A stretch of 64,000 nt of DNA from an uncultured Erythrobacter sp. (GTDB lineage: Bacteria > Pseudomonadota > Alphaproteobacteria > Sphingomonadales > Sphingomonadaceae). Positions 1 through 64,000 of the stretch are shown piece by piece. Positions within the stretch are counted from its first letter, which is position 1. Every line of letters starts with the position of its first letter. The DNA is taken from assembly GCA_947501005.1 (NCBI GenBank), contig CANMTU010000001.1:1512501-1576500 (forward strand). The letters are read 5' to 3'. Made by a program: the position numbers and the translations under genes. The notes beneath the pieces were generated by a model. That model ran no database searches, was not told the origin of the DNA, and worked only from the letters and a program-made list of their open reading frames with translations.

Positions 1-10
1 GAAACGAAGA

Positions 11-42
11 GCGGCGGGGCATTTGGTGCCGCGCCGCCCTTT
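11..42 (+). terminator. Putative terminator hairpin of a gene left of the window
   Basis: GCGGCG at 11-16 pairs with CGCCGC at 32-37, and GGCA/TGCC pair inside around a TTTGG loop. A short CCTTTA follows. The T-run is weak, so this is a probable rather than certain rho-independent terminator for a plus-strand gene ending before the window. Confidence 0.45.
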
Positions 43-132
43 ACGTATGGGCCTACCCGCATTAACCCTCTTTCCGAAGTCCGGATTAAGCACTCGGGGC
101 GCAATTTGCGCAGCTTACAGGAGGGCATCGGG

Positions 133-537
133 GTGGCGCTTTTTCGCAGGAAGACGGTGGTTGACGATCTGCCCGAACGGCGTTCCGTCAGGCGGCATCA
201 CGTCGATTGCCCCGCCCGGCTGAAGATGCTCGGCGGAGACAGGCAGGGCCGCCTGTCGGACCTGTCGGAAGCGGGCGCCCGCTTCGAAACGGCGCACCCT
301 CCCGGCGAAGGCGTTTCCGGCCTGCTCGAATGGAACGGGCACGGATATTTCGGCAAGGTCGTATGGTCGAACGAGACCGGCTGCGGCGTGATCTTCGAAC
401 GAGCGATCCCGCTGTCCGTGGTGGAGGACACCGTCGGCGCGGCGCCGAGCGACGTGCCGCAGGGGCCGGTCGCGAATTTCGGCAACATCCCGCTCGGGCA
501 AAAACGCGGGCGGCGGCCCGTGCTCGTATCGGAGTAA
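133..537 (+). CDS. PilZ domain protein
   Basis: A single-domain PilZ-like protein of about 134 residues. PilZ domains usually bind cyclic di-GMP through an RxxxR motif followed by (D/N)xSxxG. Here an arginine-rich stretch (RRSVRRHHVDCPARL) precedes the beta-barrel sequence DLSEAGARFE, where the second motif reads DLSEAG. I chose the GTG at 133 because a strong ribosome-binding site (AGGAGGG, 119-125) lies seven bases upstream. An in-frame TTG at 106 would extend it by nine residues without a comparable site. No signal peptide or membrane segment is seen. It stands alone, with a different family downstream. It may be a c-di-GMP effector, and a GGDEF/EAL protein is present at 54.6-57.2 kb, but a link is inference. 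Confidence 0.75.
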   Translation: MALFRRKTVVDDLPERRSVRRHHVDCPARLKMLGGDRQGRLSDLSEAGARFETAHPPGEGVSGLLEWNGHGYFGKVVWSNETGCGVIFERAIPLSVVEDTVGAAPSDVPQGPVANFGNIPLGQKRGRRPVLVSE

Positions 538-631
538 CCGCCGGTCTGCCGCGAAAGCCTGCCGCATCCGCCGTCATTGCCACCGGAACCCGCCCCTGCC
601 GCTATCCGTAAACACGATACGGAGAGCGAGA

Positions 632-1222
632 ATGACGGACCACCCGAACGACCGAGAGCATGAGGCCGAAAGCGCAGGCCGGTCCCCCGGCAGATGGACC
701 ACCTTCCTTGCGATGATCGCGACGTCGATCGTCACCATGTTCGTGCTGAAATATTCGAACGTCTGGTCCGCCGATCATCTGTTCTTCAGCCAGACGCGGA
801 TGTGGATGGCGCTGATGATGGGCATGGCGATGGTCGTCATCATGCTCGGCTTCATGTGGGGCATGTACCGGACGCGGGCGACCAAGATAGCGGTGACGGT
901 CGGCGGGCTGGTGTTGTTCGCGCTGTTCCTGTTCCTCGCGCGCAGTCAGCGGACCGTCGGCGACGAGGCGTGGATGAAGGCGATGATCCCCCACCATTCG
1001 ATCGCCGTGCTGACCAGCAAGCGGGCGCAGATCAGCGACCCGCGCGTGCGCGAACTGGCCGACCGGATCATCGCGGCGCAGGTGCGCGAGATCGAGGAGA
1101 TGAAACTGCTGCTCGCCGAGATCGAGGCGAATGGCGAACGGGGCGACGGCAGCCTGCTGCCCGCACGGTCCGCCGAACTGACCCCGCAGATGGAGCGTGA
1201 AGCCCGCGCCGCGATCCGGTGA
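632..1222 (+). CDS. DUF305-family membrane protein
   Basis: A 196-residue protein with a hydrophilic N-terminus, three hydrophobic segments (about residues 26-46, 60-82 and 88-107) and a C-terminal DUF305-type helical segment beginning near AWMKAMIPHHSIAV. DUF305 proteins are ferritin-like helical proteins of uncertain function, often found near metal-resistance genes. The paired histidines and nearby methionines here fit the family. The second membrane helix is very methionine-rich (MWMALMMGMAMVVIMLGFMW). The gene converges on imuB with a gap of 13 bases. Function is unknown; a role in copper or other metal handling is possible, but this copy is 42 kb from the copper genes. Confidence 0.8.
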   Translation: MTDHPNDREHEAESAGRSPGRWTTFLAMIATSIVTMFVLKYSNVWSADHLFFSQTRMWMALMMGMAMVVIMLGFMWGMYRTRATKIAVTVGGLVLFALFLFLARSQRTVGDEAWMKAMIPHHSIAVLTSKRAQISDPRVRELADRIIAAQVREIEEMKLLLAEIEANGERGDGSLLPARSAELTPQMEREARAAIR

Positions 1223-1235
1223 GGTCGGCGGCCCG

Positions 1236-2822
1236 TCAGGCGCACAGGCCCTGCAGATACCAGTCGGGCAGGCCGCCCCGCCCGTCGCCCACGATGCCGA
1301 GGCGGTAGATCCAGTAGCGGCGGCCGGCATCGTCCTCGATCCGGTAATAGTCGCGCAGCCGGGCATTGCCGCGTTCGCGCCACCATTCGGGCGCGATCCG
1401 CTCCGGCCCCTCGACCCGTGCGACCTCGTGCACCTGCCCGCGCCAGCGGAAGCGCTTGGGATACCCGTCGGGCGTGGCGTAAAGCACGGCGATCTTCTCC
1501 GCCTTGTCGAGCAGCTTCAAGGGGCGCTGGTGGAAGGCAAGCTCGCCCTGGCTCGCCGGTTCGGGATCGAGCGGGCGCTGCCAGCGCTGGGCGCGTTCGG
1601 GAATGTGGCTGGCGAAGGGGACCGGGCGGCTCACCGCCTTTTCGCCGAGGCGCACCGTCAACCGGTCGATACAGGCGGCAAGGCTGGTGCCGTGGGCCTC
1701 GGCGGCGGCCTCGATATCGCCCTGCTCCAGTGCGAGCGGCTCGGCCCAGCTGGCGCGCAGGCGGACCATCTCGATCCCGAAGCCCGCATCCACATCGTCG
1801 AGCTTGGCGGAGAACAGGCGGCAGATATGCGCCGCCTCACGCGTGGCGGCGGCGAGTTCCAGGCGGCGCACCACCACTTCGCCATCGACGCGCCACAGGC
1901 CGATCTCGAGCCGCCGTGCGCCCTCGCCCCGCCCTTCGAGTTCGCGCACCATGTCGGCGGCAAGGTCGCCCAGCACCTGATCGAGCAGCGGGCGGTGGCG
2001 GATCGGCTCCATCAACCGGCGCTGGACCAGCGGCATGTCCTGCTGGACAACCGGCAGCAGCGGTTCGGGCACCCGGCCCAGGAGCTGGTCCATCCGGACG
2101 AGCGGATTGGCGGCGGGCGATTTCCTGTTGCGGAACCGGCGCTGGATCGCATCGCGCCCGATCGTGCCGAGTTCGCCCAGACGCTTCAGCCCCAGGCGGC
2201 GCAGCACGGTGAGCACGTCCTGATCGAGGCGCAGCGCGGCGACCGGCAGATCAGCCAAGGCGCGGGCGATGGCTTCCTCGACGTGCGACCCTGCCCCGCC
2301 CACGATGGCGTTCGGCGGTCCGTGATGCGACAGCGCCCACGCCGCCCCCGCGGTGGGCGCGATGGCGGCGCGCACCGCCAGCTTGCGCCGCGCGAACGCC
2401 TTGGCGACATCGGCGAGCAAATGCTGCTCCCCGCCATAGAGATGCGGCACGGCGGTGACGTCGATCAGCAAGCCGTCCGGCGCGTCCATCGCCGACCACG
2501 GGCCCCAGCGCCGCCCCCACAGAGCCAGCTTTTCCAAGAAAGCGAGGTCCGCCGCGGGATCGGCCGGGGCGGTGGCGATGGCAGGGCACAGCGTGCGCGC
2601 ATCGGCCAGCATCGTGCCGCTCCTTGCCCCGGCCTGCATCGCGATCCCGTTGAGCGCCTCGATCCGGGGGCCGTGCGCAGTATCGGCGATCAGGACCAGC
2701 GGCCCGGCATCGAGGGCCGCCCCCGCCTCGCCCATGGCGAGCCGCCAGCGATCCATCGCCAGCGCGGGCAGCCACAGCGAGAGGATCCGGCGGCTAGATG
2801 CGAGATGGGGCGGGCAAGGCAA
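1236..2822 (-). CDS. imuB: ImuB, inactive Y-family polymerase of the mutasome
   Basis: A 528-residue ImuB homologue. In alpha- and actinobacteria ImuB is a catalytically dead Y-family polymerase that acts as adaptor between the ImuA RecA-like protein, the beta clamp and the error-prone polymerase DnaE2 during SOS mutagenesis. The N-terminus RRILSLWLPALAMDRWR is typical, and the normal acidic triad of Y polymerases is not evident. QGELAF near residue 425 matches a QxxLxF beta-clamp-binding hexapeptide. It starts 6 bases after imuA stops, so the two form one operon under the SOS box at 3692-3706. The usual third gene, dnaE2, is not next to it: a DUF305 gene converges on its 3' end. The start is uncertain by about ten residues. 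Confidence 0.9.
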   Translation of the reverse strand: MPCPPHLASSRRILSLWLPALAMDRWRLAMGEAGAALDAGPLVLIADTAHGPRIEALNGIAMQAGARSGTMLADARTLCPAIATAPADPAADLAFLEKLALWGRRWGPWSAMDAPDGLLIDVTAVPHLYGGEQHLLADVAKAFARRKLAVRAAIAPTAGAAWALSHHGPPNAIVGGAGSHVEEAIARALADLPVAALRLDQDVLTVLRRLGLKRLGELGTIGRDAIQRRFRNRKSPAANPLVRMDQLLGRVPEPLLPVVQQDMPLVQRRLMEPIRHRPLLDQVLGDLAADMVRELEGRGEGARRLEIGLWRVDGEVVVRRLELAAATREAAHICRLFSAKLDDVDAGFGIEMVRLRASWAEPLALEQGDIEAAAEAHGTSLAACIDRLTVRLGEKAVSRPVPFASHIPERAQRWQRPLDPEPASQGELAFHQRPLKLLDKAEKIAVLYATPDGYPKRFRWRGQVHEVARVEGPERIAPEWWRERGNARLRDYYRIEDDAGRRYWIYRLGIVGDGRGGLPDWYLQGLCA

Positions 2823-2828
2823 TGCAAC

Positions 2829-3674
2829 TCACCCGCGTTCGCCCCGAGCCGGCCACTGGGCAGCCCTTGCCGACCTTGCCGATCCTGCCGACCTTGCACG
2901 GGAAGAAAACGGCAGTCGCTGCTCCCTCGGGTCAGCCTGGTTTGCAGCGGGCTCGGGCTGATCGGTCCGGCGGCTTGCCACCAACACCCCGCCGCCATCG
3001 CCCAGCACCCACGTACCCGGCCGGTGCCCGCGCGCGCGGAACAGGTCCGCCTGCCATGCCGGCGCACCCGGCGCCTGCGCGTTCCAGCGTGGCGCGGGCG
3101 ACGGCGTGCTCGTCACCTCCCACCGCATCCGCGCCGAGGACAGGTCACGGCGGGCATCGAGCCGCACGAGGAACAGCGGAACGCCATGCTTTTGCGAGAC
3201 CAGCGTAAGCCGGCGCGAGGCAGTGAAATCGAGCGACCTGGGATTGCCCGCCACCTCGCCCACCACGAAGGCCAGGTCGCGGCATCGCAGCCCCTCTTCC
3301 AGCGCGAACAGGGCATCTTCCGGCTTTTCGGCCAGCACGTGGATGACCCGGTGGCGCATGTCTTCGGGCAGGCCGGCGCGGCAGGGCCGGCCCGACAGGC
3401 GCGCCGCCTCGCGCGTCTGCACCCACAACACGCCGCGCCGGTCCTCTGCCTCCTCGGTTTCGCCGCGCGGCGTGTTGCGCCAGTCGTCGAGCGCCAGCGC
3501 CAGCGCCGCGCCCGCCCCCGCCGCCTCGCGCGAGGAGACGAACACCTCACTGTGCAGGGCCTTGCCCTCCTGCGCCGCCAGGCCCGGCCACCAGCGCGCA
3601 CTGCGCCGGGCGCACAGCGTTGCCATGTCTTCGATCGCCGCTTCGGGCAGGGAGGAGAGGTCGGGTTGGGTCAT
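2829..3674 (-). CDS. imuA: ImuA, RecA-like mutasome protein
   Basis: A 281-residue ImuA homologue, the first gene of the damage-inducible imuA-imuB operon. ImuA is a small RecA/SulA-related protein needed for induced mutagenesis with ImuB and DnaE2. Recognisable stretches are the opening LCARRSARWWPGL, the segment ALDDWRNTPRG and FVVGEVAGNPRSLDFTASRRL, which corresponds to the RecA-fold core. The C-terminal tail (SARSAGSARSARAAQW) is low complexity and is encoded by a short near-tandem repeat (about 2868-2900), so it may be lineage-specific. The ATG lies 18 bases from a perfect alphaproteobacterial LexA box. Confidence 0.88.
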   Translation of the reverse strand: MTQPDLSSLPEAAIEDMATLCARRSARWWPGLAAQEGKALHSEVFVSSREAAGAGAALALALDDWRNTPRGETEEAEDRRGVLWVQTREAARLSGRPCRAGLPEDMRHRVIHVLAEKPEDALFALEEGLRCRDLAFVVGEVAGNPRSLDFTASRRLTLVSQKHGVPLFLVRLDARRDLSSARMRWEVTSTPSPAPRWNAQAPGAPAWQADLFRARGHRPGTWVLGDGGGVLVASRRTDQPEPAANQADPREQRLPFSSRARSAGSARSARAAQWPARGERG

Positions 3675-3691
3675 GGAGGATCGACTCGTTT

Positions 3692-3706
3692 GTTCCTCTT
3701 ATGTTC
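3692..3706 (-). promoter_or_regulatory. LexA (SOS) box upstream of imuA
   Basis: GTTC-CTCTTAT-GTTC matches exactly the alphaproteobacterial LexA operator GTTC-N7-GTTC. It covers a possible -10 (CATAAG on the minus strand, 3698-3703). A possible -35 (TTGCGT, 3721-3726) sits 17 bases upstream, so LexA would block RNA polymerase directly. It ends 18 bases from the imuA start codon. Confidence 0.9.
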
Positions 3707-3824
3707 CAACAAATACCGGCACGCAATCGCTCTTGCGACTTGTCCCCAGCTCGCATCGCAGCCCCGCGGGACCGAACCGGGCGTTCGGCCATTATTAGGG
3801 CATACGCAAAGGAGACGCGGACCC

Positions 3825-4310
3825 ATGAAATATGCCGAAGGAAATGCCGACAAGCTGAAAACCAAGATGTGGAAGGCGATGGCCGATTCGAACTACGTCT
3901 TTCTCGAACTCGACGGTCGGCCGAAATCCGCCGTGCCGATGACCGCCCAGCTCGACAAGGATGCCAACAGCGCGATCTGGTTCTTCGGCCACACCCATTC
4001 CGACTTCACCGATCTCGGGCCGGCCACCGTCACCTTCGCCGGCAAGGGCCACGACATGTTCGCCCGCATCAACGGCACCCTCGTGAAGGAAACCAGCCGC
4101 GAGCGGTTCGACCACTTCTGGAACAATTTCGTCGAGGCCTGGTACGACGGCGGCAAGGAAGACCCGGAAATCTTCTTCATGCGCATGGATCTGGGCGAAG
4201 CCGAAATCTGGAGCGCCGAGCTCGGTGCGCTCAACACCGCCAAGATGGCGCTTGGCGTGGAAGTGCGCGAGGAAGGCGAGGAACGCCACGCCAAGCACGT
4301 CGACCTGTAA
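3825..4310 (+). CDS. Pyridoxamine 5'-phosphate oxidase-fold general stress protein
   Basis: A 161-residue protein of the split-barrel FMN-binding family (general stress protein 26 / COG3871 type). The pattern KTKMWKAMADSNYVFLEL, then PMTAQLD and IWFFGHTHSDFTD, then a C-terminal region ending in AEIWSAELGALNTAKMALG is typical of this family rather than of biosynthetic PdxH. Members bind flavin or related cofactors and are often stress induced. The ATG at 3825 has GGAG at 3811-3814 upstream. A strong hairpin terminator follows. It is a single-gene unit between imuA (divergent) and an amino-acid permease (convergent). Confidence 0.85.
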   Translation: MKYAEGNADKLKTKMWKAMADSNYVFLELDGRPKSAVPMTAQLDKDANSAIWFFGHTHSDFTDLGPATVTFAGKGHDMFARINGTLVKETSRERFDHFWNNFVEAWYDGGKEDPEIFFMRMDLGEAEIWSAELGALNTAKMALGVEVREEGEERHAKHVDL

Positions 4311-4350
4311 GCGATCGGGCCCCGTAAAGGATCAGGCAGGCAATACTGAA

Positions 4351-4381
4351 AGGGCCGCTCCTTCCGGGGCGGCCCTTTTTG
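4351..4381. terminator. Rho-independent terminator, probably bidirectional
   Basis: AGGGCCGC at 4351-4358 pairs with GCGGCCCT at 4369-4376 and TTTTT follows. It lies between two converging genes, the PNPOx-fold gene (ends 4310) and the permease (ends 4406). Read from the minus strand the stem is followed by TTTC. Confidence 0.88.
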
Positions 4382-4405
4382 CGTGCGAGCTCTTCTGCGC
4401 CAAAA

Positions 4406-5974
4406 TCAGGTCTTGTCGATCGGCAGCGCGTCCTCGCGGCCCTCGATATCGTCGACCACCGTCACGATGCCTTGGCCCAGATGGCTGCGATGGCGGCTGT
4501 AGACGAAATAGATCACCACCCCGATCAATCCCCAGCCCGGCAGGAACAGCATCGCCGCGGTCGGCAGATTGAAGAACAGCAAGACGCAGCCGACGATGGT
4601 CAGCGGGGCGACGATCCATACGAACGGCACCTTGAAATGGCGCTGCCGGTTCGGATCGCTCCGCCGCAGCACCAGCACCGCGATCGCCACCATCATGAAG
4701 GCGTAGAGCGTCCCCGCATTGGAGATATCCGCCAGCTGCCCGACCGGGAAGAACGCCGCGCCGATGGCCACCGCGATACCGGTCATGATCGTGACGATAT
4801 GCGGGGTGCGGTACTTGGGATGCACCTTGCTGAGTCTTTCAGGCAGCAATCCATCGCGGCTCATGACGAAGAAGATGCGCGTCTGGCCGAAAATCAGCAC
4901 CAGGATCACCGATGGCAGGGCGATGATCGCCGCCAGCCCCACCGCGCTGCCGATCCACGAGAACCCGAGCACTTTCAGGACATGGGCCAGCGGCTCGTTC
5001 GAGCAGACCAGCGCCTCGGCATATTGGGGCAGCGCGCATTGCCGGGCCAGTTCCTGCGAACCGGCCTCGAGCGGCAGGCCCATCGCATCGAGGATCGGCT
5101 GCCCGCCAATGGTGCCGATCGCACCGGCCGCGACGAGGATGTAGAACACCGTGCAGAACAATAGCGAGCCGATCAGGCCGATCGGTACGTTGCGTTGCGG
5201 GTCCTTGGTTTCTTCCGCCGCAGTCGAGACCGCATCGAAACCGACATAGGCGAAGAACATCGTTGCCGCCGCGCCGACTGCGCCCACGCCCGAACCCCAG
5301 CCGCCGAAGATGCCCGCTGGCAGGAAGGGGTTGAAATGCCCGGCGGTGAATTCAGAACTGGTCAGCGTGATCGCCACGAAGGCGGTCAGCGCCGTGACCT
5401 TGATCGCCACGAGGACGGCGTTCACCTTGGCGCTCTCGCTCGTGCCAATGACCAGCAGCCAGGTGACCAGCAAGGCGATGGTCAGCGCGGGAAGGTTGAT
5501 CAAGCCGCCCTCTGCCCCGCCAAGTGCCAACGGGCCGGCGCTGAGCCAGGCGGGCAGACTGATGCCGAGACCGCCGAGGATCGTGCCCGAGAAATATCCC
5601 GACCAGCCGACCGCGACCGCCGAGGCGGCAATCGCGTATTCCATGATGAGCGCCCAGCCCACCGTCCAGGCGAGAAATTCGCCCACGGTGGCGTAGCTGT
5701 AGGTGTAGGCGCTGCCGGCCACGGGGATCATCGCCGCGATCTCGGCATAGCAGAGCGCCGCCACGATGCAGACCAGACCGGCAAGCCCGAAGGCGATCAT
5801 CAAGCCGGGGCCGGCCTTCTGCGCGCCGACCGAAGTCAGCACGAAAATGCCGGTGCCGATGACGCAGCCGATCCCCAACAGGGTAAGCTGCAACCAGCCA
5901 AGCGATCGCTCGAGCGATTTCTGCTGGGCGGTTTCGAGAATGGCATCGAGGGGTTTGACGCGGTTGAAAATCAT
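4406..5974 (-). CDS. APC-family amino acid permease
   Basis: A 522-residue integral membrane protein of the amino acid-polyamine-organocation superfamily, closest in appearance to the cationic amino-acid transporter (CAT/YfnA) group. The first helix carries the family signature LLGIGCVIGTGIFVL, followed by AGPGLMIAFGLAGLVC and the helix 3 region PVAGSAYTYSYATVGEFLAW. Roughly twelve to fourteen hydrophobic segments are visible. An extra loop with three cysteines (residues about 305-330, ARQCALPQYAEALVCSNEP) separates helices 7 and 8. It is downstream of, and on the same strand as, an NSS transporter (97-base gap). Substrate cannot be told from sequence. Confidence 0.88.
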   Translation of the reverse strand: MIFNRVKPLDAILETAQQKSLERSLGWLQLTLLGIGCVIGTGIFVLTSVGAQKAGPGLMIAFGLAGLVCIVAALCYAEIAAMIPVAGSAYTYSYATVGEFLAWTVGWALIMEYAIAASAVAVGWSGYFSGTILGGLGISLPAWLSAGPLALGGAEGGLINLPALTIALLVTWLLVIGTSESAKVNAVLVAIKVTALTAFVAITLTSSEFTAGHFNPFLPAGIFGGWGSGVGAVGAAATMFFAYVGFDAVSTAAEETKDPQRNVPIGLIGSLLFCTVFYILVAAGAIGTIGGQPILDAMGLPLEAGSQELARQCALPQYAEALVCSNEPLAHVLKVLGFSWIGSAVGLAAIIALPSVILVLIFGQTRIFFVMSRDGLLPERLSKVHPKYRTPHIVTIMTGIAVAIGAAFFPVGQLADISNAGTLYAFMMVAIAVLVLRRSDPNRQRHFKVPFVWIVAPLTIVGCVLLFFNLPTAAMLFLPGWGLIGVVIYFVYSRHRSHLGQGIVTVVDDIEGREDALPIDKT

Positions 5975-6070
5975 GCGCGCATATACTCCCCGGCCCCTTA
6001 CGGACGATCCACTCGGCAGACCGGACCGAGCGCTCTTACACTGTCATAATTTTGTCGGGAAGCATGAAAA

Positions 6071-7501
6071 TTACGCGCCGAGGATATTCGGGAACAATCC
6101 GGTTACCAGAATGATCGTGACGGCGAGCGGACACAACCATGCAATCAAGAAACGGAACACGCCGAGGCCAAGCGGCGAAAGCCCGGTCGTCGTCTGCAGC
6201 AGGCGCTTGTCCGCCCGCCACCCGATGAAGATCGAGGTGAGCAACGCGCCCAGCGGCAGCATGATCTTGCCCGTGAACCCGTCCACCGTATCGAGAATGT
6301 CGGTCTCCGCGAACAGCGACCAGAAGCCCAGCGGCCGCACGTCGGACCAGACATTGTAGCCGAGCAGGCAGAAAATTCCGATCACGAACGCCCCGAACCC
6401 GAAGATCAGCGCCGATTTGGGCCGGCTCCACCCACGCTCGCCGATGCCCCAGGCGGTCGGCACCTCGAGCAGCGAGATCGAACTGGTGACGGCGGCGACC
6501 AGGATCAGGATAAAGAACAGGAAGCCGAACAGCGCCCCGCCCGGCATTCCCTGGAACGCGAAGGGCAGCGTCTGGAACACCAGCGTCGGCCCGGCCGCGG
6601 GATCGAGGCCGTTGGCAAAGACGATGGGGAAGATCATCAACCCCGCGAGCAGGGCCACGCAGGTATCCGCGACGGCGATCATCGCCGAGGTCGAACCGAG
6701 GCCGCCGCTCTCCTTGATGTAGGAACCGTAGGTGATCAGCCCCGCCACGCCGAGCGAGAGCGAGAACAGCGCCTGTCCCAGGGCCGAATTCATGACCGGC
6801 GGTGTCAGGCGCGACCAGTCGGGCGTGAACAGGAAGGCCAGCGCCTCGCCCATCTCGCCCTCGACCGCGCCGTAGATCACCAGCCCGATGAGCAGCACGA
6901 AGAAGGCGGGCATCAGATAGGTCGCCGCCTTCTCGATCCCTGAGGACACGCCCCGGGCGACGATGAACAGCGTCAGCCCCATGAAACCCAGATGCATGAC
7001 GAGCAGCAGGGCCGGACTGGCGAACATGTCGGCCAGCCGCTGCTGGATCTGGCCCTCGCTTTCGCCCGCTAGTGCGCCGCGCAGCGGGTCGCCGGCGAAC
7101 AGCGCCTGGAGGAAGTCGGCGCCCATCGTGCCGGCATAATACAGCACCCAGCCGGCGACGACCGAATAGAACGACAGGATGAAGAACGCTGCGATCGCGC
7201 CGATGCCGCCGAAGATCGACCAGGCGGGCGAGGCGTTGGACTTGCTTGCCACGCGGCGGATCGAGCCGACCGCATCGGTCTGCCCGACGCGGCCGATGAA
7301 GATTTCCGCGAGCACCAGCGGCAAGCCGAGCAGGAAGACGCAGCCGATATAGAAGATCACGAACGCCCCGCCGCCGTTCTCGCCGGCCAGCGTGGGAAAG
7401 CGCCAGATATTGCCGAGGCCCACGGCCGCGCCCACCGCCGCCAGAATGAATGCCGAGCGCGAGGACCAGCCCTCGCCCGTGTTCTTCGCCGTAGCGACCA
7501 T
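6071..7501 (-). CDS. Sodium-dependent neurotransmitter-symporter (NSS) family transporter
   Basis: A 476-residue member of the NSS/SLC6 family (LeuT fold). The unmistakable first helix [18 protein letters not shown] contains the unwound GNIWRFP stretch that holds substrate and sodium, followed by ENGGGAF. Bacterial NSS proteins import amino acids with sodium, usually with 11 or 12 helices; the length fits. The neighbouring APC permease on the same strand suggests an amino-acid uptake pair. A sodium-driven carrier fits a marine lifestyle, though that is inference. It is divergent from panB, with 129 bases between. Confidence 0.92.
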
Positions 7502-7553
7502 GCCCTGATCCTCCCAAATCGCATTCTCGGCCTTGCCGGCCGCATGTTCTCGG

Positions 7554-7572
7554 CGCCTCCTAGGCGGAGGCG
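7554..7572. repeat. Small inverted repeat between the NSS transporter and panB
   Basis: CGCCTCC (7554-7560) and GGAGGCG (7566-7572) form a perfect hairpin with a TAGGC loop in the divergent intergenic region. No T-run follows. It could be an operator or leader hairpin for either gene. Confidence 0.35.
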
Positions 7573-7630
7573 GCGCGCTTGTTCAAGGGTTAGCTTCCCT
7601 CGCACGCCGCCGCTTGCTAGTGCGATTGGC

Positions 7631-8503
7631 ATGTCCACCACGTTCCAGCTCGACACTTCGACCAGCCGCGCCAACCCGACGCCCGCGCCGATGAAGCGGC
7701 TTACCGTGCCGAAGATCCGCGCGCGCAAGACCGATGGCGAGACGGGCGAACCGCTGGTGATGCTGACCGCCTATACCGCCCGGCAGGCGCAATTGCTCGA
7801 CGCGCATTGCGACCTGCTGCTGGTCGGCGATTCGCTCGGCCAGGTGATCTACGGCCTGCCCTCCACCATTCCGGTCACGCTCGACATGATGGCCAACCAT
7901 GCCGCCGCCGTGGTGCGGGGAAGCTATCACGCGGTCGTGGTGGTCGACATGCCGTTCGGCTCCTACGAAGGCTCGCGGGAACAGGCCTTCGACAGCGCCG
8001 CGCGCCTGTTGAAGGACAGCAACGCGGCGGCGGTGAAGCTCGAAGGCGGCGAGGCGATGGCAGAAACGGTCGCCTTCCTGTCGCAGCGCGGCATCCCGGT
8101 GATGGGGCATATCGGGCTCACGCCGCAGGCGGTCAATGCGCTGGGCGGGTATGGCGCGCGCGGGCGCAGCGATGCCGAGGCGGACAAGATCCTCGCCGAT
8201 GCGCGCGCGCTGGACGAGGCCGGCGCCTTCGCCGTGGTGGTCGAAGGCGTGGTCGAACCGATCGCGATCGCGGTGACCGAGGCGCTCTCGTGCCCGACCA
8301 TCGGCATCGGCGCCTCGGCCCGGTGCGACGGGCAGGTGCTGGTGACCGAAGACATGCTCGGCATGTTCGAGCGGGTGCCGCGCTTCGTCAAACGCTACGA
8401 GAATATCGCGGAGACGATTTCGCAGACCGTCGCTCGCTATGCCGACGAGGTGCGTTCGCGCAGTTTCCCCTCTTCCGACCAGACCTACCAGCCCAAGAGC
8501 TGA
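7631..8503 (+). CDS. panB: 3-methyl-2-oxobutanoate hydroxymethyltransferase
   Basis: PanB adds a hydroxymethyl group from 5,10-methylene-THF to 2-oxoisovalerate, the first committed step of pantothenate synthesis. The 290-residue protein shows the family hallmarks: [28 protein letters not shown] (magnesium-binding Asp), [36 protein letters not shown] and the catalytic-region [18 protein letters not shown] chose the ATG at 7631, which removes 29 arginine-rich residues of an upstream in-frame extension and leaves a short family-untypical N-terminal extension (about 20 residues) before VPKIRARK. panC is not nearby. A TerC-like gene follows on the same strand after 16 bases. Confidence 0.95.
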
Positions 8504-8519
8504 CGAAAGCATTCCCGCC

Positions 8520-9581
8520 ATGGCCACCCTGCTGCGTTTCTACGCGTTCTCGCTTCTCTTCACCGCCGTCTGCCTGATCCTCGCGGCATGGTACGGCTAT
8601 GCCAGCACCGGCACGGTCGAGGGGATGCTGTCGATCCTGTGGATCGTCGTGGTCCTTTCCATTCTCGAGGTCTCGCTGAGTTTCGACAATGCGGTCGTCA
8701 ACGCGACCGTGCTGCGCGAGATGGACCCGGTGTGGCAGCGGCGGTTCCTTACCTGGGGCATCCTGATCGCGGTGTTCGGGATGCGGATCATCTTTCCGGT
8801 CGCCATCGTCGCCATCGCCGCGGGGCTCGGCCCGGTCGAGGCGGTGCGCCTCTCGCTCGACGATCCGGTCGAGTACGAGAGGATCGTGACCGGCGCGCAT
8901 GTCGCCATCGCCGGTTTCGGCGGGGCGTTCCTGGCGATGGTCGGGCTCTCCTTCTTTTTCGATGCCGACAAGGAGGTCCACTGGATCGGCACGGTCGAAC
9001 GCCAGATCGCTCGCTTTTCCAGCATTCCCGCGATCGAACTGGGCATCGTCCTGCTGCTGATCTGGACGGTCTCGCTGCTCCTGCCCGACGAAGAAGCGTT
9101 GAGTTTCGTCACCGCCGGCGTACTCGGGCTCGTCACCTATATCGCGGTGAACGGCATCGCCGCCGTGATCGAACAGCGCGAGGCGGCGAAGAAGGCCGCT
9201 GGCGAACTGGTTCGCTCGGGCCTTGGCGGGTTTCTCTATCTCGAAGTGCTCGACGCGTCCTTCAGCTTCGACGGGGTGGTGGGCGCCTTCGCCCTGTCGA
9301 ACAACATGATCGTGATCGCCCTCGGCCTGTCGGTGGGGGCGATGTTCGTGCGTTCGATCACCATTCACCTCGTCAAGCAGGGTACGCTGACCGAATATCG
9401 CTTCCTCGAACACGGGGCGTTCTGGGCGATCATCGTGCTCGGCGTCATCCTGCTGTTCAGCGCGCGCTATCACATTCCCGAAACGATCACCGGGTTGATC
9501 GGCGCGGTGCTGATCGGGATCAGTTTCTGGTGGTCTATTCGCTATAACCGGCGGCATCCGGATGTCGCGCAAGCCGAATAG
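8520..9581 (+). CDS. DUF475 / TerC-like integral membrane protein
   Basis: A 353-residue polytopic protein of the TerC-related DUF475 family. Two copies of the family acidic helix motif are visible: SILEVSLSFDNAVVNATVL (about residues 46-64) and YLEVLDASFSFDGVVGAFALS (about 240-260). TerC-fold proteins are linked to tellurite tolerance and to manganese or calcium export. Both SFDNAV/SFDGVV helices keep the conserved acidic residues thought to bind metal. Its last 47 bases overlap the 3' end of the convergent SLC10-like gene, an unusual coding overlap. It probably shares a transcript with panB, but no functional link is known. Confidence 0.82.
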   Translation: MATLLRFYAFSLLFTAVCLILAAWYGYASTGTVEGMLSILWIVVVLSILEVSLSFDNAVVNATVLREMDPVWQRRFLTWGILIAVFGMRIIFPVAIVAIAAGLGPVEAVRLSLDDPVEYERIVTGAHVAIAGFGGAFLAMVGLSFFFDADKEVHWIGTVERQIARFSSIPAIELGIVLLLIWTVSLLLPDEEALSFVTAGVLGLVTYIAVNGIAAVIEQREAAKKAAGELVRSGLGGFLYLEVLDASFSFDGVVGAFALSNNMIVIALGLSVGAMFVRSITIHLVKQGTLTEYRFLEHGAFWAIIVLGVILLFSARYHIPETITGLIGAVLIGISFWWSIRYNRRHPDVAQAE

Positions 9582-10515
9582 AGAGCGGCGCGGCCAGCAC
9601 CAGTTGGAACAGGTGATACAGCAATAGCGGCACGACGATGAACCCCGCCATGGCCGGCGGGAACAGCACCGCGGCAAGCGGAACGCCGATGGCCGCCGAT
9701 TTCTGCGCACCGGCAAACAGGAACGAAACACGGTCCGGGCGGGCGAGCGACAGCGCCCCGCCGGTCAGCCACGCTCCGCCATGAGCGAGTGCCAGCATCG
9801 CCGCCACCAGCGCCACGATGGCGGCCCAGTCGCCCGGCCCGACTCTGGTCCAGATGCCCTGCGTCACCGCGCCGGAAAACGCGACATAGACGGCGATGGC
9901 AATTACCAGCCGGTCCATCCAGACGATCTTCGGCTTGTGCTTCGCGATAAAAGCGGTGGTGCGCGTCTGCACGATCTGGCCGATCGCGAAGGGCAGGATC
10001 AGCACCAGCAGGATCTTGCCGATCGCGCCCGCCCCGATCGCCCCTTCCCCGCTGCCCCCCAGTGCGAGGAACAGCGGCACCGAAACGAACACGCCGAGAA
10101 TGTTGAGCAGCGCCGCCGCGATCACCGACAGGGCGACGCTTCCCCCGCCGAGCGTGCTGTAGGAGGTCGCCGACTGCACGGTGGACGGCAGCACGCCAAG
10201 ATAGAGAAAGCCGGTCGCGATCAGTGGCGGAACGAGGTCGCGCGCGGCGAAATTCGCGCCCAGCCCGAACAGCGCCATCGCGCCGAACACCCAGGCGATC
10301 AAAGGAAGGAAGAACCGCCAATTGGCAAAGCCCGCCAACATGTCGCGCCGCGCGATCCGCATGCCGTTGAGCAGGAACAGGATGAAGATCGCCACATCGG
10401 CAATCGTCTGCGCGATGTCGCGGCCCGCGCCGCTCGCGGGCAGGAACGCGGCCAGAAGGATCGCGCCGACCAGCATGCGCAGCATCGGATCGGCCAGGAG
10501 GGTGCGCAGGATCAT
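9535..10515 (-). CDS. Bile acid:sodium symporter (SLC10/BASS-like) family transporter
   Basis: A 326-residue protein of the SBF-like (YfeH-type) branch of the BASS family. About nine or ten hydrophobic helices are visible. The crossover motif region VLPSTVQSATSYSTLGGGSVALSV near residues 107-130 is characteristic of this branch, and LFAGAQKSAAIGVPLA occurs in the second repeat. Such carriers move organic anions with sodium; the substrate here is unknown. Its C-terminus overlaps the convergent DUF475 gene by 47 bases, and it sits just downstream of prsR on the same strand with a 49-base gap, so read-through is possible. Confidence 0.85.
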   Translation of the reverse strand: MILRTLLADPMLRMLVGAILLAAFLPASGAGRDIAQTIADVAIFILFLLNGMRIARRDMLAGFANWRFFLPLIAWVFGAMALFGLGANFAARDLVPPLIATGFLYLGVLPSTVQSATSYSTLGGGSVALSVIAAALLNILGVFVSVPLFLALGGSGEGAIGAGAIGKILLVLILPFAIGQIVQTRTTAFIAKHKPKIVWMDRLVIAIAVYVAFSGAVTQGIWTRVGPGDWAAIVALVAAMLALAHGGAWLTGGALSLARPDRVSFLFAGAQKSAAIGVPLAAVLFPPAMAGFIVVPLLLYHLFQLVLAAPLSIRLARHPDAAGYSE

Positions 10516-10564
10516 CGTGCGCGCCCTGCTGCCGCGCGGGCCCCTTGTCCAGCGAGGCAGACGA

Positions 10565-11935
10565 TCAGGGCTGGATTTCGTATTGCCTGAGCAGATCGTA
10601 GAGCGTCGGCCGGCTGATCCCCAGCAGCCGCGCCGTGCCCGAGATATTGCCTTCGGTCCGCGCCAGCGCGTGGCGGATCATGCGCCGGTCGGCCGCCTCG
10701 CGCGCCTGCTTGAGGTTGAGCGCGCCCTCGGCCCGCTCGTCGCCCCCGGCAAGATCGAGGTCTTCGGCGTTCACCAGCTTGCCGTCCGCCATGATGACGG
10801 CGCGCTTCACCCGGTTTTCGAGTTCGCGCACATTTCCGGGCCAGGGCCATTCGTCGATCGCCGTCAGCGCATCGGGCGCGAAGCCGCCCACCTGCGGGTT
10901 CATCTCGGCGGCGAAGCGCATAAGGAAATGCTTGGCGAGCAACACCGCATCGCCCGGCCGCTCCGCCAAAGTGGGGATCTTCACCACGATTTCCGCCAGC
11001 CGGTAGAACAGGTCTTCGCGGAAGCGGCCTTCGGCGATCATGGCCTCGAGGTTCTGGTGCGTGGCGCAGACGATGCGCACATCAACCGGGATCGGCTTGC
11101 GCCCCCCGATCCGCTCGATCACCCGTTCCTGCAGGAAGCGGAGCAGCTTGACCTGTAATGGCAGGGGAATGTCGCCCACCTCGTCGAGGAACAGCGTACC
11201 GCCATCGGCCAGTTCGACCTTGCCCTCGCTGGTCCGCACCGCGCCGGTGAAAGCGCCCTTCTCGTGCCCGAACAGCTCGCTTTCGAGCAGGTTTTCCGGG
11301 ATCGCCGCGCAATTGATGGCAACGAACGGGCCGGTCCGCCGGTCGCTCGTATCGTGCAGCCCGCGCGCCAGCAATTCCTTGCCCGTGCCGCTCGCGCCCA
11401 GCAGCATGACCGAAACGTTCGTCGGCGCCACCCGCTCGATCGTACGGGCGACTTTTCCCATTTCGGGCGCCGCCGTCACCATCGTGCCGAGCACGCGCGC
11501 ATCGTCGCCAACCTTTTCCGACAGCTTGCGGTTCTCGTCCTCGATCCGGTGGAGGCCGAAGGCGCGCCTCACGATCAGGCCGAGTTCGTCGATGTCGACC
11601 GGCTTCTTGTAGAAATCGTAGGCCCCGCGCTCGATCGCGGTCAGCGCGCTTTCCCGCGCGCCGTGGCCCGAGGCGACGACCACCTTGGTATCGGGCTTCA
11701 ACTGCATGATCGCATCGAGCACGGCGAAGCCCTCGCTCGTCCCGTCGGGATCGGGCGGCAGGCCGAGGTCGAGCGTGACCACCGCCGGTTCCTCGGCGCG
11801 CAGCAAGGCCAGTGCCTGTTCGCGATTGCCCGCGCTCAACACCTCGTAATCCTCGTAGGCCCAGCGCAATTGTGCCTGCAGCCCCTCGTCGTCCTCGACC
11901 ACGAGCAGTTTGGGCTTGTCGCTTCCCCGGGCCAT
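10565..11935 (-). CDS. prsR: PrsR, sigma-54-type response regulator of PEP-CTERM/XrtA systems
   Basis: A 456-residue NtrC-type regulator in three parts: a receiver domain (LLVVEDDEGLQ; likely phospho-Asp in VVTLDLGLPPDPDG), a sigma-54 AAA+ domain (Walker A GASGTGKE, the sigma-54 loop GAFTGAV, Walker B GGTLFLDEVGDIP) and a Fis-type helix-turn-helix (GNISGTARLLGISRPTLYDLL). This matches the PrsR family, which with PrsK controls exopolysaccharide and PEP-CTERM/exosortase genes. It overlaps the prsK stop codon by one base (TGATG), so the pair is translationally coupled. No exosortase or polysaccharide genes lie next to it in this window. Confidence 0.93.
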   Translation of the reverse strand: MARGSDKPKLLVVEDDEGLQAQLRWAYEDYEVLSAGNREQALALLRAEEPAVVTLDLGLPPDPDGTSEGFAVLDAIMQLKPDTKVVVASGHGARESALTAIERGAYDFYKKPVDIDELGLIVRRAFGLHRIEDENRKLSEKVGDDARVLGTMVTAAPEMGKVARTIERVAPTNVSVMLLGASGTGKELLARGLHDTSDRRTGPFVAINCAAIPENLLESELFGHEKGAFTGAVRTSEGKVELADGGTLFLDEVGDIPLPLQVKLLRFLQERVIERIGGRKPIPVDVRIVCATHQNLEAMIAEGRFREDLFYRLAEIVVKIPTLAERPGDAVLLAKHFLMRFAAEMNPQVGGFAPDALTAIDEWPWPGNVRELENRVKRAVIMADGKLVNAEDLDLAGGDERAEGALNLKQAREAADRRMIRHALARTEGNISGTARLLGISRPTLYDLLRQYEIQP

Positions 11936-14088
11936 CAGGCGGCCTTTGCCTGGCGCCGCTCGGCCGCCTCGAGCATGGGCTTGGCCGAACGCAGCGGCAG
12001 GCTGATGGTGAAGCGCGTGCCCAGCCCCTCGCGCGATTCGACGTCGAGGCGCCCGCCCATCGCCCGGATCGTCTCGCGCGCTTCATACGCGCCGATCCCG
12101 AACCCGCCATCCTTCGAAGAGACGAAGGGTTTGAACAGGCCGTCGCGCTGGAAGGAAGGGGTCATGCCGCAGCCATTGTCGCTCACGCTGATTTTCCCGA
12201 AAATGCCGTCGCTATAGGCTTCGAGGAGGACCGGGCTGTCCGCCTCGCTCGCGTCGATGGCGTTCTGGACGATATGGGTCAGCGCCTGCTCCAGCCCCTC
12301 GATACGGCCGATCACGTCCGCCTGTTCGGACCGGATCAGCGAGATCGGATGGAATTTGGAGAGCCGCAGGGCCACCCGCGTCACCGCGTCGCGCAGGTCG
12401 AACGGCCCGCAGGCCTGCACCGGCCCGCTGCCGTATCGTCCCAGCCTGGCAAGCAGTGCGTTGAGCTTGTCGGCACTGTTCTTGACCGTGATGATCATGT
12501 CGCGCCGGAATTCGGGTTTGTCGGCGTGCTTTTCGGCATTGCGGGTCAGCAGTGACAGCTGGCTCGACAGGTTCTTGATATCATGCATGACGAATGCCAT
12601 CCGCCGGTTGAACTCGTCGAACCGGCTGGCCTCGAGCAGGGCCGCCTGGCCGGCCTGTTCCGCGAGATAGCTGGCGAGCTGCCGGCCGACGATGCCGAGA
12701 ATGTCGAAATCCTCCCAGTCGAGCGTGCGCGGATAGCTCGGGCGGGCGAGGACGACGATGCCCACCAGCCGGTCGAAATGCATCAGCGGCACGGCGGCCC
12801 ATGCCTCGCGGCAGTCCAGCAGCCAGGCCGGGACATGCGCGTCCTCGTCCCGACAGGGCCGGCCCTGCCGCAAGCCGTCGAAATCGGCGATGATTGCTTC
12901 GCGCTCCAACACCTGCGCAAAGCCGGGGGGAATGGTGCCGGACGCGCTCGCCCCCTCGGGCCAGTTCCACCGTGCGCTGCGCTCGAACGTGCCGTGATCG
13001 CCCGCCATGAACAGCAGCCCGCCGGGACTGTCGGTCAGGTCGGCGAGCGAGCGTACGGCGCGTTCCGGCAAGCCCTCCCCGTCACCCTTGGCGCCATTGG
13101 CGATGGTATGGGTGAAGCGCAGCCATTCGGCCCGATAGTCGTAGCGGTGCTTGAACAGGTGCTTCAGCGCCGTGACCCGCGCCCAGCCTCGCATCCGGCG
13201 CGACGGCAACCAGGCCAGCACCAGCACCGCCGCCGCGACCATGAAGCCGACGACGACGAAACGCGCCGTCTCCGCCGATACGGTGTCGAGCCAGCGCACG
13301 ATCACCGCCACCGCGAACACGTAGCCGGCGATGACCAGGAGCGAGAGAAAGGTGAAAGTGGCCGTGCGCGACGGGCGGAATTGCAGCCCGGCCGCAGCCC
13401 GGTTGAACCCGAGCGCGTACCCCAGGGCTGCCAGCGCCGCAATAATCGTATGCACCATGCCCAGCGCCGGCGGCCGCGCGGCCAGCAACCATGCCAGCGT
13501 GTAGTAGTTCAGGGTAAACGCCCACAGGGCGAGCATGGCCGCGACGTTCCAGCCGAGCAGGAGGCGCGATTGCTGCGCAGCGCCGACATACAGATTGTGA
13601 ATCAGGACCAGTGCCCCGACCGCGACGAGGATATGTAGCAGGGCGGACGTTTCGAGCAATCCGGCCCCACTTGCCGCCCCGCCCGCGCCCATGAACGGGC
13701 CAGACAGGAGCAGCAATTGCAACGCCTCGGCCAAAGCGATCGCGGCGACGGCTGGACGGACGAGAGCAATATCCTCATCCCGCCCGTCGAGCGCGAACAG
13801 ACGGAACAGGGCGAAAATCCAAGCAAGGTTGCGCAGGATTTCCGCGCCTTGCGCGAAGACATGCGCCGCGCCGAACGCTGCGACCGCCACGCACCACAGC
13901 CCGGTTGCCCCCAAAGCCGCCGCGCCCGCCGCCCGGTCGCGCCTATGGGTGCCCGCCCCGCGCAAGACCCATGCCGCCGCGACCAGGCACAGGGCCGCCC
14001 CGGCGACGGCACAGCCGAACCCGGCAAACGACGCGAGCGGCCCCGTCATCGGCGGGACCGCCCGGCTTTCCGGCACGGCTTGTGCCAT
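11935..14088 (-). CDS. prsK: PrsK, membrane histidine kinase of PEP-CTERM/XrtA systems
   Basis: A 717-residue sensor kinase. The first roughly 290 residues hold about eight to nine membrane helices, followed by a GAF-like domain (around 320-470) and a histidine kinase core. The phospho-acceptor is His502 in VMHDIKNLSSQL. The ATP-binding part shows IVQNAIDAS (N box), VSDNGCGMTPSF (G1) and GFGIGAYEARETIRAMGG (G2). HDIKN in place of the common HELR is typical of PrsK. It is cotranscribed with prsR. What it senses is unknown. A start at the internal ATG at 14046 is possible. Confidence 0.92.
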   Translation of the reverse strand: MAQAVPESRAVPPMTGPLASFAGFGCAVAGAALCLVAAAWVLRGAGTHRRDRAAGAAALGATGLWCVAVAAFGAAHVFAQGAEILRNLAWIFALFRLFALDGRDEDIALVRPAVAAIALAEALQLLLLSGPFMGAGGAASGAGLLETSALLHILVAVGALVLIHNLYVGAAQQSRLLLGWNVAAMLALWAFTLNYYTLAWLLAARPPALGMVHTIIAALAALGYALGFNRAAAGLQFRPSRTATFTFLSLLVIAGYVFAVAVIVRWLDTVSAETARFVVVGFMVAAAVLVLAWLPSRRMRGWARVTALKHLFKHRYDYRAEWLRFTHTIANGAKGDGEGLPERAVRSLADLTDSPGGLLFMAGDHGTFERSARWNWPEGASASGTIPPGFAQVLEREAIIADFDGLRQGRPCRDEDAHVPAWLLDCREAWAAVPLMHFDRLVGIVVLARPSYPRTLDWEDFDILGIVGRQLASYLAEQAGQAALLEASRFDEFNRRMAFVMHDIKNLSSQLSLLTRNAEKHADKPEFRRDMIITVKNSADKLNALLARLGRYGSGPVQACGPFDLRDAVTRVALRLSKFHPISLIRSEQADVIGRIEGLEQALTHIVQNAIDASEADSPVLLEAYSDGIFGKISVSDNGCGMTPSFQRDGLFKPFVSSKDGGFGIGAYEARETIRAMGGRLDVESREGLGTRFTISLPLRSAKPMLEAAERRQAKAA

Positions 14089-14182
14089 GCCCCGCTATGC
14101 GAGCCCGTCTTCACCCTGCATCCCGATTGCGCCGTGTCCTCATGACCGGTCGTCTATCGCGAGATGGTGAATTCCAGGTAAA

Positions 14183-14205
14183 GGGCGCCCCTGCCGGCGC
14201 CCCTC
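14183..14205 (-). terminator. Hairpin after the small membrane protein gene
   Basis: GGGCGCC (14183-14189) pairs with GGCGCCC (14196-14202) around a CCTGCC loop. On the minus strand it is followed by TTTACC, so it probably ends the transcript of the 98-residue gene upstream. The T-run is short. Confidence 0.5.
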
Positions 14206-14222
14206 ACCCCCGTGCTAATGCG

Positions 14223-14519
14223 TTATTCGGCAACCGATTCCTGCACCGCGTCGCCGGCGCTCTGTGCCGCTTCGCCGATCTCGCCGGCGGCATCGCCGAC
14301 CGAGTTCGCGGCGTCGGTCACCGCATTGTCCTTGGCCACTTCCGCGCCGCTCATCTGGCTGAAGATCACGATGGCCGCGATGATCGCGATCGCCAGCAGC
14401 AGCAGCAGACCCCACCTGGCGCCGCCGTCCGAACGGTGACCGTCATCGGTCACCACGGTATGAGTCGTATGCGTGTTGCCCGACGGCGTGCGGGTTTCGG
14501 TAATCCGTTCTTCGGTCAT
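14223..14519 (-). CDS. Hypothetical single-pass membrane protein
   Basis: A 98-residue protein of no recognised family. Residues 1-34 are polar and Thr/His-rich, residues about 35-55 form one hydrophobic helix (WGLLLLLAIAIIAAIVIFS), and the C-terminal 40 residues are an Ala/Asp/Glu-rich amphipathic repeat (NSVGDAAGEIGEAAQSAGDA). The periodic AA-x-SxGDA pattern resembles the YtjA/CsbD-like or LEA-like stress proteins seen widely in sphingomonads, but I do not claim a family. It is monocistronic, with its own hairpin downstream. Ordinary start ATG at 14519 with an AGGAAGGACG-type ribosome site upstream. Confidence 0.7.
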   Translation of the reverse strand: MTEERITETRTPSGNTHTTHTVVTDDGHRSDGGARWGLLLLLAIAIIAAIVIFSQMSGAEVAKDNAVTDAANSVGDAAGEIGEAAQSAGDAVQESVAE

Positions 14520-14592
14520 GGCATCGTCCTTCCTGTTAGCCTGTTATTGGCTGGAGAACACCGTCAGACCGTGCCGGTTCCGCGATGAATGG

Positions 14593-15972
14593 TTAACGCG
14601 AGTCGAACTCGAACGGCGATCCGGCCCGTCGCAGTGGAGCGAAGCGCAGCTTGCGACCGCGCGGCGGCAATGAGCGTTGCGAGCAATGTTCGCGCAGGCA
14701 TCGGGTACAGCCCGGCCCGATCGGCTGCGCATCGCCCGGACGCAGCGAGAAGTTGCGCGCCGGGGCGAGATCGCCCGCCAAGACCGCCTCGATCCCCAGC
14801 ACCACCGCGAACCGCGCCCCGCCGGGATCGCCCGTTCCCTCGACGCTGCAAGCGCAGGTGAACCAGCCCCCTGCTTCGCCTTCCTCTTCCAGCACGACAT
14901 ACTGGCCGATAATCTCGCCGGCCCGTTCAAACGCCCGGTGCACGTCCCATAGCGGGCAGCTGGCTGCCTCCGCCACGAACCGTGCCGAACTGGCGCCGAC
15001 AAACCGTTTGGAAAACTGTCCCGCCCGGTCGATCCGCAGCATGAAGAACGGCAGACCCCGCTGCCCGACCCGTTGCATGGTGGTGAGCCGGTGGGCGAGC
15101 TGTTCGAAGCTGACTGAGAACCGCCGTTGCAGAACGGGCAGGTCGTAATTCGTCGCCTCGCAGGCGCGCAGGAAGCGGCCATAGGGCATCAGCAACGCCG
15201 CGGCGAAATATCCGTCCAGATGCCGCGCGAACAGGTCGCGCGCCGCCTCGTCGTCGAACCGGGCACCCTGGGCAAGCGTGCGGATCGCGTCGCGCTGTTC
15301 GAGCTGGGCGATCTTCAGGGCAAGGTGGAAGTTGCGCGAGGCCGGGGCCAGCATTTCGGACAGCTGGACCTGCCGCGCATGCAGATCGAGGCGCGACAGC
15401 GTATCGGGCAGCACGTCAGCCGGAAGGATGCGTACCGACAGCTGGTGCCGTTCGCGCAGTCGCTCGGTCAGGGCGACGCCGATATCCGCGCGCGACAGGC
15501 GCATCTCGTCGGCCAGCGCTTCCGCCGCGTGATCGAGATCGGCGAAGTGATTGCGCCACCGTTCAATTTCGCGGCGCGATGCGGTCAGCGGCTCCTCCCC
15601 GGTCTCCAGCGGGCCGCCGGCCCGGTCGTAGAGGCGGGAAAACGCGGCGGCTGCATTGGGCGCGTTGGCGAGAAGCTCCGCCATTTCCTCGCGGTCGATC
15701 GCGAGATCGGCGAAACGCTCGTCGGCGAAACGCCGCGCAAGGCCGTCCACCCCGCCGATCGCCTCGTCCACTTTGAGGGCGGCGGGATCGAAGGCGAATT
15801 CCTCGACCAGCGCCATCACCACCCGCGCGCTCAACGGCCGCTGCCCGCGCTCGATCAGATTGAGGTAGCTGGGCGAGATCGACAGGCGCGCGGCCATGGC
15901 GGCCTGGGTGAGGTCGGCGCGCTTGCGCAGCCTGCGAACCTGCGGCCCGGCGAACAGGGCGGCATCTGCCAT
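14593..15972 (-). CDS. ScfR/RamB-type XRE regulator, likely regulator of aceA
   Basis: A 459-residue regulator with an N-terminal XRE helix-turn-helix (residues 10-65: VRRLRKRADLTQAAMAARL, then SYLNLIERGQRPLSARV), an IrrE/ImmA-like central part (about 160-310) and a C-terminal DUF2083 domain with cysteines (PGCTRCLREHCSQR). This layout matches short-chain fatty acyl-CoA regulators (ScfR) and RamB, which control acetate and glyoxylate-shunt genes in response to acyl-CoA. It is divergent from the isocitrate lyase gene, and the 143-base gap carries two inverted repeats, which strongly suggests that it controls aceA and itself. Whether it activates or represses cannot be told. Confidence 0.88.
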   Translation of the reverse strand: MADAALFAGPQVRRLRKRADLTQAAMAARLSISPSYLNLIERGQRPLSARVVMALVEEFAFDPAALKVDEAIGGVDGLARRFADERFADLAIDREEMAELLANAPNAAAAFSRLYDRAGGPLETGEEPLTASRREIERWRNHFADLDHAAEALADEMRLSRADIGVALTERLRERHQLSVRILPADVLPDTLSRLDLHARQVQLSEMLAPASRNFHLALKIAQLEQRDAIRTLAQGARFDDEAARDLFARHLDGYFAAALLMPYGRFLRACEATNYDLPVLQRRFSVSFEQLAHRLTTMQRVGQRGLPFFMLRIDRAGQFSKRFVGASSARFVAEAASCPLWDVHRAFERAGEIIGQYVVLEEEGEAGGWFTCACSVEGTGDPGGARFAVVLGIEAVLAGDLAPARNFSLRPGDAQPIGPGCTRCLREHCSQRSLPPRGRKLRFAPLRRAGSPFEFDSR

Positions 15973-15974
15973 TT

Positions 15975-15998
15975 TGTAAATTTCCTTACCGATTTACA
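15975..15998. promoter_or_regulatory. Candidate ScfR/RamB operator
   Basis: TGTAAAT (15975-15981) and ATTTACA (15992-15998) form a perfect inverted repeat with a 10-base spacer. It begins three bases upstream of the regulator's start codon, in the divergent gap with aceA. The centre-to-centre spacing of 17 bases could fit an XRE dimer. Assignment to this regulator is inference. Confidence 0.6.
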
Positions 15999-16030
15999 TT
16001 CACCTTGCCATAGCTAACACGTATCCTACA

Positions 16031-16051
16031 ACGAAAAGTGTAAGTTTTCGT
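16031..16051. promoter_or_regulatory. Second inverted repeat in the aceA upstream region
   Basis: ACGAAAA (16031-16037) and TTTTCGT (16045-16051) flank GTGTAAG. A further half-site-like GCGAAAA occurs at 16061-16067. It lies 65 bases from the aceA start, where an operator or leader hairpin would be placed. The binding protein is unknown. Confidence 0.5.
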
Positions 16052-16115
16052 GTCGCGGATGCGAAAACCATGGGAAACAGGCGCCAAGGCCACACGCCAG
16101 GACAGGAGCTTTTCC

Positions 16116-17714
16116 ATGACTTATCAGACCAACATCACCCAAATGCAGCAATTCATCCAGCAGGGCGGCGATCCGTGGAACGGCATCGATGCGGCGAGCG
16201 CCGCGCGCATGGCCGTGCAGAACCGCTTCCGCACCGGGCTCGACATTTCGAAATACACCGCGAAGATCATGCGGGAGGACATGGACGCCTACGACGCCGA
16301 TCCCGCGAACTACACCCAGTCGCTCGGCTGCTGGCACGGCTTCATCGCGCAGCAGAAGATGATCTCCATCAAGAAGCATTTCGGCAGCACCAAGCGCCGT
16401 TACCTCTACCTCTCCGGCTGGATGGTCGCCGCGCTGCGCAGCGAGTTCGGCCCCCTGCCCGACCAGTCGATGCACGAAAAAACCAGCGTGCCCGCCCTGA
16501 TCGAGGAACTCTACACCTTCCTCAAGCAGGCCGATGCCCGCGAACTGGGCGGCCTGTTCCGCGATCTCGACGCGGCGCAGGAATCGGGCGACGAGGTCCG
16601 CACGAAAGACATTCAGAACAAGATCGACAATTACGAGACCCATGTCGTGCCGATCATCGCCGATATCGATGCCGGTTTCGGCAATGCCGAGGCGACCTAC
16701 CTGCTCGCCAAGAAGATGATCGAGGCGGGCGCCTGCGCCCTCCAGATCGAGAACCAGGTGTCCGACGAAAAGCAGTGCGGCCACCAGGACGGCAAGGTCA
16801 CCGTGCCGCATGACGATTTCCACCAGAAGATCCGCGCCATCCGCTACGCCTTCCTCGAACTGGGCGTGGAAGACGGCATCATCGTCGCCCGGACCGACAG
16901 CCTCGGCGCCGGCCTGACCAAGCAGATCGCCTTCTCCAAGGAACCGGGCGACCTGGGCGACAAGTACAACAGCTTCCTCGATTGCGACGAGGTCGATCCG
17001 GCGAGCATCACCAACGGCCAGGTCTTCATCAGCCGCGACGGCAAGCTGATGAGCCCCAAGCGCCTGCCCAGCAATCTCTTCCAGTTCCGCGCCGGCACCG
17101 GGGAAGATCGCTGCGTGCTCGACTGCGTCACCGCGCTGCAGAACGGTGCCGACCTCTTGTGGATCGAGACCGAGAAGCCGCATGTCGACCAGATCGCCGG
17201 CATGGTCGACCGCATCCGCGAGGAAGTGCCCAACGCCAAGCTGGTCTACAACAACTCGCCCAGCTTCAACTGGACGCTGAACTTCCGCCAGCAGGTGTTC
17301 GACGCCTGGGAGAAGGACGGCAAGGATGTCTCGTCCTACGATCGCGACAAGCTGATGAGCGTGGATTACGACGGCACCGATCTGGCCGCCGAAGCCGACG
17401 AGCGCATCCGCACCTTCCAGGCCGATGGCGCCAAGCGGGCCGGCATCTTCCACCACCTGATCACCCTGCCGACCTATCACACCGCAGCGCTCAGCACCGA
17501 CAATCTGGCTCGCGAATATTTTGGCGAACAGGGAATGCTGGGCTACGTGAAGAACGTGCAGCGTGAGGAAATCCGGCAGGGTATCGCTTGCGTCAAGCAC
17601 CAGAACATGGCGGGATCGGACATGGGCGACGACCACAAGGAATACTTTGCCGGCGAAGCGGCCCTCAAGGCTGGCGGCAAGGACAACACCATGAACCAGT
17701 TCGCAGCCGCCTGA
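16116..17714 (+). CDS. aceA: Isocitrate lyase (long form)
   Basis: Isocitrate lyase splits isocitrate into succinate and glyoxylate, the entry step of the glyoxylate shunt for growth on acetate or fatty acids. The 532-residue protein is the long type seen in Pseudomonas aeruginosa, not the roughly 430-residue E. coli type. The catalytic loop reads KQCGH with Cys221, and WHGFIAQQKMIS, IIADIDAGFGNAEATYLLAK and YNNSPSFNW are typical. I chose ATG 16116 over an in-frame upstream start because AGGAG lies at 16103-16107. It is divergent from its probable regulator. A 62-residue gene follows after 20 bases. Malate synthase is not nearby. Confidence 0.96.
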   Translation: MTYQTNITQMQQFIQQGGDPWNGIDAASAARMAVQNRFRTGLDISKYTAKIMREDMDAYDADPANYTQSLGCWHGFIAQQKMISIKKHFGSTKRRYLYLSGWMVAALRSEFGPLPDQSMHEKTSVPALIEELYTFLKQADARELGGLFRDLDAAQESGDEVRTKDIQNKIDNYETHVVPIIADIDAGFGNAEATYLLAKKMIEAGACALQIENQVSDEKQCGHQDGKVTVPHDDFHQKIRAIRYAFLELGVEDGIIVARTDSLGAGLTKQIAFSKEPGDLGDKYNSFLDCDEVDPASITNGQVFISRDGKLMSPKRLPSNLFQFRAGTGEDRCVLDCVTALQNGADLLWIETEKPHVDQIAGMVDRIREEVPNAKLVYNNSPSFNWTLNFRQQVFDAWEKDGKDVSSYDRDKLMSVDYDGTDLAAEADERIRTFQADGAKRAGIFHHLITLPTYHTAALSTDNLAREYFGEQGMLGYVKNVQREEIRQGIACVKHQNMAGSDMGDDHKEYFAGEAALKAGGKDNTMNQFAAA

Positions 17715-17734
17715 GGAGAGGAAAGGTGACCACG

Positions 17735-17923
17735 ATGACCGAAGAGAGCCCCGCACCGCCGCAGGAACCGGGCCGCGCCCGCGCCCTGTTCTCGACCGCG
17801 GATTTCCGCCTGCTGCGCACCGCGCTGATGCATTACGCCCGCCAGACGGACGACCGCGAGGAGCTTGCGCGCATCAACGCCCTGCACCACCGGCTCGGCA
17901 CCTACGTTCCTTCGGAAGGCTGA
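17735..17923 (+). CDS. Small conserved-looking protein downstream of aceA
   Basis: A 62-residue acidic/basic mixed protein with no recognised domain: a proline-rich start (EESPAPPQEPGRARALF) and a helical remainder (FRLLRTALMHYARQTDDREEL). It follows aceA by 20 bases and ends before a strong terminator, so it is the second gene of the aceA operon. An alternative GTG start at 17726 gives three more residues and sits closer to GAGGAG at 17713. Possibly a small accessory of the lyase; no evidence beyond position. Confidence 0.65.
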   Translation: MTEESPAPPQEPGRARALFSTADFRLLRTALMHYARQTDDREELARINALHHRLGTYVPSEG

Positions 17924-17961
17924 GCCAGGCCCGACGTACAAAGTTCTCCTGGGGAGGAGAA

Positions 17962-18005
17962 ACGGCCGCCGAAGCGTCTCGACGCTCCGGCGGCCGTCAT
18001 ATTTT
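17962..18005. terminator. Strong terminator between the aceA operon and the amidohydrolase
   Basis: ACGGCCGCCG (17962-17971) pairs with CGGCGGCCGT (17989-17998), extended inward by GCGTC/GACGC. TTTT follows at 18002-18005, and the minus strand also shows TTTC after the stem. It sits between converging genes, so it probably serves both. Confidence 0.9.
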
Positions 18006-18037
18006 CGGCGGTCGTGTGACCCTAGCTATCGGCGCAA

Positions 18038-19369
18038 TCAGCCCCCCTTGCGCGGCATCAGGTCGAGCGCCGCGCTCGCCAGCGCCTGCGCGCCGGTGGC
18101 CACGACCTTTTCCGCATCCGGCGCCCAGAACGGCGAGTGGAGCGAGGGCAGCGGCTTGCCTTCCTCCTTCAGCGCGGTCAGCATCCCGGCAGGGGTCCCA
18201 CTAATCCAGAAGATCAGCGATTTGACGTCGTCGGGCGCCGCGCGGCGGAACTGGCTGAAATCCTCGCCGCCCATCACCGCCGGCCATTCCTGCACCCGCT
18301 CCTCGCCGAAACGCTGGGTGAACCCGGCGGCGACCTGCTTCGCGAAATCGGGGTCGTTATAGGTCGAGGGCGTGTACGGATCCTCCACCGTCACCACGGG
18401 CATCAATTCGTCGGGCAGGCCGGCGGCGATCGCTTCCCCCCGGGCGACGCGCTTGATCCCTTCCAGCAGCAGGTTGCGGCTTTCGTCGGAATAGCTGCGC
18501 ACGGTCAGCTGCAGCTTCGCCTCGTCGGAGATGATGTTGTGCTTCGCGCCCGAATGAAAGCTGCCGACGGTGATGACCGCCGGATCGAGCGGGCTCGATT
18601 CGCGGCTGACGATGGTCTGCAGCTTCATCACGATCGCACTGGCGAGTACGATGGGATCCCTGGTCGTCTGCGGATAGGCGCCATGCCCGCCGACGCCCTT
18701 CACCGTGATGTCGACGCTGTCGACATTGGCAAGCGCGTATCCGGGAGTGAAGCCGATCGTGCCGGCGGGCGCGGGCGCCGCCGCATCGTGGAAGGCGATC
18801 GCATAGTCGGGCTTGGGGAAGCGCTGGTAAAGCCCGTCCTCCAGCATGGCGAGCGCGCCGAGGCCCACCTCTTCGGCCGGTTGCAGCACCATGACCAGCG
18901 TGCCCTGCCACTGATCCTTGCGCTCCGCCAAAAGCTGGGCCGCACCGATGAAGCCGGCCATGTGCGTATCGTGGCCACAGGCGTGCATCACGCCGGTGGT
19001 GACCCCGCTGGCAGGTGTGGCGGTTTCCTTCGAGGCGTAGGGCAGGCCGGTCTGCTCGACCACCGGCAACCCGTCCATATCGGCGCGCAGCAGCACGGTC
19101 GGCCCGGCGCCGTTCTTCATCACCGAGACCACGCCGGTCCGCCCGACCTTCTCGGTCACCTCGAAACCCAGCGCCTTCATCCGCCTGGCGAGCTTGGCGG
19201 CGGTCTCGGTCTCCTCAAAACTTAGTTCGGGGTGCGCGTGCAGATCGCGGTACAGTTCCATCAGTTCCGGCATATCCTCGGCAAGGCTGGCGGAAAGGTC
19301 CTGCGCGGCGGCGGGCGAGGCGAGTGCGAGCGCCAGCAGGGCGCCGGCGGTCGGACGGAGGATCGACAT
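18038..19369 (-). CDS. Secreted M20-family amidohydrolase
   Basis: A 443-residue M20 (IAA-amino acid hydrolase/hippurate-hydrolase type) metallo-amidohydrolase. A clear signal peptide (residues 1-22, ending SPAAAQ) puts it in the periplasm. The family signature is visible: DLHAHPELSFEE, LLRADMDGLPV, HACGHDTHMAGFIGAA and LQPAEEVGLGA, then the dimerisation domain with GGHGAYPQTTRDPI and the last metal ligand near GGEDFSQF. It would release an acyl or amino-acid moiety from an amide. An SLC13 anion permease lies upstream on the same strand with a gap of 75 bases, which hints at release and uptake of an organic acid, though this is inference. Confidence 0.92.
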   Translation of the reverse strand: MSILRPTAGALLALALASPAAAQDLSASLAEDMPELMELYRDLHAHPELSFEETETAAKLARRMKALGFEVTEKVGRTGVVSVMKNGAGPTVLLRADMDGLPVVEQTGLPYASKETATPASGVTTGVMHACGHDTHMAGFIGAAQLLAERKDQWQGTLVMVLQPAEEVGLGALAMLEDGLYQRFPKPDYAIAFHDAAAPAPAGTIGFTPGYALANVDSVDITVKGVGGHGAYPQTTRDPIVLASAIVMKLQTIVSRESSPLDPAVITVGSFHSGAKHNIISDEAKLQLTVRSYSDESRNLLLEGIKRVARGEAIAAGLPDELMPVVTVEDPYTPSTYNDPDFAKQVAAGFTQRFGEERVQEWPAVMGGEDFSQFRRAAPDDVKSLIFWISGTPAGMLTALKEEGKPLPSLHSPFWAPDAEKVVATGAQALASAALDLMPRKGG

Positions 19370-19444
19370 TGCGAGGGGTTTCCTTATCCCGGTGACGAAC
19401 GATACGTCGCCAACCTGCCAGAGCCGCCCGAAAGTGGGAAGGAC

Positions 19445-21244
19445 CTAAAGCCCGTAGGTAAGCACCAGCCCCGCCGACAGCGTCACCACCATGATCACCA
19501 CCAGCGGCAGGCCGGTGCGCAGATAGTCGGCGAAATCGTAGGATCCCTCGCCCATGATCAGCATGTTGGTCTGATAGGCGATCGGCGTCGCGTAGCAGAG
19601 ATTGCACCCGAACAGCACGGCAAGCACCAACGGTTCCGCTGGCAGGCCGAGCTGCTGGGCGATGGCGAAGGCGATCGGCGTACCGACCGTCGCCGCAGTG
19701 GCATTGGACGAGAAGTTGGTCAGCAGGGTCATGGTCAGCATGATCGCCGCCAACGCCGCCGCGGGACTGAGATATTGCAGCCCGCTCGCCATCACCAGGC
19801 CGATCCAGTCCGCCGCCCCGCTGTCGAGGATGATCCGCCCGATCGCGATGCTGGCGGCGACCAGCACGATTACCGAGGCGGACAGCGCCCGGCCGACGCG
19901 GTCGAACCGGACGCAGCCTGTCACGAACATCAGGATCGCTCCCGCCAGCGCGGAGATCGCGATCGGCAGGAAGCCGACCGAGGCCAGCGCGATGGTGCCC
20001 AGCATTATGCAGGCGGCAAGCACGGCGCGCGACCGGCGCGGCAGTTCGCGCATCCCTTCGAGGATGAGCAGACTGTCCGTCCGCGCAAAGTTCTGCAGGT
20101 CTTCGGGCAGGCCCATCACCAGGAGGACGTCCCCTTCGGCGAAGCGGGTATCGCCGCCGGGCGACGTGCGGCTCTTTTCGCCCAGCAGGGTTTCGGGCCG
20201 ATGCGTCCCGATGACCGCGACCTCGTAGAGGTCGGCGATGCCGGAACTCGGCAGGGTACGCCCGATCAGGCGCGAATCCGCCGTCACCGTCATTTCCACC
20301 ACTGCGATATCGGTATGCGTGTCGTGGCTGCGGCGGCGGATGCGGTCGATTACCCAGCTCGGCGCGGCATCGCCCCTCAACACGGTCATCGCCTCTTCGA
20401 TCGCCTCATGCGTGCCGGTGATGCGCAAACGGTGCTGCGGACGCAGCAGGCCGGGCGGCACATCGTGAAAGGCGATGCCGGACGGCAGGCGCGAGGCGAC
20501 CTCCTTCAATTCTCGCCCGTTGAGGATCGAATCCTCGGTCACGCGGAGGCGGGATTCGAACTGGCGCAAATTGTGTTTCTGCTCGGTCCGGTTGTCCGCC
20601 AGCATGCGCGGCATGACCAGCCAGAGATAGGGCAGCGCCACCAGCGCGGCGAACAGGACGATCGGCGTATAGTGGAACACGCTCATCGGCTGCATCCCGA
20701 GATCGACCGCGATCGAGACGACGAGGATGTTGGTCGACGTGCCGATCGTGGTCGCCATCCCGCCAATCAGGACCGCCGCGTTGAGGGGGATCAGCGTCTT
20801 GGAGGCGGGCATGGCCCCGCGCGCGGCGAGGCTCACGAAGATCGGCAACAGCAGGACCAGGACCGGCGTGTCGTTCACCGCCATCGACAGGGCCATGGCC
20901 AGCACCAGCGAGACAAGCAGGCCGAGTTGCAGATTGAACTTGAACACCCGCTCGAGCAGCCGAGCCGCCGGATCGAGCGCACCGGTCACCACCAGCCCCC
21001 GCCCCATGATCATCAGCGCGCAGATGGTTATCAGTGCGTAATGGCCGAACCCGGCGAAAGCGAGCGCCAGTCCGTCGGTCGGCCGATCGCCCTCGAGCGG
21101 GAAGAAATACAGCCCGACCGCAATCACCGCGATGGTCATCAGCGAGACGATCTCGATCGACAGCCGCCCCCGCGCAAAGGCGATGAACATCGCGACCGTG
21201 ACGATCATCGCGGCAATGGCGTGGGGGGATGGTACGGGGATCAT
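19445..21244 (-). CDS. SLC13-family permease with TrkA-C domains
   Basis: About 599 residues from ATG 21244 (an earlier in-frame ATG at 21280 adds 12 residues). The protein has membrane halves of the ArsB/NhaD or DASS/SLC13 type with two cytosolic TrkA-C domains inserted at roughly residues 200-370 (for example VVEMTVTADSRLIGRTLPSSG and RFAEGDVLLVMGLPEDL). The sodium and anion-binding motifs are represented by NDTPVLVLLLP and TNFSSNATAATVGTPIA. Family members carry sulfate, dicarboxylates or citrate with sodium. The sequence does not show which. Confidence 0.88.
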   Translation of the reverse strand: MIPVPSPHAIAAMIVTVAMFIAFARGRLSIEIVSLMTIAVIAVGLYFFPLEGDRPTDGLALAFAGFGHYALITICALMIMGRGLVVTGALDPAARLLERVFKFNLQLGLLVSLVLAMALSMAVNDTPVLVLLLPIFVSLAARGAMPASKTLIPLNAAVLIGGMATTIGTSTNILVVSIAVDLGMQPMSVFHYTPIVLFAALVALPYLWLVMPRMLADNRTEQKHNLRQFESRLRVTEDSILNGRELKEVASRLPSGIAFHDVPPGLLRPQHRLRITGTHEAIEEAMTVLRGDAAPSWVIDRIRRRSHDTHTDIAVVEMTVTADSRLIGRTLPSSGIADLYEVAVIGTHRPETLLGEKSRTSPGGDTRFAEGDVLLVMGLPEDLQNFARTDSLLILEGMRELPRRSRAVLAACIMLGTIALASVGFLPIAISALAGAILMFVTGCVRFDRVGRALSASVIVLVAASIAIGRIILDSGAADWIGLVMASGLQYLSPAAALAAIMLTMTLLTNFSSNATAATVGTPIAFAIAQQLGLPAEPLVLAVLFGCNLCYATPIAYQTNMLIMGEGSYDFADYLRTGLPLVVIMVVTLSAGLVLTYGL

Positions 21245-21399
21245 GACAATGCCCCCGCAATTCAGCGGATAAACCAACAAATCTCAAGCGAAATGCTCGG
21301 ATTTCCGGTTCTTCGGGCGGGATGACGGTGCGGCGGGGCGAGCGAGCACCGGTCCGGCATCCGCGCATTCAAGAAGGACGAAAACGCTCGCTGGAAGGA

Positions 21400-21486
21400 T
21401 GGTGCCTCTGGCCGGACTCGAACCGGCACTCCCGAAGGAACTCGATTTTGAGTCGAGCGCGTCTACCAATTTCACCACAGAGGCAC
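21400..21486 (-). tRNA. tRNA-Leu (CAA)
   Basis: On the minus strand an acceptor stem GTGCCTC pairs with GAGGCAC, with the CCA end encoded (21400-21402). The D-arm GGTGAAATTGGTAGACG, an anticodon stem CTCGA/TCGAG around loop CTCAAAA (anticodon CAA) and a class II variable arm mark it as a leucine tRNA reading UUG. The T-arm contains GGTTCGAGTCC. Total 87 bases. Confidence 0.95.
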
Positions 21487-21558
21487 TGGGTCCGCGCCGG
21501 ACTAGCCGGACGGGCCGCGCGGTTCAAGCGCGGATGCGTGCTGCACGCGGAGGTCCGC

Positions 21559-22380
21559 TCAAGCCTTCAGCGCGCCCACCAGCATCTTGTGCAGCTTGGA
21601 ATGGAGGACGTCGTTCGCCGCGAGCACCTGATCCGAATGGATCGGCAGGGATCGCCCACGAAAATCGGAGACGAAGCCGCCCGCCTCGCGCACGATCAGG
21701 CAGCCGGCCGCCGTGTCCCAGTCGTTGAGATTGCTTTCCCAGAACCCGTCGAAGCGCCCGGCGGCCAGCCAGGCGAGGTCGAGGGAGGCCGCGCCATAGC
21801 GGCGGATGCCCGCCACATTCGGCCCGATCGCGGCGAAGATTTTCGACCATTCCGAAAAGTCGCCATGCCCCTGAAACGGGATGCCGGTGGCGATCAGCGC
21901 CTCCGACGGAGCGCGTCGGGCCGAGACCCGCAGGCGGCCGTCATGCAGCCATGCGCCGCGGCTCTTTTCCGCCCAGAAGGTCTCGTCGGTCACGGGGTTG
22001 TAGACCACCCCGGCCGTCACCTCGCCCCAGCCCCCGCCGCCGAGCTTGGGTTCCTGGCACGCGATGCTGACCGCGAAGTGCGGGATGCCGTGAAGGAAAT
22101 TGCTGGTCCCGTCGAGCGGGTCGATGATCCAGCGCGGCTTGTTCTCGTCACCCTCGATCACGCCGGCTTCCTCCAGCACGAAACCCCAGTCGGGCCGGGC
22201 GTGGAGCAATTCGTCGTAGATCGTGCGTTCGGCGATCCGGTCGGCCTTGGAGACGAAATCGGCCGGCCCCTTGCGGCTCACCTGGAGATGTTCGACCTCG
22301 CCGAAATCGCGGCGCAAGCGGCCGCCCGCCTTGCGCGCGGCCTTTTCCATCACGCGGATTATTCCGGATATTGCGGCCAT
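21559..22380 (-). CDS. Inositol monophosphatase family protein (SuhB-like)
   Basis: A 273-residue magnesium-dependent, lithium-sensitive phosphatase of the IMPase family. The two metal-binding signatures are present: DPLDGTSNFLHGIPHFA (about residues 84-100) and WDTAAGCLIVREAGG (about 210-225). It may dephosphorylate inositol-1-phosphate or act as SuhB or as a phosphoadenosine phosphatase. The gene is 32 bases downstream of efp on the same strand, so SuhB-like function in translation and ribosome assembly is possible, but the sequence does not decide. An unrelated cluster of sulfotransferase genes sits 25 kb away. Confidence 0.92.
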   Translation of the reverse strand: MAAISGIIRVMEKAARKAGGRLRRDFGEVEHLQVSRKGPADFVSKADRIAERTIYDELLHARPDWGFVLEEAGVIEGDENKPRWIIDPLDGTSNFLHGIPHFAVSIACQEPKLGGGGWGEVTAGVVYNPVTDETFWAEKSRGAWLHDGRLRVSARRAPSEALIATGIPFQGHGDFSEWSKIFAAIGPNVAGIRRYGAASLDLAWLAAGRFDGFWESNLNDWDTAAGCLIVREAGGFVSDFRGRSLPIHSDQVLAANDVLHSKLHKMLVGALKA

Positions 22381-22412
22381 GTCTTTACCTTAAATATCTG
22401 TCGGCGAACGGT

Positions 22413-22976
22413 TTAGTTCGCCTTGCCGACGTAGCTTTGTTCGTACACGTCGACCACGATGCGCGTGCCGCTCTCGATATGCGGCGGCACCATGATCCGC
22501 ACCCCATTGTCGAGCACGGCGGGCTTGTAGCTGGAGGAGGCGGTCTGCCCCTTCACCACGGCATCGGCCTCGACGATCTCGGCCTCGATCTGGCTCGGCA
22601 GTTCGACCGAAATGGGCTTTTCTTCCCACAGTTCGAGCTTCACCTGCATCCCGTCCTGCAGGAAGGGGCGGGCATCGCCCAGAAGGTCGCTCGGCAGGGT
22701 GATCTGCTCGTATGTCTCGCCGTCCATGAACACCAGCATGTCGCCGTCTTCATAGAGGAACTGGTATTCCTGCGTTTCCAGCCGCACCTTCTCGACCGTG
22801 TCGGCGCTGCGGAAGCGGACATTGGTCTTACGGCCGTCCTGCAGGTTCTTCATCTCGACCTGCATATAGGCCCCGCCCTTGCCGGGCTGGGTGTGCTGGA
22901 TCTTGGCGACCTTCCAGATGCCGCCTTCATACTCGATGATATTGCCGGGACGAATGTCCACGCCGCTAATCTTCAT
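22413..22976 (-). CDS. efp: Elongation factor P
   Basis: EF-P binds ribosomes stalled at proline runs and promotes peptide-bond formation. The 187-residue protein has the KOW-like N-terminal domain ([18 protein letters not shown]) and two OB-fold domains, ending [13 protein letters not shown]. The tip loop reads QPGKGGAY, with Lys33 at the position modified by lysylation (EpmA type) in other bacteria, so a lysine rather than arginine type EF-P is expected. The start at 22976 is fixed by AAGGTGAAGG upstream; a longer in-frame reading has no support. The IMPase-like gene follows. Confidence 0.96.
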
Positions 22977-23114
22977 GGGAATACCTTCACCTTGGAAAGA
23001 GCGCCCGCCGCAACCATCGGCAGACCGTTGGCCGCGCGCCTTACAGAAGGGCGCTGCCGGGGGCAAGCGGGTGGCGCGCGGCAGGATGACGGGTTAGAAG
23101 GTCGGAACGGGGGA

Positions 23115-23486
23115 ATGACGATGAACCGCAGCTGGAAGATAATCGTGGCGCTCGCCATCGCGGCGTTGCCGCCGGCCGCGCAGGCGCAGGGCCGGCTCGA
23201 CCTGTTGCCCACGGGTGCGTATGAATGCGCCCTGCCCGGCAGCGCCGCGGGGCGGGCCTGGATCGCGCAACCGGCGCGCGGCTTCGCCATCCTGCGCGCT
23301 TCGCTCTATCGCACGCCCGAGGGACAGGGGACCTACCTGATGAAAGGCGACCGCGTCGAATTCACGCGCGGGCCGATGCGCGGCACGGTGATGATCCGCG
23401 TGGCGCCCCGCCTGCTGCGGATCGTCGAGGAAGATGGCACGCCCGGCCGCCTGCGCTGCCACCGGGCCGGGCCGGTGCCGGACTGA
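23115..23486 (+). CDS. Hypothetical secreted protein
   Basis: A 123-residue protein with an N-terminal signal peptide (MNRSWKIIVALAIAALPPAAQAQG; cleavage expected after AQA). The mature part holds a cysteine pair (YECALPG and RLRCHRAG) that may form a disulfide, and a beta-rich core (GTYLMKGDRVEFTRGPMRG). It is divergent from efp. No family name can be assigned, although similar short periplasmic proteins are common in sphingomonads. The start may be ATG 23115 or ATG 23121. Confidence 0.7.
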   Translation: MTMNRSWKIIVALAIAALPPAAQAQGRLDLLPTGAYECALPGSAAGRAWIAQPARGFAILRASLYRTPEGQGTYLMKGDRVEFTRGPMRGTVMIRVAPRLLRIVEEDGTPGRLRCHRAGPVPD

Positions 23487-23491
23487 GGATC

Positions 23492-24181
23492 CTATTCCCC
23501 GGCGAGCAGCGGAAACGGATTGAGCGCGGCGGCGGGCTCCCACCATTCGGCCCCCGGCGTCGTCTGCAGGATGGCGAAATGAAGGTGCGGCGCGTCCTTC
23601 GATGCATTGCCGCTGCTGCCGACCGTGCCGATGCGCTGGCCCCGGCGGATCTTCTGACCTTCCTTCAGCCCCTCGGCATATTCGTCGAGATGGGCGTAGT
23701 AATAGACCGTCCGCCCGTCCGAACTGCGGACGTAGATCGTCCTGCCTCCGGCTTGCGATTCGAACAGGCGCTCCACCGTGCCCGGCGCGGCCGAGATCAC
23801 GGTAGTGCCGGTCGGCGCCATGATGTCGATCGCCTCGTGCAGGCGCTGCCCGTCGTCGCGCCCGTCGGTGAAGGTATCGGTGAGGTCCCCGGGGCGGACG
23901 TTTAGCACCGGGACCACCAGATCGTTGGCCGATCCCCGGGCAGGCATGATCGCCGCCGCGTCGTCCAGCCCGGAGGCAGGCGCATTCGTGGTCGCCCGCT
24001 GTGCGATACCGGGCGCGGATTGCCGGCCCGACGGGCTCGGCGCGGCATCGGCGGGGCGGGTGGCGCCGCGCTGGCTGTCGGCCGTGGCGTTCTCTATCAG
24101 CGAGCCGCCCGCCACGATCCACACGAAGCTGGTCAGCGTGGCGGTCACGACGATCGTGAGGATGCGGTCCATCATGCGCAT
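23492..24181 (-). CDS. M23 (LytM-type) metallopeptidase, membrane-anchored
   Basis: About 229 residues with an N-terminal membrane anchor (ILTIVVTATLTSFVWIVAGG), a low-complexity stretch, then an M23 LytM domain from about residue 100. The zinc ligands are visible as HEAIDIMAPTGT and HLHFAIL, and the fold-typical GRTIYVRSSDGRTVYYYAHLD is present. It would cut peptidoglycan cross-links or act as an activator. It starts 8 bases after the L,D-transpeptidase gene stops, so the two form an operon that both makes and cuts cell-wall links. The ATG at 24181 was chosen because an upstream in-frame extension would lie in the transpeptidase coding region. Confidence 0.88.
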   Translation of the reverse strand: MRMMDRILTIVVTATLTSFVWIVAGGSLIENATADSQRGATRPADAAPSPSGRQSAPGIAQRATTNAPASGLDDAAAIMPARGSANDLVVPVLNVRPGDLTDTFTDGRDDGQRLHEAIDIMAPTGTTVISAAPGTVERLFESQAGGRTIYVRSSDGRTVYYYAHLDEYAEGLKEGQKIRRGQRIGTVGSSGNASKDAPHLHFAILQTTPGAEWWEPAAALNPFPLLAGE

Positions 24182-24189
24182 GGCTGGCC

Positions 24190-25512
24190 TCAGGCCTCGA
24201 AGATCACCTGGGTCGATTGCGAGACCATCTGGGCAAGCCGCGCCGCGTCCCAGTTGGTCAGGCGGACGCAGCCATGGCTTTGCGCGCGGCCGATGGTCGA
24301 GGGATCGGGCGTTCCGTGGATGCCGTAATGCTCCTTGCTGAGATCGATCCATACGACCCCGACCGGCCCGTTGGGGCCCGGCGGCAATTGGTAGCTTTCA
24401 CCCGATTCGCTGCCGCCCGACAGCACTTCGGGGCTGTAGGAATAGGGCGGATTGTGCGCGATGCCGACGATGTCCCACTCGCCCAGCGGCAGGGGAAATT
24501 CGGCCGACCCGCTGCTGACCGTGAACATCGCGACCAGCCTGTCGCCCTGATAGGCCTTGAGGGTGTTTTCGGACTTGCTGACGACGATCCTGTCGACTTT
24601 GGGCTGCTCGGTTCCGACGCCGAGGGTGGCGAGGGTTTGCTGCCAGGACAATTCCTTGATCGCGCCCGGCGCAATGCGATCGGCGCCCAGATTGGGGACG
24701 CGGATCTGCTGGCCCGCCTGGAAATAGCTCGCCGGGCCGGGCTGCGGGGTGAAGCCGGTGCCGCTTGCCGAAGGCGTCGGCGATGGGGAGGCACTGACGC
24801 TGCTTGTCGGACTGGAGGTGGGGCGCGGGGTAGCCGATGCAGTTGGCGATGCGGTCGCCGAGGCGCCCGGCGTCGGCGATCCGCTGGCCGCCGCCTGCAT
24901 ACCGGCCGGGCGGCCGTTCGGATTGAGCTGCTTCAGAACCTCAACCGTGGTGTGGAACCGTTCCGCCAGCTTCTCGTCGAGCGAGCTGTATCCCAGCCGC
25001 TCCATCTTCGCCTGCTCCTCGGCATCGTCGGGCGTCTGGTAATATGTCTGGCTGCCCCAATTGCGGGGAATGGTCACCACGCGGGTAGCCGGTATCTGCT
25101 CCCATTCGGCCAGAGCCTGCTTGGTCGGCTCGTCGAGTTCGCCCGTCTGTTCGAGGTTGTTGGCGATCTGGAACCCGATGAGCGCGTTTTCGGTGCTCAT
25201 GCCCATCTTGCCGTCGACCACGCCGGGGCCGAAACCCTGCCGGTCGAGGACGACCTGCGCCTGCATGATCGGCCGCTCCTCGGGGTCGGGGATGGCATCG
25301 TCGCCCCCCGCCATCGCATCGCCCTTGCCCGCGGCGGCATCGTTCGAGGCCATCGTATCGGCGAGATTGTCGTCGCTGTAGGTATCGTAGCCGTAGCCGT
25401 TCCGCTCGGTCGCGGCGGCCGTATCGGGCGCTTGCTCTTCATTGTCCTGCCCCTGCATTCCGCACGCGGCCAGGGCGAGCGAGGAAGCGGCGATGAAGAA
25501 CAGATTGCGCAT
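24190..25512 (-). CDS. L,D-transpeptidase lipoprotein (YkuD domain)
   Basis: A 440-residue lipoprotein (signal peptide with lipobox LAAC, Cys17). Order of parts: acidic linker, a peptidoglycan-binding-1-like domain (about 85-135, VVLDRQGFGPGVVDGKMG), a LysM-like segment (about 175-195), a Ser/Thr/Pro-rich linker (about 205-265, runs such as PTPSASG), and the YkuD catalytic domain (about 300-440) with the signature HGTPDPSTIGRAQSHGCVRL, where Cys about 414 is the nucleophile. Such enzymes make 3-3 cross-links or attach lipoproteins. The flexible linker length suggests that the enzyme reaches from an outer or inner membrane anchor into the wall. Confidence 0.92.
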   Translation of the reverse strand: MRNLFFIAASSLALAACGMQGQDNEEQAPDTAAATERNGYGYDTYSDDNLADTMASNDAAAGKGDAMAGGDDAIPDPEERPIMQAQVVLDRQGFGPGVVDGKMGMSTENALIGFQIANNLEQTGELDEPTKQALAEWEQIPATRVVTIPRNWGSQTYYQTPDDAEEQAKMERLGYSSLDEKLAERFHTTVEVLKQLNPNGRPAGMQAAASGSPTPGASATASPTASATPRPTSSPTSSVSASPSPTPSASGTGFTPQPGPASYFQAGQQIRVPNLGADRIAPGAIKELSWQQTLATLGVGTEQPKVDRIVVSKSENTLKAYQGDRLVAMFTVSSGSAEFPLPLGEWDIVGIAHNPPYSYSPEVLSGGSESGESYQLPPGPNGPVGVVWIDLSKEHYGIHGTPDPSTIGRAQSHGCVRLTNWDAARLAQMVSQSTQVIFEA

Positions 25513-25563
25513 TGATATCTCCCGAAACCGAAGCGCGACCCGGCTCCGTTCGAAAAGTACAAC

Positions 25564-26193
25564 TTACGAGGTGGCGATTTGCTCCGCGAAGGCTTTCACC
25601 GTCGCGACCTCGTCGCCCGACCAGATCGCGCCCGACACGGCGAGAAAGTCCGCCCCGGCTTCAACCAATGGGCGGCAATTGGCGGGCGTGATGCCGCCGA
25701 TCGCGACCGAGGGGATTTCGACCATTTCGTGCCACCATTCCAGCAGGGCGAGTTCGGCGCGGTGTTCGGTGTGCTTGGTATCGCTGGGGAAGAAGGCCCC
25801 GAACGCGACATAATCCGCCCCGGCATCTCCGGCTTCCAGTGCGAGATGGCGCGAGGCGTGGCAGGTGACGCCGATCTGCGCATCGCGGCCCAATTGCTCG
25901 CGCGCGTCCTTCGGATCGCCGTCGGACTGCCCCAGATGCACGCCGTCCGCACCCAGCCGTTTGGCGAGCGACACCGAATCGTTGACGATGAAGGCGACAT
26001 CGCGCGCACGGCAGATTTCGAGAAGCGGTTCGGCAAGCGCGGCGGCTTCGTGCTGATCGACGTCCTTCACGCGGAACTGGAAGGCGGTGACCAGTCCGGG
26101 CGCGGCGTCGATCGCGCGGGCCAGCCGCTCGGGAAACGCGCCGCCGACGTCGAGGGGGGAGATCAGGTAAAGCTGGCAGGTGGGTTCGCTCAT
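25564..26193 (-). CDS. thiE: Thiamine phosphate synthase
   Basis: ThiE joins the pyrimidine and thiazole halves into thiamine monophosphate. The protein of about 209 residues from ATG 26193 shows the family pattern: FQFRVKDVD, RDVAFIVNDSVSLAKRLGADGVHLGQSDGD, the pyrophosphate loop SDTKHTEHR and AIGGITPANCRPLVEAGADFLAVSGAIW. The normal P-T-x-T-K motif is altered to PSDTKHTEHR. I preferred ATG 26193 over 26229, which would overlap the divergent gene region. No TPP riboswitch is visible upstream. The other thi genes are elsewhere. Confidence 0.92.
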   Translation of the reverse strand: MSEPTCQLYLISPLDVGGAFPERLARAIDAAPGLVTAFQFRVKDVDQHEAAALAEPLLEICRARDVAFIVNDSVSLAKRLGADGVHLGQSDGDPKDAREQLGRDAQIGVTCHASRHLALEAGDAGADYVAFGAFFPSDTKHTEHRAELALLEWWHEMVEIPSVAIGGITPANCRPLVEAGADFLAVSGAIWSGDEVATVKAFAEQIATS

Positions 26194-26272
26194 CGCGGTG
26201 CCTCTACCCGCTTGCGCAGGCGCGGCCAAGCGTTCGGGCGCCGTTCATGGTGAGACGGTGACACTCTGGCAC

Positions 26273-26644
26273 ATGAGAACACTGCTGCCCCTGCTCGCAC
26301 TGGGCCTCATGGCTAATGGAAGCCCGATGGTCGAGATCGGAGAGACGCAGACGTTGGCGCCCGAGATTTCCGTAACTCCCGATGCCGTAATCGAAGACAG
26401 CCGCTGCCCGCCCGACGTCATGTGCATCCAGGCGGGCACGCTGGTCGTCGCCGCGACCTTCCGCAATGGCGACAAGGCGCAGGCCGCCGACCTCGAACTG
26501 GGCGGAACGATGCGGGTGCCGGGCGGCATGCTGACGCTGAGCGGCGCGACCCCGCCCCCACCGGCGGCGAAAAACGGTGACGACGAAGCGGAGCCCGCCC
26601 CGCTTCGCGTCACCTATACCTTCGCGCCCGATATCATGGGCTGA
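26273..26644 (+). CDS. Hypothetical secreted protein with CxxxxxC motif
   Basis: A 123-residue protein starting with a probable signal peptide (residues 1-16). The core holds SRCPPDVMCIQAGTLVVA, a cysteine motif that recurs in short periplasmic proteins of sphingomonads where the usual spelling is RCPxxVxCxWxG. The rest forms a predicted beta sandwich, with a Pro-rich loop (GATPPPPAAKNGDDE). No function is known. It is divergent from thiE and converges on fda with a 4-base gap. Confidence 0.68.
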   Translation: MRTLLPLLALGLMANGSPMVEIGETQTLAPEISVTPDAVIEDSRCPPDVMCIQAGTLVVAATFRNGDKAQAADLELGGTMRVPGGMLTLSGATPPPPAAKNGDDEAEPAPLRVTYTFAPDIMG

Positions 26645-26648
26645 CCGC

Positions 26649-27551
26649 TCAGGCGGCGGCCGATGTGGTGCTGGCGCCGGCGATCTCGTCGATCGCATTG
26701 CCGAGCGCCTGGTCGAACTGCTGGTCGTCCATCTTCGCTTCGAGGACTTCGAGCAGCGCGCGGCTGAAGCTGGCGATCATGCCGTCGTTCTTCGCGAGTT
26801 CGCGGCAGGCGTCCGCGCGGCTGTAACCGCCCGACAGAGCCACGACGCGCAGCACCCGCGGATGGTCGATCAGCGGCTTGTAGAGGTTGGGCTCGCTCGG
26901 AATGGTGAGCTTCCACATGATCTGCTTGCCTTCGGGCACCCGCTCCATCTGGTCGAGCGCGGCAGACAGCAGCAGCGCCTCGGCCTGCGGGCGGCTGTCG
27001 CTGTTCAGGCTGACTTCCGGTTCGAGGATCGGGACGAGACCGGCATCGAGGATCTGCAAGCCGAAATCCATCTGCTGGCGGACGACGTCCATGATCCCCT
27101 GCTCGTTCGCCTCATGAATGACCGAGCGCATCTTGGTCCCGAACACGCCGAGCGACTTGGCCCGCTGGCACTGTTCGTTGAGGCCGGGCATGTCCTTCAT
27201 CAACTGCACGCCGTTGGCGGTATCGTGCATGCCCTTGTCGACCTTGAGGAACGGAACCACGCCGCGCCGGCTCAGCAGTTCGGGGATCGGCGAACCTTCC
27301 GAATTGCAGCCTTCCATGGTCTTTTCGAACAGGATCGCGCCGATGACCTTGCCATCGGTGAAGCTGGGGGAATCGACGATCCGGCAGCGCATCTCGTGGA
27401 TCCGGGCGTACATCTCGTCTTCGCCATCCCACTCGCTGTCGTCCACGCCATAGGCCTGGAGCGCCTTGGGCGTCGAGCCGCCCGATTGGTCGAGCGCCGC
27501 GATAAAGCCCTGCCCGTCGCGCATCCGCGCTGTCATCTCGTCGAAGTTCAT
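26649..27551 (-). CDS. fda: Fructose-bisphosphate aldolase class I
   Basis: The aldolase splits fructose-1,6-bisphosphate into DHAP and glyceraldehyde-3-phosphate. The 300-residue protein is the bacterial class I (Schiff-base) type found in Staphylococcus and many proteobacteria: ALDQSGGSTPKAL near the start, LFEKTMEG, PFLKVDKGM, and IMWKLTIPSEPNLY, where Lys214 is the expected Schiff-base lysine. The start at 27551 is used because the earlier in-frame codons lie in a region with no ribosome site. It is the last gene of the tkt-gap-pgk run, on the same strand after a 143-base gap. Confidence 0.95.
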   Translation of the reverse strand: MNFDEMTARMRDGQGFIAALDQSGGSTPKALQAYGVDDSEWDGEDEMYARIHEMRCRIVDSPSFTDGKVIGAILFEKTMEGCNSEGSPIPELLSRRGVVPFLKVDKGMHDTANGVQLMKDMPGLNEQCQRAKSLGVFGTKMRSVIHEANEQGIMDVVRQQMDFGLQILDAGLVPILEPEVSLNSDSRPQAEALLLSAALDQMERVPEGKQIMWKLTIPSEPNLYKPLIDHPRVLRVVALSGGYSRADACRELAKNDGMIASFSRALLEVLEAKMDDQQFDQALGNAIDEIAGASTTSAAA

Positions 27552-27694
27552 GAAATTCCTCTTATTTGGGATGTCTAAGCCGCGCATAGCTTGCCGGCTG
27601 CGCCCTCGCAACGCCTGCCCGCGAACATATCTCTTTGTGAGACGCGGGCCGTATCAGGCGCCCGGTCACCGACCCGAAGCGCCCTATCGGCGGT

Positions 27695-28153
27695 TCAGCT
27701 GCGACGGGTGATGCGGCGGATGATGCCCGTGAAACTGAGCACCGGCTTCTCGTCTGCGGTGACGATGCCGCGAACGTAGATCGTCTTGCCGCCCGACCGC
27801 GTGACCTCGCCGCGCGCGACCATCATCTGCCCGACCTGCGCCGCATCGAGAAAATCGCCTGACAGGTTCATCGTCACCCCGTGCGAACCGGCAAGCGCAT
27901 CCCGCGCGATAGTGAAGATCGCCCCGTCGGCAAAGGTCATCAGGCAGCCGCCATGCATGAAACCCGCGCCGTTCATATGGCGGGCCTCGGCGCGGAACGC
28001 GGTGAGGCGGTCGCCGTTCTCGTCCTGCTTTTCGTAGAACGGCCCGGCGCGCTGTTCGAACGCGTCGCTCTTCCAGGTCGACCAGCCGGCCCATTCCCCG
28101 GTTTCGACCGGCTGCAACCCGCCGCTCCCGCCGACCGCTTCGTTCTCGCTCAT
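27695..28153 (-). CDS. PaaI/YdiI-family hotdog thioesterase
   Basis: A 152-residue hotdog-fold protein. The PaaI-type core is visible: [25 protein letters not shown], with HGG at the catalytic helix, and [15 protein letters not shown]. It would hydrolyse an acyl-CoA thioester. It starts four bases inside the pgk stop (ATGA), so it is translationally coupled to a glycolytic gene, an unexpected pairing. No acyl-CoA function is known for this operon. Confidence 0.85.
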
Positions 28154-29349
28154 GCGGTCAGGGCCGCCACGCCCGGCAATTGCTTGCCTTCCATCCATTC
28201 GAGGAAGGCACCCCCCGCGGTCGAGACGAAGGTGAAATCGTCCTTCGCCCCGGCATGAGCCAGCGCGGCCACGGTATCGCCGCCACCCGCCACGCTGATC
28301 AGCGAGCCGCCTTCCGTCAGCGCCGCCGCCGTTTTGGCCAGCGCCACGGTGGCGCGGTCGAACGGCTCGATCTCGAACGCGCCCATCGGCCCGTTCCAGA
28401 CCAGCGTGCGGCAGGTCTTGAGCACGTCCGCCAGCGCCTCGACCGCTTGCGGGCCGACATCGAGGATCATCTCGTCCGCGGCGACTTCGTGTACGTTGCA
28501 GATTCGCACACTCGGCGGATTGGCGGCGAATTCCTTCGCGACCACGACATCGTAAGGCAGGTGAACGGTGCAGCCGGCATGGTCCGCGCTGTCCATGATG
28601 CGGTTGGCGGTGGCGGTGAGGTCGTGCTCGCACAGCGACTTGCCGACATCGACCCCGCGTGCGGCGAGGAAGGTGTTGGCCATGCCCCCGCCGATGATCA
28701 GGTGCTGCACCTTGCCGACGAGATTTTCCAGCACGTCGAGCTTGGTCGAGACCTTCGCCCCGCCCACGACCGCGGCCACCGGTGCCTGCGGATTGCCGAG
28801 CGCCGCGTCGAGCGCCTTCAATTCCGCTTCCATCGCCCGGCCCGCATAGGCCGGCAGCAGCCGCGCGAGGCCTTCCGTGCTGGCATGGGCACGGTGGGCG
28901 GCGGAAAAGGCATCGTTGACGTAGAAATCGCCATGGGCAGCGATGGCCCTGGCGAATTCGGGGTCGTTCGCTTCCTCGCCCGGCCAGAAGCGGACATTCT
29001 CGAGCAGGCCGATATCGCCGTTGCGCAGGATGCCGATCGATTGCTCTACCACCGGGCCGCTGACCTCGGAAATGTACATCACCTCCTTGCCCAGCACATC
29101 CTCCACATCGTCCTGGACGTAGCTGGTCGACATGGTCGAGTTGCGCTGCCCCTTGGGCCGCCCGAAATGCGCGAGCAGCAGGATCTTGGCGCCCTTGTCC
29201 GCCAGTTCGAGGATGGTCGGCCTGACCGCCTCGACCCGCGTCACGTCGGAAGCGCGCCCTTCCTGCATCGGCAGGTTGAGATCGACCCGCACCAGCGCGA
29301 CCTTGCCGGCGACCTCGCCGAGATCATCAAGGGTCTTGAACTTCGCCAC
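28150..29349 (-). CDS. pgk: Phosphoglycerate kinase
   Basis: PGK converts 1,3-bisphosphoglycerate and ADP into 3-phosphoglycerate and ATP. The 399-residue protein is of normal length and shows the N-terminal substrate site ([17 protein letters not shown]), [22 protein letters not shown], the hinge [15 protein letters not shown] and the nucleotide loop GGGDTVAAL. The gene lies between gap (106-base gap carrying a REP-like inverted repeat) and a thioesterase (ATGA overlap). Confidence 0.97.
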
Positions 29350-29357
29350 ACTGAATT

Positions 29358-29448
29358 CCGTTCATGCTGAGCCGGTCGAAAGATCGTCTTCCCTTCGAAC
29401 CCGGCACTGACAATTGGTACGACCCTTCGACAAGCGCGGGGCGAACGG
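29358..29448. repeat. REP-like inverted repeat between gap and pgk
   Basis: CCGTTCATGCTGAGC followed by CGGTCGAAAG (29358-29382), and CCCTTCGACAAGCG then CGGGGCGAACGG (29423-29448), are inverted copies of the same roughly 25-base unit (common parts CCGTTC, GAGC/GCGC and GTCGAA), separated by 40 bases. A very similar unit (CTTCGACAAGCTCAGG...GAACGG) is widely scattered in sphingomonad and other proteobacterial genomes as REP-type repeats. Its place inside an operon suggests a stabilising or attenuating hairpin. Confidence 0.72.
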
Positions 29449-29455
29449 CTGCTGC

Positions 29456-30463
29456 CTAAAGCAGGCCCGCCATCACGCCGGCCGTATCGATCATGCGGTT
29501 GGAGAAACCCCATTCATTGTCGTACCAGCTGACCACGCGGGCGAGCTTGCCTTCGAGAACGGCGGTTTCCAGGCTGTCCACTGTGGAGCTGGCCGGATAG
29601 TGGTTGAAGTCGCTCGAGACGAGGGGCTGGTCGGTAAAATCGAGCACGCCCTTCATCGCGCCTTCGGACGCAGCTTTCAGCGCCGCGTTCAGTTCCTCGA
29701 CGCTGGTGTCGCGCCCCGGCACGAAGGTGAGATCGACGAGGCTGACATTGGGCGTCGGCACGCGCACGCTCGATCCGTCGAGCTTGCCCTTGAGTTCCGG
29801 CAGCACCAAGCCGACCGCGCGGGCCGCGCCGGTGGTGGTGGGAATCATGTTCTGTGCCCCGCCGCGCGCCCGGCGCATGTCGCCATGCATCTGGTCGAGC
29901 ATGCGCTGGTCGTTGGTGTAGGAGTGGATCGTGGTCATGAACCCACGCTCGATCCCGACCGTATCGTGGCAGACCTTGGCGATCGGCGCGAGGCAGTTGG
30001 TCGTGCAGCTGGCGTTGGAGACGATGTCGTCCTCGGCGGTCAGCGTGTCCTGGTTGACGCCGAACACGATGGTCTTGGAAACGCCGGTGGCAGGCGCGGA
30101 GATCAGGACGCGCTTGGCCCCGGCTTCGAGATGCGGGCGGGCCGCTTCGTCGGACTGGAAGAAACCGGTGCATTCCAGCACGATGTCGATGCCCATGTCC
30201 TTGTGCGGCAGCTTGCCCGGCTCACGCTCGGAAGTGACCTTGATGGTCTTGCCGTTGACGGTGATCATGTCGTCGCCCGTCTCGACCGTGCCGGGGAAAC
30301 GGCCATGCGTGCTGTCGTACTGGAACAGGATGGCGTTGGACTTCGTATCGGCGAGATCGTTGATCGCGACCAGTTCGAGATCGTGATCGTCCCGTTCGAG
30401 AATGGCGCGCGCCACGAGGCGGCCGATACGTCCGAAACCGTTGATTGCAACCTTGGTCGCCAT
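29456..30463 (-). CDS. gap: Glyceraldehyde-3-phosphate dehydrogenase, type I
   Basis: GAPDH oxidises glyceraldehyde-3-phosphate to 1,3-bisphosphoglycerate with NAD(P). The 335-residue protein shows the Rossmann start [16 protein letters not shown], the catalytic signature [14 protein letters not shown] with the nucleophilic Cys near residue 153, [14 protein letters not shown], and the C-terminal NEWGFSNRM. It starts 15 bases after the tkt stop, so tkt and gap are one operon, which fits carbon shuttling between the pentose-phosphate and glycolytic routes. Confidence 0.97.
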
Positions 30464-30478
30464 GATAAAAGCTCCTGC

Positions 30479-32470
30479 TTAACCGTTCAATTTGTTCATG
30501 ATTTGCGGAATGATCGCATCCGCCGTGAAACCGAATTTTTCGAACAGATCCTCCGCCGGGGCCGAGGCGCCGAACCGGTCGATCCCGATATTGAGGCCGT
30601 TCGCCATCGTGTAGCGTTCCCAGCCGAACGTCGTCCCCGCCTCGATGCTGACGCGCAGCACGGCCTCGGGATCGACATTCGGCAGAAGATCTTCGCGGTA
30701 GGCCGCATCCTGTTCGTCGAACAGTTCGGTGCAGACCATCGAGATCACGTCCGCGCCGATACCGTCCTGCTCCAGCCGCGCCGCGCATTCGAGCGCGAGA
30801 TGCACTTCCGATCCCGTCGCGATGAAGATGACCTTACGCGCTGCCTCCGCCGATTTGAGGCGATAGGCACCCTTCTCGCTCGAACCCCGGGCATGGTCCG
30901 CGGTGCGGACCTGCGGCAGGTTCTGGCGCGTGAGTGCGAGCACGGTGGGCCGGTCCTTCTGGCGCAGCGCGATGTCCCAGCATTCCGCCGTCTCCACCGC
31001 ATCGGCCGGGCGCATGACGAGGAGGTTCGGCATCATCCGCAGGCTCTGCACATGCTCGATCGGCTGGTGCGTCGGCCCATCCTCGCCCAGCCCGATGCTG
31101 TCATGCGTCATCACGTAGACGACACGCGCCTGCTGCAGGGCGGAAAGGCGGATCGCGCCGCGGCAATAATCGGTGAAGACGAGGAAAGTGCCGCCATAGG
31201 GAATGATGCCGCCATGCAGCGCCATGCCGTTCATTGCGGCGGCCATGCCGAATTCGCGAATGCCGTAATAGATATACCGGCCCGAATAATCGTCCGCCGT
31301 CAGCGGGCCAATGCCGCCCGCCTTGGTGTTGTTCGATCCGGTGAGGTCCGCGCTGCCGCCGATGGTTTCGGGAAGCTGTGCGTTGATCTCGCCCAGCGCC
31401 ATCTCGCTTGCCTTGCGGGTGGCGAGCTTTTGCGGTTCGGAAATCAGCCCAGAAATGTAATCGTCGAGGCTGAAGCCGTGCGGCAGATCACCGGCCATCC
31501 GCCGCTCGAATTCCTCGCGCTTGCTTTCGCTCGACGCCCGGTCGAGCCATTCGCGCCGCGCCTGCGCGCCGCGTTCCGTGCTCTCGCGCCAGTCGGACAG
31601 GACCTGTTCGGGCAGTTCGAACGGTTCGGCATCCCAGTTGAGATGCGCGCGCGCGGCCGCGATTTCGTCATCGCCGAGGGCGGCGCCATGCGTCGCGCTG
31701 GTGCCCTGCTTGTTCGGTGCACCCTTGCCGATGACCGTGCGACAGGCGATCAGCGAAGGCCGCTCGCTTGCCACCGCTTCGTCGAGAGCACGGCGAATGT
31801 CGGCGATATCGTGGCCGTCGCAGCTGACGACATGCCAGCCGGTCGCCTCGTAGCGAGCCCTGATATCCTCGCTGGTCGACAGGCTGGTCGAACCGTCGAT
31901 CGTGATCCTGTTGTCGTCCCACAGCACGTTCATCCGGCCGAGCTTGAGATGTCCGGCCAGGCCGATGGCCTCGTGGTTGATGCCTTCCATCAGGCACCCG
32001 TCGCCCGCGATCACCCAGGTACGGTGATCGACCAGCGCGTCGCCGAATTGCGCGTTCAGATGCCGCTCCGCAATGGCCATGCCGACCGCCATTGCCAGCC
32101 CCTGCCCTAGCGGCCCGGTGGTGCATTCGACGCCGTCCAGCAGGAAGTTTTCCGGATGCCCCGCGCACAGGCTGCCGAGCGTGCGGAACTTGCGAATATC
32201 CTCCATCGTGGGGCGGGCATAGCCCGACAGGTGGAGCAGGCTGTAGATCAGCATCGAGCCGTGACCGGCCGACAGCACGAACCGGTCACGGTCCGCCCAA
32301 TCGGGCGCCGCGGGATCGTGCTTGAGATATTCGGTCCACAGGATGGTCGCCGCATCGGCCATGCCCATCGGCATGCCGGGATGCCCGGAATTGGCTGCTT
32401 GCACCGCGTCCATGCTTAGCGCCCGTACGGCGTTCGCCATCGGCAGGAGACGGACGGGATCGAGGCTCAT
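30479..32470 (-). CDS. tkt: Transketolase
   Basis: Transketolase transfers two-carbon ketol units in the pentose phosphate pathway. The 663-residue protein is of normal length. Visible marks are the N-terminal QAANSGHPGMPMGMADAA, the thiamine diphosphate motif GDGCLMEGINHEAIGLAGHLKLGRMNVLWDDN, and the central pyrimidine-domain part VYVMTHDSIGLGEDGPTHQPIEH. It is the first gene of the minus-strand run tkt-gap-pgk-thioesterase-fda. This arrangement resembles the Calvin-cycle gene order of other alphaproteobacteria, but no RuBisCO or phosphoribulokinase is in view, so heterotrophic carbon metabolism is the simple reading. Confidence 0.96.
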   Translation of the reverse strand: MSLDPVRLLPMANAVRALSMDAVQAANSGHPGMPMGMADAATILWTEYLKHDPAAPDWADRDRFVLSAGHGSMLIYSLLHLSGYARPTMEDIRKFRTLGSLCAGHPENFLLDGVECTTGPLGQGLAMAVGMAIAERHLNAQFGDALVDHRTWVIAGDGCLMEGINHEAIGLAGHLKLGRMNVLWDDNRITIDGSTSLSTSEDIRARYEATGWHVVSCDGHDIADIRRALDEAVASERPSLIACRTVIGKGAPNKQGTSATHGAALGDDEIAAARAHLNWDAEPFELPEQVLSDWRESTERGAQARREWLDRASSESKREEFERRMAGDLPHGFSLDDYISGLISEPQKLATRKASEMALGEINAQLPETIGGSADLTGSNNTKAGGIGPLTADDYSGRYIYYGIREFGMAAAMNGMALHGGIIPYGGTFLVFTDYCRGAIRLSALQQARVVYVMTHDSIGLGEDGPTHQPIEHVQSLRMMPNLLVMRPADAVETAECWDIALRQKDRPTVLALTRQNLPQVRTADHARGSSEKGAYRLKSAEAARKVIFIATGSEVHLALECAARLEQDGIGADVISMVCTELFDEQDAAYREDLLPNVDPEAVLRVSIEAGTTFGWERYTMANGLNIGIDRFGASAPAEDLFEKFGFTADAIIPQIMNKLNG

Positions 32471-32634
32471 GCGGGATGTCTCCGACTGGAAAGGGGCGAT
32501 TCGACGCGGGCGCAGCCATCGCGGAGGGCCGGTACAAGGTCAACCCGCCCCGGACCATTGCTCCACTTGCGACACTTGCGGAAACATCGCCGCCAAGCCT
32601 TTGCCTTTCCGCTCGAACTTGGTAACCGGCGGCG

Positions 32635-32838
32635 ATGAGCGAGAGCCGGACAGATGCCGCAATCGGGCGAATTGAAAGCGCCCTGGCCCGAATTGAGACA
32701 CAGGCCGCGCTGATGGCGAGCGGAGGGGGCAATCGCGGCGCGCTCGATGAACTTCGCAAACGACATGAAGACTTGCGGGCCGCGGTCGGCACCAGCCTGT
32801 CCGAACTCGATACCCTGATCGGCGGGCTGGAGCGTTGA
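32635..32838 (+). CDS. Small coiled-coil protein upstream of zapA
   Basis: A 67-residue protein rich in Ala, Glu and Arg with heptad-like spacing (IGRIESALARIETQAALM, then LDELRKRHEDLRAAVGTSLSELDTLI). No family name is certain. It overlaps the zapA start (the zapA TTG lies one base before its TGA). Small helical proteins at this position upstream of zapA are common in sphingomonads and may help Z-ring assembly, but that is inference. ATG with GGCGGCG-type upstream region, no strong Shine-Dalgarno. Confidence 0.65.
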   Translation: MSESRTDAAIGRIESALARIETQAALMASGGGNRGALDELRKRHEDLRAAVGTSLSELDTLIGGLER

Positions 32839-33146
32839 GCGACGTTCGCCTTAAGGTCGGTGGCCGCTACTACACCGTCGCCTGCGCCGACGGCGAGGAG
32901 GACCGGCTGCGCGCTCTCGCCGCCCAGGTGGACGGCAAGGTCGCCGCACTCGGCTCGGCGGCATCGAGCAATGAGGGAAAGAACCTGCTCTTCGCCGCGA
33001 TCTTCCTGGCCGACGAGCTGGACGAGGCGAAACGCACCGCAGCCGCTGCGTCCGCCGATGATGCCCTCGCGCGCCGGCTGGAACGCATCGCAGGTGCGCT
33101 CGAAAAAGCGGCGGACGCTCTTGAGACGGCGGGCGAGCAAGCCTAG
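32835..33146 (+). CDS. zapA: Cell division protein ZapA
   Basis: ZapA binds FtsZ and cross-links Z-ring filaments. The 103-residue protein has the ZapA N-terminal beta hairpin (VRLKVGGRYYTVACADGEEDRLRALAAQVDGKV) and a long C-terminal coiled coil. It begins with a TTG codon that overlaps the previous gene's stop (TTGA), so translation depends on coupling. The probable 6S RNA and the 5-formyl-THF cyclo-ligase gene follow, the classical neighbours of zapA in proteobacteria. Confidence 0.92.
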   Translation: MSDVRLKVGGRYYTVACADGEEDRLRALAAQVDGKVAALGSAASSNEGKNLLFAAIFLADELDEAKRTAAAASADDALARRLERIAGALEKAADALETAGEQA

Positions 33147-33159
33147 ATAGGATGCGGCG

Positions 33160-33365
33160 GGACTGCCCGGCACGAGCCGACAGAATATCCCTGAGGCTAT
33201 AAGCAATCCATGGGAGCTGTCCCTGCTTTGGGGACCGGGTTCGTCCCGGGAACCGGGGCATACGGCGCCCACCTGACGTACTTGGCGTCAGCGGATTTCA
33301 AGGCAACGACCCATGGTGGTTCCGCCACTTCCTTGTTGGCCGCGAGCGCCGACGCTCGCATGTGC
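33160..33365 (+). ncRNA. ssrS: Probable 6S RNA
   Basis: The 312-base gap between zapA and fthC, the usual locus of 6S RNA, holds a long imperfect hairpin. CCATGGG (33208-33214) pairs with CCCATGG (33310-33316), enclosing a GC-rich inner stem (CGGGTTC...GAACCG near 33235-33255) and a hairpin CTGACG/CGTCAG at about 33273-33291. Outside lies a strong hairpin GCGAGCG/CGCTCGC (33342-33359). 6S RNA binds sigma-70 RNA polymerase in stationary phase. The ends given are estimates, not mapped. Identification rests mainly on locus and fold, not on an alignment. Confidence 0.72.
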
Positions 33366-33458
33366 TCGCCTGGCTTTCATCGATCTGGCGGTCGCGTCGC
33401 TGCGGGCGGGCGGGCGCCCACGCAGCCCGCTGGTCAATTATGGACTATGAATAGAACG

Positions 33459-34031
33459 ATGGACAAAGCAGCGCTCAGAAAACAGTTGAGGCAGCAGCGC
33501 CGCGACCATGTTGCCGCGTTGCCTGCCGCAATGCGCGCGCTGATCTTCCACCATCCGCCCGCACCCCTGCTGGAGCTGATACCCGCCGACGCGACGATCG
33601 GCCACTACCGCGCCGGCCCGACCGAGGCGCCGGCAGCGGCCTACGCGAAGTTCTTCGCCGAACGGGGCCATCGCCTTGCCCTGCCCCGCTTCGGATCGCG
33701 CAGCGCGGCGATGGAGTTCGCCAGCTTCACCGATCCGTTCGACGAGAGCGATCTCGAAACCGGTCCGTTCGGTCTGCTTCAGCCGCTTGCCGATGCCGAG
33801 GCTCTGACGCCGGACGTGCTGTTCGTGCCGCTGCTGGGCTTCACCGAAAGCGGCCAGCGGCTCGGCCAGGGCGGCGGGCATTACGATCGCTGGTTCGCTG
33901 CGAACCCTTCGGCGCGCGGCATCGGCCTCGGGTGGGACTGCCAGCTGGTCGACAGCCTGCCGATCGAGGCACACGACCACCCGATGGACGCGATCGTCAC
34001 CCCCACCCGCCTCTACGGCCCCTTCGCATGA
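33459..34031 (+). CDS. fthC: 5-formyltetrahydrofolate cyclo-ligase
   Basis: This enzyme converts 5-formyl-THF into 5,10-methenyl-THF with ATP. The 190-residue protein from ATG 33459 shows the family core GFTESGQRLGQGGGHYDRWF and the N-terminal KAALRKQLRQQRRDHV (basic helix). An upstream in-frame ATG at 33447 (four residues longer) is possible. The gene follows the 6S RNA locus, as in other proteobacteria, and overlaps the DUF2842 gene by four bases (ATGA). Confidence 0.93.
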   Translation: MDKAALRKQLRQQRRDHVAALPAAMRALIFHHPPAPLLELIPADATIGHYRAGPTEAPAAAYAKFFAERGHRLALPRFGSRSAAMEFASFTDPFDESDLETGPFGLLQPLADAEALTPDVLFVPLLGFTESGQRLGQGGGHYDRWFAANPSARGIGLGWDCQLVDSLPIEAHDHPMDAIVTPTRLYGPFA

Positions 34032-34243
34032 GGACCGAGCCGACCTGGCGCATCCCGGTGGGCCTGTTCCTGATGCTGATCGCGCTGCTGGTCTACGGCA
34101 TCGTCGTCGCGCGCTATGTGCCGAACGTGGTCGGCACCTGGCCCGGCCTGGCGCAGGCGGGGGTGTATCTGGTGCTGGGCCTGATCTGGCTCCTGCCGCT
34201 CGGGCGGTTCCTGAAATGGATGGAGACCGGTCGCTGGCGCTGA
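34028..34243 (+). CDS. DUF2842 small membrane protein
   Basis: A 71-residue protein with two hydrophobic segments (about 9-27, PVGLFLMLIALLVYGIVVA, and about 44-60, AGVYLVLGLIWLLPLG) and a short basic tail (RFLKWMETGRWR). This pattern is the alphaproteobacterial DUF2842 family, of unknown function. It overlaps fthC at ATGA and is 34 bases ahead of the Fpg-like gene, so these three are one operon. Confidence 0.85.
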   Translation: MRTEPTWRIPVGLFLMLIALLVYGIVVARYVPNVVGTWPGLAQAGVYLVLGLIWLLPLGRFLKWMETGRWR

Positions 34244-34277
34244 GGAACTGCGCGCCGCGCCGCGCCGTTCCTCCATC

Positions 34278-35066
34278 ATGCCCGAGCTCCCCGAAAACGA
34301 GGCGCAGCGCCTCACACTGGAACGCGAATGCCTCAGCCGCACGATCGAGCAGGCGGCGCTGGGCGACAATATCACCTCTATCGAACTGCCCGGCGACAAC
34401 GAACTCGGCCGCCTGAAAGGACGGCAATTCACCGAGACGCGGCGGCATGGGAAGAACATCTTCGCCGGGTCGAAAAACGGGCCGTGGATCACCGTGCATC
34501 TCGGCATGACCGGCTGGCTGATTCCGTTCGACGCGCCTGACGATCCGCCGGACCATACCAAGTTCCTCATCACCTTCGAAGGCGATCGCAGGCTCGCCTT
34601 CCGCTGCCCACGTAAGCTCGGCCATGTGAAGGTGATCGACGATCCGGATGCCTATATCGCCGAGCAGAAGCTTGGTCCCGACGCGCTCGACATCACGCAG
34701 ACCGGTTTTTGCGAGATGATCGGCGGCACGCGCAGCGCGATCAAATCGGCGCTGATGGCGCAGGACAAGCTGGCCGGGATCGGCAATCTGTGGTCCGACG
34801 AGATCCTGTTCCAAATCGGCATCGGCCCGGAACGCCGCGCCAGCGAACTCGGCGACGGCAAGTTGGAAGAGGCGTTCGAAACGATGCGCCGCTTATTGCA
34901 GAAAGGCGTCGCGGTCGAAGCGGATTATGCGCAGCTTCCCGACGACTGGCTGATCCGCAAACGCGACGAGGGAGGCGACTGCCCCAGAAACGGTTGCGGC
35001 GGCACGATCCGCCGCACCAAGGTCGGCGGCCGGTCCGCCTACCATTGCGACAGGCACCAGTCGTGA
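34278..35066 (+). CDS. Fpg/Nei-family DNA glycosylase with an unusual zinc finger
   Basis: A 262-residue DNA glycosylase-lyase of the formamidopyrimidine-DNA glycosylase family, which removes oxidised bases. The N-terminus PELPENE keeps the catalytic proline and glutamate (normally PELPEVE). HLGMTGW, the H2TH region with DKLAGIGNLWSDEIL, and the C-terminal GGRSAYHC are typical. The C-terminal finger is odd: it reads CPRNGC...HCDRHQ, that is C-x4-C and C-x2-H in place of the usual C-x2-C pairs. This may be a Nei-like branch rather than MutM proper. Next to it is tRNA-Asp. Confidence 0.82.
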   Translation: MPELPENEAQRLTLERECLSRTIEQAALGDNITSIELPGDNELGRLKGRQFTETRRHGKNIFAGSKNGPWITVHLGMTGWLIPFDAPDDPPDHTKFLITFEGDRRLAFRCPRKLGHVKVIDDPDAYIAEQKLGPDALDITQTGFCEMIGGTRSAIKSALMAQDKLAGIGNLWSDEILFQIGIGPERRASELGDGKLEEAFETMRRLLQKGVAVEADYAQLPDDWLIRKRDEGGDCPRNGCGGTIRRTKVGGRSAYHCDRHQS

Positions 35067-35102
35067 TGCCGATTGCCGAGTGAGAAAGGAAAAGGTCCCA
35101 AG

Positions 35103-35179
35103 TGGCGCGAGTGACGGGACTTGAACCCGCGACCCTCGGCGTGACAGGCCGATACTCTAACCAACTGAGCTACACCCGC
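35103..35179 (-). tRNA. tRNA-Asp (GTC)
   Basis: Read on the minus strand the acceptor GCGGGTG pairs with CACTCGC, with encoded CCA at 35103-35105. The D-arm is GCTCAGTTGGTTAGAGT, the anticodon stem TCGGC/GCCGA holds loop CTGTCAC (anticodon GTC), and the T-arm is GCGGG-TTCAAGT-CCCGT. Total 77 bases. Confidence 0.97.
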
Positions 35180-35352
35180 GCATTTAAGCGGCTTAGCGCC
35201 TCTTGGGAGCCGCGCGTCTAGGCGGCGGTCCGATTCCTGTCAATGCCGATCTGGCCGATTTTTGCAGCTTGGCGACAAAGTTTTGGACTGATGCGGAAAT
35301 CAGGACTGATACTTGAGCGAGACCCATCATTTTCGCGCGGGCCGCAAACGAT

Positions 35353-35390
35353 TTCGGGGCGGGAGCGCCGTTCATGCGCCCCGCCCCGAA
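35353..35390 (-). terminator. Terminator downstream of the E2 gene
   Basis: TTCGGGGCGGG (35353-35363) pairs perfectly with CCCGCCCCGAA (35380-35390), an 11-base stem with a 16-base loop. It lies 34 bases past the stop of the E2 gene on the minus strand and is followed there by ATCG rather than a T-run, so termination is likely but not textbook. Confidence 0.6.
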
Positions 35391-35424
35391 TGTTTCCCTT
35401 ACCCGCGGACACGCCGCGGATCGG

Positions 35425-36819
35425 TCAGGCGACCAGGATAAGCGCCGGCGCCTCGAGCAGCTTCTTGACGGCTTGCACGAAGCTTGCCGCGTCCCACCCG
35501 TCGACCACGCGATGATCGCAGCTGATCGAGATGTTCATGAGCTTGCGCTTCTCGATCCGTTCGCCGCCCTGCCCGTCGCTCACATACATGGGCCGCTCGA
35601 TGATGCGGTTGGGGCCGATGATGGCGACCTCGGGCCGGTTGATGACCGGCGTGGTCGCCACCCCGCCCAGCGGGCCGAGCGAGGTCACGGTCAGCGTGCC
35701 GCCTTCCATGTCTTCCTTCTTGGCCGTCCCGTTGCGCGCATCCTCGGCAAGACGCGAGATCTCGCGGGCGAGCTGCCACGGGTTCATGCCTTGCGCGTTC
35801 CTGATGACCGGCACCATCAGCCCGGCATCGGTCTGTGCCGCCATACCCATATGCACCGCGCCGTGGCGGGTGACGATCCCCGCCTCGTCGTCGTAGCGGG
35901 CGTTGATCATCGGGAAGTCGGGCAGCGTCTTGCAGATGGCGCTGATCAGCAGCGGCAGGATGGTGAGCTTGGGCTTGTCGCCCCGGTTCTCGTTCAACTG
36001 CGCGCGCAGGGCTTCCAGATCGGTGACGTCGCATTCCTCGACATAGGAGAAATGCGGGATGTTGCGCTTGGACGCGGCCATGTTCTCGGCAATGCGGCGG
36101 CGCATCCCGATGACCTTCTTCTGCTCGTCCTCGCGCCGGGGTGCGGCGCCGGTGAAGCGCCCATTGTAGGAGAGGAACTGGTCGAGATCGCCATGCCGGA
36201 TCCGCCCGCCCTCGGCCGGCTTCACCTCACCCAGATCGAGGCCGAGCTCCTGCGCCCGCTTGCGCACGGCAGGGGATGCGAGGACCTTGGCTTCGGTTCG
36301 CGCGCGGTGTTGACCCCCCGGGTCGGTTTCGCTTCCGACCGAAGCGGGCTGAGTGGATGTCGGTTCCGATCGGCCACTTTTCGTGTCCGCTCGCCTCGCG
36401 CCTGTCTGCGGGCTGTCACCCGCTGCTGCCGCGATTGCATCGTCGGCATCGCTCGGATCGGGATTCTCGACTTCGATCCGTTCTTCGACGGAATCGTCCC
36501 TGGGCCCCGGCGCGGCGGCTGATGACGGTTCGCCGCCATTGTCGGCCTGCTCCTCGGCACCTTCGTCGGACACTTCGCCCTCGACCTCGATCACCACCAG
36601 CATCGAGCCGATCGAGACCATGTCGCCTTCCTCGCCGGCGATCTCGATGATCTTGCCGTTGACCGGGCTTTCCATCGGCACGGTGGCCTTGTCGGTCATC
36701 ATGTCGACGAATTCCTCGTCCTCTTGGACGGTGTCGCCGACTTTCTTGTGCCATTGCACGATTTCCGCCTCGGCGATGCCTTCGCCGATATCGGGCATGT
36801 TGAAGGTGAATCTGGTCAT
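35425..36819 (-). CDS. bkdB: Branched-chain 2-oxoacid dehydrogenase E2 (dihydrolipoamide acyltransferase)
   Basis: E2 carries the lipoyl arm and passes the acyl group to CoA in the complex that breaks down leucine, isoleucine and valine. The 464-residue protein has one N-terminal lipoyl domain (residues 1-80, lipoyl lysine in MTDKATV), a long acidic, Ser/Pro-rich linker (about 85-170), a peripheral-subunit-binding domain (about 178-215, VLASPAVRKRAQELGLDL) and the acyltransferase domain ending SCDHRVVDGWDAA with the catalytic His. Its ATG overlaps the E1 beta stop (ATGA). The E3 dihydrolipoamide dehydrogenase gene is not adjacent. Confidence 0.93.
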   Translation of the reverse strand: MTRFTFNMPDIGEGIAEAEIVQWHKKVGDTVQEDEEFVDMMTDKATVPMESPVNGKIIEIAGEEGDMVSIGSMLVVIEVEGEVSDEGAEEQADNGGEPSSAAAPGPRDDSVEERIEVENPDPSDADDAIAAAAGDSPQTGARRADTKSGRSEPTSTQPASVGSETDPGGQHRARTEAKVLASPAVRKRAQELGLDLGEVKPAEGGRIRHGDLDQFLSYNGRFTGAAPRREDEQKKVIGMRRRIAENMAASKRNIPHFSYVEECDVTDLEALRAQLNENRGDKPKLTILPLLISAICKTLPDFPMINARYDDEAGIVTRHGAVHMGMAAQTDAGLMVPVIRNAQGMNPWQLAREISRLAEDARNGTAKKEDMEGGTLTVTSLGPLGGVATTPVINRPEVAIIGPNRIIERPMYVSDGQGGERIEKRKLMNISISCDHRVVDGWDAASFVQAVKKLLEAPALILVA

Positions 36820-37898
36820 CGCTTGAGGTCCTGCAAAATCTTGTCGAGCGCCTCGCCAATGCGGATCGGGCCGGGAAAATAGGCCCATTCGAGGCTGTGC
36901 GGATAGGGAGTGTCGAAGCCGGTCACGCGCTCCACCGGCGCTTCGAGATGATAGAAGCAGCGTTCGGTCACCAGTGCCGAGAGTTCCGCGCCGAAGCCGC
37001 TGGTGCGTGTCGCCTCGTGCACGATGAGGCAGCGCCCGGTCTTCTTCACGCTTGCCTCGATCGCCTCGATGTCGAGCGGGACGATGGTGCGCAGGTCGAG
37101 GATGTCGGCCTCGACGCCTTTCTCGCGGCACACTTCCTCCGCGACGTGAACCATCGTGCCATAGGCGAGGACGGTCAGCTGATCGCCCTCGGTCGCCAGC
37201 CGCGCCTTTCCGAGCGGGATGCGGTAATAGCCCTCGGGCACGATGCTGGCATCGAACCGCTTCCACGGCTGCACCGGGCGATCGTAGTAGCCGGAGAAGG
37301 GGCCGTTATAGATCCGCTTGGGTTCGAAGAAGATCACCGGATCATTGTCTTCGATGGCGGCGATCAGCAGACCTTTCGCATCGTAGGGCGTTGCGGGGAT
37401 CACCGTCTTCAGGCCGGAGACGTGCGCGAAGATCGCCTCCGGGCTCTGGCTGTGGGTCTGACCGCCGAAGATGCCCCCCCCGAACGGACTGCGCACGGTC
37501 ATCGGCGCGATATATTCCGCTGCCGAGCGATAGCGCAGCCGCGCCGCTTCGCTGATCAACTGGTCGATGCCGGGATAAATATAGTCGGCGAACTGGATTT
37601 CCGGCACCGGGCGCAATCCATACGCCCCCATGCCGACGGCGATGCCGATGATCCCGCATTCGGAAATCGGCGTATCGAACACGCGGGTCTTGCCGTATCT
37701 GTCCTGCAGGCCGGCGGTGCAGCGGAACACGCCGCCGAAATAGCCGACATCCTCGCCCATGACGACGATGTTGTCGTCTCGCGCCATCGATACGTCGAGT
37801 GCCTCGTTGATCGCCTCGACCATGTTGAGGCGGCGTTCGGTCGGCCTCGTATCGCCGTGCACGCTAGCCGGCGCGTCCCTGGTTTCGGTCTCGCTCAT
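36816..37898 (-). CDS. bkdA2: Branched-chain 2-oxoacid dehydrogenase E1 beta subunit
   Basis: This subunit completes the thiamine-dependent E1 heterotetramer that decarboxylates branched-chain 2-oxoacids. The 360-residue protein shows LNMVEAINEALDVSMARDD, VMGEDVGYFGGVF, DTPISECGIIGIAVGMGAYGLRPV and the C-terminal transketolase domain (VLAYGTMVHVAEEV). Its start overlaps the E1 alpha stop (ATGA), and its stop overlaps the E2 start, so all three are translationally coupled. Confidence 0.94.
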   Translation of the reverse strand: MSETETRDAPASVHGDTRPTERRLNMVEAINEALDVSMARDDNIVVMGEDVGYFGGVFRCTAGLQDRYGKTRVFDTPISECGIIGIAVGMGAYGLRPVPEIQFADYIYPGIDQLISEAARLRYRSAAEYIAPMTVRSPFGGGIFGGQTHSQSPEAIFAHVSGLKTVIPATPYDAKGLLIAAIEDNDPVIFFEPKRIYNGPFSGYYDRPVQPWKRFDASIVPEGYYRIPLGKARLATEGDQLTVLAYGTMVHVAEEVCREKGVEADILDLRTIVPLDIEAIEASVKKTGRCLIVHEATRTSGFGAELSALVTERCFYHLEAPVERVTGFDTPYPHSLEWAYFPGPIRIGEALDKILQDLKR

Positions 37899-39211
37899 GC
37901 GCCCTTCCCTTCGTTCGGCAAGCCCTCGGGAAACTTGGTCTTGCGTTCGTGGATCGCCTGCTCGGCCTGTTCCTTGAGGTGCCAGGGCAGGTCCTCGAAC
38001 ACGTCCTCGAACATGGTACGGAACGGATGGTGCAGGCCGTGGCCGAGAATACCGTTGGCCTCGGCTTCCTTGGTCACCTTCTTCACATGCTCGGCTGCAT
38101 CGAGGTCCATCTTCTCCTGCCGCTCCTCGTCCCATTCGCCGAGTTCGATGAGGTGGCGCTTCAAACGCATCACCGGATCGCCGAGCGGCCATTCCTCGCG
38201 CTCCTGCGCGCTGCGATAGCCGCTGGGATCGTCGGAGGTGGAGTGCCCCTCCGCGCGGTAGGTGAAGAACTCGATCAAGGTCGGGCCGGCATTCGCCCGG
38301 GCGCGGTTGGCCGCCCACTGCTCGGCCGCATAGCAGGCCAGCGGATCGTTGCCGTCGACCCGCAGGCCGGCCAAGCCATAGCCAAGCGCGCGGGCGGCGA
38401 AGGTCGTCCGCTCCGCCCCGGCGAATCCGCTGAAGCTGCTGATCGCCCACTGGTTGTTGATAATGTTGAGGATAACCGGTGCATTATAGACTGTCGCGAA
38501 GGTGCAGGCGGCGTGAAAGTCACCTTCCGCAGTGCTTCCCTCGCCAACCCAGGTCGCGGCGATCCGGCTGTCGCCCTTGATCGCGCTCGCCATGGCCCAG
38601 CCCACGGCCTGCGGCGTCTGCGTGGCGAGATTGCCGGAGATCGTGAAGAAACTGTGCTCGCGGCTCGAATACATGATCGGCAGCTGACGACCCTTCAGCT
38701 TGTCACCCTTATTCGAATAGATCTGGTTGATCATTTCGATCAGCGGATAGCCGCGCTGGATCAATATGCCCTGCTGGCGATAGCTGGGGAACACCATGTC
38801 GTCCCCCGCCAGGGCCATCGAGGCGGCAACGCTGGTCGCCTCCTCGCCGGTGCATTTCATGTAGAAGCTGGTCTTGCCCTGCCGCTGCCCGCGAAACATC
38901 CGCTCGTCGAAGGCGCGCGTCATGGCCATGTGGCCGAGCATCGCACGGAGCGTCTCGGGATCGAGCTTGGGATCCCAGGGGCCATGCGCCCGGTTGTCCT
39001 CGCCCAGAACCCGCACGAGCCCATAGGCGAGTTCGCGCATGTCCTTCGGGTCGCAAGTCTCGTCCGGTCGCGCCTGCATGCCCGCTTCGGGAACCTCGAT
39101 ATGCGAGAAGTCGACGGTATCGCCAGGCCGGAATTTCGGCTCCGGCACGTGGAGCGACAGCGCAGGCCGATTCTCGCCCGCGCGCCCTGTTCCTTCGGGC
39201 CTGTCGGCCAT
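37895..39211 (-). CDS. bkdA1: Branched-chain 2-oxoacid dehydrogenase E1 alpha subunit
   Basis: The 438-residue subunit holds the thiamine diphosphate site of 2-oxoisovalerate dehydrogenase. The motif GDSRIAATWVGEGSTAEGDF followed by NIINNQWAISS is the metal/ThDP site, and YRQQGILIQRG and FTYRAEGHSTSDDPSGYR are typical of BCKDH E1 alpha rather than PDH. The N-terminal 50 residues are a branched-chain-type extension. The ATG at 39211 is preceded by GGAGAGAGAT, and a good sigma-70 promoter lies upstream (39247-39275). Confidence 0.94.
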   Translation of the reverse strand: MADRPEGTGRAGENRPALSLHVPEPKFRPGDTVDFSHIEVPEAGMQARPDETCDPKDMRELAYGLVRVLGEDNRAHGPWDPKLDPETLRAMLGHMAMTRAFDERMFRGQRQGKTSFYMKCTGEEATSVAASMALAGDDMVFPSYRQQGILIQRGYPLIEMINQIYSNKGDKLKGRQLPIMYSSREHSFFTISGNLATQTPQAVGWAMASAIKGDSRIAATWVGEGSTAEGDFHAACTFATVYNAPVILNIINNQWAISSFSGFAGAERTTFAARALGYGLAGLRVDGNDPLACYAAEQWAANRARANAGPTLIEFFTYRAEGHSTSDDPSGYRSAQEREEWPLGDPVMRLKRHLIELGEWDEERQEKMDLDAAEHVKKVTKEAEANGILGHGLHHPFRTMFEDVFEDLPWHLKEQAEQAIHERKTKFPEGLPNEGKGA

Positions 39212-39246
39212 ATCTCTCTCCAGACGCAATCTTACATTTGCGGGTT

Positions 39247-39275
39247 ATTTTATTTCACGAGCCTGCGCGGGTCAA
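39247..39275 (-). promoter_or_regulatory. Sigma-70-type promoter of the bkd operon
   Basis: On the minus strand TTGACC (39275-39270) and TAAAAT (39252-39247) are separated by exactly 17 bases, close to consensus. The first gene, bkdA1, starts 36 bases downstream of the -10. It lies in the 93-base gap after thyA. Confidence 0.75.
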
Positions 39276-39304
39276 GCCGTGTGAAGGTGATGCCCGCGAC
39301 CGTC

Positions 39305-40231
39305 CTATACCGCAACGGGCGCCTTGAGCGGTCCGTGCGGGGTATAGCCATGAACGGTGAAATCCTCGATGGCGTAATCGAAGACCGACGGCGGGCGGCG
39401 CGTTATCTCGAGCGTCGGCCGGCCAGCCGGTTCGCGGGCAAGCTGCTCCGCGATCAGGTCGGCGTGGTTGAGATAGAGATGCGTGTCGCCGCCCATCCAC
39501 ACCAGCTCGCCCGCCTCCAACCCGGTCTGCTGGGCCAGCATTTGCACCAGCAGCGCGGCCGACCACAGATTGAACGGCAGGCCGAGCGCGACGTCGCAGC
39601 TGCGCTGGTAAAGCAGGCCGTTGAGCCGCCCGTCCGCGACCTGGAACTGGTAGGTCTTGTGGCACGGCGGCAGGGCCATCCGATCGAGCTCGGCGACGTT
39701 CCAGCCTTCGATGATATGCCGCCGGCTGCCCGGATCGGTGCGCAGGCTCTCGACCACATCGGCGACCTGGTTGATCCCCGGACCTTGTTCGTACAGCCCG
39801 TCCTGGCGATAGCGATAGGTCGGCCAGTCGACCCATTGCTTGCCATAGACGGGACCCAGATCCCCCCACCGTGCGGCAAACTCCGCATCGTCCGCAATCC
39901 GCCTGACGAAGGCATCGAGCGCGATGTCGTCGTCCGTTTCCTTCACATAGCGCGCGTGCGGCCACTCGTTCCAGATCTTCACCCCTTGCAGGACGAGGGG
40001 GCGGATATTCGTCTCGCCGCTCAGGAACCACAGCAATTCGCGCGTCGCCGTCTTCCAGTAGACCCGCTTGGTGGTGATCAGCGGCATGGCCCCGCCGGCC
40101 AGATCGAACCGCAGGGTCGCGCCGAAGATCGCGCGCGTGCCGATGCCGGTGCGATCGACCCGTTCGTCCCCCTGCGTCCAGATGCGGCGCATCAGGTCGA
40201 GATATTGCTGTTCGTAATGCTCTGTCGTCAC
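39305..40231 (-). CDS. thyA: Thymidylate synthase (ThyA)
   Basis: ThyA methylates dUMP to dTMP using methylene-THF. The 308-residue protein has the catalytic cysteine in MALPPCHKTYQFQV, plus YLDLMRRIWTQGD, RDELL-like RELLWFLSGETN, GDLGPVYGKQW and the C-terminal ending LKAPVAV with the family-conserved Val. The presence of classic ThyA rather than ThyX is notable only as a lineage mark. The gene is on the minus strand upstream of the bkd operon and not translationally coupled to it. dihydrofolate reductase is not adjacent. Confidence 0.97.
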   Translation of the reverse strand: MTTEHYEQQYLDLMRRIWTQGDERVDRTGIGTRAIFGATLRFDLAGGAMPLITTKRVYWKTATRELLWFLSGETNIRPLVLQGVKIWNEWPHARYVKETDDDIALDAFVRRIADDAEFAARWGDLGPVYGKQWVDWPTYRYRQDGLYEQGPGINQVADVVESLRTDPGSRRHIIEGWNVAELDRMALPPCHKTYQFQVADGRLNGLLYQRSCDVALGLPFNLWSAALLVQMLAQQTGLEAGELVWMGGDTHLYLNHADLIAEQLAREPAGRPTLEITRRPPSVFDYAIEDFTVHGYTPHGPLKAPVAV

Positions 40232-40352
40232 GCAGCCACCCTATCCCGCTTCGTTGCGAAATGCCCGCTTGCGCGTGCCGCAATCCACACCTATAGGCGC
40301 CCCCTGCCTCGCACCCGTTGCCTTGTTCGCAAGCGCCGCGGGCCGATCCGGT

Positions 40353-40429
40353 CGGGGAGTAGCTCAGCCTGGTAGAGCACTGTCTTCGGGAGGCAGGGGC
40401 CGGAGGTTCGAATCCTCTCTCCCCGACCA
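40353..40429 (+). tRNA. tRNA-Pro (CGG)
   Basis: CGGGGAG (40353-40359) pairs with CTCCCCG, followed by A and an encoded CCA ending at 40429. The anticodon arm CTGTC/GGCAG encloses TTCGGGA, anticodon CGG. The T-arm is GGAGG-TTCGAAT-CCTCT. Length 77. A TTTTT stretch follows (40432-40436), probably part of its termination. Confidence 0.97.
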
Positions 40430-40519
40430 ATTTTTCGTCGTTCGCGGCAGCAGGTCGCGCCGCTTGGCCGGGGCTTGCGCACAACGCCGGTCGGCGTTCA
40501 TCGAAACGCCGATGATCCA

Positions 40520-42262
40520 TTACGACACGTTGCGAATGATCCGGTGGTCGCCCGCATGCAGGTCGTCCTGCTCGATCTGGTCCGACAGGCGCAGCCGGTC
40601 GTTCTCGCGAAAGCGTTGTTCCAGACCGTCGATCTCGAGTTCGGTTATGTCGACACGGTCGAGCGCGGCGCGGGCCATGGCGATCGCCGATTCGCGGACC
40701 TCGCGCACGAGGAAGTCGTAATGCGGCGGGGTCAGTTTCATGACCGAGCGGCGATCGAATGCGCGGACCATGATCGCCGCCTTGGGAAAGGCGTCGCGAA
40801 CCGAGGCGAGGAAACCTGCCGAAAGCTGGTCCCCGTCGATGCAGAAGCAGATCAGCGAGGCCTCCGCCCCGCCCGCTTGGCGCAACAGGTCCATCCGCAA
40901 GCCGTCGCCGTAATGCACCCTGATGCCGAACTCGTCCGCGATATCGATCTGGTTCACCGCGCGATCGATCAGCGCGATGCGGATGCCGGCAAGGGTCAGC
41001 ATCTGACCGACAGTCTGCCCGAACCGGCCATAGCCGATGATGAGGGCCGAGGCGCCGTCCGCCTGCGGACCTTCTCGGGTGCGCATGTCCTTGGGGCCGC
41101 TGCGGATGCGGCGGGTCGCCATCATCAGGAACGGCGTCGTCGCCATGCTGAGCGTCACGATGGCGCCGAACAGGCTCGCGGTTTCGGCATCGATCAGCCC
41201 CCCGCCCCGGGCCTGGGTGAAAAGAACGAAGCCGAACTCGCCTCCCTGGCTGAGCAGCAGCCCGAGCGCCAGCGCGCCCCGCCAGCCCATCTTCAGCGCC
41301 ATGCCCAGCGCAAAGACGATGCCCGTCTTCACCGCGACGAGGGCCGCTGCCATGCCGACCACAAAGGCCGGTTCGCGCGCGATCGCGCCGAGGTCGAGCA
41401 TCATGCCGACCGAGAGGAAGAACAGGCCGAGCAGGATCGAGCGGAACGGCTCGATATCCGCCTCAAGCTCGTGACGATAGGGCGTGTCCGCCAGCATCAC
41501 GCCGGCAATGAACGCGCCGAGCGCGGTGGACAGGCCGATCAGCTCCATCAGCGCGGCGGAGGCGACGATGGTGAACAGGCCGGCGACGACGAACATCTCG
41601 CGCTCTCCCGACCGGCCGATCAGCGCGAATAGCGGCCGCAGCAGGAACCGCCCGGCCAGCACGAGGCCGACGAGGGCGGCGATCGTCTGCACCGCCAGCA
41701 CCCAGCCCGCCGGCCCGCCCTCTGCCCCGCCCCCGACCGACAGGGCGGCAACGATGGTGATCAGCGGGATGATCGAGAGGTCCTGAAACAGCAGGATGGC
41801 AAAGGCCCGCTCGCCGAAGGGGGTACGCAGCCGGCCCGAGCTTTGCAGCATCGGCAGGACCTGCGCGGTGGACGACAGGCCGAGCGGCAGGCCGAGGGCA
41901 AGCGCCGCCGCCAGCGGGAAGGCCGCCGCAAGCCAGATGACCGCGACCATCGCCAGCCCGCACAGTGCGACCTGCGCCAGGCCCAGCCCGAAGATCGCGT
42001 TCTTCATGCGCCACAGCCGCTTGGGCTCGAGTTCCAACCCGACGATGAACAGCAGCAGCACGATGCCGAATTCGGCGAACCCGATCATGTCCGCCCCGCC
42101 CCGCCCGGCAAGCCCGGTCAATCCCGGCCCGATCACCGCGCCGGCGACGAGATAACCCAGCGTGGCGCCGAGGCCGAGCTTGCGGAACACCAGGACGAAG
42201 AACAACGCCGCGCCAAGAAGCACGAAGCCCTGCAGCAGGAAACCGCCGGTGTGGTGGGGCAT
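40520..42262 (-). CDS. Kef-type CPA2 monovalent cation:proton antiporter
   Basis: A 580-residue membrane protein of the CPA2 family. About twelve helices span residues 10-385. The ion-transport helices include LGATLGYLVAGAVIGPG and the acidic FQDLSIIPLI helix. A cytosolic RCK/TrkA-N domain begins at about residue 405 (ALIIGYGRFGQTVGQML), with a KefB/C-type C-terminal tail. Such carriers export potassium or exchange cations during electrophile stress when glutathione falls. Regulatory partner KefF/G is not nearby. Upstream on the same strand is the copper cluster, 134 bases away. Confidence 0.9.
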   Translation of the reverse strand: MPHHTGGFLLQGFVLLGAALFFVLVFRKLGLGATLGYLVAGAVIGPGLTGLAGRGGADMIGFAEFGIVLLLFIVGLELEPKRLWRMKNAIFGLGLAQVALCGLAMVAVIWLAAAFPLAAALALGLPLGLSSTAQVLPMLQSSGRLRTPFGERAFAILLFQDLSIIPLITIVAALSVGGGAEGGPAGWVLAVQTIAALVGLVLAGRFLLRPLFALIGRSGEREMFVVAGLFTIVASAALMELIGLSTALGAFIAGVMLADTPYRHELEADIEPFRSILLGLFFLSVGMMLDLGAIAREPAFVVGMAAALVAVKTGIVFALGMALKMGWRGALALGLLLSQGGEFGFVLFTQARGGGLIDAETASLFGAIVTLSMATTPFLMMATRRIRSGPKDMRTREGPQADGASALIIGYGRFGQTVGQMLTLAGIRIALIDRAVNQIDIADEFGIRVHYGDGLRMDLLRQAGGAEASLICFCIDGDQLSAGFLASVRDAFPKAAIMVRAFDRRSVMKLTPPHYDFLVREVRESAIAMARAALDRVDITELEIDGLEQRFRENDRLRLSDQIEQDDLHAGDHRIIRNVS

Positions 42263-42396
42263 GCTCGCGATCTCCCGATGCTGCGTCGTCCTGCCGGCCG
42301 AACCTTGGCCGCCGCCGCACAGCGCCGCGTACCAGCGACCCTCGTCGACTGGAATACCGGCGGGACGTTATTTCGCGGCCCGGCCGGCGCCGGCGG

Positions 42397-43167
42397 TCAG
42401 ATGGAGACCAGCCCCAGCGCCTTTGCCCCCATCCACAGACCCATGCCGATCATGAACAGGTTCTCGGTCAGCGAGACGAAACCGAGCGGCACGTTGGAAT
42501 TGCCCCCGACGCAGGCGCATTTGATCTCGCGCCTGTCGACATAGACCGCCTTGAACACGCTCACCGCGCCGACCGTGCCGATGAACAGCGACACCGGGAC
42601 CGATATGATCGGCAAGGCATGCGCCACCATCAAAATGCCCGCCAGCGCCTCGCCGAAGGGATAGACGAAGCCGTACGGCACCCACCGCCGCGCGAGAAGG
42701 TCGTAATTGAGGAACATGGTCGAGAAACTGCGCACGTCCTGCAGCTTCTGAATCGCAAGCAGCGCCATCGAGAGGCTGACGAACCATTCCACCGCCTGGA
42801 CGGTGAACACCGTATCGAACACGTACCAGCTGATCGCGAGGCCAAGCAGGAAGGCGACACCGAAGATTGCGATGACCGGTTGATAGCTCGTCTCCCCTTC
42901 CTTCTGCACGGACTTGCCGAAATGTTCGCGCAGATCGTCATACCCGCCGATGCGCTTGCCCCCGATGAAGGTCTGCGGCGTCGTCTTGACGTCGTGCTCC
43001 TCCTTGAAAGCGTCGGTCTGCTCGCGCGTTTCGAGGTGGTGATCCTCGATCTCGAAACCCTGACGTTCGAGGAGGTCGATCGTCTTCAGGCCATAGGGGC
43101 AGACATGGCTCGGCATGACCATCCGGTAGACGGTCGCGGTCGTCCGGTTGTCGGTTCGGTCGCTCAT
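42397..43167 (-). CDS. Glutaredoxin-MauE/DoxX-type redox membrane fusion
   Basis: A 256-residue fusion. Residues about 10-85 form a glutaredoxin-like domain (VCPYGLKTIDLLERQGF, then TPQTFIGGKRIGGYDDL). Its active site is CPYG, with only one cysteine. Residues about 95-250 are a four-helix MauE/DoxX-like membrane domain with the CxC-type site IKCACVGGNSNVPLG. MauE-type domains help disulfide or metal maturation of periplasmic proteins. It overlaps the DUF411 gene at ATGA in the csoR operon, which suggests that it passes electrons or copper in this system. The fusion is known elsewhere in proteobacteria, so I do not read it as a frameshift. Confidence 0.85.
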   Translation of the reverse strand: MSDRTDNRTTATVYRMVMPSHVCPYGLKTIDLLERQGFEIEDHHLETREQTDAFKEEHDVKTTPQTFIGGKRIGGYDDLREHFGKSVQKEGETSYQPVIAIFGVAFLLGLAISWYVFDTVFTVQAVEWFVSLSMALLAIQKLQDVRSFSTMFLNYDLLARRWVPYGFVYPFGEALAGILMVAHALPIISVPVSLFIGTVGAVSVFKAVYVDRREIKCACVGGNSNVPLGFVSLTENLFMIGMGLWMGAKALGLVSI

Positions 43168-43646
43168 GACGAGGTGCCCGGATAGCTGGCCCGGACGCTG
43201 CGCCCGGCCGGTCCGAAGGCGATGACCTCGAATGCCTGGCGATGCGCGCCGTGCTCCATTCCGGGCGAACCCATCGGCATTCCCGCCACGGCGAGCCCGG
43301 TGACGCCCTCGGGCCGCTCGGCTAGCAGCCGCTCGACATCGGCGGCGGGAACATGGCCTTCGATCACATAGCCGTCGGCGATGAGCGTGTGGCACGAGCG
43401 CAGATCGCCCGGCACCCCGCGTTCGGCCTTCACCGCGCTCATGTCGGGGTGATCGACTGTCTTGATCTCGTGCTTCTCGCCCTGCTCCATGTGATCCGCC
43501 CAGGCGAGGCAGCAGCCGCAGCCGGGATCGCGATACATGGTGTAGGTGGCCGCCTGCGCGACCCCGGCACAGGCGGCGACAAGCATCGCCGCGGCCGAGG
43601 CGAAGGAACGGCGGGCGGTCTGGTTCGAACGAAAGAGCATCGGCAT
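43164..43646 (-). CDS. DUF411 periplasmic metal-binding protein
   Basis: A 160-residue exported protein (signal peptide about residues 1-32, ending AGVAQA). The DUF411 core YRDPGCGCCLAWADHMEQ gives a CxCC metal motif, followed by LRSCHTLIADGYVIEGHVP and the methionine-rich loop AGMPMGSPGMEHG. DUF411 proteins are usually found in copper or silver resistance loci and are thought to bind metal in the periplasm. It is coupled at its stop to the glutaredoxin fusion and follows csoR by 41 bases. Confidence 0.88.
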   Translation of the reverse strand: MPMLFRSNQTARRSFASAAAMLVAACAGVAQAATYTMYRDPGCGCCLAWADHMEQGEKHEIKTVDHPDMSAVKAERGVPGDLRSCHTLIADGYVIEGHVPAADVERLLAERPEGVTGLAVAGMPMGSPGMEHGAHRQAFEVIAFGPAGRSVRASYPGTSS

Positions 43647-43687
43647 GGTCCTTTTTGTGACGGCGGGATTGTACAAAAGTCGGGTTC

Positions 43688-43966
43688 TCATCGCTTGGCC
43701 TTCTCGAACAAGCCGACGAGTTCGGTGAACTTCGCCCGCTGGTCGGCCTCGTCGCCGCTGGCGATCGCTTCGGCGACGCAGCAGGCGGCATGGGATTTGA
43801 GGATCTCGGTTTCCGCCCGGCCCAAAGCGGCCTTCACCGCCTGAAGCTGGGTCAGGATATCGATGCAATAACGATCCTCCTCGACCATCCGGGCGACGCC
43901 GCGTACCTGCCCCTCGATCCGCCTGAGGCGGTTGAGGACGGCCGCACTGTCTTTCGCATGATCCAT
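43688..43966 (-). CDS. csoR: CsoR-type copper-sensing repressor
   Basis: A 92-residue CsoR/RcnR/FrmR-family repressor. The three Cu(I) ligands of CsoR are all present with correct spacing: Cys34 (DRYCID), His59 (KSHAACC) and Cys63. CsoR leaves DNA when copper binds, turning on efflux or oxidase genes. The operator-like repeat at 43986-44002 sits between it and copA, and csoR heads the minus-strand operon with the DUF411 gene and the glutaredoxin fusion. No P-type ATPase is in view. Confidence 0.93.
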   Translation of the reverse strand: MDHAKDSAAVLNRLRRIEGQVRGVARMVEEDRYCIDILTQLQAVKAALGRAETEILKSHAACCVAEAIASGDEADQRAKFTELVGLFEKAKR

Positions 43967-43985
43967 GGCAGAAACCTCTCTTGCA

Positions 43986-44002
43986 ATACCCTTATGGGGT
44001 AT
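43986..44002. promoter_or_regulatory. CsoR operator in the divergent csoR-copA gap
   Basis: ATACCC-TTATG-GGGTAT is a perfect inverted repeat of the CsoR/RcnR operator type (ATACCC...GGGTAT with G-tracts). It lies 19 bases upstream of the csoR ATG and overlaps a -10-like TATAGA on the plus strand for copA. One operator could therefore control both directions. Confidence 0.9.
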
Positions 44003-44034
44003 ATAGATGCCGGACGGCAGGAGGCGCAAGAGGC

Positions 44035-45858
44035 GTGAGCGAATTCCATCTTTCCCGGCGCCGTCTGCTGACGGGTTCTCTGGCAGGATCGCTGGCACTG
44101 GGCGGTCTGTCGGCGATGCCGGCATGGGCACGCGGGGCGCAAATCGGGCATGGCGCCATTCGGGCAGGCTTCGACGAATTGCGCGGCCCGCGCATCGATC
44201 TTACCGTCGGCGAAGGGATGCGCAGCGTCGAAGGGCGCACCGGCCATGCCGTCGCCGTCAATGGCAGCGTGCCTGGCCCGCTGCTGCGCCTCAAGGAAGG
44301 CACCAGCGTCCGACTCGCGGTGAAGAACACGCTGGCGAGCGACACGTCGGTCCACTGGCATGGCCTGCTGCTGCCGTTCCATCTCGATGGCGTCCCGGGC
44401 GTCAGCTTTCCCGGCATCGCGCCGGGCGAGACCTTTGTCGCGGAATTTCCCGTCCGCCAGTCCGGCACCTATTGGTGGCATTCCCATTCCGACCTGCAGG
44501 AGCAGGCGGGGCATTACGGCCCCATCGTGGTCGACCCGGCCGGCCCCGATCCGGTTCGGGCGGACCGGGATTACGTCCTGCTGCTAAGCGAATTCACCCC
44601 CCGCCACCCGCACGACATCATGCGCAAGCTGAAGACGGGCGAGGAGTATTTCAATTACCGCAAGACCACCTGGACCGACGACTACGAATTGTCGGGGGAG
44701 GAGCGGTGGATGTGGGCGCGGATGCGGATGAGTTCGACCGACATCCTCGACGTGACCGCGCCGGAATACACTTATCTCGCCAACGGCCACGGACCGAAGG
44801 AAGGCCTCGAATTCGCCTTCCGCCCCGGCGAGCGGGTGAGGCTGCGGGTCATCAATGGCAGCGCGATGACCTTCTTCAACGTCCGCATTCCGGGCCTCAG
44901 GCTGACCGTGGTCGCCGCCGACGGGCAGAACGTGCGCCCGGTCGAAGTTGACGAGTTCCAGATCGGCGCGGCGGAAACCTACGACATCGTGGTCGAACCA
45001 ACTGGCGAGGCGTATTCGGTGATGGCGGAAAGCATGGGGCGCTCCGGCATGGCGCTGGCGACGCTTGCCGCGCGGCCAGGCGCTCGCGCCGCCGTTCCCG
45101 CACTGCGCGATGCGCCGCTGCTGACGATGGCGGACATGGGCATGAACCACGACATTCCGGGCATGGATCATGGTACCGGCGGGATGGACCATTCGGGGAT
45201 GGATCATTCCGCGATGGGACACACCTCTCCTTCCGCCGGCCCCGCCGCCCCCACAGGCAAGGACCACGGCATGGCGGCGATCGACCACGGCGCGATGGAC
45301 ATGCGCGACACCTCTCTTCTGCCGCCCGACGTGAAGGTCGGCCCGGGGCTCGACATGGTTTCGGCCAATCCGCAGGATCGGATGGGCGACCCCGGCGTGG
45401 GGCTGGACGTTGTCGAGGGGCGCGTCCTCACCTATCGCGATCTCGTCGCGCTCGAGCCGAACGACGATCTGCGCCGCCCTTCGCGCATGCTGGAAATCCA
45501 TCTGACCGGCAGCATGGAGCGATATATGTGGTCGTTCGACGGCGAGAAGTTCTCTGCCGTCAGTGACGATCCGATCCGCTTTGCCTATAACGAGCGGGTG
45601 CGGGTGAAGCTCGTCAACGATACGATGATGGCCCACCCGATCCATCTGCACGGCCATTTCTTCGAATTGGTCAACGGCGCGCCGCGAGGGCGCCAGCCGC
45701 AAAAGCACACGCTGATCGTGCAGCCGGGCGGCACCGCGACCTTCGACCTCACGGCCGACGAGCCGGGTGACTGGGCGTTCCACTGCCACCTGCTCTACCA
45801 CATGCATTCCGGCATGTTCCAGATCGTCACCGTCGCCCCGCCGGAAGACGCGGCGTGA
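44035..45858 (+). CDS. copA: CopA-type periplasmic multicopper oxidase
   Basis: A 607-residue multicopper oxidase that oxidises Cu(I) to less toxic Cu(II) in the periplasm. A Tat signal is present (SRRRLLTGSLAGSLALGG). The four copper-site motifs are HWHG, HSHSD, HPIHLHGHFFE and HCHLLYHMHSGM. A Met/His-rich insert (about residues 370-405, with repeats such as MDHSGMDHSAMGH) supplies extra copper binding, as in CopA of Pseudomonas. GTG 44035 is chosen: GGAGG is at 44020-44024 and the Tat motif starts at once. It overlaps copB (GTGA). Confidence 0.95.
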   Translation: MSEFHLSRRRLLTGSLAGSLALGGLSAMPAWARGAQIGHGAIRAGFDELRGPRIDLTVGEGMRSVEGRTGHAVAVNGSVPGPLLRLKEGTSVRLAVKNTLASDTSVHWHGLLLPFHLDGVPGVSFPGIAPGETFVAEFPVRQSGTYWWHSHSDLQEQAGHYGPIVVDPAGPDPVRADRDYVLLLSEFTPRHPHDIMRKLKTGEEYFNYRKTTWTDDYELSGEERWMWARMRMSSTDILDVTAPEYTYLANGHGPKEGLEFAFRPGERVRLRVINGSAMTFFNVRIPGLRLTVVAADGQNVRPVEVDEFQIGAAETYDIVVEPTGEAYSVMAESMGRSGMALATLAARPGARAAVPALRDAPLLTMADMGMNHDIPGMDHGTGGMDHSGMDHSAMGHTSPSAGPAAPTGKDHGMAAIDHGAMDMRDTSLLPPDVKVGPGLDMVSANPQDRMGDPGVGLDVVEGRVLTYRDLVALEPNDDLRRPSRMLEIHLTGSMERYMWSFDGEKFSAVSDDPIRFAYNERVRVKLVNDTMMAHPIHLHGHFFELVNGAPRGRQPQKHTLIVQPGGTATFDLTADEPGDWAFHCHLLYHMHSGMFQIVTVAPPEDAA

Positions 45859-46793
45859 ACGGGCTCGCGCTGTTCGGACCGGTCGTCGCGGCCATGATCC
45901 CGGCGCAGGCCCTGGCGCAGCATGCGGGGCACGGGGCAGCAGTGCCGACGGCGGAGGCGCCGCAGGACCAGGCGCAATCCAATCCGGCTCCGCCGCCGCC
46001 CGTCATTCGCCCGCTCGATATTCCCAGGCCGCCTGCGTTGCCGCCGATACCCGAGGCCCCGCCGCCGCCCGATGCCGGCTCCGGCCCCGCTCGCGCCGCC
46101 GACGCGATCTGGGGGGCCGAAGCGATGCGCGATAGCCGCGAGGCGCTGCGCGACCACCACGGCAGCCAGTCCTTTGGCGTGTTCCGCGCCGACCGGTTCG
46201 AATATCGCGCGCGTCGCGGGCGCAATGCCTATCTGTGGGATGTGGACGCCTGGTATGGCGGCGATATCGACCGGCTGTGGCTCAAGAGCGAGGGCGAAGG
46301 CGCGTTCGGCGAGGAGCTCGAACAGGCCGAGATCCAGGCCTTGTGGAGCCATGCCATCGGCCCTTGGTTCGACTTGCAGACCGGTATCCGCCAGGATCTG
46401 GCCGGCCCGGCGCGCACCCATGCGGTGATCGGCCTGCAGGGTCTGGCGCCCTATCTGTTCGAGATCGACGGCGCCCTGTTCCTCTCTCATAAGGGCGAAC
46501 TGACCGCCGGGATCGAAGCCGAGATCGATCAGCGCATAACGCAGCGCCTGATCCTGCAACCGCGCGGGGAAATTACGCTTTCGGCGCAGGATATTCCGGA
46601 ATTGGGCCTCGGCGCCGGGGTGACTTCGGTCGAAGCCGGGCTGCGCCTGCGCTACGAATTCGCCCGCGAGTTCGCACCCTATATCGGGATCGAACAGGAA
46701 TGGCGGCTGGGCGGCACGGCGGACCTTGCCCAGTCAGAAGGGGAAGACCCGTCCGTTACCAGTTTCGTCGTCGGCGTGCGGTTCTGGTTCTAG
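45855..46793 (+). CDS. copB: CopB-type outer membrane copper resistance protein
   Basis: A 312-residue outer-membrane barrel protein. A signal peptide (residues 1-21) is followed by a His-containing start of the mature protein (HAGHG), a proline-rich stretch (about 42-75), and the CopB core (YLWDVDAWYGGDIDRLWLKSEGEG; ALWSHAIGPWFDLQTGIRQD), ending in a barrel-type C-terminal FWF. The GTG start overlaps copA (GTGA). CopB binds or sequesters copper at the outer membrane. It converges on a Crp/Fnr-type gene with an overlap of four bases. Confidence 0.92.
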   Translation: MNGLALFGPVVAAMIPAQALAQHAGHGAAVPTAEAPQDQAQSNPAPPPPVIRPLDIPRPPALPPIPEAPPPPDAGSGPARAADAIWGAEAMRDSREALRDHHGSQSFGVFRADRFEYRARRGRNAYLWDVDAWYGGDIDRLWLKSEGEGAFGEELEQAEIQALWSHAIGPWFDLQTGIRQDLAGPARTHAVIGLQGLAPYLFEIDGALFLSHKGELTAGIEAEIDQRITQRLILQPRGEITLSAQDIPELGLGAGVTSVEAGLRLRYEFAREFAPYIGIEQEWRLGGTADLAQSEGEDPSVTSFVVGVRFWF

Positions 46794-47587
46794 CCCGGCA
46801 CGGCAGCCGGCATCAGTCCCGCCCCCCCCCCAGGCAACGGCGGTCCGTCGGCATAGAGGTAGTCCGGCGCGAAACCGGCGAAGCGTTTGAGACCGTCCCA
46901 GTCCTCGGTATACAAATCGCCGCGCCGGATTTCGGCGACGCCGAGTTCGCGCAGCTTGCCCACCGCCCGATTGGCGTGGATCGCGCTCACCCCGCACATG
47001 TCGGCCAGATCGAGCTGGGTGAACGGCGTCCGCAAGACCCGCGCCGCGGGCCGGTCGATGAGGCACAGCCGCTCGTGCAGTTCAGCATAGAGGTGCGCGA
47101 TCCGGCGCGGCGCGTCGAGCTGTTCGAGGATCTGGATCCACTTGCGATGGATCGCGGCATCCATGAGCGTGGCGAACCACATCGCCCGGGCGATGTTCGG
47201 CCGATCCTGCATGACCGTGCGCAACCGATCGTGACCGACATAACCGACCGTGACCGGCCCCGCCGCCACCAGATCGTGATCCAGCCGCTTGAGCGCGAAG
47301 CCATGCAGATCGATGAAATCGCCCGGCACGTGCACGCCGACGATAAAGCGCTTGCCGCCGCGCATGATGGTGCGGAACACGAAGCCTTCGATCAAAATCG
47401 TGCTGCGATCGGTCAATTGCGCCCGCTTGACCAGCACGGCGCCGTCGGGGTGATCCGCCACCGTTTCGATCAGCCCTTCAATATAGGCCAGGTCCTCGGC
47501 TTCGAACTGCCGCCGCGACCGCCCGGCGAGGAAATCGCCGGTCAGCGGATACGGGGTCTTCTTCATCGTCGTGCGCAATGCGTCCAT
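46790..47587 (-). CDS. Crp/Fnr-family regulator (paralogue 1)
   Basis: A 265-residue regulator with a cyclic-nucleotide-binding-like fold (about 20-150) and a winged helix at the C-terminus (TPFTQLDLADMCGVSAIHANRAVGKLRELGV). The segment VPGDFIDLHGFALKRLDHD and the tail FAPDYLYADG are shared with paralogue 2 at 48436, so these come from a duplication. No FNR-type cysteine cluster is seen, so oxygen sensing through Fe-S is unlikely. It sits just past the copper genes and before the sulfotransferase. Confidence 0.88.
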   Translation of the reverse strand: MDALRTTMKKTPYPLTGDFLAGRSRRQFEAEDLAYIEGLIETVADHPDGAVLVKRAQLTDRSTILIEGFVFRTIMRGGKRFIVGVHVPGDFIDLHGFALKRLDHDLVAAGPVTVGYVGHDRLRTVMQDRPNIARAMWFATLMDAAIHRKWIQILEQLDAPRRIAHLYAELHERLCLIDRPAARVLRTPFTQLDLADMCGVSAIHANRAVGKLRELGVAEIRRGDLYTEDWDGLKRFAGFAPDYLYADGPPLPGGGAGLMPAAVPG

Positions 47588-47638
47588 CGCGCCGATTATC
47601 CAAGGGCGGCAAGGATGGTCTATTGACGAATATTAGGT

Positions 47639-48439
47639 TTATGTTCCTTTTTTGTTTTTCCCGCAGCCTTGAGACATCGAAGCGCATGCCTTCTCGCGCA
47701 CGGCGCGCAGGGGATGGCGAACGATCGGGGTGAACGCCTCTACCGCCCCGCCCGGCGCATAACCCCATGCGGCCATGCGCGATGCACGGCCCGCCCCCGC
47801 CCCGTCGGCATAGGCGTAGTCGGCATTTCCGTCGCGAACCGGTTCGCAGATCGGGCGCGGTTCGAGATCGAGGAAAGCGAACAGGCCCGCCATGACCCGC
47901 TCGGGATCGCGCACCAGATCCTCGTACCGGATCACGCAGGCGGCGTGGAGATATTCGAGGTCGCGGGCGACGATGTCGTAGGCGTCGAGCGCATAGGCGA
48001 CGAGGTCCTGCTGCGCGCGGTCGGTCCATTTCGACAGGGCGGCGGCCATCGCCTCGGGATGCCGCAGGATCACGATGAACTGCGCCAGCGGGAAAAGCTG
48101 CTGGTAGAGCCGCATCCGCATGAGGTTGACCGGCGATTTCTCGATCCGCCAGCTGCCCTGCTCGGGGAACCAGAGATCCCAGTCCGCCACCAGCCGCCGC
48201 CTGGTTTCCAGCGTATCGTAGAACGAGCCCTCGACGTGATGCTGCGCCGGGTCGAGCGCGTAATGGCCCGGTATGCCGTGGCGCGCGGTATGGGGGATCG
48301 CCCCTTGCAGGTAACACCCCTCATCTTCGGGCGCGGGCGATCCGGTGATCGCCCCGATGGCGGGATGGCCGGACAGCAGGCGGGTCAGCAGGCTCGTGCC
48401 GGTCCGATGCAGGCCCGCCACGAAGACATAGCGGGTCAT
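47639..48439 (-). CDS. Sulfotransferase family protein
   Basis: A 266-residue PAPS-dependent sulfotransferase. The 5'-phosphosulfate loop is LHRTGTSLLTRLLSGHP (residues 9-25), and the 3'-phosphate site reads ILRHPEAMAAALSKW (Arg and Ser in place). It would put a sulfate group on a hydroxyl of an unknown glycan, lipid or small molecule. It is translationally coupled (ATGA) to the upstream Crp/Fnr gene, so the regulator and the enzyme are made together. The four glycosyltransferase genes next door make a sulfated sugar product plausible, but this is inference. Confidence 0.87.
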   Translation of the reverse strand: MTRYVFVAGLHRTGTSLLTRLLSGHPAIGAITGSPAPEDEGCYLQGAIPHTARHGIPGHYALDPAQHHVEGSFYDTLETRRRLVADWDLWFPEQGSWRIEKSPVNLMRMRLYQQLFPLAQFIVILRHPEAMAAALSKWTDRAQQDLVAYALDAYDIVARDLEYLHAACVIRYEDLVRDPERVMAGLFAFLDLEPRPICEPVRDGNADYAYADGAGAGRASRMAAWGYAPGGAVEAFTPIVRHPLRAVREKACASMSQGCGKNKKGT

Positions 48440-49224
48440 GGCCTGCCGTCGGCGCTCAACTCGCCTTCGCGGACCTGCAAGCCCCCCTCGCCATAGAGAT
48501 AGTCGGGCGAAAAATCGGCATAACGCTCCAACGCTGCGCGGTCCCTCACGGTCACGCGCCCGCGATGGAAGTCCGCGATGCCGAGCCGGCGCAATTCGGA
48601 GATGGCCCGGTTGGTGTGAATGGGCGTCGCGCCGCACATCTCGGCCACGTCGCTCTGGCGCAGCGGCGTCTCGAACCCGTCGGGATAGCCGAGCCCGACC
48701 ATTTCGAGCCGGCGCCAGATCTCGGCGAAGACATGGGCGATCCGGCGCGGTGTCTTCAACTGTTCAAGCTTCAGGATCCATTCGCGGTGCATCGCCGCGT
48801 CGAGCAGGGTGGAAAACCAGAACAGGTGGGCCAGATGCGGCGCTTCCCGCATCGTGCGGATGATCTCGTCATGCGGCACCGAGGCGACCTTGCAGGGGCC
48901 GATGCAGTCGATGTTGTGATCGAGCCGCTTCAACGCGAAACAGTGCAGATCCACGAAATCGCCGGGCACGTGGAAGCTGACGACGAAGCGCTTGCCGTCA
49001 GATTCGAGCGTGCGCAGCATGAAACCTTCGACCAGCATGGTCGACTGGTCGCAGCGCGAGCCGCGCGAGATCAGGCGATCGCCATGGTCGTGCCGTTCGA
49101 CGATGCTTGCCATATCCTCGAGCCGCTGCCGCTCTTCCTCGGACATGGCGGAGCGCAGCCGGCCTTCGAGGAAGCGCCCGGTATTGGGAAACCGCCGAAG
49201 TTCGGCTTCGATCGCGTTATTCAT
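48436..49224 (-). CDS. Crp/Fnr-family regulator (paralogue 2), coupled to the sulfotransferase
   Basis: A 262-residue Crp/Fnr-type regulator, clearly related to the gene at 46790 (VPGDFVDLHCFALKRLDHN against VPGDFIDLHGFALKRLDHD, and FSPDYLYGEGG at the tail). Its helix-turn-helix reads TPLRQSDVAEMCGATPIHTNRAISELRRLGIA. Its stop overlaps the sulfotransferase start (ATGA). A GAGG ribosome site lies upstream of ATG 49224. It is divergent from the GT4 gene, so the 119-base gap may hold its operator. Ligand unknown. Confidence 0.88.
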   Translation of the reverse strand: MNNAIEAELRRFPNTGRFLEGRLRSAMSEEERQRLEDMASIVERHDHGDRLISRGSRCDQSTMLVEGFMLRTLESDGKRFVVSFHVPGDFVDLHCFALKRLDHNIDCIGPCKVASVPHDEIIRTMREAPHLAHLFWFSTLLDAAMHREWILKLEQLKTPRRIAHVFAEIWRRLEMVGLGYPDGFETPLRQSDVAEMCGATPIHTNRAISELRRLGIADFHRGRVTVRDRAALERYADFSPDYLYGEGGLQVREGELSADGRP

Positions 49225-49261
49225 CAGACCTCATTCCTGCGGCTGAATGGCGGCAAATCCA

Positions 49262-49280
49262 TGCGATCGCAACGATTGTT
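49262..49280. promoter_or_regulatory. Palindromes in the divergent gap before GT4
   Basis: TGCGATCGCA (49262-49271) is a perfect 10-base palindrome and CAAC-GATT-GTTG (49269-49280) is an adjoining inverted repeat. Both lie between the Crp/Fnr gene and the GT4 gene, where an operator is expected. Assignment to the Crp/Fnr protein is unproven. Confidence 0.4.
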
Positions 49281-49343
49281 GGCGTCAGGGGCGAAAATCC
49301 CTGTAAGGCGCGCTTTCATAAAGAACGGGGCCTTGCCGAATTC

Positions 49344-50474
49344 ATGAAGATCGCGGTCGTCGCGCATATTCGCTATCCCATCGCCGAGCCGTTCAGCGGA
49401 GGGATGGAGGCGCACACGCACTTGCTGTGCAAGGGGCTGCGCGCGGCGGGCCATGCGGTCACCCTGTTCGCGCCCGCCGGGTCGGACGATGCGGACCTCG
49501 TGCCCATCTGCGATCCCTACGACGCCGTTCTCCCGTGGGAGGTCTATCGCGGTACGCCCCGCCTCGCCGCCTATCAGCACGACGCTTTCGAGACCGCGAT
49601 GCGCGAGATCGCGCGGGGCGGCTTCGATGTCGTTCACAACAACGCCCTGTTTCCCGACCTGATCGGCTGGTGTTCGGCGGCACGCCAGCCTTGCGTCACA
49701 TCGCTGCACGTCCCGCCCTTTCAGGGTCTGGTCGACGCTGTGCGGCACGCCGGGGGGCAGAACTGGGCTGTGGTCACCGTCCCCTCGGCAAGCCAGCAGG
49801 CATCGTGGGAGGGGCGCGGGGCGCAAGGTCTGATGGTCGTGCCAAACGGCGTCGATACGCAGCGCTGGCAGCCGGCCGGCGAACCGGGGTCCTATCTCAC
49901 TTGGACCGGGCGGATCGTACCGAACAAGGGCTTGTCCTACGCCGTCGCCGCGGCCCGGCAGGCGGGCGCCGAACTGCGCATCTACGGCCCGGTCGAGGAC
50001 GAGACCTATTTCAGCCGGCAGATCGAACCGTTCCTCGGCGGCCTCGTGTCCTATCGCGGGCATCTTCCCGCCGATGCCCTGCGGCGCGAGATCGCCGGTG
50101 CGTACGGCGCGCTGATCACCCCCATGTGGGACGAACCGTTCGGCCTCGTCGCTGCGGAGGCGCTGGCCTGCGGCGTTCCGGTCGCCGCCTTCGATCGCGG
50201 TGCCCTGTCCGAAGTGGTCGGACCGTGCGGCATTCTGGTCCCCGGCGGCGACAGCGAGGCGCTGGCCAAAGCGATCCCGCGCCTTTCCGGGATCAAGCGG
50301 GCCGCGTGCCGTGCACGGGCCTGCGCGACGCTGTCGGTTTCAGCGATGATCGAACGCTACGAACGCTGCTACGACGCGGCCATCGAGGGTGCGGGTGCCG
50401 GAGAGGCCACGGCCTCTTCCGCCGCCGCCGCTTCAAGTTCGGCGAGGACGACGGCGCTGCTCGCGAAGGGCTGA
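49344..50474 (+). CDS. GT4-family glycosyltransferase
   Basis: A 376-residue GT-B glycosyltransferase of family 4. Visible parts are the N-terminal HIRYPIAEPFSGGMEAHTHLL, the acceptor-domain VVHNNALFPD, the linker IVPNKGLSYAVAAARQAG, and the sugar-nucleotide site (PMWDEPFGLVAAEALACGVPVAAF) with the EX7E-like E-x7-E. The ATG at 49344 has no strong ribosome site; a TTG at 49333 is possible. The last 106 bases overlap the convergent GT2 gene, and the C-terminal tail is low complexity (SSAAAASSSA), so the family core ends before the overlap. Donor and acceptor are unknown. Confidence 0.9.
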   Translation: MKIAVVAHIRYPIAEPFSGGMEAHTHLLCKGLRAAGHAVTLFAPAGSDDADLVPICDPYDAVLPWEVYRGTPRLAAYQHDAFETAMREIARGGFDVVHNNALFPDLIGWCSAARQPCVTSLHVPPFQGLVDAVRHAGGQNWAVVTVPSASQQASWEGRGAQGLMVVPNGVDTQRWQPAGEPGSYLTWTGRIVPNKGLSYAVAAARQAGAELRIYGPVEDETYFSRQIEPFLGGLVSYRGHLPADALRREIAGAYGALITPMWDEPFGLVAAEALACGVPVAAFDRGALSEVVGPCGILVPGGDSEALAKAIPRLSGIKRAACRARACATLSVSAMIERYERCYDAAIEGAGAGEATASSAAAASSSARTTALLAKG

Positions 50475-51316
50475 TCTTCCTGCTGCCGCGTCAGTGCAAG
50501 ATCGGCCTCGTCGGGATCGCGCAGCTTGACCCACTCTCCATCCTGGTCGCGCGCGATCAGGCCCATCAGGCGAAAGGCGCGCAACCAGTGCTGCATCGTC
50601 GGTTCGCCCCATTTGCGGGCGAACAGCGAGGAATTGCGGATCACGCTGTCGACATGATGGACGGGCGGCATGTGATGCGGGTGATACTGGTGATAGGCCT
50701 TCGCCCCGCGCGTCCACCACAGGGGCACGCCGTCTTCCGCGATCCTGCGCCCGAAATCGGTATCCTCGCCGCCATAGCCGACATAGCGCGGATCGAAGCC
50801 GCCGAGCCGATCGAACGTCTCCTTGCGCAAGGCGAAGTTGAGCGACCAGAAACACCGGTAGTCCTTGCAGGCCCCCACTTGCTCGATCGGCGGCCCGGCC
50901 CGCTCGCTATGCAGGACGGCGGCGTTTTCGAACCGTTCGTAATCGATGCCGCCATCGGTTGCGCCCTTGGGCAGATAGCCGACTTCGCCCATGAAGACGC
51001 CGTCGTATAAGGCGGCGGCGCGGCTGTAATCGTCGATCAGGCCGGCCGACGGAATGCAATCGACGTCGAGGAACACGAGCAATTCGCCCTGTGCCTTGCC
51101 TGCCGCCCGGTTGCGTGCTTCGGCGAGGCAGATGTCGTTGCCCGCCAGCATGATCTGATGGATGGGAAAGCTGGTCGCCGGCACGTCGTAGCGCCGGTCC
51201 TGCATCACCCCGATCACGAGTTCTCGCGGCGGCCGGCGCGACCGGTCGAGGCCGAGCACGAGATTGGTCAGATGCGCTTGCCGCCCATGGGCGAGCGTGC
51301 AGACGGAAACGCTCAT
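50369..51316 (-). CDS. GT2-family glycosyltransferase
   Basis: A 315-residue GT-A glycosyltransferase. The metal-binding DxD reads VFLDVDCIPSAG (about 93-104), and a likely catalytic ED is in GYGGEDTDFGRRI (about 190-202). GGFDPRYVGYGG precedes it as in GT2 enzymes with N-terminal GT-A folds. The start overlaps the GT28-like gene's stop (ATGA). The final 106 bases are shared with the opposite-strand GT4 gene, and this end is also low complexity (LEAAAAEEAVASPAPAPS). It may add sugars to the same glycan as its neighbours. Confidence 0.88.
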   Translation of the reverse strand: MSVSVCTLAHGRQAHLTNLVLGLDRSRRPPRELVIGVMQDRRYDVPATSFPIHQIMLAGNDICLAEARNRAAGKAQGELLVFLDVDCIPSAGLIDDYSRAAALYDGVFMGEVGYLPKGATDGGIDYERFENAAVLHSERAGPPIEQVGACKDYRCFWSLNFALRKETFDRLGGFDPRYVGYGGEDTDFGRRIAEDGVPLWWTRGAKAYHQYHPHHMPPVHHVDSVIRNSSLFARKWGEPTMQHWLRAFRLMGLIARDQDGEWVKLRDPDEADLALTRQQEDQPFASSAVVLAELEAAAAEEAVASPAPAPSMAAS

Positions 51317-52452
51317 CCCACCACCTCGAGCGCGGGGCGCGACGGGGCGCCCGCCCAGATGCGCCGCGCAAGATCGTCGAGCCAACGCGCGGCCTTGTCC
51401 GCCGCGTCGGGATCGACCAGCGCCTGCTGGCGCGCGATATCGATGTTTGCGGCCGCGTCCCATAGTCTCGCCCAGGCGCTACCATGCGAAGGCCAGGTGC
51501 GGCCGATTGCGGCGACCCCCGCCCGTTCAAGCGCCTCGGCCTTGCAGGTCTGCTCGTCGAAATAGCGCCATTCGGGAATGACGACCCACGGCTTGCCCGC
51601 CGCCATCACCATATGCGCGGTGGTGTTGCCACAGGACGACACGATGCGGTCCGCCGCCGCGATCCAGTCCTGCGGATTGTCGACCCAACCGCGATGTTCG
51701 AGATTGCCCGGCGGCGTCTCGTGCCATTCGCGGCGGACCTTGCCGATCGTGATCCACGCGCTGTCCGGCTCGGCTCGGGCGCCCAACGTGATCGGCGTGT
51801 TGGGCGATCCTTCCCCGCCCCCGCCCGCGATAACGAGCACGATGTCCTGCTGCGGATCGAGGCCGAGGCGCGCGCGTGCCGTGCCCTTGTCCGGGATCGC
51901 GGCAATCTCGATGCCGACGCCCGGCGCGTAAAAGATCTTCGCGCGGTGGCGGGGCGCCCGATCGTCCTGCTCCAGCCCGGCGGCATAGGGGGCGAGCAAG
52001 CCCACGGCCCCGTCATAGGCCGCCATATGCGCAGGATCGGTGCGCTCGCCATGCTGCAACACCGCGACATGCGGCACCGAACACAGCCGGGCAAGCTGCG
52101 CCAGTTCGGCCGAAACGTCGGTGACGAACAGAGCGGGGCGCTGCTCGGCGAACCAGTTGGCGATGGTTGCGCAGGCCCGCGTGATGCCTGGCCAGCCGAT
52201 GGGCGCGCAATGCACGGTATCCGGCATCGCCAGCGCGGCCATCCCCGGCGCTTCCTCGCCCGAGGCTTCGAACAGAGACGGTATGCGAATCACCTCCACC
52301 CGGTCGGCCAGCGGCGGAAAGATATCGTCGCGGGCGCAGAACAGGGTCACCCCGCGCTGCCCCGCGAGGCGGTTGGCGATGGCGGCGGCGCGTTCGGCAT
52401 GGCCGCGCCCCTGATGATGCACGAAATAGCCGATCGGCTGCGACAGGCTCAC
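51313..52452 (-). CDS. MurG/GT28-like glycosyltransferase
   Basis: A 379-residue GT-B glycosyltransferase of the MurG/UDP-sugar-diacylglycerol type. The N-terminal HHQGRGHAERAAAIANRLAG is the glycine-rich GHxxR-type loop; the C-terminal half carries VLVIAGGGGEGSP and ADRIVSSCGNTTAHMVMAAGKPWVVIPEWRYFDE, the sugar-nucleotide site. It begins with GTG overlapping the previous gene's stop (GTGA) and ends in an ATGA overlap with the GT2 gene, so the three GT genes are one translational unit. Confidence 0.85.
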   Translation of the reverse strand: MSLSQPIGYFVHHQGRGHAERAAAIANRLAGQRGVTLFCARDDIFPPLADRVEVIRIPSLFEASGEEAPGMAALAMPDTVHCAPIGWPGITRACATIANWFAEQRPALFVTDVSAELAQLARLCSVPHVAVLQHGERTDPAHMAAYDGAVGLLAPYAAGLEQDDRAPRHRAKIFYAPGVGIEIAAIPDKGTARARLGLDPQQDIVLVIAGGGGEGSPNTPITLGARAEPDSAWITIGKVRREWHETPPGNLEHRGWVDNPQDWIAAADRIVSSCGNTTAHMVMAAGKPWVVIPEWRYFDEQTCKAEALERAGVAAIGRTWPSHGSAWARLWDAAANIDIARQQALVDPDAADKAARWLDDLARRIWAGAPSRPALEVVG

Positions 52453-54527
52453 GACCCGAACCTCGCATTGGCCAGCTTGCGGCGCGTCCGGCGATGGCTG
52501 AGCACGCCTTCCAGCGCCCCCGCCCCGAACGAGCGGCGCGCGACATAGACGTTGGGCCGATCGCGCAGGGCGGCAACTTCCTCCGAATGATTGCCGACCA
52601 GAATGGCGTTGTCGCACGCGCTCAGCATATCCTCGTCGTTCCCGCTGTCCCCGGCGGCGAACACGTCCGATCGCGCGACGCCCAGCATATCCGCTACGAA
52701 GCACATCGCGGCGCCCTTGCCCGCGCGCAGCGGCAGGATATCGAGCATGTTGCCGTGACTGAAGATCACCCGCGCCGGCAGACCGTGAGCGGCCAACCGT
52801 TCGCGCACCAATGCGGCCACCTGCGGGGTTTCGGTGAGATAGCTGCGCTTGAAGCGTCGCTGTTCGTAAATCGCCTGGGGGACCAGGCCAGGAATGTCCT
52901 CGCAGGCATGGGTGATCGCCTCGGCGTCCCAGCCCTGCGCGATGGTTTCGGCAAACAGGGCGTCGAGTTCCAAGCTTCCGCCCCGGTCCCAGTAGATTTC
53001 GCTTCCCACGGACGCGATCCAGGCCGCCGGGCGCGGAAGCCCCCAGTCGCGCACCAGCCGCCGCGCCTCGACCAGCGAGCGGCCGGTCGCCACCGCGAAG
53101 GCGAAATCCCGGCGGCGCGTGAAGAACCCGGCGAAGCGCGCCGCGCCGCTGGTGCAACCGGTCAACGTGTTGTCGATATCGCTGACGACGAGATGGCGGA
53201 CATGCGATGCGGTGGCGGCCTGCGGGGTAGCTTCAACGATACTGCGGGCGATCGCCATGAAGGCGCCGGCATAGGCGGCCCAGCTCATGGAGCGGACATT
53301 CGCCGCGGCGTTGCGCGCGTATCGGGTCCACAAGGACCGGTCCTGCATGATCCGTTCCATCGCGGTGCGGATGTCGGCGACCGAAGTGGGTTCGATCAGC
53401 ACCCCGTGTTCGAGTTCGGCAAGGATGTCGAGCGGGCCGCCGACCTTCGTCGCGACGACCGGCAGGCCATGCGAGGCCGCCTCGATGAGGGTGAGGCCAT
53501 AGGGTTCCATCAAGGCCGGATTGACGAACAGCCCGCCCGACTGCGCCGCGAGCCGGTAGAGCCCGCCGACCTCGTCTCGGGTGTGCGACTTGGGATAGGC
53601 GACCCGGCCATAGAGATCGTGCCGGTCGATCGCGGCGAACAGATCGTGCAGGACCTCCGCCTGCTCGCTGCCCGGCGGGGGCGCCTCGTCGCGCAAGCCC
53701 GCCAGCACGACGAGATTGCACCGCTCGCGTAGCATCGCGCTCGAACCGAAGGCGTCGACCAGCCGGGCGAGGTTCTTCTTGTGGACCGGTCGTGCGATGG
53801 CCAGCAGGACAGGCTTGTCCGGATCGCGCAGGAACGGGGCGATCAGGGCGCGTGCGTCTTCGAGGGCGGTGGCGGACTGGACCGGCGGGCACACACCGGG
53901 CGCGATACGATGGGTCTTGCCGATCGCAGCGGCGCGGTAGGCGGGGATCTGGCGTTCGCATTCATCGCGCGAGGACCCGATGATCGCGGAGGCACCGGCG
54001 ATGGCGCGCGTCTCTTCCGCGATGCGGGCGCGATGCCCTGCCGTATGCTCGCCGCCGAGGGCCGCCGCCTTGTCCTTGCCCAGCGAATGCGCGGTATAGA
54101 CGAAGGGTATGCCGAGCGCACGCTCGACCTGCGCGGCGACATCCGCCGCATCGGCGAAATGGGCGTGAATGATGTCGGGGAGGCGCGCACGCCCCCGCAG
54201 TTCGGCAATCAATGCGGCGGCGAACGCGGCCCGGTCGGCCGACAGCGCATCTTTCGCCAGATAGGCGCGGTTGCCGCTATCGATGCGGGTGATCGACAGT
54301 TTCTCCGTCACGCGCTCATGTGCCAAGGCATGCACGGGATCGAGGCCGGGCACGTCGAACAGGCGCGTGACGATTTCAGCCCGACTGACGTCAGCCCGTT
54401 CGGCCAGCGCCTGCATTTCCCCGAGAATATAGCTGATATGCCCGCCAGTGTCCTCGGTAATCCCGTAACGCACCGGCTCTGCCTTCAGGCAGCCGCCGAG
54501 CGCGATGGAAACAATGTGCAAACGCAT
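52449..54527 (-). CDS. Sucrose-phosphate-synthase-like glycosyltransferase fused to HAD phosphatase
   Basis: A 692-residue two-domain protein. Residues 1-430 are a GT4 domain of the sucrose-phosphate synthase type: GITEDTGGHISYILGEM for the acceptor side, ADAADVAAQVERALGIPFVYTAHSLGKDK, VLLAIARPVHKKNLARLVDAFG and EPYGLTLIEAASHGLPVVAT. Residues 445-692 are a HAD-IIB phosphatase (SDIDNTLTGC as motif I; GKGAAMCFVADMLG and AAGDSGNDEDML for later motifs), as in the sucrose-6-phosphate phosphatase fused to SPS. It probably makes sucrose or a related disaccharide. It heads the three-gene GT operon. Confidence 0.87.
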   Translation of the reverse strand: MRLHIVSIALGGCLKAEPVRYGITEDTGGHISYILGEMQALAERADVSRAEIVTRLFDVPGLDPVHALAHERVTEKLSITRIDSGNRAYLAKDALSADRAAFAAALIAELRGRARLPDIIHAHFADAADVAAQVERALGIPFVYTAHSLGKDKAAALGGEHTAGHRARIAEETRAIAGASAIIGSSRDECERQIPAYRAAAIGKTHRIAPGVCPPVQSATALEDARALIAPFLRDPDKPVLLAIARPVHKKNLARLVDAFGSSAMLRERCNLVVLAGLRDEAPPPGSEQAEVLHDLFAAIDRHDLYGRVAYPKSHTRDEVGGLYRLAAQSGGLFVNPALMEPYGLTLIEAASHGLPVVATKVGGPLDILAELEHGVLIEPTSVADIRTAMERIMQDRSLWTRYARNAAANVRSMSWAAYAGAFMAIARSIVEATPQAATASHVRHLVVSDIDNTLTGCTSGAARFAGFFTRRRDFAFAVATGRSLVEARRLVRDWGLPRPAAWIASVGSEIYWDRGGSLELDALFAETIAQGWDAEAITHACEDIPGLVPQAIYEQRRFKRSYLTETPQVAALVRERLAAHGLPARVIFSHGNMLDILPLRAGKGAAMCFVADMLGVARSDVFAAGDSGNDEDMLSACDNAILVGNHSEEVAALRDRPNVYVARRSFGAGALEGVLSHRRTRRKLANARFGS

Positions 54528-54567
54528 TCCCCTGAATAATCCATCGGTATAACGGATGAGGGGGCGT

Positions 54568-54586
54568 TTGGTTCAGAATAAACCAA
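54568..54586. promoter_or_regulatory. Inverted repeat upstream of the SPS-like gene
   Basis: TTGGTT-CAGAATA-AACCAA (54568-54586) is a perfect inverted repeat 41 bases before the start codon, in the operator position of the three-gene glycosyltransferase operon. No binding protein is known. Its arms do not match the TGTAAAT repeat by aceA. Confidence 0.5.
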
Positions 54587-54617
54587 TGTTGATGAACGTT
54601 TCGCCGGGGCGTGAATC

Positions 54618-57200
54618 TTATGCCGATTTCTGCCGTGGCGTGTGCTGCTCCTCGATCCTCACCACCTGGGGCAATGGGCGACCGAACAGGAACCCTTGCA
54701 GGTAGGCGCAGCCGAGATCGCGCATGTGCTGCGCCTGTTCGCTCGTCTCGATCCCCTCGGCCGTGATCTGGAAATCCAGCGATCGCGCGAGCGAGACGAT
54801 TGCCGACACGATCGCCATGCTGCGCGGCAAGCCCGCAGCGGCGGACTGGACGAAATCGCGATCGATCTTGATGAGCGCGAAATCGATGTCCTCGAGGTGG
54901 CTCAGCGAGGAATTTCCGCGCCCGAAATGATCGAGGGCGAGCCCCACGCCCAGCAGGCGAAGGCTTTGAAGCAACCCGGTCAGGTTGTCGCTCATCTGGG
55001 TGAAGATGCTCTCGTTCAGTTCCAGAATTACGCGATCGGCCGGAAATCCGCTGCTGGCCAGGGCATCGACCATGATCTTGAGGAAGTTCGTATCCCCCAA
55101 CTGCAATGTCGATATGTTGAGGGCGAGCTTCACGTCCGCGTCCCACTGCGCCGCGTCGAGGCAGGCGGTCCGCACCAGCCATGCGCCGATCTGCTGGATG
55201 AGGCGCTTGCTTTCGGCCAGGGGTATGAAGCTGTCGGGATAGAGCAGCCCGCGTTCGGGATGGTCCCACCGCATCAAGGCCTCGCGATAGGCGATCGCCC
55301 CGGTGCGTGCGTCGACGATCGGCTGATAATGCAGTTTTAATTCGCCGTTCCGCAAGGCGTTGGCGAGATCGCTTTCCAGCAGCGACCGGTCCTCGATCGC
55401 CTTGCGCATGGCCGGGCGGTAGAGGACACTGGCGCCCCGGCCGCGTCGCTTGGCTTCGTATAGCGCGAGGTCGGCATTGGTGGTGAGAAGGGAAGATGTC
55501 TCCCCATCCGTGCCGAGCATCGCGATACCGATGGACGCCCCGATATAGATATCCGCCTCGCCGAATGCGTACCGCTCGCTGATCCGTGCGATCAGGGCAA
55601 CCGCCAGCCGCCGCGCGACTGACGCATCGGTCGTCTGGGGCAGAATCGCGGCAAACTCGTCTCCGCCCAGTCGGCCGATTATCGCTTTCTCGCCCAATCC
55701 TTCGCGCAAACGGGTGGCGACCTGCGCCAGCACGGTATCGCCCGCCAGATGGCCGTTCTGATCGTTGACCTGCTTGAAATGGTCGAGATCGAGCAGCATC
55801 AGCGCCGCGCCCTGATCCGTGCCTGCCCGCACCTGCGAAAGCAATTGTTCCAGCGATTCGCGAAAATGGTTGCGGCCCATCAGGCCGGTCAGCCCGTCGT
55901 GGCGCGAGACGTGAAGCAATTGCGCATTGGCCGTACGCAGCGCCTCGCGGTTGCGGTTGGACACGCGAGAGGCGGCCAGGGTTATGAAGGCAAGCAGGAT
56001 GGCGATGATGCTGCCGGCCGAAAGGATCAACACCTTGTTGCGGGCCAGCGTGAGTTCGCTGGCGCTGGCCTGCGAGCGCGCAGAAAGACGGGCGATGTGC
56101 AGCTCGCGATCGGTCGCCTCGAAGCGGGCGGCCATCATGGCATCGTGCGCCTTGATCGCCTTTTCCCGGCGCAGTTCCTCGATCCGCGCATGGGCGGCGA
56201 GGCGCTGCATCGCCTCGCGATAGCGGCCTTTCGCGCGGTAGACCTCGTAGGCCACATGATCCGTGTCGGCCGGGCGGGCGGCGGCCTGACGCCAGGCGTC
56301 GCTTGCGTATGACCGTTCGAGCCAAGCCAGCGCCGCGCCGTCGTCGCCGCGAACATGGGCGAGCCGGGCCATAACCGCCTGCACATAGGGCAGCATCCCG
56401 GCGGCATGGCCCCTTGCCGCCAGCAACGCCCGATTGGCACTCCGCCCCGCTTCCGCCGGGTGATTGCCGGCAAGCTGGATCCCCGCAAGATCGGCCAGCA
56501 GCCTTGCCTCCTGCGCGTGACGCCCATGCCGCCGCGCAATGCCGAGTGCGGTGCGCATGGCAAGCTGGGCTTCGACCAGCCGCCCGAGTTCCTGTAGCGC
56601 CTCCGCCTTCCTGGCATGCGCTTCGATTGCCATAGCGGGATCCTCCGGATAGGCGCGGTGCGCGGCATCGTAATAGAGCAGCATCCGGGGATAATCCTGC
56701 GCATCGGCGTGCAGCGCGCCGATATCCTGCAGGATTGCCGCCCGGCGCCTGTCCTCCCCGCTATCACTGAAGATTCGCCCCGCCCGGCGGAAGCTGCGCA
56801 GCGCGGCCCTGTAGTCGCCTTCTCGCACGTCGAGCCGGGCGCGCGATTGCAAAAGGTCGCCATGCACCGCGTCATTCGCGGCGAACCGTTGCGCGAACGC
56901 CAACGCCGCGTCGATCTCGGCCCCCGCTTCGGTCGTACGGCCAAGGCGGCGCAAGGCTTCGCCCTCGATCCAGTCCGCCGTGAGGCGGACACGCGCCGAT
57001 GCCCCGCCCTCCCCGCGCCGTTCGGCCAGGCGGACGGTCACCAGCGCTTTCGCCGGATCGTTCAGCAAGGCAGCGCGGGCGTTCTCGGTCGCGGCTTCGA
57101 ACGCAGCGGCCTGGCGCGATTGCGCGGCAACGATAGCGGGTGATTGCAGCGCGGCGGCCGCGAGGGCTGCGACCAGCCAACGCCTCACTGCTACTCTCAA
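54618..57200 (-). CDS. TPR-GGDEF-EAL cyclic di-GMP signalling protein
   Basis: An 860-residue inner-membrane protein. Order: signal peptide or anchor (residues 1-26), a periplasmic TPR-like helical domain (about 30-390, with repeats such as AILQDIGALHADAQDYPRML), a transmembrane helix (about 400-420), a GGDEF domain with intact RLGGDEFAAIL at about 512, then an EAL domain with REALMRW at about 640. The EAL loop that is normally DDFGTG reads DHFGRG, and the NIST and LELNE positions are also present (T changed to N in the latter). Synthesis of c-di-GMP is likely; hydrolysis may be weak. No operon partner. Confidence 0.92.
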   Translation of the reverse strand: MRVAVRRWLVAALAAAALQSPAIVAAQSRQAAAFEAATENARAALLNDPAKALVTVRLAERRGEGGASARVRLTADWIEGEALRRLGRTTEAGAEIDAALAFAQRFAANDAVHGDLLQSRARLDVREGDYRAALRSFRRAGRIFSDSGEDRRRAAILQDIGALHADAQDYPRMLLYYDAAHRAYPEDPAMAIEAHARKAEALQELGRLVEAQLAMRTALGIARRHGRHAQEARLLADLAGIQLAGNHPAEAGRSANRALLAARGHAAGMLPYVQAVMARLAHVRGDDGAALAWLERSYASDAWRQAAARPADTDHVAYEVYRAKGRYREAMQRLAAHARIEELRREKAIKAHDAMMAARFEATDRELHIARLSARSQASASELTLARNKVLILSAGSIIAILLAFITLAASRVSNRNREALRTANAQLLHVSRHDGLTGLMGRNHFRESLEQLLSQVRAGTDQGAALMLLDLDHFKQVNDQNGHLAGDTVLAQVATRLREGLGEKAIIGRLGGDEFAAILPQTTDASVARRLAVALIARISERYAFGEADIYIGASIGIAMLGTDGETSSLLTTNADLALYEAKRRGRGASVLYRPAMRKAIEDRSLLESDLANALRNGELKLHYQPIVDARTGAIAYREALMRWDHPERGLLYPDSFIPLAESKRLIQQIGAWLVRTACLDAAQWDADVKLALNISTLQLGDTNFLKIMVDALASSGFPADRVILELNESIFTQMSDNLTGLLQSLRLLGVGLALDHFGRGNSSLSHLEDIDFALIKIDRDFVQSAAAGLPRSMAIVSAIVSLARSLDFQITAEGIETSEQAQHMRDLGCAYLQGFLFGRPLPQVVRIEEQHTPRQKSA

Positions 57201-57452
57201 ACCACCCTCCCCAACGGAGCCAGGCGCGCGAAGCGTCGCCGACGGACGTAAAACCTGCGTTGTTCTGGCAGCGAAAGGTTAAGCCATACCTACCCCAACG
57301 AAAGATTTGCGCCGCAATGTGTATCGAAACGCACCGCGTCGCTGTGGCGCCCTGCGGAACCAACCCGGCGCAAGGCCGCTCCCCTTGGTAACCGGAAGCG
57401 GTAAACCGCCCGGCAAGCAATCGTATCGACCAGCAGGAATTCCCCAGCCCAC

Positions 57453-57926
57453 ATGTCTACACAATCGGTTCTCTTCGTTTGCCTCGGCAACATCTGCCGC
57501 TCGCCACTGGCGGAAGCGGCCTTCACGCGGGCGGCGCGCGAAGCGGGTCTCGATGTCGAGATCGCGAGCGCCGGGACCGCGGATTATCATGTCGGTCACG
57601 CGCCCGATCCGCGGGCCATCGCGGAAGCGCGCAAGCACGATATCGATCTCACCGCCTATCGCGGGCGGCAGCTAAAAGAACAGGATTTCCGGGAGTTCGA
57701 TTACATCCTCGCGCTGGACCGCCAGAATCTCGCCGATATTCGGCGCCTCGATCCGGGTGACGGCAAGGCGAAGACCGCCCTGCTGCTCGATCTCGTGCCG
57801 AGTCAGGAAGGGCGCGAGGTGGCCGATCCCTATTACGGCGACGACGCCGGCTTTGCGGTGACGTGGAACGAGGTCGAGGCCGGTGCTCAGGCGCTGGTCG
57901 CCGTGATGCTCGAGGATAATGGCTGA
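57453..57926 (+). CDS. Low-molecular-weight phosphatase (LMW-PTP family)
   Basis: A 157-residue phosphatase. The P-loop VCLGNICRSPLAEA gives the nucleophile Cys10 and Arg16 (CX5R), and the general acid is in ADPYYGD. In bacteria LMW-PTPs act on tyrosine phosphates, and published work also reports some members as ribulosamine-5-phosphate phosphatases that act with fructosamine-kinase-like enzymes. The latter fits here, as a fructosamine-kinase gene is the third gene of this operon. It precedes the ABC1 kinase by 5 bases. Confidence 0.92.
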   Translation: MSTQSVLFVCLGNICRSPLAEAAFTRAAREAGLDVEIASAGTADYHVGHAPDPRAIAEARKHDIDLTAYRGRQLKEQDFREFDYILALDRQNLADIRRLDPGDGKAKTALLLDLVPSQEGREVADPYYGDDAGFAVTWNEVEAGAQALVAVMLEDNG

Positions 57927-57931
57927 ACACA

Positions 57932-59278
57932 ATGGCCGACGATACCGCCGACGACGACCGCCGCCGCGAACGCGCGGTGCCTTCCTCCCGGCTTGGCCGG
58001 CTGGCGGGCTTCGGCAAGCTTGCCGGCGGCGTGGCGGGCGGAGTCGTCTCGGAAGGAGCGCGGCGGCTGGCGGCGGGCGAGCGGCCGCAGCTCAACCAAC
58101 TGCTGCTGACCCCCGGTAATGCCAAGCGGTTGAGCGATCAGCTCGCCCATATGCGCGGGGCGGCGATGAAGCTGGGTCAGATGATCTCGATGGATACGGG
58201 CGATGTCCTGCCGCCCGAACTCACCGCGATCCTTGCCCGGCTGCGCGATCAGGCCGATTTCATGCCGCCCCGTCAGCTCGACGGGGTGCTGGCGCAGGAA
58301 TGGGGCAAGGACTGGCGGCGCAATTTCCGCCGCTTCGAACCGCGCCCGATCGCCGCCGCCTCCATCGGGCAGGTTCACCGCGCCATGACGAAGGACGGGC
58401 GGCTGCTGGCGATCAAGGTGCAGTATCCCGGCGTCGCGCGGAGCATCGATTCCGATGTCGACAATGTCGCTTCGCTGTTGCGGCTGACCGGCCTGCTGCC
58501 CAAGGGGCTCGACCTCGAACCGGTGCTGGCGGCGGCCAAGGACCAGTTGCGCGAAGAAGCGGACTATCTGCGCGAAACCGAGATGATGGAGCGCTATGCC
58601 GCGCTGTTGGCGGGCGACGATCGCTACCTCGTGCCGACGCCGGACCGCGAATTGACGACCCGGCGCGTGCTGGCGATGACGTTCGAGGAAAGCTCGCCCA
58701 TCGAAACCCTCTCCGATCTCGCCCCGCCTCAGCGCGACGAGCTGTTCGCGCATCTCATCGAACTCGTCGGGCGCGAATTGTTCGAATTCCGCCTGATGCA
58801 GACCGATCCAAACTTCGCCAACTACCGCGTGAAACGCGAGACCGGGCAACTCGTCCTGCTGGATTTCGGGGCCGCGCGCGAGGTTTCCCGTGATTTGTCC
58901 GCGCGCTATCGGGCATTGCTCACCGCCGGTCTGAACGAAGATCGCGAAGGCGTGCTGGCAGCCGCGATGGCCGCGGGCTTCATTCATGACAAGGCCGTTG
59001 CCCGCCATCCCGATGCCATTCGCCGCGCGGTCGATATCGTGGTCACGCAGATCGCGAAGGAGGAACGGCTCGATTTCGGGGACCGTTCCTTCGTACCGCA
59101 GATCCGCGAGGAAGCCATGCCGATCGCGCAGGACAAGGAAAGCTGGCATATTCCCCCGCCCGAGACGCTGTTCGTGCAGCGCAAGGTCAGCGGCACCGCG
59201 CTGCTGGGCGCCCGGGTCGCGGCGAAGGTCGACGTGCGCGGGATCGTTCGCGAAATACTCGATCGCACCGCGGCATGA
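57932..59278 (+). CDS. ABC1/UbiB-type atypical kinase
   Basis: A 448-residue ABC1/UbiB-family protein kinase-like ATPase. The family signs are GAAMKLGQMISM (KxGQ motif, about 70-80), AAASIGQVHRAM (the Ala-rich loop, about 143-154), LAIKVQYPG (lysine) and VLLDFGAAREV (DFG). UbiB members support ubiquinone synthesis, but the N-terminus lacks a UbiB-like membrane anchor at the C-terminus, so this may be another branch. It is coupled to the fructosamine-kinase gene (ATGA). Confidence 0.88.
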   Translation: MADDTADDDRRRERAVPSSRLGRLAGFGKLAGGVAGGVVSEGARRLAAGERPQLNQLLLTPGNAKRLSDQLAHMRGAAMKLGQMISMDTGDVLPPELTAILARLRDQADFMPPRQLDGVLAQEWGKDWRRNFRRFEPRPIAAASIGQVHRAMTKDGRLLAIKVQYPGVARSIDSDVDNVASLLRLTGLLPKGLDLEPVLAAAKDQLREEADYLRETEMMERYAALLAGDDRYLVPTPDRELTTRRVLAMTFEESSPIETLSDLAPPQRDELFAHLIELVGRELFEFRLMQTDPNFANYRVKRETGQLVLLDFGAAREVSRDLSARYRALLTAGLNEDREGVLAAAMAAGFIHDKAVARHPDAIRRAVDIVVTQIAKEERLDFGDRSFVPQIREEAMPIAQDKESWHIPPPETLFVQRKVSGTALLGARVAAKVDVRGIVREILDRTAA

Positions 59279-60084
59279 GCGTGCCGGCCGAAGCTATCGA
59301 ACGCCTGCTCGGCACGGCGGTCACCGGGTCGCGGCGATTTGCAGGCGGCGATATCTCGGGCGCGACCCGGATCGATCTTGCCGATGGCCGGGTGGTGGTC
59401 GCCAAGTCGGGGCCGGTGGTCGGGCAGGAGGGGCGGATGCTGCAAGCGATGGCGGCGCTTGGCGCGCCCGTTCCGCAAGTTCTGGCACAGGAGGGCGATT
59501 TCCTGCTGATCGCGCATGTGCCGTCCGGTGGCAGGCTTGGCGGCGATGCGGCGTGGGCGAACCTCGCCGAAGCCCTGGCGCCTTTGCGGCAGACGGAGGC
59601 GAATGCCTATGGCTGGGACGAGGATTACGCGCTGCGGGACGTCGAGGTAACGAACGCCCGTACCGTCGACTGGCCCCGCTTCTGGGGGGAGCGGCGGCTG
59701 CTGTGCCATGTGCCCTTCCTCGCCGCCGATCTGGCGGATCGGATCGAGGCGCTTGCGGCGCGGCTGCCCGACCTCCTTCCCGCCAACCCGCCGATCGCCC
59801 TCGTCCATGGCGACCTGTGGGGCGGGAACGTCGTAGTGGCATCGGACGGCGCGGTGCACCTCATCGATCCCGACGCTTTCCATGGCGACCGCGAGGTCGA
59901 TGCGGCGACCTTGACGGTGTTCGACGATCCGCCGCCTTCCTTCTTCGAACGGCTGGACCTTGACGATGGCTGGCAGGAGCGTCAGCCGATCTATCGCCTG
60001 TGGACCTGGCTCGTCCATGTGCGGCTGTTCGGCGCATCCTACCGCCCGGCAGTCGAACGCGACCTAGCCGCGCTCGGCTTCTGA
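59275..60084 (+). CDS. Fructosamine/ketosamine kinase family protein
   Basis: A 269-residue aminoglycoside-phosphotransferase-fold kinase of the fructosamine 3-kinase family. Visible: GSRRFAGGDISGATRIDLADG (glycine-rich start), VHGDLWGGNVVV (catalytic loop, HGD) and HLIDPDAFHGDREVD (DxD metal site). Bacterial members phosphorylate ribulosamine or fructosamine on glycated proteins, after which the sugar falls off. The LMW phosphatase and ABC1 kinase upstream are one operon with it. recG converges one base away. Confidence 0.92.
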   Translation: MSVPAEAIERLLGTAVTGSRRFAGGDISGATRIDLADGRVVVAKSGPVVGQEGRMLQAMAALGAPVPQVLAQEGDFLLIAHVPSGGRLGGDAAWANLAEALAPLRQTEANAYGWDEDYALRDVEVTNARTVDWPRFWGERRLLCHVPFLAADLADRIEALAARLPDLLPANPPIALVHGDLWGGNVVVASDGAVHLIDPDAFHGDREVDAATLTVFDDPPPSFFERLDLDDGWQERQPIYRLWTWLVHVRLFGASYRPAVERDLAALGF

Positions 60085-60085
60085 G

Positions 60086-62149
60086 CTAGCCCCCGCGCAG
60101 TGTCCTAACGCCGAAATCGCGTTCGAACAGATAGAGCAGCATGCGCGCGGCCTCGCCCCGTGTGCCTTCCAGGCCGCCGTCGCGTTCGATCAGCAACCTT
60201 GCATCGTCGTGCGCTTTCGGCAGCAAGGCACTGATTTGTTCGAAGTTCGCGATGCTGAACGGCGTATCGCCTGATTGCCGCGTACCGAGCAATTCGCCCC
60301 CGCCGCGCAAACGCAAATCCTCCTCCGCCAGCAGGAACCCGTCCTGCGTCTCGCGCATCAGCGCCAGCCGTTCGCGCGCGGTTTCGGACAGGGTCTCACC
60401 CCGCAGGAGAACGCAGACGGACTTCTCACTTCCCCGCCCCACCCGGCCGCGCAACTGGTGCAGCTGGGCGAGACCGAACCGCTCCGCCTGCTCGATGATT
60501 ATCAGCGTCGCATTGGGAACGTCTACGCCGACCTCGATCACTGTGGTGGCGATCAGCAACTTGGCGTCACCGCGCGCGAACCGTTCCATCGCGGCGTCCT
60601 TCGCGTCCGGCGGCAATTGGCCGTGGACCAGCACGACGTCATCGCCGAACCGCTTTTTGAGCGAAGCATAGCGCGCCTCGGCGGCGGCGATCTCCTCCGG
60701 CCCATCCGTCTCGCGCACCATCGGGCACACCCAATAGGCCTGCCGCCCGTCCGCGATCTGCGCCGCCAGCCGATCGACCAGAACTGCGAGCTTGTCCGGC
60801 CCCATCACGACGGTATCGATCGCCTGCCGGCCCGGCGGCAGTTCGTCGAGCTTGCTGACGTCAAGCTCGCCATATTGCGCGAGGGTCAGGCTGCGCGGGA
60901 TCGGCGTCGCGGTCATGGCAAGTACGTGCGGCGCGCGCTTGCCCTTGCTCGCCAGCATCAGCCGCTGGCCGACGCCGAAGCGGTGCTGCTCGTCGATCAC
61001 CACCAGCGCGAGGTTGCGGTAGCCGACGCTGTCCTGAAAGATCGCGTGCGTGCCGACGACGATGTCGATGCTGCCGTCAAGCAGGCCCATCAGCGTCGCC
61101 TCGCGCGCCCGGCCCTTGTCCCGACCGGTCAGCAGGGCGACGCGGGCGCCGGTCGGCTCGGCCATGCGGCGCAGGCTCTCGTAATGCTGGCGGGCGAGAA
61201 TCTCGGTCGGCGCGAGCATGGCGGCCTGGGTGCCTGCCTCCACCGCGATCAGCATCGCCTCGAGCGCCACCACCGTCTTGCCCGCACCCACGTCGCCCTG
61301 CAGCAGGCGAAGCATCGGCGCCTCCTGCGCAAGGTCCCCCTCGATCTCCGCGATAGAACGCTGCTGCGCCCCGGTGAGCGGGAACGGGAGGTCAAGCTTG
61401 CTGCGATAGCTGCCGTCGCCCGCCAGCGCCTGCCCCTTGCGTCGGCGATTGTCGGCCCGCACCAGCATCAGGGCGAGGCTGTTGGCGAGCAGTTCGTCAT
61501 AGGCCAGGCGGTCGCGCGCTGCCTTGTCTTCCGCCTGGTGCGCGCGCTGCATCGCCTCGCGCCAGCTAGGCCAGTCTTCCTTGTCGCGCAAACCGCGCTC
61601 GATCCATTCGGCAAGGTCCGGGCAGCGATCGAGCGCCTGCCCCACTAGCGAGGCGACCTTGGGCTGGGTCAGGCCTTCGGACAGGCGATAGACCGGCTCG
61701 CACAGCTGTTGCAGCGTCTCGCCGCCTTCTTCCAGCACATGGTCGGGATGGACGATCTGAAGCATGTCGCCATACCGCTCCAGCTTCCCCGCGACCCAGC
61801 GCACGCTTTCGACCGGCAGCTGTTTCTTGGCGCTATAGGATGCGCGCCCGAAATAGGTCAGAGCGAGGATGTTGCCCACCGCATCCTGCGCCAGGACGCG
61901 GTAGGGACCGCGCGGATTGCGGCTGCCGCGATGCTCGGTCACGGTAAGCCGCACAACGATATTCTCGCCCTCGCCCGCCTCGTCGACATTCTGCACGAGG
62001 CGGCGCGAAACGAACCGGTCGGGCAGGTGATAGGCGACGTCCTTCACCCGGTTCAGCCCCAACCGGCCGAGCGGCTTCTTCAGCTTGGGACCGACGCCGT
62101 CGAGCGTTTCAGTCTCCGCGAACAGGGGGTTGAGCGCGTCGGGCCGCAT
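60086..62149 (-). CDS. recG: ATP-dependent DNA helicase RecG
   Basis: RecG regresses stalled replication forks and processes Holliday junctions. The 687-residue protein is of standard length. It has the N-terminal wedge domain (about 1-160), Walker A LLQGDVGAGKTVVALEAM, the DEQH box VVIDEQHRFGVGQR, and C-terminal helicase motifs (TTVIEVGVDVPNATL, QLRGRVGRGSEKS). It diverges from sdhE with 54 bases between, and mfd follows on the other strand, a cluster of repair helicases by neighbourhood. Confidence 0.97.
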   Translation of the reverse strand: MRPDALNPLFAETETLDGVGPKLKKPLGRLGLNRVKDVAYHLPDRFVSRRLVQNVDEAGEGENIVVRLTVTEHRGSRNPRGPYRVLAQDAVGNILALTYFGRASYSAKKQLPVESVRWVAGKLERYGDMLQIVHPDHVLEEGGETLQQLCEPVYRLSEGLTQPKVASLVGQALDRCPDLAEWIERGLRDKEDWPSWREAMQRAHQAEDKAARDRLAYDELLANSLALMLVRADNRRRKGQALAGDGSYRSKLDLPFPLTGAQQRSIAEIEGDLAQEAPMLRLLQGDVGAGKTVVALEAMLIAVEAGTQAAMLAPTEILARQHYESLRRMAEPTGARVALLTGRDKGRAREATLMGLLDGSIDIVVGTHAIFQDSVGYRNLALVVIDEQHRFGVGQRLMLASKGKRAPHVLAMTATPIPRSLTLAQYGELDVSKLDELPPGRQAIDTVVMGPDKLAVLVDRLAAQIADGRQAYWVCPMVRETDGPEEIAAAEARYASLKKRFGDDVVLVHGQLPPDAKDAAMERFARGDAKLLIATTVIEVGVDVPNATLIIIEQAERFGLAQLHQLRGRVGRGSEKSVCVLLRGETLSETARERLALMRETQDGFLLAEEDLRLRGGGELLGTRQSGDTPFSIANFEQISALLPKAHDDARLLIERDGGLEGTRGEAARMLLYLFERDFGVRTLRGG

Positions 62150-62203
62150 CGCGCAAGCCTATAGCCGCTTGAACCGGTTTGGCGAGTACCCTACCTCGCA
62201 CCC

Positions 62204-62482
62204 ATGCCCGATCTCCTCACCTTCGACGGCCGCAAGCAACGCGCCCGCTTCCGCGCCTGGCACCGGGGCACGCGCGAGGCGGATTACATGATCGGCGGCT
62301 TCTTCGACCGCTACCATGCGGATTGGACGGAAACCGAGCTCGTCTGGTTCGAGGCGTTGCTGGAAGAAGACGATGTCGACGTCATGGCCTGGGCGCTCAA
62401 GACCCAGCCGACCCCGCCGCGCTTCGAGGGCGAGCTGATCGCCCGGATGCAGAAGCTCGATTACGTCGAGATCCCGCGCTGA
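62204..62482 (+). CDS. sdhE: FAD assembly factor SdhE
   Basis: SdhE helps attach FAD to succinate dehydrogenase. The 92-residue protein shows the family motif WHRGTREADYMIGGFFDR (RGxxE-type), with a helical body (ETELVWFEALLEEDDVDVMAWAL). It precedes mfd by 58 bases on the same strand. Length and motif fit the alphaproteobacterial form. Confidence 0.93.
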   Translation: MPDLLTFDGRKQRARFRAWHRGTREADYMIGGFFDRYHADWTETELVWFEALLEEDDVDVMAWALKTQPTPPRFEGELIARMQKLDYVEIPR

Positions 62483-62540
62483 TTTTCGCGCCTCGGGTGT
62501 TGACGGGAACGGCGCACCTTCTATCGCGCTGTCTTTCGCG

Positions 62541-64000
62541 ATGCCCGACTTCTCCCGTATCCTGAAAGCCGACCGCCCGCTCACGCTCGCGCAGGTTGCG
62601 CGCGGCGCGCAGCCCCTCGTCATGGCCGATCTCGCGCGGGCCAGCACGGGCCGCGCCGTGTTCATCGCGCCCGACGATACGGCCATGCGCAGCATCGCCG
62701 ATGCGGCCGTGTATTTCGCGCCCGAACTCGAAGTGCTGGAATTCCCGGCATGGGATTCGCTGCCCTACGACCGGGCCAGCCCCGCACTTTCGATCAGTGC
62801 CCGGCGCCTGGCGACCCTGCACCGCCTGCAGAAGGGCCGCGCGGCGGCGCAACTTGTCGTCACTACCGCCAATGCCGTGACCCAGCGCGTGCTCAGCCCG
62901 TTCCGCATTCGCGAGAGCGTGCGCGAGTTCAAGGTCGGGACCGAGATCGGGCGCGACAGTCTCGCCGCTTTGCTCCAGCGCCAGGGATACGGCCGCAGCG
63001 ATACGGTGATCGACAAAGGCGAATACGCCATTCGCGGCTCGATCGTGGACGTGTTCCCCTCGGGCATGGACGAGGCGCTGCGGCTCGATTTCTTCGGAGA
63101 CGAGCTGGAAAGCCTGCGCACCTTCGATCCCAATACACAGATCAGCACCGGCCGGCTCGACAATCACCTGCTGCTTCCGGCCAGCGAGGCGCTGCTGGAT
63201 GAGGACAGCATCAAGCGGTTCCGCACCCGCTACCGCGAGATGTTTGGCGCCAACGCCACGCAGGACCCGCTCTACGAAGCGGTGAGCGAGGGGCGCCGGC
63301 TCGCCGGCATGGAACACTGGCTGCCCCTGTTCGAGGACAAGCTCGTCACCCTGTTCGACCATCTCGGCAGCGGCGATGTCGTGGTGATGGACAATGCCGC
63401 CCTGCCCGCAATCGAGGAGCGGTTGAAGGACGTCGCGGATTATCACGACCAGCGCACGACCGGATCGGGGCAGGCCAAAGGCAGCTATCGCCCACTGCCG
63501 CCCGACGCGCTGTATCTGACCGAAAGCGAGATCGCGGCGGCGCAGACCGCGCAGCCGATCCACCGCGCGACCGCCTTCGACGAGCCGGAAAGCGACACGG
63601 TGGTGGATTTCGGCTTCCGCTCGGGCCGCGACTTCGCGCCGGAACGGGCGCGGGGCGACAATGTCTATCCCGTCCTGGCCGAGCATCTCAAGGCCATCGG
63701 CAAGGCCGGCAAGCGCCCCCTGCTCGCCGCCTATTCCAAGGGTAGTCGCTCGCGCATCGCCTCGATCCTCGACGAGGCAGGCATCCCCGTGCAGCTGGCC
63801 GACACCTGGCAGGAAGCGCTGGGCAAGGCAGCACCAAAGAAATCGGGTGGGGGCAAGCCCGCCGCCATGGTCCTGCCGCTCGAGGCGAGTTTCGCGAACG
63901 ACGAGATGGAGCTGCTGACCGAGCAGGACATTCTCGGCGACCGGCTCGTCCGCCGCAAGGCCAAGCGCAAGAGCGCGGATGCTTTCCTTGCCGAATTGCA
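62541..64000 (+). CDS. mfd: Transcription-repair coupling factor Mfd (5' part, cut by window edge)
   Basis: Mfd removes RNA polymerase stalled at lesions and recruits UvrA. About 486 codons are visible with no stop before the edge. Present are the UvrB-homology D1/D2 part (EFPAWDSLPYDRASPALSISARRLATLHRL), the UvrB-like segment LQRQGYGRSDTVIDKGEYAIRGSIVDVFP, and the start of the D4/RID region (about 460-486, EQDILGDRLVRRKAKR). The helicase part lies beyond the window. The ATG follows TTTCGCG and an in-frame upstream stop is present. It runs parallel to sdhE. Confidence 0.94.
   Translation, partial: MPDFSRILKADRPLTLAQVARGAQPLVMADLARASTGRAVFIAPDDTAMRSIADAAVYFAPELEVLEFPAWDSLPYDRASPALSISARRLATLHRLQKGRAAAQLVVTTANAVTQRVLSPFRIRESVREFKVGTEIGRDSLAALLQRQGYGRSDTVIDKGEYAIRGSIVDVFPSGMDEALRLDFFGDELESLRTFDPNTQISTGRLDNHLLLPASEALLDEDSIKRFRTRYREMFGANATQDPLYEAVSEGRRLAGMEHWLPLFEDKLVTLFDHLGSGDVVVMDNAALPAIEERLKDVADYHDQRTTGSGQAKGSYRPLPPDALYLTESEIAAAQTAQPIHRATAFDEPESDTVVDFGFRSGRDFAPERARGDNVYPVLAEHLKAIGKAGKRPLLAAYSKGSRSRIASILDEAGIPVQLADTWQEALGKAAPKKSGGGKPAAMVLPLEASFANDEMELLTEQDILGDRLVRRKAKRKSADAFLAEL

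Follow-up and report, generated by a model that had tools for sequence, protein, structure and literature searches.

Genes and features of the locus

The window, that is, the whole stretch of 64,000 nucleotides that was analysed, comes from an uncultured Erythrobacter sp. and carries, between positions 46790 and 54527, a compact set of genes that reads Crp/Fnr, sulfotransferase, Crp/Fnr, GT4, GT2, GT28/MurG-like glycosyltransferase and SPS-phosphatase fusion:

46790..47587, minus strand: Crp/Fnr-family regulator B, a paralogue of A (HTH_Crp_2, 2e-9)
47639..48439, minus strand: sulfotransferase (PF13469, E 1.7e-22; 51 of the 96 module loci have an ortholog)
48436..49224, minus strand: Crp/Fnr-family regulator A (HTH_Crp_2, 6.4e-13; cNMP_binding below its cut-off)
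49271..49280, no strand: palindrome AAC-N4-GTT between the divergent genes of regulator A and GT4
49344..50474, plus strand: GT4 glycosyltransferase, convergent with GT2 (Glyco_transf_4, 9.7e-20)
50369..51316, minus strand: GT2 glycosyltransferase (Glyco_transf_7C, 7.7e-11)
51313..52452, minus strand: GT28/MurG-like glycosyltransferase (MurG by profile and by Foldseek)
52449..54527, minus strand: fusion of an SPS-like GT4 with a sucrose-phosphatase-like HAD domain, gene 1 of the glycosyltransferase operon (TIGR02472, PF05116)
54551..54575, minus strand: predicted sigma-EcfG-type promoter TGAAC-N16-CGTT (one mismatch to GGAAC-N16-CGTT)
54581..54590, no strand: palindrome AAC-N4-GTT, a candidate Crp/Fnr operator adjoining the SPS promoter

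All the genes named in the initial annotation (a sulfotransferase, paired Crp/Fnr regulators and four glycosyltransferases) are present, and the overlaps it described can be read from the sequence: GTGA between SPS and GT28, ATGA between GT28 and GT2, and a second ATGA, at 48436–48439, shared by the sulfotransferase and regulator A. The GT4 gene runs in the opposite direction, and 106 bp at its 3' end are shared with the 3' end of GT2; therefore, it does not belong to a single operon with SPS, GT28 and GT2.

Conservation and variable neighbours

Could this set of genes be a chance neighbourhood? With GT28 as bait, 339 relatives were found and 80 were retained, and the order SPS>GT28>GT2 was identical in all 80, with GT2 adjoining GT28 in every locus, GT4 present in 79 and the sulfotransferase in 46. 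The bearers belong to the Sphingomonadales, Rhodobacterales, Acetobacteraceae and Pseudochelatococcus. This conservation indicates that the gene set is more than chance, and the proposal that the genes are one system, which the initial annotation had tied to a conserved order in related genomes, is borne out because the order is indeed kept. On the other hand, the GGDEF-EAL gene at 54618–57200 was rejected as a member because it is not a consistent neighbour, a GGDEF-EAL match being found in 1 of 18 other family regions and 2 of 80 loci.

Genes that might tailor the product vary. Of 96 loci, 51 have the sulfotransferase and 45 lack it, 6 have a pyruvyl transferase together with a second GT2, and 6 have a gene with the P-loop-like motif GQRCSGTN. 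Neither the pyruvyl transferase nor the GQRCSGTN gene ever co-occurs with the sulfotransferase in these loci, a pattern that is confounded by taxonomy (for the pyruvyl transferase, Fisher p 0.009, not corrected for ancestry). The GQRCSGTN gene was also considered as a sulfotransferase and set aside, having no Pfam match and no useful PDB match. The distances among sulfotransferases track those of the glycosyltransferases at r 0.54–0.64, and the glycosyltransferases track each other at 0.86–0.91.

Probable control by the general stress response

We scanned the upstream regions for the sigma-EcfG motif GGAAC-N16/17-CGTT, allowing at most one mismatch. The motif lies before SPS in 67 of 96 loci, compared with 4/94 and 2/96 for internal genes and 37/653 for other open reading frames taken as background. 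The enrichment persists when the set is thinned to at most 75% SPS identity (50/72 before SPS, 6/72 for the backwards motif, 3/71 and 2/72 before the internal genes). In the window, the distance from the beginning of the motif to the SPS start is 48 nt, and the motif's single mismatch is the first −35 base; the region upstream of GT4 in the window has no EcfG-type motif. At the same threshold, the motif is missing before SPS in 29 of 96 loci, including 5 of the 7 named Qipengyuania. Furthermore, the genome to which the window belongs has NepR, and an exact GGAAC-N16-CGTT stands in the NepR locus. The sigma-EcfG general stress response is thus, judging from these predicted promoters, probably the main control of the module.

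The EcfG promoter signal is both stronger and wider than the Crp/Fnr signal, and it was missed by the initial annotation, which had placed the module under the regulator pair. Regulators A and B are 47% identical over 236 aa. Some Crp-bearing loci have the palindrome AAC-N4-GTT ahead of SPS and ahead of the regulator gene, which suggests an added role for the regulators with the palindrome as a candidate operator, and this much of the earlier proposal stands; however, the search gave no Crp/Fnr regulator gene scoring at least 180 bits for 59 of the 96 loci. The "cyclic-nucleotide-like control" also proposed is not borne out, as the cNMP_binding scores of the two regulators (25.5 and 26.2 bits) fall under the cut-off of 27.5, and cAMP control of the module is likewise not supported by these scores.

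In the open-licence PMC literature, only one gene list came up for this module, that of Sphingomonas melonis Fr1. According to the accessible part of that paper, mutation of ecfG lowers #3506–3509 by 3.3–4.3 log2 and the promoter of #3505 depends on EcfG, with #3505 counted by the authors among the putative indirect targets (PMC6599016). The genes overlap and carry fitting names in the fitting order, and the fragments published for #3507 and #3508 can be placed, at distances that fit, at the GT2 and GT4 of a relative; the 25-mer printed before #3507 has a counterpart in Sphingomonas sp. Leaf9 that differs by 1 mismatch and lies exactly 51 nt ahead of GT2. No fitting place was found for the fragment before #3506, one of the four printed. 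A search for the S. melonis pattern in 397 family genomes, a set that did not capture S. melonis itself, returned none. Because two fragments map onto GT2 and GT4 in this way, #3505–3509 are very probably this SPS-GT28-GT2-GT4 module. Unlike in the window, the next gene is not a sulfotransferase; #3509 is listed there as "Exopolysaccharide biosynthesis protein" (PMC6599016), and at the equivalent place in 6 related loci sits the pyruvyl transferase.

Enzymes and proposed product

The SPS-like protein scored 376.6 bits against TIGR02472 (cut-off 576) and 177.7 bits in the second curated test of the TIGR02472/TIGR02471 pair (cut-off 209.75), and its HAD domain scored 189.8 bits against PF05116. 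Its best solved relatives are 2r60 and 1s2o. Like SPS and sucrose-phosphatase (2r60, 1s2o, 6kih), to which it is homologous, it has the catalytic His and Glu, the phosphate contacts and the HAD motifs, as far as the accessible text of PMC7264703 describes them. When positions were equated through the 2r60 alignment and also by motif from that same text, H147, E341, K92, R168, R246 and K251 proved to be kept in 95–96 of 96 loci, and the HAD motifs in 91 of 96. Unlike those enzymes, it stands beside three further glycosyltransferases and has, in 96/96 loci, His at the position where the Gln of 2r60 and 4rbn makes contact with the fructose unit, the acceptor sugar. By its sub-cut-off scores and this His, the enzyme is not a canonical SPS.

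The sulfotransferase (81.2 bits against PF13469, cut-off 27) resembles tyrosylprotein sulfotransferases and CurM-type bacterial sulfotransferases in its P-loop and core fold, and differs from them in TM-scores of about 0.5 or lower and at one position of the 3'-phosphate site. The 5' P-loop residues H11, R12, G14 and T15 are present in 51/51 orthologs; Arg126, assigned through what we take to be the 3'-phosphate Arg and Ser motif of PAPS-dependent sulfotransferases, is also present in 51/51, yet 49/51 have Ala for the usual Ser. An APS kinase in the same genome (3.4e-69) would supply PAPS. Among 149 family genomes, 7 have a close ortholog (E<=7e-69), which adjoins the module in every case; among 385 class genomes, 2 have an ortholog at E<=1e-30, and these 2 also carry the module.

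What, then, might the module make? Since it is conserved and apparently switched on by stress, it probably makes a protective sugar compound, often sulfated. For a more specific product, a small, water-soluble oligosaccharide made in the cytoplasm under stress and sulfated where the sulfotransferase is present, we see about an even chance. Transcription would start from the sigma-EcfG-type promoters that precede SPS and, at some loci, GT4 as well. In the clade of the window the Crp/Fnr pair, apparently without a cyclic-nucleotide pocket of the usual kind, may exert a further control by way of AAC-N4-GTT. The SPS-like domain would transfer a sugar from a nucleotide donor onto a sugar that bears a phosphate, which the fused HAD domain would then take off, and GT28, GT2 and GT4 would go on to extend the product. 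In loci that have it, the sulfotransferase would add sulfate, presumably from PAPS, and render the product anionic. A similar logic was reportedly described by Youssef in 2014 for the haloarchaeal 2-sulfotrehalose pathway, in which a sugar-phosphate synthase, a phosphatase and a sulfotransferase are said to yield an anionic stress solute; that pathway reportedly differs in its OtsA/OtsB chemistry, its archaeal hosts and the lack of further glycosyltransferases. More tentatively, the module may stand for a widespread class of anionic oligosaccharide stress solutes in alphaproteobacteria, with a fixed SPS-like/GT28/GT2/GT4 core, sigma-EcfG control and exchangeable tailoring enzymes.

If this oligosaccharide reading is correct, a large group of environmental bacteria share a stress-made sugar compound that, by the open-licence PMC papers, nobody has isolated, and a list of genes and strains stands ready for finding it. 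Strongly EcfG-dependent S. melonis genes, listed without a function in the accessible gene list, would gain one, and sulfated stress solutes would reach beyond those reportedly made by haloarchaea.

Alternatively, the product could be a stress-induced glycolipid, in which the GT28-like enzyme, similar to MurG and MGDG synthase, would act on a membrane lipid, the others would extend the head group and sulfation would follow. Sphingomonads are rich in glycolipids, and the GT28 profile, besides finding MurG as the best solved relative (3.6e-7), touches MGDG synthase weakly (E 0.012). The protein has no Pfam match at E<=1e-3; like the MurG/GT28 family (1f0k, 7d1i) it has a two-domain GT-B fold with a C-terminal donor site, unlike it in lacking that Pfam match and in sharing 14% identity with MurG in the Foldseek alignment. 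Its model (mean pLDDT 86.2) ranks MurG first, but GT1 enzymes acting on small molecules rank almost equally. Together with a phosphatase-fused SPS, which implies a free phosphosugar acceptor, and the presence of the module in Asaia, Paracoccus and Loktanella, this makes the glycolipid unlikely.

A surface polysaccharide or exopolysaccharide cluster, which the name of #3509 in the accessible list (PMC6599016) and the pyruvyl transferase in 6/96 loci would favour, seems more doubtful still. The 39 further gene families present in at least 4 of 81 loci include no priming transferase, flippase or polymerase, and the hydropathy of the module enzymes shows no clear transmembrane segment (top 19-residue mean 1.66, inside a GT4 motif). 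One ABC ATPase family does occur in 6 of the 81 loci, and 7 of the 39 families match nothing in Pfam, which leaves some chance of an exporter.

Ordinary sucrose synthesis with extra glycosyltransferases would fit the SPS and S6PP domains and their conserved catalytic positions. The scores below the cut-offs and the replacement of Gln by His speak against it, and for these reasons we keep sucrose, which the initial annotation had also entertained, as an improbable rival only, the sulfated glycan or solute that it proposed being the best reading.

The Rhodobacterales copies of the sulfotransferase are no independent test of its membership, because it was the module that led to them. Erythrobacter flavus produces sulfated carotenoids to which the accessible text of PMC6627997 assigns no gene; that the sulfotransferase makes these and is a mere passenger in the module is nevertheless very improbable, as no carotenoid-pathway family is among the 39 neighbour families (at least 4 of 81 loci), the close orthologs adjoin the module in 7/7 family genomes and the ATGA overlap ties the sulfotransferase to the regulator gene.

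Composition and spread of the module

In the 3.1 Mb genome studied here, the window spans C1:1512501-1576500. The module in it comprises the following genes.

Genes of the module in the window
52449-54527, minus strand, SPS/phosphatase fusion
51313-52452, minus strand, GT28-like
50369-51316, minus strand, GT2
49344-50474, plus strand, GT4, convergent with GT2
48436-49224, minus strand, Crp/Fnr A
47639-48439, minus strand, sulfotransferase
46790-47587, minus strand, Crp/Fnr B

Regulators A and B are 47% identical. Directly upstream of the SPS gene lies a GGDEF-EAL protein (54618-57200) with one transmembrane-like stretch, which is not conserved as a neighbour. A second sulfotransferase-like gene (C1:1647613-1648341 in L001, the own genome; open frame 594 aa, PF13469 E 1.8e-27) lies outside the module.

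We observed a full-length SPS-like protein (E ≤ 4e-137) in 18 of 149 family genomes, own included, and in all 18 GT2 and a GT4 adjoin its gene; GT28 was present within the stretch fetched in 16 of these regions (not in L073 and L075). The window's group comprises nine of the 18, again counting the own genome, with SPS 51–63% identical to that of the window. In the remaining nine, SPS is 39–44% identical, the gene order is rearranged and GT4, only 28–34% identical, may not be an ortholog. Any sulfotransferase match occurred in 31 of the 149 genomes and a close ortholog (E ≤ 7e-69) in seven, all adjoining the module. Among 385 class genomes, GT28 (E ≤ 1e-30) was found in four and the sulfotransferase in two of those four, which indicates that the module is patchy.

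When the GT28 alignment was used as bait, the best 80 of 339 relatives were kept, so that the counts that follow apply to the closer relatives within the family. SPS, GT28 and GT2 stood in that order on one strand in all of these 80 loci, and GT4 was present in 79, lying more than 3.5 kb away in four of these; the one locus without it is on a contig of 4.5 kb. The sulfotransferase was found in 46 of the 80, and 26 have a Crp/Fnr gene (at least 180 bits). According to their record titles, the 80 loci belong to Erythrobacteraceae, Sphingomonas and relatives, Rhodobacterales (Paracoccus, Loktanella, Limimaricola and others), Acetobacteraceae (Asaia, Acidisphaera), Pseudochelatococcus and unassigned MAGs, and no sulfotransferase was seen in their Acetobacteraceae or Pseudochelatococcus members. 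The GT28 gene of L065 (9110-10222) has an in-frame stop. Pooling gave 98 loci (18 + 80), or 96 after removal of L064 and L070, duplicates of L089 and L112. L072, which had been retrieved for a distant sulfotransferase and lacks the module, is not counted. Of the 96 loci, 51 have the sulfotransferase.

Pairwise distances of the four glycosyltransferases agree with one another (r 0.86–0.91), and those of the sulfotransferase track them less well (0.54–0.64), making it a looser member. On the evidence, the module genes form one system; the grouping made in the initial annotation is real, and the GTGA/ATGA overlaps that it described are correct.

Putative general stress promoters and the Crp/Fnr regulators

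We scanned the 200 bp upstream of each gene for the promoter motif of the general stress sigma factor EcfG (GGAAC-N16/17-CGTT, at most one mismatch). The results show a motif before SPS in 67/96 loci (7 exact), before GT4 in 29/95 (12 exact), before regulator A in 15/41 (none exact) and before the sulfotransferase in 6/51, compared with 6/96, 5/95, 4/41 and 1/51 for the backwards motif. Further controls gave 4/94 before GT28 and 2/96 before GT2, both internal genes, 37/653 (4 exact) before other ORFs of the loci and 3.9% in shuffled SPS upstream sequences; with loci thinned to SPS at most 75% identical, the count before SPS was 50/72. The 29 loci without such a motif before SPS include five of the seven named Qipengyuania, where a GTT-like -10 is often retained. 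The window's SPS site is TGAAC-N16-CGTT (one mismatch), and its GT4 has no motif within these limits. The own genome encodes NepR, anti-sigma factor of the general stress system, with an exact GGAAC-N16-CGTT 186 nt before the match.

In Sphingomonas melonis Fr1, PMC6599016 places four overlapping genes in the top 50 for EcfG dependence (log2 -3.3 to -4.3): #3506 ('Predicted glycosyl transferase'), #3507 ('Predicted glycosyltransferases'), #3508 ('Glycosyltransferase') and #3509 ('Exopolysaccharide biosynthesis protein'). The glycosyltransferase gene #3505, a putative indirect target, had an EcfG-dependent promoter in a reporter assay. Four fragments printed there upstream of these genes were compared with relatives' loci. 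In Sphingomonas sp. Leaf9 (L149), the fragment before #3507 has one mismatch and keeps the printed distance to GT2, exactly 51 nt, and that before #3508 sits 403 nt ahead of GT4 (printed 400) with five mismatches (two in L156). The fragment before #3509 (four mismatches) ends 171 nt before the GT4 reading-frame end, matching the printed distance for the next gene; that before #3506 found no fitting place in this mapping. These placements make it very probable, but not proven, that #3505–#3509 are the homologous module. Leaf9 has no promoter motif with at most one mismatch and no pyruvyl transferase, and the fragment pattern occurred in none of 397 family genomes, S. melonis not being captured. 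S. melonis Fr1 also has an EcfG-dependent trehalose cluster (PMC6599016), which shows by analogy that a stress sugar can be controlled in this way. Furthermore, the module neighbours LigD (6/96 loci), CoxL-like (8/96) and catalase family (5/81) resemble, as genes or in function, entries on the S. melonis EcfG list (Ku, CoxL and catalase; PMC6599016).

Could the regulators place the module under cyclic-nucleotide-like control, as initially proposed? The cyclic-nucleotide domain of both scores under the Pfam cut-off, and that proposal is not supported. In the 37 Crp-bearing loci, AACAWTNRTT occurs upstream of SPS in nine (shuffled 0.3%). Regulator A is preceded by AAC-N4-GTT in eight of them (shuffled 2.2%), and no palindrome motif lies before GT28 or GT2. 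This palindrome was picked after viewing the alignment, so its counts are no independent test, and several loci are near relatives. In the window, five bases separate the end of the palindrome from the -35 box. Upstream of SPS in the 59 loci without Crp, AACAWTNRTT occurs in two and AAC-N4-GTT in eight (shuffled 3.0%), and the wider motif is therefore not confined to Crp-bearing loci. An oligosaccharide module of the general stress response, in which the sulfotransferase is optional, is a better description of these genes than a sulfotransferase module governed by cyclic nucleotides.

Enzymes, proposed product and possible tailoring genes

The SPS-like protein falls below both curated SPS cut-offs. 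By residue equivalences from the 2r60 alignment and, by motif, from residues named in PMC7264703, the catalytic His and Glu and the phosphate-contact positions of known SPS are kept in 95–96 of 96 proteins, and the acceptor-sugar-contacting Gln is replaced by His in all 96; this pattern points to a phosphorylated acceptor distinct from, or additional to, fructose-6-phosphate. The phosphatase motifs are complete in 91/96, the other five being Asaia proteins lacking the domain (L130, L142, L150, L152, L153). The GT28-like protein is MurG-like by profile and by fold. For the sulfotransferase, the predicted structure is of moderate quality (mean pLDDT 75.7; residues 33-71 poor) and most closely resembles tyrosylprotein sulfotransferases (TM about 0.5). 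The enzyme's P-loop residues are invariant, and Ala stands in 49/51 sequences at the 3'-phosphate position, which is usually Ser. The own genome encodes an APS kinase.

We infer that the product is soluble, because clear transmembrane stretches are absent from the module enzymes (the highest 19-residue hydropathy mean, 1.66, falls in a GT4 motif) and the initial reaction resembles a phosphosugar transfer followed up by a fused phosphatase. In addition, 39 other gene families occur in at least 4 of 81 loci, and Pfam scans of these families revealed no priming transferase, flippase or polymerase and no enzyme of the carotenoid pathway. A glycolipid or polysaccharide is possible; seven of the 39 families have no Pfam match, and one ABC ATPase family lies near the module in 6 of the 81 loci. 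No description of the product was found in the open-licence PMC papers searched.

A pyruvyl transferase and second GT2 lie downstream in 6/96 loci, and a gene with a P-loop-like GQRCSGTN motif occurs in another count of 6/96 (L074, L076, L078, L079 at 4677-5363, L080 and L081); two members of the latter family gave no Pfam match when scanned, and one searched gave no useful PDB match. Neither gene co-occurs with the sulfotransferase, and 33/96 loci have none of the three. Sulfate and pyruvate would each bring negative charge. The tailoring groups follow taxonomy, so that their mutual exclusion is suggestive only.

Upstream of the module in Qipengyuania (L083, L085, L089, L091 and others) lie LigD and a CoxL/CoxM/CoxS-like molybdenum hydroxylase operon with a MobA-like gene. 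DUF1989 (21/96 loci), YqcI/YcgG (19/81) and DUF421/YetF (15/96) are frequent neighbours of the module within the clade to which the window belongs, with examples at L089 16197-16772, L085 16768-17901 and L083 15649-16191.
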